This document shows, piece after piece, positions 1-27,760 of a DNA stretch of 27,760 bases. A model generated the notes under the pieces. That model was given only the letters and a program-made list of their open reading frames with translations. It was not told the DNA's origin and ran no database searches. Made by a program: the position numbers and the translations under genes. Location of the stretch: the IMG/VR virus record IMGVR_UViG_3300025647_000209, positions 1-27,760 of that record. One strand, written 5' to 3'. The DNA is from a virus. The first letter of the stretch is position 1. Each line of letters opens with the position of its first letter.

Positions 1-418
1 CTGTAATTGTACCTTCATTATTTCCAAAAGACCCTGCTGTTACAACAGACATTCTATAAACTCGTAAAAATTGTTGTGTTGTAGTAACTGTAGTTGTTCC
101 ATCTAAATCAACAGTCTCTTCTACAAGAGCATAAGAAGAATCAAGTCCTTGTATTCTTAAAGTTCTTCCAGCTGTTCCTACTACATCATCATTAGCATTA
201 TCACTGACTACATCAAGAGTAGCTTGAGCTGTTTGCCAAGGATAGTTATTTCCTGTTTCCCAAATAGTTTCAAAAGAACCTGAGCCAATACTAGAATTGT
301 ATCCAAATTTATTAATCATAGAGTAACCAGGAACTTTACCCTGTTGAACTGCTAAATAAAATGGAATGTCATCAACTGTACTTCCACCTGTTATTGGATT
401 GACATTATTACAAGACAT
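1..418 (-). CDS. Virion structural protein, C-terminus cut by window edge
   Basis: The frame opens at an ATG at 418 and stays open to the left edge, so about 139 codons are present and the C-terminus is missing. The protein begins MSCNNVNPITGGSTVDDIPF and then reads FYLAVQQGKVPGYSMINKFG, followed by ETIWETGNNYPW. The block 'GKVPGYS-(x)-INKFG-...-ETIWE' is one I recall from virion proteins of marine tailed phages that lie near the tail-stabilisation gene. The later part is Thr/Val-rich, as expected of a beta-structured virion protein. Its ATG overlaps the stop of the 56-residue gene as TAATG, so it is probably translated by coupling. The exact virion role is not known to me. Confidence 0.75.
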   Translation of the reverse strand, partial: MSCNNVNPITGGSTVDDIPFYLAVQQGKVPGYSMINKFGYNSSIGSGSFETIWETGNNYPWQTAQATLDVVSDNANDDVVGTAGRTLRIQGLDSSYALVEETVDLDGTTTVTTTQQFLRVYRMSVVTAGSFGNNEGTIT

Positions 419-588
419 TAATTTCTCCCATTAAACCAAGAAAATCTTTCAGACTGTTCTGTTTTTTCTTTTTGATAATTTGTATTTAATTGATTTTGTA
501 AGCTTTCTAAAGCTAAGTTAATTTGTCTAAAAGCATCAGGAGTAAATTCCTGCGGTGGTTCAGGTAAGAATACATTTACTTTAGCCAT
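418..588 (-). CDS. 56-residue small protein between tail genes
   Basis: This short gene starts at ATG 588 (MAKVNVFLPEPPQEFTPDAF) and ends at TAA 420-418. Both junctions are TAATG overlaps, with the tail-stabilisation gene upstream and the truncated virion gene downstream. Those overlaps are the main reason to believe it is real. The N-terminus is Pro-rich; the middle is a probable helix (residues about 18-45, FRQINLALESLQNQL) that could form a short coiled coil; it ends in RFSWFNGRN. I do not recognise a domain. Its position suggests a minor tail component or assembly factor, but that is inference from context only. Confidence 0.7.
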   Translation of the reverse strand: MAKVNVFLPEPPQEFTPDAFRQINLALESLQNQLNTNYQKEKTEQSERFSWFNGRN

Positions 589-2507
589 TATCTTCTACCA
601 TCTGGTTGTATATCAAATCTAAACTGACCGAATCTCCAGCTTTCATTAACAGCATCATTTTCTACTTTTAAAGCTGCTAATCTACTTCTAGCTCTAGTAT
701 CTATTTTATCTGTTGATGAATTAATAGTAAAAGGCCCTAATGTAGAACTTGTTTGCGTATCAGCAGGGTATCTTCTTAATAATATAGTTATCTTTGCATT
801 ACCATTTAAATATTTAAAGTCAGGTATAAATCTTCTTACTTTAATAAAGTATTGTCCATCACCATCTGCATCTAAATCGAAATCTCCTGATGTAATATAA
901 GCTGGAATTGGATTTATAGTTCCATTTGCTAATACTTCATTTGTTCCTATTTCGTGATTAAATACTCTAGACATTCCATTTGATACACCTTGAATTGTTG
1001 GCGTAGTCGGAGCTGTATTAACCATAAATTGAGTAGCCATTGGATCATCAAATACGTGTGAATCAATGTACGAAGTTCTTGCTAAAGAACTAGTTGTCCA
1101 AGTCTGTTCCGCATAATTATATGTAACTAGTTTATTAACATAATTAGAATTAAAACTTGCATAAAACCAATAGATTTCAGAATATAAACTATTATGAGCT
1201 CCATAAGTTAATTCTGATCCGTTAGCAAAATTAAAACCTGGTGCACCATCGTCTGTTAAGAATACATAATCTTCAACTAAAGAAGGAATACTTTTAACAG
1301 TACCATCAAACATAAAAAATCCACCTGAGTCACCAATCCAATAAACAGCACCATTTGCATACACAATTGAATGTTGACCTACACAACCACAGTTAGATCC
1401 TACTTGTCTAATACTAAATGTAAAAGGAGGTCCTACGAACTGCATTAGGTATGCAGAAGTATCAGTTAAAATTAATATATAATCTTTCGCTTTAGCTGCA
1501 CCTATAATTTTAGTTCCGCTATCAATTCTAAAAGAACCTGCTGTATTTACAGATGTTGCTGTATAATCCGTTAAGGATTCTTGATCCGAGAACCGTATAA
1601 ACATTTTATCTTGTGTACCAGGTGAACCAATAGTTGTTTCAGTTCCTAAAATGATTAAATGCCTATCTCTATCTGATACCATACTCATTACAGATTTTGT
1701 TGGTGCTCCAGCAATAATTGTAGCTCTTGTATTTATACCTGCACCTGAATTTGGATCCCAAGAAAAAGTTGCACCATTTTTAATTGTTGCAATTAATAGT
1801 TCACCATAGTTATCTAAAGACCAACTACCGGGATCAAGAACTGCATTTGATGTTGTTCGTGGTGTACCCCAAGTTGAAGAACCATATAAACCTGTACCCC
1901 AACCATAACCATAAGCTTGCAATAAAGGACCTACTTTGTAATAAGGTTTAGAATCTAATGTTCCATCATTAGTGGCACCTGTGCCTGTTTCAGCTGTAGG
2001 CATTAAAATTGTAAAAGTTGTAGTTGTTGGTGCAAGTTGCACTTCAAATAATATATCATCAAAATCAGCAGCAACATAATCTGTTTGCCCCGCAGTAAAA
2101 GATCCTGCATTTTCAAATGTTAATAAATCACCTGGTTCAAGATTGTGAGCAGATGGGCAAGTAATTTCTACGGTTCGTGATCCGTTAGTCGTGGTAATAT
2201 CGCATCCTGTTTGAGCTAAAGATGTATCAAATGGAGTAATATCATAATAATCATCACCGTTATATATATATAAAATCTTATTAGTACCGAGTGCAACATA
2301 TTTCCTCCCGTCTAAATCTGCCCAACTATGTGAAGCTCTTACTGCTCCAACTAATTGTTTATTAAGTATTTCTTGCCAGCCACCTATTTTTTCAGGCATA
2401 CCATATCTAAATCTAACATAGTCACCATCTACCCATTGGTTTTCGGCTCCTGAGTCAGACGCTTGTTTATTAAATCCTGGTGCAAAGTTTACTTTTGTTA
2501 AAGGCAT
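588..2507 (-). CDS. P22 gp10-like tail/DNA-stabilisation protein
   Basis: This large protein of about 639 residues opens MPLTKVNFAPGFNKQASDSG and continues ENQWVDGDYVRFRYGMPEKI. That N-terminal block is characteristic of phage stabilisation proteins of the P22 gp10 type, the tail-hub component that plugs the portal-adaptor channel after DNA packaging. The rest is beta-rich with many Gly/Thr/Tyr and WDPNSGAG, WIGDSGGFF and similar loops, consistent with a propeller or hub fold. Two starts are possible: ATG 2507 (chosen, because the family begins MPLT) or GTG 2522, which would add five residues and overlap the upstream stop as TAGTG. Neither has a clear ribosome-binding site. The stop overlaps the next ATG (TAATG). 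Confidence 0.85.
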   Translation of the reverse strand: MPLTKVNFAPGFNKQASDSGAENQWVDGDYVRFRYGMPEKIGGWQEILNKQLVGAVRASHSWADLDGRKYVALGTNKILYIYNGDDYYDITPFDTSLAQTGCDITTTNGSRTVEITCPSAHNLEPGDLLTFENAGSFTAGQTDYVAADFDDILFEVQLAPTTTTFTILMPTAETGTGATNDGTLDSKPYYKVGPLLQAYGYGWGTGLYGSSTWGTPRTTSNAVLDPGSWSLDNYGELLIATIKNGATFSWDPNSGAGINTRATIIAGAPTKSVMSMVSDRDRHLIILGTETTIGSPGTQDKMFIRFSDQESLTDYTATSVNTAGSFRIDSGTKIIGAAKAKDYILILTDTSAYLMQFVGPPFTFSIRQVGSNCGCVGQHSIVYANGAVYWIGDSGGFFMFDGTVKSIPSLVEDYVFLTDDGAPGFNFANGSELTYGAHNSLYSEIYWFYASFNSNYVNKLVTYNYAEQTWTTSSLARTSYIDSHVFDDPMATQFMVNTAPTTPTIQGVSNGMSRVFNHEIGTNEVLANGTINPIPAYITSGDFDLDADGDGQYFIKVRRFIPDFKYLNGNAKITILLRRYPADTQTSSTLGPFTINSSTDKIDTRARSRLAALKVENDAVNESWRFGQFRFDIQPDGRR

Positions 2508-2521
2508 GCGAACATTATACA

Positions 2522-2857
2522 CTATGATTTTTTAGGTATAAATATCGTCCATTCTAGCTTAGACAGCAAATCATTTATGTAGACTTTAGTTAGTTTATTT
2601 TTCTTTATGTATTGATGAAGTTCTTTTAAATCTAAAATGACCCATTTATCTTCCATTTCTAAAACCATTTTATCTGCTTTACTATCTGTTCTCCCTTTTT
2701 GAGCAGGGGTACCATCAGGAAGATTAAACATATCCCTTACATCAAATCTATAAAAAGCATTTTTGTCTTTTATAATACCTGCAATATTCCAAGATGCCTT
2801 TTCTTTTGGGTATTCGATAGCTGTTAAATTTTCAGAAAATCTATCTACTATATTCAT
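2522..2857 (-). CDS. Conserved-looking hypothetical protein, 111 residues
   Basis: This soluble, charged protein starts MNIVDRFSENLTAIEYPKEK at ATG 2857 and has no membrane segment. A C-terminal block WVILDLKELHQYIKKNKL, followed by VYINDLLSKLEW, looks like a compact alpha/beta domain, and I have an impression of similar C-termini in other marine phages, but I cannot name a family. It lies between the oxygenase cassette and the tail-stabilisation gene, six bases after the preceding oxygenase stop. Its TAG stop at 2524-2522 overlaps a GTG that is the alternative start of the tail gene. No function is proposed. Confidence 0.65.
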   Translation of the reverse strand: MNIVDRFSENLTAIEYPKEKASWNIAGIIKDKNAFYRFDVRDMFNLPDGTPAQKGRTDSKADKMVLEMEDKWVILDLKELHQYIKKNKLTKVYINDLLSKLEWTIFIPKKS

Positions 2858-2863
2858 AGAAGA

Positions 2864-3427
2864 CTAATAATAATTATACCAACCAGTTATAATATATTTT
2901 TCTTTTGTTTTACTTATTTGACCTTTATGTATATGAGTAAAATCTGAAGGCCAAATCACAGTTAAACCTTTTACTGCTTTAGTAGTTATATTTTGATACT
3001 TAAAAATTGTTCCTCCATCTTCCACATTATTTAAATATGTCATAAAAACTAACATTCTTTTTGTAGTTGATAGTCCACCTCTTTCAGAATGTTCAGCAAA
3101 AAACCCCTCATTCTTTTTATATTTTTGAATTTGATAATTTTCTATTGTAGAGATAAATCTATCATGTTGGTTTATTTGTGGATATTTTTTCATATATTCA
3201 ACTAAACATTTTTGTAGTTCATCATTATAATTATCTAATGCTGAATCATATCCTGATATAGATATATCAGTGCTTATTTTTTTTTCTGGATAAACTCCAT
3301 AACTACATAAACCAGGATTTTGTCTATGTTTATTATTTTCAAAAAAATTAATTAATTCATCACATACTTTTTCATTAATGTACCACCCACCTATAAAACT
3401 ATCTAATTTAAATTTTTCTTCTTTCAT
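2864..3427 (-). CDS. 2OG-Fe(II) oxygenase-like protein (HxE type)
   Basis: This 187-residue protein fits the double-stranded beta-helix dioxygenase fold, which couples 2-oxoglutarate decarboxylation to hydroxylation of an unknown substrate. Visible signature: FFAEHSERGG (H113, E115 as the HxE iron pair), R124 in TTKRMLVFMTYLNNVEDGGT, then VKGLTVIWPSDFTHIHKG with H165/H167 as the distal iron ligand, and a basic residue (K176) about ten residues later as the candidate 2OG anchor. The 'RMLVFMTYLN-(x)-V-(x2)-GGT' block is typical of phage members. ATG 3427 directly abuts the stop of the gene before it in the transcript order. It is the last of five minus-strand oxygenases in this cassette. The substrate cannot be deduced from sequence. 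Confidence 0.85.
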   Translation of the reverse strand: MKEEKFKLDSFIGGWYINEKVCDELINFFENNKHRQNPGLCSYGVYPEKKISTDISISGYDSALDNYNDELQKCLVEYMKKYPQINQHDRFISTIENYQIQKYKKNEGFFAEHSERGGLSTTKRMLVFMTYLNNVEDGGTIFKYQNITTKAVKGLTVIWPSDFTHIHKGQISKTKEKYIITGWYNYY

Positions 3428-3931
3428 TTATTTAAAATAATTAAAATTAATAACTAATCTAATTTTTTTGTTCGTATGAGTAGTGCCAGTATGCTCTGTA
3501 TTTACAGGAAAACTAACAAGTCTATTAGCTTTACTTTTTATTTGTTTTTTAAGTTTTGGAAAAACTGTGTAACCATTATTATCATTTATATAATAAACAG
3601 ATGTTGTAGCTCCTTTTACTTCTTCTTTAAAATCAGTATGAAGTTTTAAAGGAACAACTTTATTATACATTGTAGTTAAATTTGCTTTTATTTTAATTAT
3701 TTTTTTAGGATTAATTTTATTTAAAATTGGATTTAATATATTAAAATAATCACTATTAATTATATCATTGATATAAAATATATGTGCAAATTGAAAATAA
3801 AAATCTTTTTTATCATTTTCATATGCAGTAGAACTGTAATAATACCATGGAAAAGTATTACTTTCAAAAGTTTTATAAATATTATTTAATATTTTTTTAT
3901 CTATAAGGTTATCTTTAATCTTTATGTTCAT
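3428..3931 (-). CDS. 2OG-Fe(II) oxygenase-like protein (HxD...H...R)
   Basis: Starting at ATG 3931 (MNIKIKDNLIDKKILNNIYK) gives 167 residues. A complete motif set is present: LHTDFKEE (H98, D100), TTSVYYINDNNGYTVF as the core strand pair, then SKANRLVSFP, TEHTGTTHTNKKIRLVINFN with H147 as distal iron ligand and R158 as the 2OG-binding arginine. The 'YYIN-NNG-T-F ... NR-V-FP ... HTGT' pattern is one I recall from small phage oxygenases. A longer reading from a TTG at 4000 would overlap the previous oxygenase by 86 bases and adds a non-family N-terminus, so it was not used. It overlaps the upstream gene by 17 bases. The A/T content is visibly higher than in the capsid genes. Substrate unknown. 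Confidence 0.88.
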   Translation of the reverse strand: MNIKIKDNLIDKKILNNIYKTFESNTFPWYYYSSTAYENDKKDFYFQFAHIFYINDIINSDYFNILNPILNKINPKKIIKIKANLTTMYNKVVPLKLHTDFKEEVKGATTSVYYINDNNGYTVFPKLKKQIKSKANRLVSFPVNTEHTGTTHTNKKIRLVINFNYFK

Positions 3932-4445
3932 AAGAATAAGAACTGTTAAATACAATAACTGTTTTGTTTGTAGTAGTTTTGGGAGATTTATGAACAACAA
4001 AAGCAGGAAAAGTTATTAGATCTCCTTCTTCTACGTCGAAATTATATTCTTTACCATACATATCTTTTATTAAAGTTTTGTCTTTTTTGTTAGGTAAATC
4101 TAAAAAGTATATATTAGTAAAATTACATCTTGGGTGGGTATGCCAAGCATAAACATCATTCTTTTCATAAATATGAAACCAAACATTTTGCATATCTATT
4201 TTATTAGAACTAAAGTAATCAAAAATTTGATTGTATTCAGGTTTTAACATTTCAGCAAATGTTGTTAAATAAAGTTTTTTACTATTATCCTCAACATACC
4301 AATCACTTTTAGAAACAACCGAATAAGGATATTCTAGTTTTTGATTTATGGTTTTTTTAATTAATTTTAATAATTTAGCTTTATATTTTTTATGATTCTT
4401 TACCTTTATCTTTATAAAAGGACATTTTATTTCTTGTACTATCAC
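3915..4445 (-). CDS. 2OG-Fe(II) oxygenase-like protein (WHxHP type)
   Basis: This 176-residue protein has the WHTHPRCNFTNIYFLDLP block (H102, H104), followed by GDLITFPAFVVHKSP, with H152 as the distal ligand and Lys156/161 in place of the usual arginine. That layout resembles the putative 2OG-Fe(II) oxygenase family with an HxH-type N-terminal ligand region (Pfam 2OG-FeII_Oxy_5-like). The start is GTG 4445, chosen because it overlaps the preceding TAG as TAGTG, like the other coupled junctions here, and no in-frame ATG lies near. It shares general architecture with the plus-strand gene at 5955-6509, so the two may be distant paralogues. The substrate is unknown. Confidence 0.82.
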   Translation of the reverse strand: MIVQEIKCPFIKIKVKNHKKYKAKLLKLIKKTINQKLEYPYSVVSKSDWYVEDNSKKLYLTTFAEMLKPEYNQIFDYFSSNKIDMQNVWFHIYEKNDVYAWHTHPRCNFTNIYFLDLPNKKDKTLIKDMYGKEYNFDVEEGDLITFPAFVVHKSPKTTTNKTVIVFNSSYSYEHKD

Positions 4446-4666
4446 TACAGCTTATCTCTAATAATTTGTTTTAGTTCTGTTATTTTTTCTAAAAAGGTAT
4501 CATTTATTTTTTGTAATGTTTCTATTGTAATTTCTAGATTAATGATGTGTTTTTTTAAATCTCTATTAATTATAACTTCATTTGCTTTTACTTGTTTTTC
4601 CATACTAACAAGATCTTTTAAATCTTGTATTTCTTTTTCGAGTTGTTCTTGTTTTTTTATATCCAT
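4445..4666 (-). CDS. Small coiled-coil protein inside oxygenase cassette
   Basis: This is a 73-residue, almost fully helical protein with leucine/isoleucine heptads throughout (LEKEIQDLKDLV, LEITIETLQKINDTFLEKI). It has no Cys, Pro or membrane segment. It has a good ribosome-binding site (AAGGAG seven bases before ATG 4666) and its TAG stop overlaps the next gene's GTG. The setting, in the middle of five consecutive minus-strand oxygenases, raises the idea that it oligomerises with one of them or with a tail fibre, but nothing in the sequence shows that directly. Confidence 0.7.
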   Translation of the reverse strand: MDIKKQEQLEKEIQDLKDLVSMEKQVKANEVIINRDLKKHIINLEITIETLQKINDTFLEKITELKQIIRDKL

Positions 4667-4677
4667 AATTTATCTCC

Positions 4678-5289
4678 TTATATTTTTGGTAATCCTAAGT
4701 GAGGTCTTCCATCATATATCCTAGATTTGTTTTGTTTTTTATCTTCGTTATAATGAAGAAATACCTGTGCACATAATTCTTTTTTAAATTTTTCTCTCCA
4801 ATGATAAACTTCACAACCTTTATAAATTAACATATCACCTTGCTTTAAAGTAATTTTAATTTTTTCTTTTGTTTCTGGAATCTCTAAATAGATAGGCCAT
4901 ATATCACCCCCTAAATTCAAAGTAGTCGATATTTCACAACTAGGTCTATCTATATGTCTTTTTAACTCGCATCCTTTTACATAAATTCTAGCATAAGAAT
5001 AAGTTGAAAATAATTTTTTATTTAATTTTTTTTGTACTATGGGTCTTATTTTTTCTAATAATGTTTCCATAGCTGAATCTGAATAATAAGAAAAAGCTTC
5101 TGGCGATTGAGGATCATTAAATTTTCCAAATAAATTACTATTATTTTCATTTATATTTAAATTTTTATAAATTGGATTTTGAGTTAATTGAACAAATACT
5201 GATCTTTTTAATAAAAAATAAGTATAAATAAAATCTGCTAAATCTTTAGAAATTGCATTTCTAACTATTTTATAATGAATTTTTTTCAT
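4678..5289 (-). CDS. 2OG-Fe(II) oxygenase-like protein (GDMLIYKGCEVYHWRE type)
   Basis: This 203-residue protein has RHIDRPSCEISTTLNLGG (H112, D114 as HxD) and GDMLIYKGCEVYHWRE with H163 as distal iron ligand, then CAQVFLHYNE. This last pair of blocks is a recognisable signature of a widespread phage and bacterial oxygenase group, in which the usual downstream 2OG arginine is not obvious. R165 sits in the WRE motif. The N-terminal 90 residues are helical and basic. ATG 5289 begins one base after the preceding oxygenase stop. The function in the cell is unknown; protein or glycan hydroxylation are the general family possibilities. Confidence 0.87.
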   Translation of the reverse strand: MKKIHYKIVRNAISKDLADFIYTYFLLKRSVFVQLTQNPIYKNLNINENNSNLFGKFNDPQSPEAFSYYSDSAMETLLEKIRPIVQKKLNKKLFSTYSYARIYVKGCELKRHIDRPSCEISTTLNLGGDIWPIYLEIPETKEKIKITLKQGDMLIYKGCEVYHWREKFKKELCAQVFLHYNEDKKQNKSRIYDGRPHLGLPKI

Positions 5290-5290
5290 T

Positions 5291-5890
5291 TTATTTTAGA
5301 TGCTCTCCTAAACTCCAATTAACTAAAGAATATCTTAAACCTTTAGTAACTGGTGTAACTCTATGCCAAGTATTAGCGGTAAATACACATACTGATCCTT
5401 GAGGCATTATTTCTTTTGCTGTTAAAATTTTATTTTTTTCACCTGGTTTAGGATCACAGAATTGTAATTCTCCTCCTTTGTAGTCTTTTGGATCAGATAA
5501 ATTTATGACACAAGAAATTTTTCTATTAAATTTAGGGTCTTTGTCTGCTTGATAAGCATCTTGATGCCAATTATAAAAATTATTTTTATTGTAAATTGTA
5601 AATTGACTACCTTCTGAATGAGTAAGAGTATAGTTCCATCCAGCGTTTTTATTTGCAATTTTTACATAATGATGAATTATGTCCCACAACCATTGTTCAT
5701 GAATGAAAGAAACATTTGATTTTCTTGTTTTTTCTAAAGCTTTTAAATCTTTTTTACTTAAATCTTTAGGATTCATAGACATAATTGTACCCTGTCTAAC
5801 ATTACTTGAAAAACCAGTTTTTATTATTTTTTCACAGTTTTCTTTTGATATAGCTGCCGTAAAATACCAATATAAAAATTTGTATATCAT
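5291..5890 (-). CDS. Prolyl-4-hydroxylase-like 2OG-Fe(II) oxygenase
   Basis: This 199-residue protein has the clearest motif set of the cassette: NWHQDAY (H109, D111), RKISCVINLSDPKDYKGGEL, LQFCDP, then GSVCVFTANTWHRVTPVTKG with H176, and LRYSLVNW with R186. That matches the PKHD-type/P4H-like oxygenases often found in marine phages, and the opening MIYKFLYWYFTAAISKENCE is also family-like. These enzymes hydroxylate proline or other side chains in proteins. It is the first gene of the minus-strand cassette and lies just downstream of a good sigma70-like promoter (5912-5940). It could therefore be expressed separately from the structural operon. Confidence 0.92.
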   Translation of the reverse strand: MIYKFLYWYFTAAISKENCEKIIKTGFSSNVRQGTIMSMNPKDLSKKDLKALEKTRKSNVSFIHEQWLWDIIHHYVKIANKNAGWNYTLTHSEGSQFTIYNKNNFYNWHQDAYQADKDPKFNRKISCVINLSDPKDYKGGELQFCDPKPGEKNKILTAKEIMPQGSVCVFTANTWHRVTPVTKGLRYSLVNWSLGEHLK

Positions 5891-5911
5891 TAATTTATTA
5901 AGTTAAACATT

Positions 5912-5940
5912 TGTATATTGATTTTAAAGTATAAAGTCAA
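5912..5940 (-). promoter_or_regulatory. Sigma70-like promoter for the minus-strand oxygenase cassette
   Basis: Read on the minus strand, TTGACT (5940-5935) is followed by a 17-base spacer and TATACA (5917-5912), a near-consensus sigma70 arrangement. The first oxygenase ATG is at 5890, so the leader would be about 15 bases. It lies in the only divergent intergenic region of the window. Not experimentally supported. Confidence 0.55.
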
Positions 5941-5943
5941 TAT
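5915..5943. repeat. Inverted repeat spanning the divergent promoters
   Basis: A perfect 7-base inverted repeat, ATATTGA (5915-5921) and TCAATAT (5937-5943), is separated by 15 bases. It covers the -35/-10 elements of both predicted promoters, so it could be an operator, though in such AT-rich DNA it may simply reflect two similar promoter halves facing each other. Confidence 0.4.
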
Positions 5944-5946
5944 TAT
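5918..5946 (+). promoter_or_regulatory. Divergent sigma70-like promoter for the plus-strand oxygenase gene
   Basis: On the plus strand TTGATT (5918-5923), a 17-base spacer and TATTAT (5941-5946) precede the ATG at 5955 by eight bases. Transcription would start almost at the start codon, and no Shine-Dalgarno sequence is visible, so a leaderless message is possible. Its elements physically overlap those of the minus-strand promoter, which should make the two mutually exclusive. Confidence 0.4.
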
Positions 5947-5954
5947 GTACTTTT

Positions 5955-6509
5955 ATGCAAAATCTTATTAGTTTACCTATTATAATATATAAATACCCTG
6001 AATTGAATAATCTAAAAATAAAAGATGAGCTTTTAAAATATTTAAAAGATAACAGCTGTTGTTATAGTTATCCTAATTGTACTCATCCAAAGTATCAATC
6101 TGCACCAAATTTATTTGACCTAAATAATAAAGAAATAAAGCAATTGAAAAAATATTATTTTAATTGTCTAAAAAAACAATTTAATAAATTTAAAATTATA
6201 GAAAACAAAAGTTGGGTTTTTTTAACTGAATCAAATAAAGAAATTTCTTCTGTTTGGCACAATCATTTTAATAAAAAATTTAAAGGTAAAAATATAAAAC
6301 AAATATCAGGTATATGTTATATTACAAAAACACCTACTGGGACTTGTTTTGAAAATAACTATTTTTTTTCTTTAATAAAACCTCATTTACATCATTGGTA
6401 TATATTTGATTCAAATTTACACCATTGCCCATTAAAAGAAGTAGTTTTAGAAAAAAGAATTATTATTGCAACTTCAACTATTATTGAGCTAAATCCCAAG
6501 ACTGAGTAG
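5955..6509 (+). CDS. 2OG-Fe(II) oxygenase-like protein, sole plus-strand gene
   Basis: This 184-residue protein has WHNHFNKKFKG (H102, H104), KQISGICYITKTPTGTCF, then WYIFDSNLHHCPLKE with H156/H157 and EKRIIIATSTII with R168. This is the putative 2OG-Fe(II) oxygenase layout (2OG-FeII_Oxy_5-like) in which SGxxYI and the final R-I-I-A-x-S strand are distinctive. It also has two adjacent Cys at 35-36. It is the only gene on this strand, is very A/T-rich, has its own promoter candidate and overlaps the tail gene at 6481-6837 tail-to-tail by 29 bases. That pattern suggests an acquired accessory gene (a moron). Substrate unknown. Confidence 0.83.
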   Translation: MQNLISLPIIIYKYPELNNLKIKDELLKYLKDNSCCYSYPNCTHPKYQSAPNLFDLNNKEIKQLKKYYFNCLKKQFNKFKIIENKSWVFLTESNKEISSVWHNHFNKKFKGKNIKQISGICYITKTPTGTCFENNYFFSLIKPHLHHWYIFDSNLHHCPLKEVVLEKRIIIATSTIIELNPKTE

Positions 6510-6837
6510 CTTCATTCCATACATAGGAACTTCCATCATCAGGATATGGAATAGGGGATTCCCATTTAAATTGATTATTTAAAGTCCAAGACTCAAATGG
6601 TTTTGGATATATAAAAGCATCATTAACTGCATCATATTCTCCACCTATACAAGCAGCATTGTATCTAATAGAACCATCAGAAGCGTATTGTTTTATATTA
6701 TTAATTTTTAATAATTGCTTTACAAAATTTTCTGCTTCAACAGAAAAATCACCACCATTATTATTAACATCTGCATCATCAATTACTATTACAGAAGTAA
6801 TTTTATTTTCATCATTTAAAATTGCAAAATTTTTCAT
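6481..6837 (-). CDS. Tail fibre-associated protein, 118 residues
   Basis: The protein opens MKNFAILNDENKITSVIVID and ends with FESWTLNNQFKWESPIPYPD followed by GSSYVWNEATQSWDLA. The 'NYA/YNAACIGGEYD...FIYPKPFESWTLN...W..PIPYP-DG' pattern is widespread in marine phages as a small protein encoded beside tail fibre genes, probably a fibre tip or fibre assembly component. It follows the glycine-rich fibre gene with one base between stop and start codon. It converges with the plus-strand oxygenase, the two stops overlapping by 29 bases. Confidence 0.82.
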   Translation of the reverse strand: MKNFAILNDENKITSVIVIDDADVNNNGGDFSVEAENFVKQLLKINNIKQYASDGSIRYNAACIGGEYDAVNDAFIYPKPFESWTLNNQFKWESPIPYPDDGSSYVWNEATQSWDLAQ

Positions 6838-6838
6838 A

Positions 6839-7717
6839 TTACTCTACTGTTAAAGTTCCACTTACGTTAAATGTACCAATTTTATCTCCTGTAGGTCCAT
6901 CTGTAGTAACTGTATTACTTCCTGGAGCAACAGTTAAAGTTACATCAGAAGGTCCTCTTACAATAATAATACCTGATCCTCCGGCTCCAGATGCTTTACC
7001 TGGATAACTTGGGGCAGGGCCTCCACCGCCTCCGCCGCCTCCGCCGCCGAGTCCGTTTGATCCCGGGCTTCCGCCACTCGAGTTATTTCCTCCCGAACCA
7101 CCGCCGCCAGATCCTCCTGACGCATTTCCGCTTCCAGTGGGAGTTTCTAAACCACCAGCACCGCCTCCGCCACGAGTTACTGATGAACCTGTTATTGAAT
7201 TAGCTACTCCATTTCCTCCAGATCTTGGTTGTCCAGTTTGACCTGATCCACCGCCGCCTCCAGCAGGACCTGGTCCTCCTGGATTTCCTTCTGGTGGTGT
7301 GTATCCTCCAGCATTTCCTGCTCCATTACCGTTTCCACCTCCAGATCCTCCTGGATCACCTGTTCCATCTCTTGTTCCCATTCCTCCACCTGTAGAAGAA
7401 AAATTACCATCTAAATAAGCAATAGTAGAATTTCCACCTGGACTCTGATTAGGAGCGTCATAATTTGGGCCTGTTGCTCCTGCTCCTCCTGATCCTACAG
7501 TAATTGTGTAAGGTTCTCCAGATACAAAACTAAGTTTAGTTCCACCAGGAAAAGAAGTTCTTTGACCTCCTGCTCCTCCGCCTCCAGAGTTGTAAGCATT
7601 TCCGCCTCCACCGCCTCCGGATAAAATTAAATAATCTAGTTCAAGAATTTTTTTACCGCCAGCTGACAAACCAAAAGCTTTTACCGCTCCAGCTGCTCTA
7701 GAACCTAAAATTGGCAT
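6839..7717 (-). CDS. Glycine-rich tail fibre/tip protein
   Basis: This 292-residue protein is about half Gly and Ser from residue 34 on. It has an N-terminal domain (MPILGSRAAGAVKAFGLSAG), then YLILSGGGGGG, which is the standard entry of glycine-rich phage tail domains, long poly-Gly runs with Pro (GNPGGPGPAGGG, SPGSNGLGG), then GSGIIIVRGPSDVTLTVAPG and a C-terminal beta part. Such regions form polyglycine-II bundles in known receptor-binding tail proteins, so it most likely contacts the host surface. A ribosome-binding site (GGAGG) precedes ATG 7717. The DNA is strikingly more G/C-rich than its surroundings. It is a plausible target of the neighbouring hydroxylase-like genes, by inference. 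Confidence 0.85.
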   Translation of the reverse strand: MPILGSRAAGAVKAFGLSAGGKKILELDYLILSGGGGGGNAYNSGGGGAGGQRTSFPGGTKLSFVSGEPYTITVGSGGAGATGPNYDAPNQSPGGNSTIAYLDGNFSSTGGGMGTRDGTGDPGGSGGGNGNGAGNAGGYTPPEGNPGGPGPAGGGGGSGQTGQPRSGGNGVANSITGSSVTRGGGGAGGLETPTGSGNASGGSGGGGSGGNNSSGGSPGSNGLGGGGGGGGGGPAPSYPGKASGAGGSGIIIVRGPSDVTLTVAPGSNTVTTDGPTGDKIGTFNVSGTLTVE

Positions 7718-7735
7718 TTTTTTATATTCCTCCTA

Positions 7736-8809
7736 TTATGCAAACTGTGTTTGTGCTGCTAAAACAGTAAATGTTGCAGATCCTGTTTTTATAACAGTAT
7801 ATGAATAAACATCAGTGCTACTAGCGTTTCCTGCAGTAGGTGCAGAACCGCCTTGCCATATTGGAGTTACTCCAGATCCATCAATTTGTACTGCTGAATT
7901 ATAATAAGCTGTTCCACCTTGAGGTACTGCATGAACAACAGTAATTGACTCTCCTGTGTCCATAATTGAATCAAGTGAATTAGAACCATCTCCTCTAATA
8001 TTTAGAGTCCAGTTTCCTGACGCATCTGTTGTAAAATTCCAAACAGCCTGAGTAATAACATCATAGTTAACTGTTCCTGTAGCAGCTGTCGCTTCAGTAG
8101 TAACTTTTTCAGCTACATGTTGAATTTTACCTGCTCCATTAAAAGTTATTCTTCCAATTCCTTTTGGAGTTAAATTTAAATCAACATTAGTGTCACCACC
8201 TGTTGCTGATACATTTGGAGCATTTCCAGTCGCAGCATTTGTTACTGTTAATTCGTTAACAGCAGATGCAGTTGTAGCAAATTTAATTTGCTCTAAACCG
8301 TTTTCATCTCCAATGAAGTTTCCATTATCAATTAAAATATTGTTTCCGTTTGCATCTAAGTTACCACCTAATTGAGGTGTAGTATCTTCAACAATATCTT
8401 TTAAGAAAAATACATCAACAACATTTGTTCCATCAGAATAAACCATTACTGATTTACCTGCAGGTATTGTTACACCTGATCCAGAAACTGTTTTAAAAGT
8501 TAAAGTAAAACCTGCTCTTGTTGTACCATCTACAACAATGTAAGTTTTTTCAATTCCATCTGGTACATTAACACTTCTATTTGCTGCTAAAGTTCCAGTT
8601 AATTTTAATACAATGTTTCTAGCATTTGATAATGCAGCTTGAGACATAGTTAAAGTTACATCTGCTGATGCAACATCGATAGCTTCATAACCTGCAATTG
8701 CTTGTTGTAATAAGTTTAAATTTGTATTTGTTTTATCTCCCCATGTACCCGAGTTTTCACCCGTTACCATCAGTTCGAGTTTTAAATCTGTAGAATAACT
8801 TGATGCCAT
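7736..8809 (-). CDS. Tail fibre protein
   Basis: This 357-residue protein opens with SYSTDLKLELMVTGENSGTW, followed by GDKTNTNLNLLQQAIAG. That N-terminal block is, to my knowledge, one of the most typical tail fibre starts in marine phages, and probably the virion attachment domain. Residues about 60-130 are beta-strand-rich (NIVLKLTGTLAANRSVNVPD, YIVVDGTTRAGFTLTFKTVS), then LGGNLDANGNNILIDNGN, a fibre-shaft repeat style, and a C-terminal Ser/Thr-rich beta region. It lies upstream of the glycine-rich tip gene, so the two probably form one fibre. It ends in a short VLAAQTQFA tail. No chaperone-like peptidase domain is visible. Confidence 0.85.
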   Translation of the reverse strand: MASSYSTDLKLELMVTGENSGTWGDKTNTNLNLLQQAIAGYEAIDVASADVTLTMSQAALSNARNIVLKLTGTLAANRSVNVPDGIEKTYIVVDGTTRAGFTLTFKTVSGSGVTIPAGKSVMVYSDGTNVVDVFFLKDIVEDTTPQLGGNLDANGNNILIDNGNFIGDENGLEQIKFATTASAVNELTVTNAATGNAPNVSATGGDTNVDLNLTPKGIGRITFNGAGKIQHVAEKVTTEATAATGTVNYDVITQAVWNFTTDASGNWTLNIRGDGSNSLDSIMDTGESITVVHAVPQGGTAYYNSAVQIDGSGVTPIWQGGSAPTAGNASSTDVYSYTVIKTGSATFTVLAAQTQFA

Positions 8810-8849
8810 AATTTTTATCCTTTTTTATAATATTTAAATTTTATTTCCA

Positions 8850-10175
8850 TTACGCTGCTATGTCAACTACTGTCCAAGTAGGAGCAGTTCCTGGATCAAC
8901 AACAGCCCACGCGTTTATACCCATTATACCCGTACTTACTGTGCTTGTCACTCCTGTAGGTTCAACAATTATACTAATACCTGCAGCATAGTCACCTATT
9001 TCGAATGGCCCTAATTGTTGACCTGTTACTTGAACATTAACATTTGTAAAGGCATCTTCATTACCAATAGCTGTTGTTATTTGTTCACCTGTTAAATTTA
9101 GTGTTGCTGTACCTGATATACTTACATCTTCAACATTAGTTGTAGTTGCAATACCTATAACATCTACTTCAACACTAGGTGTAGCAACTTCTTCACCACC
9201 TATTCCAATATCAGTTCCAACACCTTGACCCCATTGACCTTCTCCATATGGAGCATAACCCCAATTTACAGCAGAGGCTGTTCTTACTTGTACTTCAATA
9301 TTTGGACCACCAAATACTCCGTCAGTAGAAATATTTAACTCTTCACCAGTAAATGAATAGATAGAAGCTTGTTCTAATGTATCTGTAGTTACATTTATTT
9401 CTTCACCTGTTAATGTAACTGAACCTGTACCTGTATTTTCAGTTTCAGTACCTGTAATAATAGTGATACCATCTCCAACGCCCCATTGACCTGCGCCCCA
9501 GTATTCTGTTCCCCACTCATCATTTGCTGGAGAACTAACTTCAACAACAACTAATTCACCTGCAAATACTCCGTCAGTATCTATATCTAATTGAGTTAAT
9601 GGATTTAAAGTTACTAAAACAGATGTTCCAGCAGTTTCATTTCCTGTAGTTATGCTTCTTTGTTGACCTGTTACATTAACATTTGCATTTGCTTCAATTG
9701 TAACTGTATCTGTTGTTGTGTTAATTAATTGACCTGTTAATTGAACTTCTGGAGAAGATAATTCACCCCATTCTCCTGCACCCCAATATAAACCACCCCA
9801 ACCTATTTGTATTTGAGCATCAACTGTTACTGATTCAACAACTGTATTAATTTGATTACCTTGAAGTTGAAGAGTACCTAAAATACCCCAACCATTTACA
9901 CCCCAAGTTTGTCTTCCCCAACCTGAATTAATCTCACCATCTACGGTTTCTTCTCCCAAAGATGTAGCTATTTGAATTCCAGAAACTTCAGCACCATTAT
10001 CAGTAAGATTACCCCAAAGGTTAGCTCCCCACTGTTGACCTCCCCATCCATTTAAGGGAAAAGCCGCTACATCATTAGTTGAAATTGAAATTGTATTACT
10101 ACTTGGGGTAATTGTATTTAAATTACTTTCCCATGAGTTAGAACCCCAGGTGTATTGCCCCCAAGTAGTAGACAT
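8850..10175 (-). CDS. WG-triad repeat virion protein
   Basis: This 441-residue protein carries six triads of Trp spaced exactly five residues apart: W5/10/15, 44/49/54, 86/91/96, 126/131/136, 221/226/231 and 305/Y310/315, of the form GWGxxxWGxxxWG. Between them run Thr/Val-rich beta repeats containing TGEE[IL]N(V/I)(T/S)T or TGQQ. It ends INAWAVVDPGTAPTWTVVDI. Proteins with this W-G pattern occur in many marine phages as virion, probably tail, structural proteins; the exact position in the particle is not known to me. It sits between the 143-residue virion protein and the tail fibre gene. A ribosome-binding site (AAGGAG) lies before ATG 10175. Confidence 0.8.
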   Translation of the reverse strand: MSTTWGQYTWGSNSWESNLNTITPSSNTISISTNDVAAFPLNGWGGQQWGANLWGNLTDNGAEVSGIQIATSLGEETVDGEINSGWGRQTWGVNGWGILGTLQLQGNQINTVVESVTVDAQIQIGWGGLYWGAGEWGELSSPEVQLTGQLINTTTDTVTIEANANVNVTGQQRSITTGNETAGTSVLVTLNPLTQLDIDTDGVFAGELVVVEVSSPANDEWGTEYWGAGQWGVGDGITIITGTETENTGTGSVTLTGEEINVTTDTLEQASIYSFTGEELNISTDGVFGGPNIEVQVRTASAVNWGYAPYGEGQWGQGVGTDIGIGGEEVATPSVEVDVIGIATTTNVEDVSISGTATLNLTGEQITTAIGNEDAFTNVNVQVTGQQLGPFEIGDYAAGISIIVEPTGVTSTVSTGIMGINAWAVVDPGTAPTWTVVDIAA

Positions 10176-10187
10176 TCATACTTCTCC

Positions 10188-10619
10188 TTATGCAATTCTT
10201 AAAATTGCTGACGAAGAAGTAAAGTTTGGAAATTGTATAGTAAAAGTTCCAGAAGTTGCAGTTTTATCAGAACCAAAATCTAAAACACAAACTGCTTTTT
10301 TAGCTTCAGTTGAGTTATAGATTAAAGCACCTCTCGCAGTTAATGTTACTCCTGTGAAAGATAAATCTGCAAAGTCAACGATAGCGACTCCGCCTGTTGC
10401 TAGTGAAACTTGTTGTGATTGTAATACACCGCCTCCAGCTACGTACTGGCCTGTATTTGCCACTTCACTTGTTGCTGTGTATGAAGTCGTAGCTGAACTT
10501 AAAACTGCGACTGATGTGTATAATCCTAATTTAAATACGTCACCACCTGACTCTAAATCGTGAATACCTTGTAGTATTTCTGATTTAAAAGAATTGGCTA
10601 CTGCTTGTGAAATTGCCAT
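10188..10619 (-). CDS. Virion structural protein, 143 residues
   Basis: It reads MAISQAVANSFKSEILQGIH, then DVFKLGLYTSVAVLSSATTS, and later TLTARGALIYNSTEAKKAVC, followed by VLDFGSDKTATSG. The block 'FK-LYTS..L...T..Y..T.EV...Y..GG..L' with 'ARGALIYN...V.VLDFG' is a common marine-phage structural protein of about 140 residues, likely a tail or neck component. It is preceded by GGAGAAAAAACATT at ATG 10619. Beta-rich throughout, no membrane segment. Twelve bases separate its stop from the WG-repeat gene. The precise role is inferred from context. Confidence 0.78.
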   Translation of the reverse strand: MAISQAVANSFKSEILQGIHDLESGGDVFKLGLYTSVAVLSSATTSYTATSEVANTGQYVAGGGVLQSQQVSLATGGVAIVDFADLSFTGVTLTARGALIYNSTEAKKAVCVLDFGSDKTATSGTFTIQFPNFTSSSAILRIA

Positions 10620-10649
10620 AATGTTTTTTCTCCTTAATGTTTAAAATCT

Positions 10650-11348
10650 TTAATTATTTGGTGAAGGCGAAGGTATTTTAACTCTAGGCACTCCATCCAT
10701 ATACTCATCTCTACGTCTTCTGCCCATTTGCTCTAACGCAAAGCTTTGTATAGCTACATTATACTTGTCAGAATAGACTTTGTACATATCCATCGGCCCT
10801 TTTAAAAACTCATAGGCTTGGCACATAGTAGCATAAAACAATAAATCAGGAACATTATCAGATAAGTAAGTTGTGGTATTGGTAGCTGATAAGTGATCAG
10901 GTGTATAAATATAACTTAATTGAACTTGATATTGAGCATTTGGTGTAGGAGCCATAATAACTGAAGTTTCCTTCCACATTGCATAATATTTAGGAACTCC
11001 TGTAGCTCCTGTTGAATTATATTCAAATATAAAGGTTGTATCTCTTTTGTCTAAATATTCTTTAGTTGTAGGACTTTGAGAAGAATCATAAACTAAAAAA
11101 GACCTAACAATAATAGCTCTTCTAGTAGAAGTTACTCCAGAAGAAGCAGTAACATTAGGAAGTAATAAGTAAGGTGAATTAATATTAAGATTTGCTGTTG
11201 CATATTCTCTAGCATAGTCAGCATCGACTTCTCTAAAAATACGAAGTTCAGCATCTCTAATCATACTATCTAAAATAGAATCAGTTAATACATTTGAATC
11301 TACTTCAGTGTAATCTCTAACTTTTTGTAATAATTCAGCAAAGGTCAT
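10650..11348 (-). CDS. Head-tail adaptor-like protein (gp4-related)
   Basis: This 232-residue protein begins MTFAELLQKVRDYTEVDSNV and continues LTDSILDSMIRDAELRIFRE. That helical N-terminus, followed by a beta domain (YLLLPNVTASSGVTS, IIVRSFLVYD, FIFEYNSTG) and a final helical part (LPDLLFYATMCQAYEFLKGP-like), is what I associate with phage adaptor proteins in P22-like and SU10-like podoviruses, which form the ring below the portal. It ends in a basic segment (MGRRRRDEYMDG). It lies beside a second adaptor-like gene (11694-12368) and one base after the gene at 11350. Confidence 0.7.
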   Translation of the reverse strand: MTFAELLQKVRDYTEVDSNVLTDSILDSMIRDAELRIFREVDADYAREYATANLNINSPYLLLPNVTASSGVTSTRRAIIVRSFLVYDSSQSPTTKEYLDKRDTTFIFEYNSTGATGVPKYYAMWKETSVIMAPTPNAQYQVQLSYIYTPDHLSATNTTTYLSDNVPDLLFYATMCQAYEFLKGPMDMYKVYSDKYNVAIQSFALEQMGRRRRDEYMDGVPRVKIPSPSPNN

Positions 11349-11349
11349 A

Positions 11350-11694
11350 TTATGATATTACTATTGTAACTCTCCCTGTTCTAGTACCTACTTGTCTTTT
11401 ATTATTTTCTTCTAATGGAGAAGTATCAGGTTGCATTCCATTTGATAAAAATTGTCCATCCCAATATTGAGGATCTAAATAAACTGTTACAGGTGCAGCT
11501 CTTTGTGGTCTTGCATTCCATAGTGCAACAGGATCTGCCATATGTGGTTTAGGATCTAGTTGTGGGTGTTTAGCTTCAAATTCAGATATATGTACCCAAG
11601 AACCATTCCATTCTTTTACCATTTCTCTATATGGAAAAGCTTGTCCTGATCTATCAGATATGGATTGTGAATATTTACCTTTTGCGTATGCCAT
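11350..11694 (-). CDS. Conserved small structural-region protein, 114 residues
   Basis: The protein begins MAYAKGKYSQSISDRSGQAF and continues PYREMVKEWNGSWVHISEFE, then KHPQLDPKP. I recognise this block from marine and freshwater phage genomes, where it sits between two adaptor-like genes, as here. The length (114) and Trp/Pro-rich makeup suggest a small minor virion or neck protein. Its start overlaps the upstream adaptor-like stop (TAATG), and its stop lies one base before the downstream adaptor-like start. No biochemical role is known to me. Confidence 0.75.
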   Translation of the reverse strand: MAYAKGKYSQSISDRSGQAFPYREMVKEWNGSWVHISEFEAKHPQLDPKPHMADPVALWNARPQRAAPVTVYLDPQYWDGQFLSNGMQPDTSPLEENNKRQVGTRTGRVTIVIS

Positions 11695-12368
11695 TATGAT
11701 CCTTGTGGGTAATAAACATTAGGTGTGATGTAAACAGATGTTCTTTGACCATCTTCATCTAATGCTCTTTTTAATTCATCTTCATATAACATTTTTAACA
11801 TTTGAACTCTATCTAGTGCAATTTTTTGTGATAAATAAAATGCTAATCCTGAAACCATACAAGGATAAAATCTAAATGGCATATCAGTTGTATTGGAGTA
11901 AGCTCCTGCATCTTGTATTCTTGCAAGATAATAATAGAATATATTCGTCACGGCGCTCGTATCAGGAGCCAGATATAAACTTATAGTTGGTGTAATTTGT
12001 CTGTTTACGTAATACTGAGAAGGAGTTCCTGTATCAGTCTTATTTGGAATAGCAATATATTCAGATCTAGAAATTTTAGTTAATGTTTGTTGAGTACCAC
12101 CTGTTGTAGTTACAACAGCTTCAAGTACATCATTACAATCACTTGGTGTATTGTAAGTTGCTGTTCCGTTTACAAGAGTTAATGTTTCTGATTTTACTTT
12201 CCAAAGATTAATTCCTCTATTTCCCCATTCAGAAAATAAAAGATTTAAACTTCTTCTAGCAGATTTAATATCGTGACCTGAATTAGTTCTTACACCACAT
12301 CTTTCGTAAGCTTCTTCAATAGCTTCGTCAATCGTGATATTAAACGATGTAGTTCCCGATGTAGCCAT
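11694..12368 (-). CDS. P22 gp4-like tail accessory factor
   Basis: This 224-residue protein starts MATSGTTSFNITIDEAIEEA and continues YERCGVRTNSGHDIKSARRS followed by LNLLFSEWGNRGINLWKVKS. The pattern of an AIEEAYERCG helix, an ARR-LN-LF-EW--RG-NLW helix and 'TLTLVNGTATYNTPSD' matches gp4-type tail accessory proteins, which bind the portal and seal the neck of short-tailed phages. P22 gp4 also has peptidoglycan-cutting activity, but no catalytic residue set can be checked here. The remainder contains PFRFYPCMVSGLAFYLSQKI, the typical helical part. TAATG coupling to the next gene. Confidence 0.82.
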   Translation of the reverse strand: MATSGTTSFNITIDEAIEEAYERCGVRTNSGHDIKSARRSLNLLFSEWGNRGINLWKVKSETLTLVNGTATYNTPSDCNDVLEAVVTTTGGTQQTLTKISRSEYIAIPNKTDTGTPSQYYVNRQITPTISLYLAPDTSAVTNIFYYYLARIQDAGAYSNTTDMPFRFYPCMVSGLAFYLSQKIALDRVQMLKMLYEDELKRALDEDGQRTSVYITPNVYYPQGS

Positions 12369-12377
12369 TTCATAACC

Positions 12378-12530
12378 TTACGCTTTAATTGCTTCTTGTA
12401 ATTCTAAAGGTAATTTTTTTTGAGCTGTAGTAAGTTTTCCAGTTTTAGCTTTCATCATCTTACCGTATTTAGCTTTTCCAATTTTACCAGTCATTTTGTA
12501 GGCTTTGTGCCCACCACCCATTTTCATCAT
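12378..12530 (-). CDS. Basic Lys/Gly-rich 50-residue protein
   Basis: Too short for most gene finders but well supported by a GGAG ribosome-binding site seven bases before ATG 12530. It reads MMKMGGGHKAYKMTGKIGKA, then KYGKMMKAKTGKL, ending ELQEAIKA. The first 33 residues are Lys/Gly/Met-rich with the 'MGGG' signature seen in small basic proteins of marine phages, sometimes proposed to bind packaged DNA; the last 15 residues could form an amphipathic helix. It lies between the 92-residue gene and the gp4-like gene. Function unknown. Confidence 0.65.
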   Translation of the reverse strand: MMKMGGGHKAYKMTGKIGKAKYGKMMKAKTGKLTTAQKKLPLELQEAIKA

Positions 12531-12570
12531 AATAAACTCCTTAATTGATATAGTATAATAACACTATGAC

Positions 12571-12849
12571 TTACTTTAGTAAATCTCCATAATAAGATAC
12601 TAAGCTAGGGTTAGATAATTCAATATCTGCTGAATCGTGTTTTACAAATTTACCAAAATACTCACTTCTTTTTTTATATTCACCAGAAGTTTCAGTTTCC
12701 ATAATTGGTCTATGTGATTTAGCGTGATCAACTGATAAACCTTTTTGTGCTTTTTTTGGTTTAGGAACACAGTTAGGTACTTTTCTACCATTCTTAGTTT
12801 TCATACCAACCATTTCGTATCCTTCCCAACAAGGTCCTTTTTTAGCCAT
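12571..12849 (-). CDS. Conserved hypothetical, KKGPCWEGYEMVG protein
   Basis: This 92-residue protein opens AKKGPCWEGYEMVGMKTKNG followed by RKVPNCVPKPKK. The 'CWEGYEMVG-MK-KNGRKVPNCVP' block is familiar from marine phages and contains two conserved Cys (C7, C27), which may pair or bind metal. The rest is charged (DHAKSHRPIMETETSG) and it ends SYYGDLLK, loosely like the DYIKDLL tails described in the findings. Start ATG 12849 overlaps the preceding 31-residue gene's stop (TAATG). Role unknown; position in the microprotein block between endolysin and adaptor. Confidence 0.75.
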   Translation of the reverse strand: MAKKGPCWEGYEMVGMKTKNGRKVPNCVPKPKKAQKGLSVDHAKSHRPIMETETSGEYKKRSEYFGKFVKHDSADIELSNPSLVSYYGDLLK

Positions 12850-12944
12850 TAGATACCTTCCTCCAAAAATACTTTAGTTTTTTTACAAGCACATTGCTTA
12901 ATATTAAAAATCTTGCAAATTATTTCTTTAATCTTTTTCATCAT
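12849..12944 (-). CDS. Possible 31-residue Cys-containing protein
   Basis: ATG 12944 opens MMKKIKEIICKIFNIKQCAC, then KKTKVFLEEGI and TAA at 12851-12849, which overlaps the next gene as TAATG. The basic/hydrophobic N-terminus (KKIKEIICKIF) and a CxC pair look similar to very small membrane-active or Cys-bearing phage peptides. No clear ribosome-binding site precedes it, and it is only 31 codons, so it could be chance; the overlap with the downstream gene is the main support. Confidence 0.45.
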   Translation of the reverse strand: MMKKIKEIICKIFNIKQCACKKTKVFLEEGI

Positions 12945-12951
12945 AATTTTT

Positions 12952-12961
12952 AGTGGCCACT
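12952..12961. repeat. 10-base perfect palindrome AGTGGCCACT
   Basis: AGTGGCCACT is its own reverse complement and lies eight bases upstream of the 31-residue gene. G/C-rich palindromes stand out in such AT-rich DNA. It could be an operator or a restriction-type site, or chance. It is too short to be a terminator. Confidence 0.3.
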
Positions 12962-13007
12962 TTGAGAGTGTATAACTTCTCTTCATTGCGGTTATATAAC
13001 TTTTTAG

Positions 13008-13036
13008 ATTTTACCACTTTAGACCTAAAGAGTAAA
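13008..13036 (-). promoter_or_regulatory. Weak sigma70-like promoter candidate
   Basis: Minus strand TTTACT (13036-13031), 17-base spacer, TAAAAT (13013-13008), in the 95-base gap between the 53-residue and 31-residue genes. The -10 is five of six to consensus; the -35 is four of six. AT-rich DNA yields many such matches, so this is only a candidate for expressing the adaptor/tail block. Confidence 0.3.
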
Positions 13037-13039
13037 CTT

Positions 13040-13201
13040 CTAAGCTTTTCTGCTATTGGGTTTCTTTTTTTTCGCATGAGCAGAATCTTTCATTAATCTG
13101 CCGTTAGGCATATAGTGATAACCTGCAGGTGCTTTTTTCTTTCTAGCTCCTCTAAGTTTACCATCTATTTGTTGCGTCATCTGTGATCTTGATATTGCCA
13201 T
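13040..13201 (-). CDS. Basic 53-residue protein sharing capsid N-terminus
   Basis: ATG 13201 opens MAISRSQMTQQIDGKLRGAR, then KKKAPAGYHYMPNGRLMKDS and a Lys-rich end, TAG at 13042-13040. The start overlaps the endolysin stop (TAATG). The first seven residues, MAISRSQ, are identical to those of the major capsid protein (15402-16334), encoded with partly different codons. The segment AGYHYMPNGRLMKD followed by Lys/Arg-rich sequence is typical of small basic marine-phage proteins, and a role with DNA or in the head is possible. It is short, so homologue conservation would be the test. Confidence 0.65.
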   Translation of the reverse strand: MAISRSQMTQQIDGKLRGARKKKAPAGYHYMPNGRLMKDSAHAKKKKPNSRKA

Positions 13202-13677
13202 TATATTAAATCCTTTACCTTACCTAATATAGGTTTATATTTAGTTTGTCCATCTTTTTTAAATGCGTGTAAAAAACTAGCTCTTCTATCTTCTGCTACC
13301 CAACTACAGTGGATCCACCCGCTTGAAGGTTCTCCTGGAGTGTAGTACTCAAGGATAAGCTGGTCATACGGAAGTTCCCTATGTATCCATTCAGCAACTT
13401 CTGCATTATCTACACCAGGACATTCAAAATCTGCTGCTTCTCCTTTTGTATGTTGAGAATTTATTGAACTATTAATAGCTAAACATAATTCTGGAGAGCG
13501 ATATCCTGAAGTAACTGTAACTCTTCCAAATCTATCTCTTACTGGTTGTAATATATTTTCACAAAGTAATTTAAGTTTTTCTATTTGTCCCGCATTAGGA
13601 TTATTATTAATTCCTTTACGAATAGCTGTGTCTGATTTAATTAACTCTGAAAGAGTAAAGTTACGGGTAAGGTTCAT
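13201..13677 (-). CDS. M15-type peptidase endolysin
   Basis: This 158-residue protein has the D-Ala-D-Ala carboxypeptidase (peptidase M15A) pattern. SGYRSPELCLAINSSINSQH leads into H76-x6-D83 (HTKGEAADF), a catalytic acidic residue is likely around E110 (LILEYY), and WIHCSW supplies H123 as the third zinc ligand. Such proteins cut peptidoglycan peptide cross-links and act as phage endolysins. There is no signal peptide, so export would depend on a holin. Neighbours include a membrane/coiled-coil protein and several microproteins, and both ends are TAATG-coupled. It ends GKVKDLI; the codons for KDL (AAGGATTTA) double as a ribosome-binding site for the next gene. Confidence 0.9.
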   Translation of the reverse strand: MNLTRNFTLSELIKSDTAIRKGINNNPNAGQIEKLKLLCENILQPVRDRFGRVTVTSGYRSPELCLAINSSINSQHTKGEAADFECPGVDNAEVAEWIHRELPYDQLILEYYTPGEPSSGWIHCSWVAEDRRASFLHAFKKDGQTKYKPILGKVKDLI

Positions 13678-13895
13678 TATTTTGGTTTTATAATTTTACT
13701 TATACTTTTACTACCATCTATATTTTTTTCAAGTTCTGCTTCTACTTCACCACACATAAACTGTTTGTTAGTCATATCCATATTTCTAGTGGCTTCTCTT
13801 TTCATTTTTAAACAGGTAGATAAATTATCTTGTATTCTGTGTTCTACAAGTTCTCCACCTATAAATAAACAAAGTGCAATAACTGTTTGTATCAT
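13677..13895 (-). CDS. Small protein with hydrophobic N-terminus, 72 residues
   Basis: It begins MIQTVIALCLFIGGELVEHR, a hydrophobic stretch (residues 2-15) that could be a membrane anchor or uncleaved signal, followed by charged helix CLKMKREATRNMDMTNKQFM and C48. It lies directly upstream of the endolysin, overlapping it as TAATG, and overlaps the preceding gene as ATGA. Small membrane proteins beside endolysins often serve in lysis (spanin- or holin-like). That is inference; a lipobox was not found. Confidence 0.7.
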   Translation of the reverse strand: MIQTVIALCLFIGGELVEHRIQDNLSTCLKMKREATRNMDMTNKQFMCGEVEAELEKNIDGSKSISKIIKPK

Positions 13896-14071
13896 CCTAC
13901 AATTTTTCCCTTGTTAGGTCCATTTTTAATAACATATTTTTGTGTACCACCAGCACCTATATCAACTTCTTTTCTTAAGTACTGAAAAAATTTCATTTGT
14001 TTTCGAGATTCAGTTTTTTTTAAACTATGTTTAATCATCATATTTTTATTTATCTTTTCTCTATCAGACAT
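13892..14071 (-). CDS. Small basic protein, 59 residues
   Basis: Starting at ATG 14071 gives MSDREKINKNMMIKHSLKKT followed by ESRKQMKFFQYLRKEVDIGA, ending GGTQKYVIKNGPNKGKIVG. An upstream TTG at 14083 also continues the frame, but ATG 14071 follows a GGAGG ribosome-binding site and makes a TAATG junction with the preceding 35-residue gene. Basic, helical N-terminal half; the end has the Gly/Lys-rich form common in this phage. Function unknown. Confidence 0.68.
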   Translation of the reverse strand: MSDREKINKNMMIKHSLKKTESRKQMKFFQYLRKEVDIGAGGTQKYVIKNGPNKGKIVG

Positions 14072-14178
14072 TACTTCCTCCAATATTCAGTTATTTGTTT
14101 CCACTCACATTCAGAATCTTCACAAGTGTAGTCATATTCTTGTAAAGTTCCAGCATTAATGCCCGTTTCCGTTTCCAT
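14071..14178 (-). CDS. 35-residue microprotein overlapping holin-like gene out of frame
   Basis: ATG 14178 opens METETGINAGTLQEYDYTCE, then DSECEWKQITEYWRK and TAA at 14073-14071. I recall small phage zinc-ribbon-type proteins that begin METxT and carry 'YxCxxCxxEW', and this one has C19 and C24 in the matching place (TCEDSECEW). Its first 23 bases lie inside the last codons (NGNGNGH) of the preceding gene in another frame. It would be a shortened version of that family, lacking any second Cys pair. TAATG coupling to the next gene. Confidence 0.6.
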   Translation of the reverse strand: METETGINAGTLQEYDYTCEDSECEWKQITEYWRK

Positions 14179-14536
14179 TACTAAACTTAATATCTCTTGT
14201 TTGATCTTTAAGTTTTTCGACATCTTTTTTAAGTTTTTCAATTTCCTTTTCCATCATATCAATCATAACACCTGTATGAACATTTTGTTTAAGTTGTTCT
14301 TCGTGTTCTTCTATTTTTTTCGCATTGTATTCAAGAAGCATGAACTGCTCTTGGTCAATAGGCTTTTGAATACTAGCTTCTAGTAAATCTTTTTCAAACA
14401 ATTGATTTTTTGTCTCTAATCGATTTAATCTTTCAATTACACCAAATGCAAACCACGCGCCTATAACTATGGCTGCAATCAAACCAATTAAGTTACGTAA
14501 TGGTAAACCAATATTTGTATTTTCAGAAATTTTCAT
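14156..14536 (-). CDS. Membrane-anchored coiled-coil protein, probable lysis factor
   Basis: This 126-residue protein starts MKISENTNIGLPLRNLIGLI and has one membrane segment at about residues 15-33 (LIGLIAAIVIGAWFAFGVIE), then a long coiled coil (IERLNRLETKNQLFEKDLLE; EEHEEQLKQN; MEKEIEKLKKDVEKLKDQT) and the tail NGNGNGH. That layout is one I recall near M15 endolysins in marine phages, and it could be a holin- or spanin-like lysis protein or a virion-associated membrane anchor. It lies about 480 bases upstream of the endolysin in the transcript. Confidence 0.75.
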   Translation of the reverse strand: MKISENTNIGLPLRNLIGLIAAIVIGAWFAFGVIERLNRLETKNQLFEKDLLEASIQKPIDQEQFMLLEYNAKKIEEHEEQLKQNVHTGVMIDMMEKEIEKLKKDVEKLKDQTRDIKFSNGNGNGH

Positions 14537-14557
14537 AGGCTAATTATAAACCTATGT

Positions 14558-14701
14558 TTAGATGATAAAAAGTATTATACCTATAATAACCGTTGTAATT
14601 AAACTGCAAGTATACTTAGTATTATTACAAATATAACATTTAGATTCTTTGTGAATATTTTTTTTAAAAGTTTGTTTTAAACATTCATAAAATTTTAGCA
14701 T
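14558..14701 (-). CDS. 47-residue CxxC plus membrane-tail microprotein
   Basis: ATG 14701 opens MLKFYECLKQTFKKNIHKES, then KCYICNNTKYTCS (C22-x2-C25, C32), and a hydrophobic C-terminal segment of about 15 residues (LITTVIIGIILFII) to TAA at 14560-14558. The start overlaps the end of the 105-residue gene as ATGCTAA. The Cys pair and C-terminal anchor look like a deliberate design for a small membrane-associated protein. No homologue known to me. Confidence 0.6.
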   Translation of the reverse strand: MLKFYECLKQTFKKNIHKESKCYICNNTKYTCSLITTVIIGIILFII

Positions 14702-15012
14702 TTCCATCTCCTTCTTGCTTGTCTTAATCTTGAATTAGGATCTCTTGCAGCTTTTGGAAACATCTTCATTTGCCCTGCTGATCTAGCACAAAAAGATTTT
14801 CTTCTTTTAGCTGCTTTACTTCCTTTTTTAACTTTGCCTGTTACAGCTGTTTTTAATTTTGACCCAGGGTTCATTCTTCTGTATGCACGGACCCCTGCTG
14901 CCGTCATACCTGCTCCAGATTTTGTAGATCTGAAATTTTTTTTATTACGCGCAGGCATTCCACCTTTTGCATAACCCTCGATCTCTATACCTAAGTCAGC
15001 ATAGTAATCCAT
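14695..15012 (-). CDS. Basic Lys/Arg-rich protein of DUF6321-like type
   Basis: Starting at ATG 15012 gives about 105 residues (MDYYADLGIEIEGYAKGGMP). Sequence blocks STKSGAGMTAAGVRAYRRMN, PGSKLKTAVTGKVKKGSKAA, KRRKSFCARSAGQMKMFPKA and RRWKC match a widespread phage family that I recall as DUF6321, typical of marine phages. It is very basic (Lys/Arg), so DNA or nucleoid contact is possible but not shown. A GTG at 15018 would add two residues; the ATG has an AGGTG-like ribosome-binding site. It contains a YAKGGM segment like the GG motifs of other genes here. Confidence 0.8.
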   Translation of the reverse strand: MDYYADLGIEIEGYAKGGMPARNKKNFRSTKSGAGMTAAGVRAYRRMNPGSKLKTAVTGKVKKGSKAAKRRKSFCARSAGQMKMFPKAARDPNSRLRQARRRWKC

Positions 15013-15018
15013 AGACAC

Positions 15019-15339
15019 CTACACTGTTAAACCAGGACCTGAATATTTATCAGTTAACAATGTGTAAGCAGCGACATTTGTTTTTGTTTTAACAAAAATT
15101 CCTTTTGGAAAAAGTATTCCGTCTTCTGGAAAGGAAAAGTTGATTACATCACCGTTAGGTACATCACCTATGAAAAGTGTGTCACCTGTATTTGAAGTTG
15201 TAGTTAATTCTAAAACTCCTGCTCCAACACCATCTGAAGCAATAATAATTCCTCTTAATCTAATTGGTTGTTCAATAACCGCAGTACCTGTGTTACCTGC
15301 TTGTGATCTTGTAGCCTGAATATCGCTTTTAAAACTCAT
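15019..15339 (-). CDS. Small beta-rich capsid-region protein, 106 residues
   Basis: It reads MSFKSDIQATRSQAGNTGTA, then IRLRGIIIASDGVGAGVLEL, GDTLFIGDVPNGDVINFSF and ends AAYTLLTDKYSGPGLTV. The layout is a run of strands with turns, fitting a small decoration- or fibre-like virion protein. A GGAG ribosome-binding site precedes ATG 15339. The gene lies between the capsid gene and the microprotein block and is separated from the capsid gene by a strong hairpin (15364-15392), so it may be translated at a different level from the capsid protein. Confidence 0.75.
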   Translation of the reverse strand: MSFKSDIQATRSQAGNTGTAVIEQPIRLRGIIIASDGVGAGVLELTTTSNTGDTLFIGDVPNGDVINFSFPEDGILFPKGIFVKTKTNVAAYTLLTDKYSGPGLTV

Positions 15340-15363
15340 AGTATCTCCATTATAAGGGTAAAG

Positions 15364-15392
15364 TATAGGGGCGTAAATACTACGCCCCTATA
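15364..15392. terminator. Strong hairpin after the capsid gene, terminator or processing site
   Basis: A perfect 12-base inverted repeat (TATAGGGGCGTA and TACGCCCCTATA) with a five-base loop lies in the 62-base gap after the major capsid protein stop. On the minus-strand transcript the base after the stem is CTTTACCC, so there is no clean U-tract and termination may be partial, or the hairpin may protect or process the RNA. Similar partial terminators after capsid genes lower downstream expression in other phages. Confidence 0.65.
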
Positions 15393-15401
15393 TTAAATTG
15401 A

Positions 15402-16334
15402 TTACGCTCCTGGCGAACCAAAGATTCCTCTAGGGTCAGACCAACCGAAGCTGTATCTTTCTCTAGCTTTAAATCTTACGTTACCAGTGTCGAAGTCACC
15501 TTCAATCGCTGTTTTAATTGGCGATCTTACAAAGTGTTTCAAACCGTTTGGCGCATCAGTCATAATGAAGAATGCATCAGTATCAGTCAAGAAATGGTTA
15601 ACTCTGTAACCTTCTGGAATCATACCCATGTTCATCATTGCGTTGATGTCGTTTTTCGCAAACGCTGCAGAACCACCTGGTGTTGTAGATAAAGGTGATT
15701 TCATAATTCGCTCTGCAGTAAATTGTAATTCTTTTGGAATTATCAATTTTCTACCCATAGTAGCGATTTTTAATCCTCTTTCGTCTACGAACGCTGCGAT
15801 GTCTATTAACGCTTGTTCTAACGAAGTTTCTGACAAATCAGAAGCAGTAGATAATTCATTTCTGAATGTTCCACCATTTGCTAATGGGTGATCAATAGTA
15901 CAAAGTGCTTTACCGTCACCTCCATTATAGCTTCCACCTGTATCAAACGCATTGTTTAATACATTAGCTGCTGTGATTTGTTTAGATTGCGCCATTGATC
16001 TTGCAAGAGCTCTTGTGTATCTGCCTGCTAATCTGTCGTATAAGTTGTCTTCAATTGCCTCTTCTGTGATAGCAAATGCTAACGCCACAGTATTGTGAGT
16101 GTATCTTGAAGTATATACTTCAGAAGCTTGGTCAAATGTGACCATAGCACCTTCAGCTTTTGTTGCTGCTGTGCCAAAGCCAGATAACATAACTTCTTCT
16201 TCAAACGCTCTGTCTGAAGCTTCAGCCATGAAGATCTCTGCATGCTCGTTGTCGTATCTGTTGTATTCCAGGCCGAATAGTGCATTCAATCCTGGCTCTA
16301 GTTCTTTAACTAGTTGTGATCGTGATATAGCCAT
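15402..16334 (-). CDS. Major capsid protein
   Basis: This 310-residue protein opens MAISRSQLVKELEPGLNALF. It shows a capsid-like layout: an N-terminal helix, AFAITEEAIEDNLYDRLAGR and YTRALARSMAQSKQITAANV (long spine-type helix), a beta loop region with DHPLANGGTF, LIIPKELQFTAERIMKSPLS and a C-terminal ERYSFGWSDPRGIFGS. This pattern is that of a HK97-fold capsid protein with a Mu gpT-like or marine-podovirus flavour. Position right after the scaffold and decoration-like genes agrees. A GGAG site precedes ATG 16334. The codons are somewhat more G/C-rich than the flanking accessory genes, as in a highly expressed gene. No protease gene is visible nearby. Confidence 0.88.
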   Translation of the reverse strand: MAISRSQLVKELEPGLNALFGLEYNRYDNEHAEIFMAEASDRAFEEEVMLSGFGTAATKAEGAMVTFDQASEVYTSRYTHNTVALAFAITEEAIEDNLYDRLAGRYTRALARSMAQSKQITAANVLNNAFDTGGSYNGGDGKALCTIDHPLANGGTFRNELSTASDLSETSLEQALIDIAAFVDERGLKIATMGRKLIIPKELQFTAERIMKSPLSTTPGGSAAFAKNDINAMMNMGMIPEGYRVNHFLTDTDAFFIMTDAPNGLKHFVRSPIKTAIEGDFDTGNVRFKARERYSFGWSDPRGIFGSPGA

Positions 16335-16351
16335 AATTTATTCTCCTATTC

Positions 16352-16930
16352 CTATATACCTGTGCCTTGAGCATAGAAGTGGTTATTAATTCTAACCAAT
16401 ACATCTACGTTCACACTTCCAGCAGTGTCGCTTCTCGTGTCTTGAGAAATGTCAATTGCTTGAAGGACAGTACCACTTGTTGTTAATCCAGATACACTGT
16501 AGTCCAATTGAACTTGTGAAATTCCAGATAACGTGCTACCGCCAGCGTTTGTTATTGCGAAGTTTTTAAAGATGTCTGCTACTGCAAACGCTCCATCAGA
16601 GTCGATTGAGTAAACTACATCTGGATCATCGATAATAGTAGCGACAATGTCACTAGCATTAACAGTTCCAGGATAATAGTTTTTCCAAGTCGGCTTCTGA
16701 GTAGTAGGGTCTGTGTAGAATACTCCGTTAAAAACGCCCACTACAAGATCAGAAGTATTTGCGACTGCTCTTTGGATTCCACCACCTGTTACAGGTTTTA
16801 CCAAGTCACCTTGATAAATTGGCGTACCATAGTTCGCTGCAATTCTATATCTGTTTTGTGCGTTAATAAATGGAGAGCCATCTAACTTTCTTACTGGTCT
16901 TAGACCATATTTTTCAGCCGTATTAGCCAT
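16352..16930 (-). CDS. Capsid decoration/minor head protein
   Basis: This 192-residue protein reads MANTAEKYGLRPVRKLDGSP, then FINAQNRYRIAANYGTPIYQ and GDLVKPVTGGGIQRAVANTS, then VVGVFNGVFYTDPTTQKPTW. The 'KYGLRPVRKLDGSPF-A--RYRIA--YGT-IYQGDLV' block is common in marine phages upstream of the major capsid gene, where it is taken to be a head decoration or capsid-stabilising protein. Beta-rich in the middle and C-terminus, no membrane segment. A GGAG ribosome-binding site lies at the start. A 58-base non-coding stretch lies between it and the previous gene. Confidence 0.78.
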   Translation of the reverse strand: MANTAEKYGLRPVRKLDGSPFINAQNRYRIAANYGTPIYQGDLVKPVTGGGIQRAVANTSDLVVGVFNGVFYTDPTTQKPTWKNYYPGTVNASDIVATIIDDPDVVYSIDSDGAFAVADIFKNFAITNAGGSTLSGISQVQLDYSVSGLTTSGTVLQAIDISQDTRSDTAGSVNVDVLVRINNHFYAQGTGI

Positions 16931-16988
16931 ATTGTTTTTCTCCTATATATTTTTATTAACTTACTTCGGTGTGAATTTTACCAAATCA

Positions 16989-17459
16989 TTAGGATTTGTT
17001 TCCTCCACCAAAAGTTACGCGAGATTGTCTACTAATATTAATAGGCATCTCCGGTCGTTGTTCCTTCATGACATCGTTGTCCACCGCGTCTACTCTATCT
17101 TGAGTAATTTTTCTAAAATACTCAGCACGGCTTTTAACAATTTCTTCAGGTATCCTTCCCAACACAAGGCCAGCAACCCCGATCAAACCTGCGTAAGTTC
17201 CCTGAGCTATGACTGGATAAGAGTGATCACCTAATTGATTTTTAATCTCTTCGGCTCTCACAAATTCCCAACCTTCTCTCATTTTCTTAGATACGTTTGC
17301 CGTATCCTGAAAACCCATACTCTCGGTTCTTATCCATCTATGGACATAACCGTCTGGCGCAGGTGGTGCATCCAGAGATGATGGTGGCGTCCAAGGTTTA
17401 TTTCTAACCTCTTTTACTTCTTCTGACGCGCGTGAAGTTCTTTTTATATTATCGCTCAT
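16989..17459 (-). CDS. Conserved capsid-region protein, 156 residues
   Basis: The protein has WTPPSSLDAPPAPDGYVHRW, IRTESMGFQDTANVSKKMRE, then GWEFVRAEEI and, in the middle, a hydrophobic segment AQGTYAGLIGVAGLVLGRIP. It ends INISRQSRVTFGGGNKS. This block, with its RWI-x-E ... GWEFV and 'GTYAG-IG-AGLVLGRIPEE', is familiar from marine phages between the scaffold and decoration genes. Proposed role: head assembly. It starts two bases after the scaffold gene stop. Biochemical function unknown. Confidence 0.78.
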   Translation of the reverse strand: MSDNIKRTSRASEEVKEVRNKPWTPPSSLDAPPAPDGYVHRWIRTESMGFQDTANVSKKMREGWEFVRAEEIKNQLGDHSYPVIAQGTYAGLIGVAGLVLGRIPEEIVKSRAEYFRKITQDRVDAVDNDVMKEQRPEMPINISRQSRVTFGGGNKS

Positions 17460-17461
17460 AC

Positions 17462-18460
17462 TTATTGTACCTCCTTCACGTATTTAGCGTATTCTTCTAG
17501 TGGCACCCCTAATTTTTTGGCAATAGCCACCTGTGATTTGGTGAGTCTCACAGATCTACGTCCCTGCTGACTTCTGCCAGCACTAGCAACTTTTTGGACG
17601 GGTCTTCGTTGCTCAGATTGAAAACGGTGAGGGAAATTTTCCTTCATACGTTTATCAATCTCATTATAATACTCTTCACTCTCTACATCAACTCCCATAC
17701 CCACTAGATCTTCGTGTACAGTCATTGCTGCGTTTGTCATGATTTTATCATTACCAAACCAAGTGTTTTTAGACGCCCAATCCTGAGCTTTTCTACTAGG
17801 CTCGGCTGGTACTACGTCTTGTTGAGTATATTTTGGCTCTTCTTTAACGCTATTTTTCTGTTCTTCTAGCTGTTTAAGTCTAGCTTCTCTATCAGCCATC
17901 TTAATTCTAGCTTTTTCTTTTTCAACAGATAATCTAGTTAACTCATCGTTAGCTTCCATAATTTTTTCAGCATCATTATTTTCAATAGCTTCTTTGAGTT
18001 TTCTTTTTACCTGTTCTCTTTGAGAATCAACTCTAGCGTCAAATTCTTTCAGATATTTTTCATCTGCAGAATCATATTTAGTTACAGAATCGTCATACTT
18101 TTTCTGTAAACCTTTTGCAAAATCCAAAGCAGCTTTTTCTCTTCTTTCAGCTTCTCTGTATTTTCTTGTTAGTTTGTCTATTCTCTTCCTTACAGATTCA
18201 GATATCTTAGTTAAATCATCTGGATCTTCTGTAGGTTGTGTTTGTTGTTTAGGTTCTTCGATCTCTTCAACAACAACTTCTTCTTTTGGTTGCTCCTTGT
18301 CGTGATCTGTATAACCTAAGTCTACTTCACCAACATTTAAGTTGGCTTCTTTAGATTCTTCCTTTTGTTGTTCCTCAATTTTAACTTCTGTTTCTTTAAC
18401 ATCGTCTAAATCAAGTTCAACTTCAGGTTCTATCTTAGCTTGTTCTTGTGCATCAGCCAT
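17462..18460 (-). CDS. Capsid scaffolding protein
   Basis: This 332-residue protein has a very acidic N-terminal 70 residues (Glu/Asp runs), a long coiled coil around residues 80-205 (KRIDKLTRKYREAERREKAA; LKEAIENNDAEKIMEANDEL), and a basic C-terminus (RSVRLTKSQVAIAKKLGVPL) which looks like the coat-binding helix-loop-helix of internal scaffolds such as P22 gp8. Position just upstream of the head genes agrees. It is likely lost from the head before or during packaging, but no protease is encoded here to cut it, so release in intact form is more likely. Ribosome site GGAGG near the start. Confidence 0.85.
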   Translation of the reverse strand: MADAQEQAKIEPEVELDLDDVKETEVKIEEQQKEESKEANLNVGEVDLGYTDHDKEQPKEEVVVEEIEEPKQQTQPTEDPDDLTKISESVRKRIDKLTRKYREAERREKAALDFAKGLQKKYDDSVTKYDSADEKYLKEFDARVDSQREQVKRKLKEAIENNDAEKIMEANDELTRLSVEKEKARIKMADREARLKQLEEQKNSVKEEPKYTQQDVVPAEPSRKAQDWASKNTWFGNDKIMTNAAMTVHEDLVGMGVDVESEEYYNEIDKRMKENFPHRFQSEQRRPVQKVASAGRSQQGRRSVRLTKSQVAIAKKLGVPLEEYAKYVKEVQ

Positions 18461-18474
18461 TTGATGTTTCCTCC

Positions 18475-18927
18475 TTAATATAAATGCAGAATATCTTCTG
18501 GTTTATCTATTGTTGCGATGATTTCATCATCGTTCAAAATACGGTGTTCACCATATTTTGTTTTAAATCTAGAACCGGCATATCTACCGTAGATTACAAA
18601 TTGACCTTTCTTACACCAAGGACCTTTTGGAAATTTTTCTTTATCTTGATAACAAAGATCACCCATCTCAACGACTAAACCTACAACGGTTGTCATTTGA
18701 ATAGTTTCACTTGCATTATCAGTAAGATAAATTCCACCTTTAGTTTTTTTAGGACCCGCATAAGGTCTAACTAAAAGTCTATAACCAACTGGTTTTGGTA
18801 TTACTGAAAGATATTTTTCGATCCCTGCTGGATCAGTGGGTATCGGTGATTCTTTTGAATCAGGCGCGACACCATTATTTACTTTATTGACTCCAACTAA
18901 AGTGGAATCAGGTGTTATTATCGTCAT
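18475..18927 (-). CDS. GroES-like co-chaperonin
   Basis: Starting at ATG 18927 gives 150 residues. The chaperonin-10-like core is GYRLLVRPYAGPKKTKGGIY, LTDNASETIQMTTVVGLVVE, then MGDLCYQDKEKFPKGPWCKK and GQFVIYGRYAGSRFKTKYGE, with the end HRILNDDEIIATID. This is the Cpn10 beta-barrel with a mobile-loop candidate at KKTKGGIYLTDNASE. T4 gp31 is the best-known phage co-chaperonin. It should cap the host GroEL to fold the capsid protein. The first ATG (18933) is only one base from AGGAG, whereas ATG 18927 has the right spacing, so 18927 is preferred. It overlaps the 69-residue gene's end and precedes the scaffold gene. Confidence 0.88.
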   Translation of the reverse strand: MTIITPDSTLVGVNKVNNGVAPDSKESPIPTDPAGIEKYLSVIPKPVGYRLLVRPYAGPKKTKGGIYLTDNASETIQMTTVVGLVVEMGDLCYQDKEKFPKGPWCKKGQFVIYGRYAGSRFKTKYGEHRILNDDEIIATIDKPEDILHLY

Positions 18928-19117
18928 CGACATTCTCCTCGTTTCTCTGCAGGTCTTTAAGATCCTGAAGCAGCGTTTCTAAAGCGCTGAGTTTCCCTCT
19001 AGAATACGATAGTCTGTCGATTGTGTCTACATGGTACACCAAATCCTCTTTGATTTGGGTAATTCTTTTATTAATGAAATGTTTGATACTTTGTAACGTA
19101 TCTAAATCAAGATTCAT
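18908..19117 (-). CDS. Small helical coiled-coil protein, 69 residues
   Basis: The sequence MNLDLDTLQSIKHFINKRIT is followed by KEDLVYHVDTIDRLSYSRGK and LSALETLLQDLKDLQRNEEN, with an acidic tail (VDDDNNT). It is a helical hairpin or coiled coil and resembles small proteins found upstream of phage GroES-like or structural genes in marine phages. It overlaps the methyltransferase end by 11 bases and the co-chaperonin start by about 20 bases. No catalytic motif; function unknown. Confidence 0.7.
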   Translation of the reverse strand: MNLDLDTLQSIKHFINKRITQIKEDLVYHVDTIDRLSYSRGKLSALETLLQDLKDLQRNEENVDDDNNT

Positions 19118-19667
19118 TTTTTTCTAATAAAATTTTATTTTTTCCTTGTTCAGCTAAGTTAAAACCATATTTTTTTAATATAGTTTCAATTAAAGGCATT
19201 TCATATTTAGTATAATCATCAAATACAAATCTTGTAATAGGTGCAGTTCTATTAGCAAACCAAACTGCTTCAGTTATAACATCTTTAGTCATATGAGGAC
19301 CATCAAAATGAACAAATGCAAACTCTGAAAATCTATGTTCAGAGTCATTCATAAATTTAGTATCTGTCATATTGCATAATACAAACTTACCAGCATTTCT
19401 ATATTGATAGAAATCGTTTAACATTGTATCTCGCATCTCATCAGTATAGTCACAGGTATACGCACCTGTAGTATCATAATGTTGGTATTTTAAATTACCA
19501 TATGGATCAACGCCCACATGAATATAATTATTGATAACATTATCCATGATAATCTTAGACCCAAGTCCCTCACGAACTCCAATCTCACAAGATTTATAAC
19601 CTTGGCAATCAAATCCTTTAGTCCATTTATTAAGTAATTCATAATCTGAGCTGTCTCCTCTAATCAT
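19107..19667 (-). CDS. Class I SAM-dependent methyltransferase-like protein
   Basis: This 186-residue protein carries a Rossmann-type methyltransferase pattern: SCEIGVREGLGSKIIMDNV (motif I, residues 27-45), the acidic second-strand residue in HVGVDPYGNL (D54), and AFVHFDGPHMTKDV (121-125 FDGPH) plus FVFDDYTKYEMP (150-152 DDY). That resembles the Methyltransf_24 group, which methylate sugars or small molecules. A target is not indicated. It lies between holin-like and coiled-coil genes, unusual for the head block. No clear ribosome site before ATG 19667. Such genes in phages may modify host surface sugars, but that is speculation. Confidence 0.72.
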   Translation of the reverse strand: MIRGDSSDYELLNKWTKGFDCQGYKSCEIGVREGLGSKIIMDNVINNYIHVGVDPYGNLKYQHYDTTGAYTCDYTDEMRDTMLNDFYQYRNAGKFVLCNMTDTKFMNDSEHRFSEFAFVHFDGPHMTKDVITEAVWFANRTAPITRFVFDDYTKYEMPLIETILKKYGFNLAEQGKNKILLEKNES

Positions 19668-19700
19668 AGGTTCTTATAACACTTTGGATTTTAAATGCAA

Positions 19701-20081
19701 CTACTTACGTTTGATTAAATCAGTAGCTTTAAGTCCGTATACGCTCGCGATTACTCCTACGAAAATTGTCTGATACCAGAATGGTAGTTGAGAAAAGTAT
19801 TCGAAGAAAAGTTTCATTTTGTCCATCGCAGTTGGATCATCCGAAAAAACTGCCCAAGCCAACAAAACTATAGGAGCTGACAATAATAATAAAATAAATT
19901 CGTCCTTCCAGTCGGATTCTCTTGCTTCTAATAATTTACCGTTGTATTCCAATTCTCCACGAGCCTGCATTTCTGCATTTCTTAATGCAGCATCAGACAT
20001 TGCTTGTTTCGTCTTTTGTTTGTTCGAGTACAGGTGGGCTCCAGTTTTTAGGGCCATTCCCAATAGATTGAACCACGGCAT
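19701..20081 (-). CDS. Holin-like membrane protein (GTA_holin_3TM-like)
   Basis: This 126-residue protein starts MPWFNLLGMALKTGAHLYSN, has a helical charged part, then LLEARESDWKDEFILLLLSA, and membrane segments at about 62-80 (FILLLLSAPIVLLAWAVF) and 103-117 (YQTIFVGVIASVYGL), ending KATDLIKRK. The block 'YNGKLLEARESDWKDEF-L-LLS-PI' is one I associate with the gene-transfer-agent-type holin family in marine phages. Its start lies inside the end of the homing endonuclease-like gene (89-base overlap in a different frame). The AGGAG before ATG is rather far (14 bases). It sits 6 kb from the endolysin. Confidence 0.8.
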   Translation of the reverse strand: MPWFNLLGMALKTGAHLYSNKQKTKQAMSDAALRNAEMQARGELEYNGKLLEARESDWKDEFILLLLSAPIVLLAWAVFSDDPTAMDKMKLFFEYFSQLPFWYQTIFVGVIASVYGLKATDLIKRK

Positions 20082-20397
20082 AATATTGTTCTTTTCTCCT
20101 TATACCTAAATATGGTAGCATTTCCTCCATAAGCTGTAAAGCACGGCTACCTGAAAGTGTAAAACGATATTGATCTTTGTAGTGTTCTTTTCTTTTTCGT
20201 TTAAAGTGAATTTTTTTATTTGTATTACAATATCTTTGAAATTTTTGTACAACGTCTTCATCTGACATTTGCACTTCTAGTACAGCTGTAGGAGTAAAAG
20301 TAGGATGGTTAGTTCTATTTAAGCCAAACCAACCTTCTCCTTCAAAAATACCTGCAAGTAATATTAATTGTTCTTTTTTAGAAAGTTGATCGAACAT
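19993..20397 (-). CDS. LAGLIDADG-type homing endonuclease-like protein
   Basis: This 134-residue protein has a single LAGLIDADG-like motif at residues 13-22 (LLAGIFEGEG), then WFGLNRTNHPTFTPTAVLEV, QMSDEDVVQKFQRYCNTNKK and a basic stretch IHFKRKRKEHYKDQYRFTLS. The pattern (LAG-FEGEG-F, DVV-F) is typical of compact phage homing endonucleases; with one motif it would work as a homodimer. Because such genes spread by cutting cognate alleles, it is probably a mobile insertion. Its last 89 bases overlap the holin-like gene's start, so a cleavage target at that junction is plausible. No intron is visible. Confidence 0.72.
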   Translation of the reverse strand: MFDQLSKKEQLILLAGIFEGEGWFGLNRTNHPTFTPTAVLEVQMSDEDVVQKFQRYCNTNKKIHFKRKRKEHYKDQYRFTLSGSRALQLMEEMLPYLGIRRKEQYYAVVQSIGNGPKNWSPPVLEQTKDETSNV

Positions 20398-20404
20398 TAA
20401 AGAT

Positions 20405-20635
20405 TTATAACAAATCTTTTATATAATCGCCACCTTTAATTATCTCACCACCAGTAGATTTTTTATCTATTTTACCTGACCTTAGTATTCTTAGTGCTTG
20501 TGATATTTGTGATTCATTAGACATAGTTACATCTACATCCTCTTTCATAATTTTATCAAACTTTTTATGAAGATCTGGTCTATTCTTTAAAACTCTTTTA
20601 GCAATTTGACTACCAACGTATTTAATTACTGACAT
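20405..20635 (-). CDS. Small protein with GGDYIKDLL tail, 76 residues
   Basis: It opens MSVIKYVGSQIAKRVLKNRP, followed by a charged helix and the end TGGEIIKGGDYIKDLL. There are no Cys or membrane segments. The final seven residues DYIKDLL are identical to those of the 112- and 114-residue proteins at 26783-27722, though the rest differs and codons differ, pointing to a shared C-terminal peptide. It overlaps the 44-residue gene by 14 bases at its start. Function unknown; see findings. Confidence 0.7.
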   Translation of the reverse strand: MSVIKYVGSQIAKRVLKNRPDLHKKFDKIMKEDVDVTMSNESQISQALRILRSGKIDKKSTGGEIIKGGDYIKDLL

Positions 20636-20756
20636 TTAAACTTCTGCATTCCACACAGCCTTTTTTAAATTGTTCGTGATGATTACAATGCTTCTTTTCA
20701 AAGATTACAGGCTCGAATGGTTTAGGTTTAAACAATCTTCTTAACCAAGCAAACAT
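20622..20756 (-). CDS. 44-residue Cys/His cluster protein, possible zinc binder
   Basis: ATG 20756 opens MFAWLRRLFKPKPFEPVIFE, then KKHCNHHEQFKKGCVECRSL and NVSN, stop TAA 20624-20622. The Cys/His set (H23, C24, H26, H27, C34, C37) with a G-C-x2-C knuckle resembles a zinc-binding motif. The N-terminal segment is basic/hydrophobic. Its ATG overlaps the preceding stop (TAATG), which supports it being real. No known family. Confidence 0.6.
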   Translation of the reverse strand: MFAWLRRLFKPKPFEPVIFEKKHCNHHEQFKKGCVECRSLNVSN

Positions 20757-20956
20757 TATCTAACTCCTTGAAAGTTAAAACCTTTAACTTGAATACGTTT
20801 TGTTCCTCTTGCACCTTGGCTCATACAATCATCACAGCCACAACCCATACCTCCGTTGTTTTTGTGCATACCACCACAACTTAATTTAACAGGTGGTACT
20901 TGTGAGTTAGGTCCTTTTTTAGGAGGAACTGTTGTTGTTAATTTTTTATTTATCAT
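20756..20956 (-). CDS. Cys/Gly-rich small protein, 66 residues
   Basis: It begins MINKKLTTTVPPKKGPNSQV, an opening I recall from many small marine-phage proteins, and then has VKLSCGGMHKNNGGMGCGCD followed by DCMSQGARGTKRIQVKGFNF and QGVR. Cys residues at 27, 39, 41 and 44 could bind a metal. 'LSCGGM-K' and the end F-x-G-V-[KR] recur in the 86-residue protein at 27121. It overlaps the next gene as TAATG and the previous as ATGA. Function unknown. Confidence 0.72.
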   Translation of the reverse strand: MINKKLTTTVPPKKGPNSQVPPVKLSCGGMHKNNGGMGCGCDDCMSQGARGTKRIQVKGFNFQGVR

Positions 20957-21660
20957 AATAAACTTTTATCTACGTTAGATGATATCACAACTTCTCCACC
21001 ATCATCATAAGCTTTAAAACCAGATAAAAATGGATTAGGTGTTGATACAGGATTTTTAATTTGTGTTACTGGTGTTTTACAAGGAGGTGTTGTTCCATCT
21101 GGACAAAGAGAAGGGTTATTATCTCCACTATTGTTATTAGCTCCTAAAGTATAGTTAGGTTTTTTATAAAAAGCTTCATCACCTGTATCTACAAATTTTT
21201 GTGACATTAAAGTTGGTTTATTTTTTAAATCAGTTGTGAGATTTTTAACTGTTTTAGCTCCTGCAGTTAATAATCCGATTGGTGCTTCAAATAACTTACT
21301 TGCACTCATAGTTAAAATAGTTCTACCTATGTTTAATAGTCCAGGACCTCCACCTGAAGTTCCTGTTGAACCTGTAGTTTTTGCTCCTGTATTTACTTGT
21401 GGTGATCCACCACCGCCATCTCCTGCGCTTGAATTAACTGATGAAGTCTGTCTGTCAGAATATGTGCTTATTCCAGGTTCACTAGATAATGCAGCTTCAT
21501 ATCCAGAAACTTCACTAGGAGAACCTCCTCTTCTTAATTGTTTAATTCCTTTTAATTTTCCAGAATTTTCCATAGCATAGAAAACAGTTTTACCTTTTTT
21601 CTTACCGTATTGCTTCTCCATTGAAGCTAAAATTTTTTTACCTTTGTCGTTTAGCGGCAT
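20953..21660 (-). CDS. GG-tailed structural-region protein, 235 residues
   Basis: The opening MPLNDKGKKILASMEKQYGK followed by KKGKTVFYAMENSGKLKGI is a widespread small helical domain in marine phages. The middle is a Gly/Ser/Thr-rich linker with PGLLNIGRTILTMSASKLFE as a helical segment. The end, SGFKAYDDGGEVVISSNVDK followed by SLL, has a FKAY-x2-GG-x-VV block also found at the end of the 771-residue protein. It overlaps the portal gene's stop by 23 bases and the next gene as ATGA. Probably head or neck-associated; role unknown. Confidence 0.72.
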   Translation of the reverse strand: MPLNDKGKKILASMEKQYGKKKGKTVFYAMENSGKLKGIKQLRRGGSPSEVSGYEAALSSEPGISTYSDRQTSSVNSSAGDGGGGSPQVNTGAKTTGSTGTSGGGPGLLNIGRTILTMSASKLFEAPIGLLTAGAKTVKNLTTDLKNKPTLMSQKFVDTGDEAFYKKPNYTLGANNNSGDNNPSLCPDGTTPPCKTPVTQIKNPVSTPNPFLSGFKAYDDGGEVVISSNVDKSLL

Positions 21661-23983
21661 TAGATCTCTCTCTTTGTATTCTTTCGTTCATATCCATTTT
21701 CTCCTCCGCAATTCTAATTCGTTCTGCAGCTTGATCTTCCGCAGATTCTAATTTCATTTTATCAAGGTCTATACGATCTTCAAACTCCATAGCTTTTCTT
21801 TCTATGTCTTGTTGAGTTTCCATAGCCTTTCTTTGCATATCCATAGCTTTTAAATCTAATTCTCTTTGTTTCAATGCAACTAGTGGATCTTCTTTTTGAC
21901 CACCTGCTTCTTCTTGAGCAAGTTGAGCAGTGATCTCTGCAACTTTTCTAGCTACCAAAGAATTAAATAAAACTTGAAATCCTTGAGGATCTGCTTGTGC
22001 TTGTGCTTGTAATTCAGGTGAATTTTGTACCATATCACCAATTTCACCGTGCGCTTTTAATGCAATGTGATCAGATATGTGTCCTTGTAGTAAAGCATAA
22101 ACCATTGGATTAATTTGAACCATTCTTGTAGCCATAAAAGCTCTGTGAGCCATAATATGTGCATCGTGATCTTGTTCAGGAAACGCTTTTAACATTTGCA
22201 TCTGTAATGATTTAGCATTTTCAGTTGCAGGATCTTCAGGTTGAGGCATTATTTCTGGTTTTAGTAATGCATCGATATTTTTTGTTCCTAAAGCTTCATA
22301 AACTCGTCTGTAAGCTTCTCTTAAGTTGTGCATTTGCGGATTTGAGATAGCAATTTTTAAATTTTCGTTTGCTAAAGTTACTCTTTGTGACATTGAAAAG
22401 ATATTTGGGTCTGCAACAGGAATTACATCAACTCTATCATCAAAATCTTGTAATTTTACAAATCTATCTGCGTTTGTAACTGCATATGGATACACAGGAG
22501 GTAAATAATCAGCAAAAACTTTTGCTAAAAGTCTAAATTCTTGTCTCATTGCATAGTAACATCGCTTGTGAATAGCACTCATAACCCTCGAACCACGTTC
22601 CAAGAGAGCAATTGTTGTTCCAACAGCTCTATTTTGAGCATCTTCACCTAATTGCATGTCTGCAATCGCTGCAAATCTTTGTCCAGCTTGTACTACGAAG
22701 CCTAAAAGTTGGAATAAAGTAGCACTTGGCTCTTTAAAAGGTAAAATTTGAAACTGATCTCTGATATTTCCACCGGGAGCATCAACATCTCTGAACTCTC
22801 CAGGTTGAAAAGGTTGGTCATCATCTCTAATTCTGATACCTCTAGACTTAAATCCAGCAGGTAAGTTTGCTAAAGTACCTGCATCAAGCAATTGTCTTAA
22901 GGCTTGAGTAGCAGATCGTGATAATCCACCTATCATATGAATTAAACCAAAGCCATAAAAGCCTAAACCAGGTAAAAATTTGTAATGTACGAAGTATTCT
23001 TTTCTTTGATAAGTGTCATCATCTTGATTATAATTTCTATAAATAGATAAAACTTCTCCTGAACCTTCATCAATAGATACGATGTAAGGTAATTTAACTT
23101 CTTTTTCTGCATTTTCTACTTCAAACTCATTTAAGTTTAAATCAATATGCATTTCTAAAATATTATATTGATATTCTTTTTCTCCAGCAGGTTTAACACC
23201 TTCTAATTCGTTCAACTTATCTTGTATTGGACTTCTTTCAGGTTGTTTAGGTAATAATTCTACATCTCTATAGAATCCTGCTTTTTGTTGTTTAAGTACA
23301 TCGTTCTCTGACATCTTAACAATGTGTGTAATTCTTTCGCAATCTTTTAAATCTGTTGCATAATATGGAACAACTAAATCTTCAGCAGGTACAAATTTAG
23401 CAACTGCTCTTTGTTTAATTTCATCATAATAAATTTTTTTAAATGCAGATCCTGCTAATGGTAAATAAAATAATAATTGATCTGTATCTGGTGTGTATTC
23501 TTCCATTTGTTCCATCAACATATAATTCATAAAATCTTTAACTCTTTCTGCTTGTTGTGAAACTTCTTGTGTATCCGCACCTATAACTTGAGTTCTTACA
23601 GGTCCATCACTTGGTAATAATTCTTTGTATGCTTGTGCTTGAAATTGTGTAACAGCTTCTGACAAAAGAGGATGGGTAACACCGCTTGCACCTTGGAAAG
23701 GTCTAGTATTTTGTACATACTTGAATCCAAGTAAGTCTAAACCTTGAGTGTAAGCTTGTTCCCAATCCCCTCTTGAAACTTTATCTTTTTTGAAATCTGA
23801 AATAAGTTCTTGAGAAATTCGTCCGAGAGTTCTCTCGTCCATTTCATCTGCTAAGTTTCTGTAAAAGTCTTCTTCAGGTGATTCTTGTTCTTCAGGAACA
23901 TCTTCACCTTCAAGTTCTACATCAACTTCTTCTTCCACTTCTTCAGTTTCAGGAAGTTCATTTTGTTTTTCTACTTCAGCCAT
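21638..23983 (-). CDS. Portal protein, P22-like
   Basis: This 781-residue protein has an acidic Glu-rich first 45 residues, then RTLGRISQELISDFKKDKVS, RGDWEQAYTQGLDLLGFKYV and HPLLSEAVTQFQAQAYKELL, blocks I associate with P22-type portal proteins. Later parts contain DMQLGEDAQNRAVGTTIALL and a long charged C-terminal coiled coil (REAYRRVYEALGTKN, LALKQRELDLKAMD-like, ERIRIAEEKMDMNER). The dodecameric portal ring forms the DNA channel at one vertex. Length is near P22 gp1 (725). It is followed by small GG-tailed genes and preceded by head-associated proteins. The terminase that should dock on it is not in the window. Confidence 0.9.
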   Translation of the reverse strand: MAEVEKQNELPETEEVEEEVDVELEGEDVPEEQESPEEDFYRNLADEMDERTLGRISQELISDFKKDKVSRGDWEQAYTQGLDLLGFKYVQNTRPFQGASGVTHPLLSEAVTQFQAQAYKELLPSDGPVRTQVIGADTQEVSQQAERVKDFMNYMLMEQMEEYTPDTDQLLFYLPLAGSAFKKIYYDEIKQRAVAKFVPAEDLVVPYYATDLKDCERITHIVKMSENDVLKQQKAGFYRDVELLPKQPERSPIQDKLNELEGVKPAGEKEYQYNILEMHIDLNLNEFEVENAEKEVKLPYIVSIDEGSGEVLSIYRNYNQDDDTYQRKEYFVHYKFLPGLGFYGFGLIHMIGGLSRSATQALRQLLDAGTLANLPAGFKSRGIRIRDDDQPFQPGEFRDVDAPGGNIRDQFQILPFKEPSATLFQLLGFVVQAGQRFAAIADMQLGEDAQNRAVGTTIALLERGSRVMSAIHKRCYYAMRQEFRLLAKVFADYLPPVYPYAVTNADRFVKLQDFDDRVDVIPVADPNIFSMSQRVTLANENLKIAISNPQMHNLREAYRRVYEALGTKNIDALLKPEIMPQPEDPATENAKSLQMQMLKAFPEQDHDAHIMAHRAFMATRMVQINPMVYALLQGHISDHIALKAHGEIGDMVQNSPELQAQAQADPQGFQVLFNSLVARKVAEITAQLAQEEAGGQKEDPLVALKQRELDLKAMDMQRKAMETQQDIERKAMEFEDRIDLDKMKLESAEDQAAERIRIAEEKMDMNERIQRERSNAAKRQR

Positions 23984-23985
23984 TG

Positions 23986-24429
23986 TTATGTTATGATAGT
24001 TCTTTTATTTCTTCCTAACTTACAGCCTCTAGCTAAAACCATAGTTCCGTTATTAGCTTTAATCATTTTACCTGTTTTAGCACTATAAGGATCTAGACCA
24101 AAAGATTCAGAAGATCTAGGTCCCATTTTAGGTAACATATCTCTAACTTTAGTTTTTGGATCGGTAGTAAAAATTTCATCTTTTAAAAAAGATTTAGTTT
24201 TTCCCCAAAATGAATTTGCGTCTCTAGCTTTTTTAGCCGCGATACCAGCTTCCATATTTTTTCTAGCACCCATTGCTAATGCAGTGTCGTTAGCCATTTC
24301 AGAACCAAGATCACCTGTATCAACTGCAGACGCAGCCATTTTAGCTTTATTCGCAGCACCTAGCATTTTAGCTCCTGCTACTCCTGCTAAACCTGCAATT
24401 AAAGCTTTTTTTAGTTTTTTGCTTGCCAT
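23986..24429 (-). CDS. Ala-rich head-associated protein, 147 residues
   Basis: It begins MASKKLKKALIAGLAGVAGA and continues KMLGAANKAKMAASAVDTGD, a hydrophobic/amphipathic Ala/Gly stretch, then RKNMEAGIAAKKARDANSFW and a basic C-terminus (NNGTMVLARGCKLGRNKRTI). AAGGAG precedes ATG 24429. The Ala/Gly helix with flanking Lys resembles membrane-active or ejection-protein segments. Its final RGCKLGRNKR is Gly/Arg-rich like the other tails. Probably head-packaged, by context only. Confidence 0.68.
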   Translation of the reverse strand: MASKKLKKALIAGLAGVAGAKMLGAANKAKMAASAVDTGDLGSEMANDTALAMGARKNMEAGIAAKKARDANSFWGKTKSFLKDEIFTTDPKTKVRDMLPKMGPRSSESFGLDPYSAKTGKMIKANNGTMVLARGCKLGRNKRTIIT

Positions 24430-24467
24430 GATATATATCTCCTTTTTGTTATAACAGAATTATAATA

Positions 24468-26783
24468 TCATGCAAATATATTTACGACTAGACCGCCTTC
24501 TTGGTAAGCTTTGAAAGGTTTAGTTTTCATTTCAGGAGTGATTTTTATACCAAAAGCTTTATAATATAGTCTTGGATCTCCTTCAGGAATCATATCAATA
24601 TAAAACTTACTACTTTGATTTAATTGATCTAAATAAAGCTCTGCATCTTTTCTACTAGCAAAAGCTGCTCTATGATCTGATACATCATCAGGTTTTAAAC
24701 CAAAGTCTTTTGCTTTTTCTGTTCCTCTAGTATCAATAACTTTAAAAGGTTTGTTAACATCTGATTTAGCAACTTCAATAGTTTTAACCTCTGAATTGTA
24801 TTGTCTTGCTAATTTTTTCATCACATTAGGAATAGTAGCTTCTTTTTTAGGATCTGTTAAATCTTTAATTAGTTTTGTTGCTGATGTATCGGTTCTATCT
24901 TCTGGATCTCTCGTTACAACATTTTGTTTTCTTCCATAGTTTTTAAAACCTGCTTTACCTGTGCTTGTTCCATAAAATTCTAAGTCACCTAAAAATCTGT
25001 TTCTTCCACCATATGTTTTTAAATGATGTATTTGTTCAACAGGATTTATTACAACCCAATCCGCATCTCCTCTTTGAGCTGCTTGTTTAATTGTATTTTT
25101 AATAGCGTGCACTCCCCAGTTTTCTTTTCCATACAAAGGTAAGAATGGAATTGCATCTTGTTTTAAAGAAACATCTCTTTCGGTAATACTTGCTAAGTTT
25201 AATGTATTCTTTTTTAATTCATTAAAATCATTTTCTAAAGAATAATATTTTCTTATATCTTCTTTAGTCATATTACGACCTTTGTCTGTAATTTGTTTCA
25301 TCTCATCTAATAAACCCTCTAGTTTTCTGTTTGATGAAAAAAACTCAACCTCTGCTCCAAATGGGTTTACAACTTTATCCCTTATTGGATTTTCTTTTTG
25401 TAATTTTTGATGGTAGTCTGATTGTATTTCATCAATTGAAATAATTCTTTGATTAGGATTTGCTCCTTGACGATATTGATATCTTACATGATAAATTTGA
25501 TTAGGTAGAGAACTATAGTGCTTTTGATATCCTTCAGGTAATTGCATACCAAAAGGTAATTTTTCTGGATAATAAACTACATCTTCGTGATAACTTAAAC
25601 CACCGTGTTTTCTATAGTCTCCGTGACTACCATATCTAGGTAGTTTATTTTCTTGTGAAAATAAACTTGCTCTTCTCATTAAATTTTGATTAGCGTTTTG
25701 TATAGTTACTAATTCTTCAGCAAAAGAAGCAGGTACCTCAACACCTAGGTCTCTTAACTCTTTATCAATTTGACCTAATCGATTAAGCTGACTTTTAAAT
25801 AAGCCTTCATTAAAAGAAGTATGTATACCTTGTCGTAAAGATTCTTCAGTGCCTCTTACAACATTCATTTGTTCTTTGTTATTTAAATTTCTAACAAAAG
25901 TAATTGCTTCTTTAATCTTTTCTTGTTTAGCTACATCTCCAGCATAGTTAGCTTGTAGACTTAATAATTTAGATTCTAAATTGTAAGATGCATTTGTGAT
26001 CTTACTACTCATATCTTGAACTTCATCAGCGAGTTTAGGATTAGTTGAGAAGCGTTTTGTAACAAGTTTATTAACAGGAGCTTTGTTTACAATATATAAT
26101 AAATCCATTTTAGTTAATGGAAGATTCTTCTCATCAGCATATTTTAAAAAGCCACCTACGACTCGACCATCTTTGTCTAATTGCAATAAGTTAGAGTCCC
26201 ATAACTCATCTCGTTTAATACCTTGATCAATCATTTTAAAATCAGGATTACCTGTTTTAAAATTACCTATTCCTTTTGATTGAAAATCTCTAATCCAATC
26301 TTTAGGTTTTCTTGCAGTATCGATAGGGTGTCGTGCAATAAAATCCCATAACGAAGAACCTATACCGTCTTTCTTAGTTCCACCAAACGATAGTGGATTA
26401 TGATAAGCCATTTTTTTAAGTTCTTTAGATCTTTCCATAATAGCCATTGCTTCAGCTTGTTTTGCTGATTGCTTAACTAACTGTTGAGCTCGTTCTGTTC
26501 TGTTTGGAGCAATCGCTAAAATCCCTGAGACTTCATCAACAACTTCTTTACTGGGCGTTGGTTCGGGGAGCTTGGGTGGTTTAAGTTTGATTGTTTTGTT
26601 AATGGCTCTAGCAATCGGGTTTCTAAGAGCCACGGCTCCGGCACCAGCTAAAGCGAGTCCTACGATTCCTTGCGTTGCAGAAGGTTCATATTTTTCTTTG
26701 TATTCAAAATCTGATGGAACAGAAGATGTTGGTTCTGTGTCACCTTTATTATTATATAATTTTTGTAAAGATGATTCAGCCAT
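24468..26783 (-). CDS. Large virion-associated protein with EIQSD polyvalent domain
   Basis: This 771-residue protein has an N-terminal hydrophobic segment (39-53, GIVGLALAGAGAVAL), helical stretches to about 380, then around 420-460 the block HYSSLPNQIYHVRYQYRQ...IISIDEIQSDYHQ and at about 536-580 PFLPLYGKENWGVHAIKNTI and ADWVVINP. This matches the recurring phage domain 'H-R...IEEIQSDWHQ...W-A-K--I--A...D-I' found in large polyvalent proteins; its activity is unknown. It ends KPFKAYQEGGLVVNIFA, resembling the 235-residue protein end. A role as an ejected protein is inferred from the position before the portal gene and the hydrophobic helix. It is TAATG-coupled to the previous gene. Confidence 0.75.
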   Translation of the reverse strand: MAESSLQKLYNNKGDTEPTSSVPSDFEYKEKYEPSATQGIVGLALAGAGAVALRNPIARAINKTIKLKPPKLPEPTPSKEVVDEVSGILAIAPNRTERAQQLVKQSAKQAEAMAIMERSKELKKMAYHNPLSFGGTKKDGIGSSLWDFIARHPIDTARKPKDWIRDFQSKGIGNFKTGNPDFKMIDQGIKRDELWDSNLLQLDKDGRVVGGFLKYADEKNLPLTKMDLLYIVNKAPVNKLVTKRFSTNPKLADEVQDMSSKITNASYNLESKLLSLQANYAGDVAKQEKIKEAITFVRNLNNKEQMNVVRGTEESLRQGIHTSFNEGLFKSQLNRLGQIDKELRDLGVEVPASFAEELVTIQNANQNLMRRASLFSQENKLPRYGSHGDYRKHGGLSYHEDVVYYPEKLPFGMQLPEGYQKHYSSLPNQIYHVRYQYRQGANPNQRIISIDEIQSDYHQKLQKENPIRDKVVNPFGAEVEFFSSNRKLEGLLDEMKQITDKGRNMTKEDIRKYYSLENDFNELKKNTLNLASITERDVSLKQDAIPFLPLYGKENWGVHAIKNTIKQAAQRGDADWVVINPVEQIHHLKTYGGRNRFLGDLEFYGTSTGKAGFKNYGRKQNVVTRDPEDRTDTSATKLIKDLTDPKKEATIPNVMKKLARQYNSEVKTIEVAKSDVNKPFKVIDTRGTEKAKDFGLKPDDVSDHRAAFASRKDAELYLDQLNQSSKFYIDMIPEGDPRLYYKAFGIKITPEMKTKPFKAYQEGGLVVNIFA

Positions 26784-27121
26784 TATAATAAATCCTTTAT
26801 GTAATCTTTAACTGAACCGCCTTTGGAAAACTTTTTTGTAAATTTAATTCCAAATTGTTTATCGAAAGATCCTTGTCCTTTAAAAGTATCTTTACCAAAA
26901 GGATGTTCAACATCAGCTCTACCTGAACCTTTGCCTACGCTTCCAGTAATTTTTAAATTAGTTGTATCAGTATCAATGATGTTATATTCACCTTTAACAC
27001 CATAATATCTATTTTCTGTTTCGACTTTAACTTTAGGATCAGGATTAAAAGAACCTTTAGAAATATTTATATTAGGTCCTATTTTGAATTTAGGCTTTTT
27101 ATCGGACATTTTATCGGACAT
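26783..27121 (-). CDS. Small protein with DYIKDLL tail, 112 residues
   Basis: It starts MSDKMSDKKPKFKIGPNINI, with two possible ATGs (27121 and 27109) owing to a 12-base duplication, then KVETENRYYGVKGEYNIIDT, TGSVGKGSGRADVEHPFGKD, FGIKFTKKFSKGGSVKDYIK and DLL. Alternating hydrophobic and polar residues suggest a beta structure. It ends DYIKDLL, shared with two other genes. The codons for KDL double as a ribosome-binding site for the 771-residue gene (AAGGATTT). It overlaps both neighbours as TAATG. Function unknown. Confidence 0.72.
   Translation of the reverse strand: MSDKMSDKKPKFKIGPNINISKGSFNPDPKVKVETENRYYGVKGEYNIIDTDTTNLKITGSVGKGSGRADVEHPFGKDTFKGQGSFDKQFGIKFTKKFSKGGSVKDYIKDLL
27098..27121. 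repeat. 12-base tandem duplication at gene start
   Basis: TTTATCGGACAT occurs twice in a row (27098-27109 and 27110-27121), encoding MSDK twice and giving two in-frame start codons. It looks like a recent slippage duplication. The outer ATG keeps the TAATG overlap with the previous gene. Confidence 0.75.
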
Positions 27122-27381
27122 TACTTAACTCCGATAAATTTTCCGCCCCTTACTGCTTTGCCCATTCCGCCACAAGATAAATTCAACATTGATTTAACTC
27201 TGCTTTCAGGACTAATAGAAAATCCAAATGCAGGAGGTTTTTCAAATTCACCTATACCTGTGATTCTCTTCGCTGCGTTTAAAGTAGCATCCGCTTCACC
27301 TGCTCTTTTACCAACATAGTTAGATGCTAATAAAGCTGCTCCCATAGGAATAGCTTTTTTAATTTTATCTCTTTTACTCAT
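27121..27381 (-). CDS. Small GG-tailed protein, 86 residues
   Basis: It begins MSKRDKIKKAIPMGAALLAS, with a short hydrophobic Ala/Gly segment, then NYVGKRAGEADATLNAAKRI, and ends LNLSCGGMGKAVRGGKFIGV plus K. The tail shares 'LSCGGM-K' and F-x-G-V-[KR] with the 66-residue protein. It overlaps the previous gene as ATGA and the next as TAATG. Probably a minor head component by position; no function known. Confidence 0.7.
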   Translation of the reverse strand: MSKRDKIKKAIPMGAALLASNYVGKRAGEADATLNAAKRITGIGEFEKPPAFGFSISPESRVKSMLNLSCGGMGKAVRGGKFIGVK

Positions 27382-27722
27382 AGTAAATCCTTAATGTAGT
27401 CAGCCATTCCACCTGTAGCTTTTTTATCTACTTTGACGTCTTCGCTTTTCTTGTCTTCGTTTTTTAATTTTGATTTAGCATACTCGTAACCTGCGCCTGC
27501 ACCTGCACCTACTTTTACTGCTGTATCTACAATTCTACCAATAGGTGATTTTTTAAAAATACTGCTAGCAACTTTTGAAACAGTTGTTGGTGCTGGTCTT
27601 GGCATATCTTTTAATGCCGAGCTAAATTTTACAGGTGAATTTTTATTCACTGTTGTTGTAGGAAATGATCCTAATGATTTATATTTGTCACTTAAACCTT
27701 TTAATTTACTTTTGTCAGCCAT
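27378..27722 (-). CDS. Small protein with DYIKDLL tail, 114 residues
   Basis: It begins MADKSKLKGLSDKYKSLGSF, has a Ser/Thr/Pro-rich part (VKFSSALKDMPRPAPTTVSK), a short hydrophobic Gly/Ala helix (GRIVDTAVKVGAGAGAGYEY) and ends ATGGMADYIKDLL. AAAGGAG lies about ten bases before ATG 27722, so it begins a translated unit here. It is the first gene seen in the transcript within the window; the promoter and terminase genes must be further upstream. Function unknown; the Ala/Gly helix is like those of ejection proteins. Confidence 0.72.
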   Translation of the reverse strand: MADKSKLKGLSDKYKSLGSFPTTTVNKNSPVKFSSALKDMPRPAPTTVSKVASSIFKKSPIGRIVDTAVKVGAGAGAGYEYAKSKLKNEDKKSEDVKVDKKATGGMADYIKDLL

Positions 27723-27760
27723 AATATCTATACTCCTTTGGAACCTTATATAATTCTTCT

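What the first reader, a model, noticed from the sequence alone, without database searches (positions are those of the whole stretch)
2864..6509. Cassette of six different 2OG-Fe(II) oxygenase-like genes in 3.6 kb
Six non-identical genes, each with its own iron-ligand motif (HxE, HxD or WHxH), sit in a row, interrupted only by one coiled-coil gene. Phages often carry one or two, but six side by side is a dense accessory island. The different signatures show they are not recent duplicates, so they were collected, which suggests distinct substrates or steps. The block is visibly more A/T-rich than the capsid genes and sits between two tail genes, where phage accessory genes commonly insert.
Basis: partly seen in the sequence, partly recalled or inferred. 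Interest (0 to 1): 0.66.

Follow-up and report, generated by a model that had tools for sequence, protein, structure and literature searches.

The report
Oxygenase set beside pelagiphage host-binding genes
A virus of the ocean bacterium SAR11 carries six related iron-dependent oxygenase genes in a block that is swapped between viruses together with a tail-tip gene, which suggests, without proving it, that the enzymes chemically decorate the virus's host-binding tip; one member is called a ferrochelatase (a heme enzyme) in the literature, and that name looks wrong.

Summary
Six distinct genes (19-30% pairwise identity) at 2864-6509 belong to one oxygenase-fold superfamily; five run together on the minus strand and the sixth lies on the plus strand. 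The window is a fragment of an HTVC023P-type pelagiphage, and six is typical there, not exceptional: 26 complete islands from relatives hold 1-10 such genes, median 6. The iron triad is kept in about 96% of 303 island proteins and selection is purifying (median dN/dS 0.15). About a third, including two of the six, have three histidines (HxH...H) instead of HxD/E...H, so calling them 2-oxoglutarate enzymes is less secure. Gene E's family is labelled 'ferrochelatase' in PHROGs and in two papers; fold, invariant residues and Pfam say it is a prolyl-hydroxylase-like oxygenase. The unit exchanged between near-identical phages (window 2856-7730) holds a glycine-rich putative adhesin, a small tail-associated gene and all oxygenases. 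Other islands add tryptophan halogenases, sulfotransferases, carbamoyltransferases and methyltransferases. Best reading: a tailoring module for the tail-tip adhesin. The substrate is inferred, not shown. Co-located 2OG genes in these phages are already published; new here are the re-annotation, the three-His class and the adhesin-linked module.

The parts
2864..3427 (-). Gene A, 187 aa, 2OG-Fe(II) oxygenase (HxE..H)
   Evidence: PF13640 1.9e-9; phrog_61 1.1e-37; triad H,E,H in profile alignment
3428..3931 (-). Gene B, 167 aa, 2OG-Fe(II) oxygenase (HxD..H); its PHROG is labelled 'DNA endonuclease V'
   Evidence: phrog_274 1.6e-38; PF13640 1e-5, 26.8 vs 27 bits; triad H,D,H
3915..4445 (-). Gene C, 176 aa, PF13759-like three-histidine member (WHxH..H)
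   Evidence: PF13759 9.3e-6; phrog_81 1e-20; triad H,H,H
4445..4666 (-). Gene D, 73 aa, coiled-coil-like, function unknown; relatives in about ten loci
   Evidence: only weak coiled-coil Pfam matches; family of 10
4678..5289 (-). Gene E, 203 aa, prolyl-hydroxylase-like oxygenase; PHROG and GenBank relatives call it 'ferrochelatase'
   Evidence: phrog_2954 3.5e-48; invariant H112, D114, H163 in 41 proteins; AlphaFold pLDDT 93, best PDB matches are prolyl hydroxylases; no Pfam match in 41 members
5291..5890 (-). Gene F, 199 aa, PKHD/PiuC-like 2OG-Fe(II) oxygenase (HxD..H)
   Evidence: PF13640 5.3e-16; weak matches to NCBIfam PRK05467 PKHD-type dioxygenases, below cut-off
5955..6509 (+). Gene G, 184 aa, three-histidine oxygenase-fold protein (WHxH..H), opposite strand
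   Evidence: no Pfam or PHROG match; joins the superfamily through relatives; AlphaFold pLDDT 88.8, PDB matches PHD2 and 3bvc
6481..6837 (-). phrog_7759 protein, 118 aa, tail-associated; conserved W..P.P.P.DG..Y.W motif; part of the exchanged block
   Evidence: phrog_7759 4.4e-26; family alignment; beside oxygenases in several phage lineages
6839..7717 (-). Glycine-rich protein, 292 aa, putative adhesin; part of the exchanged block
   Evidence: PF21722 Gly_rich_2 1.5e-14; phrog_2295
2856..7730 (.). Exchange block: Gly-rich gene, phrog_7759 gene and all oxygenases, replaced as one unit between otherwise about 90% identical phages
   Evidence: blastn of the window against L002, L035, L009, L016, L060
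7736..8809 (-). Flank: fibre-like protein, conserved across related phages
   Evidence: phrog_31104 5.4e-45; about 90% nt identity to L002 up to the block edge
588..2522 (-). Flank: virion structural protein; anchor used to find relatives
   Evidence: phrog_3287 7.1e-90; 80 loci

Best explanation
The block is an exchangeable adhesin-plus-tailoring module of an HTVC023P-type pelagiphage. Shown: six genes of one oxygenase-fold superfamily with conserved iron ligands, in a family under purifying selection, lying beside a Gly-rich putative adhesin gene and the tail-associated phrog_7759 gene and exchanged together with them. Inferred: they are made with the tail proteins and oxidise side chains (most likely hydroxylation) of the neighbouring tail-tip proteins in the infected cell, before or during assembly; in sister islands halogenase, sulfotransferase, carbamoyltransferase and methyltransferase genes would add further groups to the same proteins. 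The benefit would be diversification of the host-binding surface beyond what sequence change alone allows. The HxD/E members would be ordinary Fe(II)/2OG hydroxylases; for the three-His members the co-substrate is open. The confidence given is for the adhesin-modification mechanism; for the oxygenase fold itself it is about 0.95.
For: (1) Superfamily and ligands; folds; best structural matches of E include enzymes that hydroxylate proteins (P. putida P4H, solved with EF-Tu; PHD; chlorella-virus collagen prolyl hydroxylase vCPH). (2) Active and selected: 290 of 303 keep the triad; median dN/dS 0.15, maximum 0.40, in 79 non-independent pairs. (3) Location: in the isolates HTVC023P and HTVC027P every superfamily gene detected in the whole genome lies in this tail block. 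(4) Exchange unit: the window and L002 are about 90% identical outside and essentially unrelated inside 2856-7730, which holds the Gly-rich gene, the phrog_7759 gene and the oxygenases; L035, L009, L016 and L060 break at about the same places. (5) The same neighbourhood in unrelated phages: P-RSM4 and other cyanomyoviruses, HTVC008M, HTVC033P, freshwater DSL-LC04, ctNMl277; in 8 of 9 records with both families the nearest oxygenase lies 0.5-2.4 kb from the phrog_7759 gene (per-record p 0.016-0.12; the three cyanophages are related, so not all independent). It recurs in 7 of 14 phage-like contigs found in bacterial assemblies with gene E alone. (6) Tailoring enzymes in sister islands: Trp halogenase-like in 13 loci, carbamoyltransferase-like in 5, three sulfotransferase-like clusters in 5+2+2, methyltransferase-like clusters in 4+3 (clusters, Pfam of representatives; the cluster of 3 is named from sequence appearance only). 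(7) Precedent: mimivirus L230 hydroxylates lysines of viral collagen-like proteins, and hydroxylysine is found in its particles (PMC9614988).
Against: No substrate is shown. HTVC008M has about 20 superfamily members across its genome, several beside replication and repair genes, and Melnitz-3 has three far from its phrog_7759 gene, so the superfamily is not only a tail matter. The phrog_7759 gene also occurs in phages without any detected oxygenase, with its motif intact, so it does not need them. The correlation of oxygenase content with phrog_7759 similarity is modest (rank r 0.46, p 0.008 with 18 loci; 0.30, p 0.017 with 24) and disappears when islands are split in half. Co-exchange can also come from physical linkage alone in a recombination hot spot. 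Some islands (L047, L056, L062, L063) hold oxygenases without the Gly-rich and phrog_7759 genes, beside a different fibre type. That the Gly-rich protein is an adhesin is itself inferred from its family and position.
Confidence: 0.45

Rival explanations
1. The enzymes remodel the host cell surface (glycans, lipids or outer-membrane proteins) during infection, for example to block superinfection; they sit in a hot spot next to tail genes because that is where accessory genes insert.
For: Sulfotransferase, carbamoyltransferase and methyltransferase neighbours would also suit surface glycans; glycosyltransferase genes lie downstream in HTVC023P and HTVC027P; the islands are hypervariable.
Against: The exchanged unit includes the putative adhesin genes, and the link to Gly-rich and phrog_7759 genes recurs in unrelated phages. 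The closest solved relatives of E are protein prolyl hydroxylases.
Confidence: 0.18
2. The enzymes repair or modify nucleic acid, AlkB-like, as proposed for cyanophage homologues.
For: Published for cyanophage 2OG genes (PMC2984593; PMC11288001); in HTVC008M some members lie beside UvsY or polymerase accessory genes; the E model also matches AlkB, more weakly.
Against: In the two complete HTVC023P-type isolates all members lie in the tail block, none among replication genes. Six to ten divergent enzymes are many for DNA repair.
Confidence: 0.09
3. They are metabolic genes that consume 2-oxoglutarate or serve iron and heme metabolism (with the 'ferrochelatase').
For: Proposed by Sullivan 2010 (PMC3037559), PMC9599517 and PMC11561400.
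Against: The ferrochelatase partner is not supported: oxygenase fold and triad, no Pfam match. Bulk 2OG consumption does not need many divergent enzymes exchanged with adhesin genes.
Confidence: 0.07
4. The enzymes tailor a small molecule or short peptide, perhaps the coiled-coil ORF D, as in natural-product pathways.
For: Halogenase, sulfotransferase, carbamoyltransferase and methyltransferase together are typical tailoring enzymes; small ORF D recurs in about ten loci.
Against: No core biosynthetic gene is seen; D is absent from most islands.
Confidence: 0.09
5. The genes are counter-defence or host-takeover proteins that happen to sit in an accessory hot spot; the substrate is a host defence or translation protein.
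For: The closest solved relative of E is a bacterial P4H that was crystallised with EF-Tu; variable content fits an arms race.
Against: Linkage with adhesin genes across phages. The window was not scanned against the PADLOC library.
Confidence: 0.1

Closest known systems
2OG-Fe(II) oxygenase plus 'ferrochelatase' gene sets of HTVC023P-type pelagiphages (PMC9599517, 2022; seasonal enrichment in PMC11561400, 2024)
   Same: Same phage group, same genes; eight non-orthologous 2OG genes reported as often near one another and next to 'ferrochelatase'.
   Different: There the partner is a heme enzyme and the genes count as metabolic. Here the partner is another oxygenase, a three-His class is recognised, the genes are adjacent and form one unit with the putative adhesin genes.
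T4-like cyanophage cassette T4-GC 303/412/615/616/617/618/155/619/101 (P-RSM4, S-SSM5; same layout in S-MS29)
   Same: Six superfamily genes around the phrog_7759 homologue; a Gly-rich gene lies upstream in P-RSM4.
   Different: Myoviruses of cyanobacteria; a carbamoyltransferase is included; annotated piecemeal as ferrochelatase, TPR protein, leprecan-like and PF05721-containing proteins.
HTVC008M (SAR11 myovirus) block gp067-gp072
   Same: Four annotated 2OG genes, 'ferrochelatase' and a further weak superfamily gene in a row beside phrog_7759 and Gly-rich genes.
   Different: About 20 superfamily members genome-wide, many outside tail regions.
P. putida P4H, PHD2, PBCV-1 vCPH (prolyl hydroxylases); mimivirus L230 lysyl hydroxylase
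   Same: Fold and HxD..H triad (E); virus-coded hydroxylases acting on structural proteins are a precedent for the proposed role (PMC9614988).
   Different: 10-16% identity to the solved prolyl hydroxylases; E lacks the usual Arg/Lys after the second His; substrate unknown.
PF13759 / TIGR02466 (PDB 3bvc, 2rg4, uncharacterised)
   Same: HxH..H layout of C and relatives.
   Different: C is just below the Pfam cut-off and far below the TIGR cut-off; G matches neither.

Membership tests
Fe(II)/2OG oxygenase superfamily | Double-stranded beta-helix oxygenase fold | tested here: met
   E and G by AlphaFold and Foldseek against PDB; A and F by Pfam above cut-off, B and C just below; all linked by iterated HMMs
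Fe(II)/2OG oxygenase superfamily | HxD/E...H iron triad in A, B, E, F | tested here: met
   E family invariant H112, D114, H163
Fe(II)/2OG oxygenase superfamily | HxD/E...H iron triad in C and G | tested here: not met
   HxH..H instead, shared by 107 of 303 island proteins; they have the fold but are not filed as proven 2OG enzymes
Fe(II)/2OG oxygenase superfamily | Basic residue for 2OG about 9-12 residues after the second His | tested here: inconclusive
   Arg/Lys in 106 of 107 HHH, all 14 HEH and 145 of 169 HDH proteins within +8 to +14; gene E has Gln there and an invariant Arg at +2
Fe(II)/2OG oxygenase superfamily | 2OG-dependent turnover | not testable with these tools
   needs purified protein
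Ferrochelatase (label of phrog_2954, gene E) | Match to the Pfam ferrochelatase family | tested here: not met
   0 of 41 family members match any Pfam family at E<=0.01
Ferrochelatase (label of phrog_2954, gene E) | Ferrochelatase (chelatase) fold | tested here: not met
   AlphaFold pLDDT 93; the 50 listed PDB matches are oxygenases or the uncharacterised 3bvc/2rg4; profile search of PDB sequences finds only weak Tet-like dioxygenase matches
DNA endonuclease V (label of phrog_274, gene B) | Match to an endonuclease V family | tested here: not met
   Pfam hits of B are 2OG_3 and one weak unrelated match; HTVC008M gp039 with the same label matches PF13640 1.3e-7, above cut-off
TIGR02466 (gene C) | Score above the curated cut-off | tested here: not met
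   25.2 vs 62.5 bits; island relative L020:1143-1748 scores 102.9
HTVC023P-type pelagiphage | Shared structural genes and gene order | tested here: met
   portal 69.8% identical to HTVC023P; same run GroES, capsid, fibre region, oxygenases, tail gene; replication genes are outside the window and were not tested
Virion-modifying hydroxylase system | Modified residues on virion proteins | not testable with these tools
   needs virion proteomics

The most novel reading that the evidence does not exclude
Probability: 0.3. Interest if true: 0.9.

Novelty: new variant of a known kind. Interest (0 to 1): 0.58.

Why it matters
HTVC023P-type phages are reported to be the most abundant known pelagiphages (PMC12753301), and why marine phages carry so many 2OG oxygenases is open. 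Existing proposals (DNA repair, 2OG signalling, iron and heme metabolism) rest partly on a 'ferrochelatase' that the evidence here says is another oxygenase. Placing the genes in one exchange unit with a putative adhesin gives a hypothesis that mass spectrometry of a cultured phage could test directly, and the three-His class is a large untested group of likely metal enzymes.

Tried and rejected
Promoter and terminator scan of 2300-8900: no more sites than shuffled sequence (36 vs 36.6), so no promoter is claimed. Partial Mantel test of oxygenase content against phrog_7759 similarity: significant on whole islands, gone on half islands; reported as weak. Phage database search with gene G: no match even at E 0.01. 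PF13640 alone misses many members, so iterated profiles were used; their drift was checked by triad conservation. Plus-strand ORF 4392-4724 (110 aa) is antisense to C, D and E and is treated as spurious. Simple duplication was rejected: 19-30% pairwise identity. Recent capture from a bacterial host was considered: gene E relatives among 85,000 bacterial and archaeal genomes are 14 contigs, at least seven of them with the phage tail arrangement.
Full report
What is there. The window is a 27.76 kb viral record whose portal protein is 69.8% identical to that of Pelagibacter phage HTVC023P and whose structural gene order matches it. Two details change: the sixth gene (5955-6509) is on the plus strand, and the second starts at 3931 rather than at the TTG at 4000.

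Are they one family? Pfam recognises A and F above cut-off and B and C just below; E and G match no 2OG family. Profiles iterated on the ORFs of 80 related loci made A, B, C, F and G converge on nearly the same set, with E linked through B and C; the union is 316 non-overlapping proteins. G joins already in the first round, with a three-member profile at E about 5e-6. In one common alignment of 303 proteins the triad is HxD..H in 169, HxH..H in 107 and HxE..H in 14, so about 96% keep three ligands. Most of the proteins without any recognisable motif form a distinct ligand-less subfamily that includes the HTVC023P ORF at 42548-43051, probably a pseudo-enzyme. Purifying selection is clear: dN/dS median 0.15, maximum 0.40, in 79 non-independent pairs.

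The three-histidine class. C and G and a third of all island proteins have HxH..H. They relate to PF13759 and to the uncharacterised structures 3bvc and 2rg4. An Arg or Lys where 2OG enzymes bind the co-substrate is kept in 106 of 107, so 2OG use is plausible, but a three-His centre is also typical of cupin dioxygenases that do not use 2OG (general knowledge). 59 of 68 loci have at least one such gene.

The 'ferrochelatase'. Gene E belongs to phrog_2954, annotated ferrochelatase in many cyanophage records and treated as a heme-metabolism partner of the 2OG genes in PMC9599517 and PMC11561400. Here the family shows invariant H112, D114 and H163, no Pfam match in 41 members, and a confident model (pLDDT 93) whose best PDB matches are prolyl hydroxylases, with no ferrochelatase among the 50 listed. 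It is an oxygenase-fold protein. The 'DNA endonuclease V' label (phrog_274; gene B) looks wrong in the same way: HTVC008M gp039 with that label matches PF13640 above cut-off. A library search found no paper that had pointed this out, which is not proof of absence.

Is six unusual? No. Twenty-six loci cover the whole island between the fibre gene and the virion gene; they hold 1-10 superfamily genes, median 6, over 1.6-8.3 kb, in shuffled order and on either strand. L006 and L007 are near-identical, and the low count for HTVC023P is an undercount because most of its oxygenases lie on the other side of the fibre gene. Cultured phages have similar sets: P-RSM4, S-SSM5 and S-MS29 six, HTVC008M five or six.

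The exchange unit. The window and L002 are about 90% identical in DNA up to window position 7730 on one side and from 2856 on the other, and nearly unrelated between, apart from short patches in genes E and F; L035, L009, L016 and L060 break at about the same places. The unit therefore contains the Gly-rich gene (PF21722), the phrog_7759 gene and the oxygenases. The same trio occurs in unrelated phages and in 7 of 14 contigs fetched from bacterial assemblies with gene E alone, among them two Pelagibacteraceae genomes.

Other enzymes. Sister islands carry tryptophan-halogenase-like genes (13 loci; Pfam 4e-102 and 1e-108 in the two tested), carbamoyltransferase-like, sulfotransferase-like and methyltransferase-like genes. 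2OG genes also sit beside carbamoyltransferase and halogenase genes in HTVC008M. These are all tailoring chemistries.

Mechanism. The best reading is modification of the tail-tip adhesin. Shown: fold, ligands, selection, co-exchange, neighbourhood. Inferred: co-expression with tail genes, the adhesin role of the Gly-rich protein, the substrate, the chemistry and the benefit. A precedent is mimivirus L230, which hydroxylates viral collagen-like proteins, with hydroxylysine found in particles. Against it: superfamily members far from tail genes in HTVC008M and Melnitz-3, phrog_7759 genes without oxygenases, a correlation test that is only weak, and the possibility that physical linkage alone explains co-exchange.

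Verdict. What the re-examination adds is a corrected annotation, a large three-His class, and a defined adhesin-plus-enzymes exchange unit with a testable role.

Noticed in passing
L024:7851-9446, L014:6376-7905, L027:6349-7821, L048:6089-7585, L025:4595-6163, L002:8122-9618(-) and others: Tryptophan-halogenase-like genes inside oxygenase islands of HTVC023P-type relatives (13 loci).
   Followed up: partly
L082:23549-24052 and relatives in L021, L026, L050, L051, L065: A ligand-less subfamily of the oxygenase fold (no HxD, second His replaced), probably non-catalytic.
   Followed up: partly
window 18475-18933: Phage GroES-like co-chaperonin gene close to the capsid genes (phrog_3188), also present in HTVC023P and HTVC027P.
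   Followed up: no
NC_020484.1 (HTVC008M), whole genome: About 20 oxygenase-superfamily genes in one 147 kb SAR11 myovirus, several labelled DNA endonuclease V.
   Followed up: partly
window 6481-6837 and alignment A4: phrog_7759 proteins share a conserved W..P.P.P.DG..Y.W motif across tail regions of unrelated marine phages; function unknown.
   Followed up: partly
L105, L111 (Pelagibacteraceae genomes); L107, L108, L110, L112 (contigs in a Maricaulis MAG): HTVC023P-like phage contigs inside bacterial assemblies; the first two fit a SAR11 host, the MAG ones look like binned phage contigs.
   Followed up: partly
L009:2563-3123(-), L013:5714-6487: Further cupin/JmjC-like and DUF6445 genes in sister islands, possibly more oxygenase-type enzymes outside the counted superfamily.
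   Followed up: no

Follow-up and report, generated by a model that had tools for sequence, protein, structure and literature searches.

A C-terminal DYIKDLL peptide shared by otherwise unrelated proteins of the head and portal gene block in HTVC023P-type phages, a candidate docking tag

Introduction

Why should several small and otherwise unrelated proteins of one phage end in the same peptide? The question is raised by three genes of an ocean phage whose products all close with the residues DYIKDLL. They lie in the window, by which we mean the whole stretch of DNA analysed, the 27,760-base virus record IMGVR_UViG_3300025647_000209. The portal protein encoded there is 69.8% identical over 95% to the portal of Pelagibacter phage HTVC023P.

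Three Proteins With One Ending

The three genes and their surroundings are laid out as follows:

20405 to 20635, minus strand: 76-residue tagged protein, directly downstream of the portal gene, ending KGGDYIKDLL
20408 to 20452, minus strand: its tail tag GGEIIKGGDYIKDLL, read from the C-terminus and the family alignment
21638 to 23983, minus strand: portal protein (phrog_1216, E 2.6e-47), around which the tagged genes lie
26783 to 27121, minus strand: 112-residue tagged protein, upstream of the gene for a 771-residue protein; C-terminus KGGSVKDYIKDLL
26786 to 26821, minus strand: its tail tag GGSVKDYIKDLL, from the C-terminus and the DNA pattern
27378 to 27722, minus strand: 114-residue tagged protein, first in the array; C-terminus TGGMADYIKDLL
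27381 to 27413, minus strand: its tail tag GGMADYIKDLL, from the C-terminus and the DNA pattern

When the open reading frames (ORFs) and translations were rechecked, the three minus-strand ORFs, their C-termini and their differing codons were found as first described, and the DNA pattern for DYIKDLL occurred three times in the whole window, each time at one of these C-termini. The original prediction also held that the proteins have no similarity elsewhere. This stands for PHROGs and Pfam, where none of the three has a match at a meaningful E-value, but each has relatives in related uncultured phages. The family of the 112-residue protein has eight members on eight contigs, the 76-residue protein has 27 distinct relatives among the matches listed (24 of them aligned), and a homologue of the 114-residue protein comes after terL in one relative, L010.

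Recurrence Beyond the Window

When IMG/VR was scanned for the peptide plus a TRA stop (TAA or TGA), with the last two positions read as Leu or Phe, at least 119 viral stretches matched, compared with two for the reversed peptide and one for a scrambled one. A chance origin was therefore rejected, and the expected enrichment of the peptide at C-termini in related phages was borne out. The same seven residues followed by Lys in place of the stop occurred in 27 stretches, counted without regard to real genes. In cellular genomes (one per species, 84,980 bacteria and archaea, 257 Gb) there were 16 matching stretches. Eight of these are exact DYIKDLL before a stop, of which one ends a long ORF (294 residues), and no GG context was found in the 60 residues before any of the eight. 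Among the viral loci listed, in contrast, GG lies within the 21 residues preceding 147 of 155 exact tags, a count that includes near-identical contigs repeatedly. A tag score of at least 14 was reached by 186 of 2523 ORF ends and by 0 of 387,204 internal decamers; since the loci were picked by tag plus stop, the informative part of this comparison is the internal zero.

Are the Tagged Bodies Related?

With the last 20 residues removed beforehand, single-linkage clustering divided 187 distinct tagged proteins from 136 contigs into 30 body families. Two or more tags are present on 72 of the 136 contigs, and seven of these carry four. If the bodies were diverged copies of a single ancestor, with the tail as the last recognisable part, the shared ending would simply be a remnant of common descent. 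Some observations lean this way: the largest family, built by single linkage, takes in 74 of the 187 proteins, and one pair of families reached a probability of 69.1 in profile-profile comparison. In the window itself, pairwise BLAST of the three proteins confines the alignment to the tail in every pair but one, 26783/27378, where it extends backwards over 51 residues with 35% identity (E 0.002). However, that 69.1 was the top score, and none of the 435 family pairs came to 70% or more, whereas controls in which each of five families was divided in two scored 91-100. Protein length also varies from 54 to 297 residues, and the same body can carry different tails, as in a family that ends KDYIKDLL or KDYLKDLL elsewhere and KYYKDML in genome G001. 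We regard hidden homology as improbable. One C-terminal peptide is found on non-homologous proteins, above chance.

Is It the Peptide or the DNA That Is Kept?

The same ending could also arise at the level of DNA, either with the gene end serving as the ribosome-binding site of an overlapping next gene or with a recombination junction shared between genes. The former had been raised as an alternative from the outset, and it does leave a mark. Where the next start overlaps the tag, Lys is encoded by AAG in 31 of 53 tags, against 7 of 36 where it does not (Fisher p 4.0e-4 with ATGA overlaps, p 0.13 without them), while in the bodies of the tagged proteins AAG makes up 182 of 1640 Lys codons. A ribosome-binding role thus rides on the codons. 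It accounts for codon choice, but it fails for the peptide, because 36 of the 89 tags judged have no overlapping start; in 29 of these 36 the codon is AAA. In the window, the gene that follows the 76-residue protein (19993-20397) starts seven bases past its stop. The overlapping ribosome-binding site shifts the Lys codon only and leaves the peptide unexplained; as the sole cause it was rejected, and it is retained as an added constraint.

The codons themselves vary widely. The 90 distinct tag DNAs contain 45 different 21-nt cores, in agreement with the original proposal that codons differ while the peptide is kept. Between tags on the same contig (23 pairs) a mean of 3.30 of seven codons differ, which is as large as the difference between random tags (2.96 of seven). 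No pair shares an identical 21-nt core, and a recent duplication of gene ends was rejected on this ground. Moreover, the conserved tail extends about 10 residues back beyond any ribosome-binding site. A cause in the DNA is already largely refuted by the non-overlapping tags and is, in our estimate, very improbable. With codons that vary and 36 of 89 tags free of an overlapping start, the peptide is what is kept.

Anatomy of the Tail

DYIKDLL is the end of a longer tail. Across the 157 distinct tails of the wider class it takes the form GG-x-[VI]-x-[IV]-x-K-G-x-DYIKDL[LI]. GG is present in the last 25 residues of 142 of them, mostly 16-18 residues from the C-terminal end, and absent in 15. In the alignment of the 76-residue family (24 sequences), 10 of the 20 invariant columns fall within the last 15 residues, and no other part of this family is as well conserved as the tail. 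AlphaFold2 models the 76-residue protein (mean pLDDT 62 overall) as three helices followed by a tail in low-confidence coil (mean pLDDT 45-47), so that the tail is predicted to be flexible or disordered. The idea of a shared tag on unrelated proteins stands at the level of the peptide, but the motif is longer than first described (GG and some 15 residues) and is one of several tail classes.

Several Tail Classes in One Gene Block

The other classes emerged from a count for which no motif was chosen. Among 144 loci, 7,225 pairs of ORFs from different families share six of their last eight residues, compared with 45 pairs for the first eight residues; three draws of internal residues gave 0, 3 and 4. 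Among 329 loci there were 21,988 such pairs at the last eight residues, 338 at the first eight and 17-24 internally; loci L004-L122, L193-L312 and L313-L370 had been selected on the basis of their tails, which inflates the cross-family counts of classes A, B and C, and the fair controls are the scans with rearranged peptides and the internal decamers. The largest tail groups are GTKFKGVF, DYIKDLL and RSKPTKLF/FKKKTPIY, and the smaller ones include KYYKGML and NVDKDLL, the latter common to two body families. Scans for the second and third classes returned at least 120 and exactly 87 stretches, respectively, the rearranged controls covering DYIKDLL. Within the window, the following features belong here:

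12571 to 12849, minus strand: 92-residue protein ending SYYGDLLK, a looser variant (C-terminus, broad-class pattern)
20956 to 21000, minus strand: tail GGEVVISSNVDKSLL of the 235-residue protein at 20953-21660, with a layout that parallels the main tag (C-terminus, NVDKDLL grouping)
23986 to 24429, minus strand: 147-residue protein with a third-class-like tail ARGCKLGRNKRTIIT and no GG, its class assigned by a post hoc pattern
24468 to 26783, minus strand: 771-residue protein, its fold weakly like large proteins of uncultured phages, including polyvalent-type ones
24471 to 24497, minus strand: its tail GGLVVNIFA, from a comparison of 25 sequences and the predicted structure
27124 to 27171, minus strand: tail of the second class (GG..AVRGGKFIGVK) on the 86-residue protein at 27121-27381 (C-terminus, tail grouping)

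The gene block thus uses several tail classes, of which DYIKDLL is one. The suggestion that YYGDLLK is a looser variant proved plausible, as YYGDLLK, YYGELLK, DYYKDIM and DYYKDLM recur in adaptor-side genes, the looser variants adjoining the adaptor genes.

The 771-residue neighbour shares the layout with a different ending. GG is invariant in 25 sequences of its relatives, of which 22 end GGLVV[ND][IL]FA and three otherwise. Its predicted structure (pTM 0.72) drops below pLDDT 50 exactly at residues 763-771, from the Gly-Gly on. By fold it matches uncharacterised proteins of uncultured phages in BFVD (E 1.7e-12) and, weakly, two proteins of polyvalent type, ART-PolyVal-like (5.7e-3) and large polyvalent protein associated domain (6.0e-3). 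Against the PDB the fold had no match below E 0.19, and the window member had no Pfam model at E 0.01. Sequence searches of the PDB with the capsid, the portal and the alignment of the 771-residue family gave nothing useful, the capsid having no match.

A flexible, hydrophobic C-terminus, with Gly-Gly at the predicted boundary of the fold, is also what one might expect of a signal for degradation or processing, in which the tail would be read by a protease or its adaptor, or cut at the Gly-Gly during head maturation. Very different tails stand side by side, however, the basic RSKPTKLF and GTKFKGVF among them, and we consider such a signal unlikely.

Genomic Location

In HTVC023P-type relatives the stretch from terL to portal holds an array of tagged genes, and one further family directly follows portal. 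On contigs with a portal homologue, 203 of 204 class A ORFs (DYIKDLL), 182 of 184 class B ORFs and all 68 class C ORFs are found no further from portal than 6 kb on its upstream side or 3 kb on its downstream side, a result that is partly built in, as the loci are centred on the tags. In eight long genomes, of which HTVC023P was covered up to base 50,000, the structural module accounts for 304 of the 700 ORFs and contains 40 of the 42 broad-class tails; the broad classes are regular expressions drawn post hoc, after the data had been seen, and the overlap filter drops some true tags, such as the class A tag at G003 30666. The two tails outside the module are at G001 36309 and G005 8007. Homologues of the core structural proteins were absent from 11 of the 136 tagged contigs, all of them short. 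The original suggestion that tagged genes flank portal and terminase is supported.

In many contigs a putative scaffold protein, so called because of its place in the gene order, closes with LGVPLEEYAKYVKE, which is faintly tag-like. This ending occurs also where no class A tag was seen, and it is therefore only a lead.

The location of the tagged genes bears on the identity of any partner. The tail might dock to something outside the virion, that is, to a phage or host factor such as a chaperonin, the replication or packaging machinery or a membrane protein, during assembly or takeover of the cell. All of the evidence for a tag at the peptide level would fit this equally; some tags adjoin a short ORF with a hydrophobic end away from the head genes, and a GroES-type gene lies within the module. 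Against it is the placement of the tags around terL and portal and among the adaptor genes. We see a non-virion partner as rather unlikely, though as a more serious competitor than a degradation signal.

Likeness Within Contigs and Cultured Relatives

When two families occur on one contig, their tails resemble one another in the residues upstream of the core, with 4.93 of 10 identical compared with 4.23 ± 0.15 when tails were moved among contigs within families (0 of 2000 shuffles), a procedure that ignores phylogeny. The seven-residue core has no within-contig excess (1067 of 2000), as is expected given that the contigs were selected on the core. Tails of one phage that face one partner would fit the likeness, which is suggestive only.

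Seven cultured isolate records contain one match to the degenerate tag pattern, in HTVC023P. Close cultured relatives thus carry the loose form only, and phages of the wider group can do without the tag. HTVC023P has products with a GG tail, namely gp30, gp32, gp51, gp52 and gp53. Against INPHARED, where short queries make a weak test, a 28-residue tag query found nothing at E 10, a class B tail gave one chance-level match only, and a class C tail found HTVC023P at E 9. Within the open-licence literature we found no virion proteomics of HTVC023P-type phages (the "proteomic" of PMC10149686 is a method of tree construction) and nothing on the peptide or on shared C-terminal tags in such phages; the available text of the HTVC023P-type genome paper (PMC9599517) makes no mention of C-termini.

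A Possible Role in Virion Assembly

Taken by analogy with the T-even capsid targeting sequence, the encapsulin loading peptide and the proteins encoded near portal that are predicted to be packaged, the DYIKDLL tail may be a docking tag by which proteins of diverse kinds are brought, through their C-termini, to the virion as it assembles. We put the probability of this at about one half. Some findings count against it: close cultured relatives have the loose form only, the core has no within-contig excess, two tails lie outside the structural module, and 15 of 157 tails have no GG. The tail would dock, its partner would be a component of the virion, and the tagged proteins would travel in the particle. 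In this mechanism, the Gly-Gly linker, the alternating hydrophobic stretch and KGxDYIKDLL would form a flexible extension on many small proteins of the head and portal block in HTVC023P-type phages, proteins that are unrelated in other respects. A single genome-encoded partner, most probably part of the head under assembly or of the portal vertex, would read this tail, and a changing set of proteins would thereby be collected at or inside the virion.

A bolder version, which we offer tentatively, would treat DYIKDLL, GTKFKGVF, RSKPTKLF, GGLVVNIFA and others as interchangeable address tags, with a different site of the virion as the reader of each, that load a fast-turning cargo for delivery to the host. 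If so, the several tags would amount to a modular code for packaging, its addresses constant while the cargo turns over. Such a parallel set of tags would be a sorting principle, of which we found no description in the open-licence literature. A tag that marks which uncharacterised proteins act together would give those genes a common and testable role, and a docking tag would be a ready-made peptide with which to load foreign proteins into phage particles.

Comparison With Known Systems

In phage T4 the capsid targeting sequence lies at the N-terminus, where the prohead protease cuts it. According to the available text of PMC3012670, the internal proteins of T-even phages are "a highly diverse set" with only a capsid targeting sequence in common. 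The parallel is that of phage proteins which are diverse and change fast, and in which a short targeting peptide is the one thing shared. The T4 peptide opens the protein, whereas the DYIKDLL tag is C-terminal and follows GG, and the two are likened by design.

Packaging is predicted for proteins encoded near portal in many phages (Iyer et al., 2017, PMC5512222, available part). The polyvalent proteins of that work are alike in that a large protein, predicted there to enter the particle and to be injected, is encoded beside portal, and the 771-residue neighbour resembles such proteins weakly by fold; they differ in that the available part describes no shared C-terminal tail and in that most of the tagged proteins here are small. 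The ejection proteins of P22 and SPN3US likewise travel in the head and are passed into the cell, while the available parts of the sources describe no shared C-terminal tag for them.

The encapsulins offer the C-terminal counterpart. Family 1 cargos have in common a C-terminal peptide that is needed for loading into a shell of the HK97 fold (available text of PMC8346489). Like the tail described here, it is short, C-terminal, placed behind a predicted flexible linker and common to different proteins. Unlike it, the encapsulin peptide has a TVGSL-type motif (PMC8346489, available text), which is absent from the tail consensus when the two are compared by eye; here, in addition, the carriers are phages and several tail classes occur at once. 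We infer that the DYIKDLL tag works in the manner of the T4 capsid targeting sequence or the encapsulin cargo peptides, as a likeness of function rather than a demonstrated membership of either system.

Tail classes and other C-termini

A second class of C-terminal tail, GTKFKGVF/GGKFIGVK, is common to 47 body families (proteins grouped without their tails) and a third, RSKPTKLF/SKPTKIC, to 18, both counted over the viral loci read, including tail-class loci L193-L312 and L313-L370, which were chosen by their tails and so inflate these counts. A further C-terminus, [FYR]L[IV]KTYGH preceded by YRDLLS, is shared by small ORFs of 6 body families; it lacks GG and, in the cultured relative HTVC023P, lies outside the head module. 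Two tail-bearing genes of long relative genomes stand apart from the head module, each adjoining a short ORF whose end is hydrophobic.

Window 27121-27381: protein with the second tail class
L125 9991-10236; L147 1742-1954; others: ORFs ending in [FYR]L[IV]KTYGH
G001 36309-36548; G005 8007-8246: tail-bearing genes distant from the head module

Likenesses among the proteins

The tagged proteins at 26783-27121 and 27378-27722 share, as a pair, 35% identity over 51 aligned residues (E 0.002), an alignment driven mostly by the tail. The putative scaffold ends in LGVPLEEYAKYVKEVQ, which is kept in many relatives and bears a faint likeness to DYIKDLL. By eye, tagged and neighbouring proteins often start with an EF-hand-like stretch, e.g. 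FPDLNKDGKVTFKDIL.

Window 17462-18460: putative scaffold
L072; L126 28689-28955: EF-hand-like starts, by eye
Window 24468-26783: 771-aa protein, invariant IDEIQSD-type region and GG tail

The modelled fold of this 771-aa protein weakly resembles polyvalent proteins.
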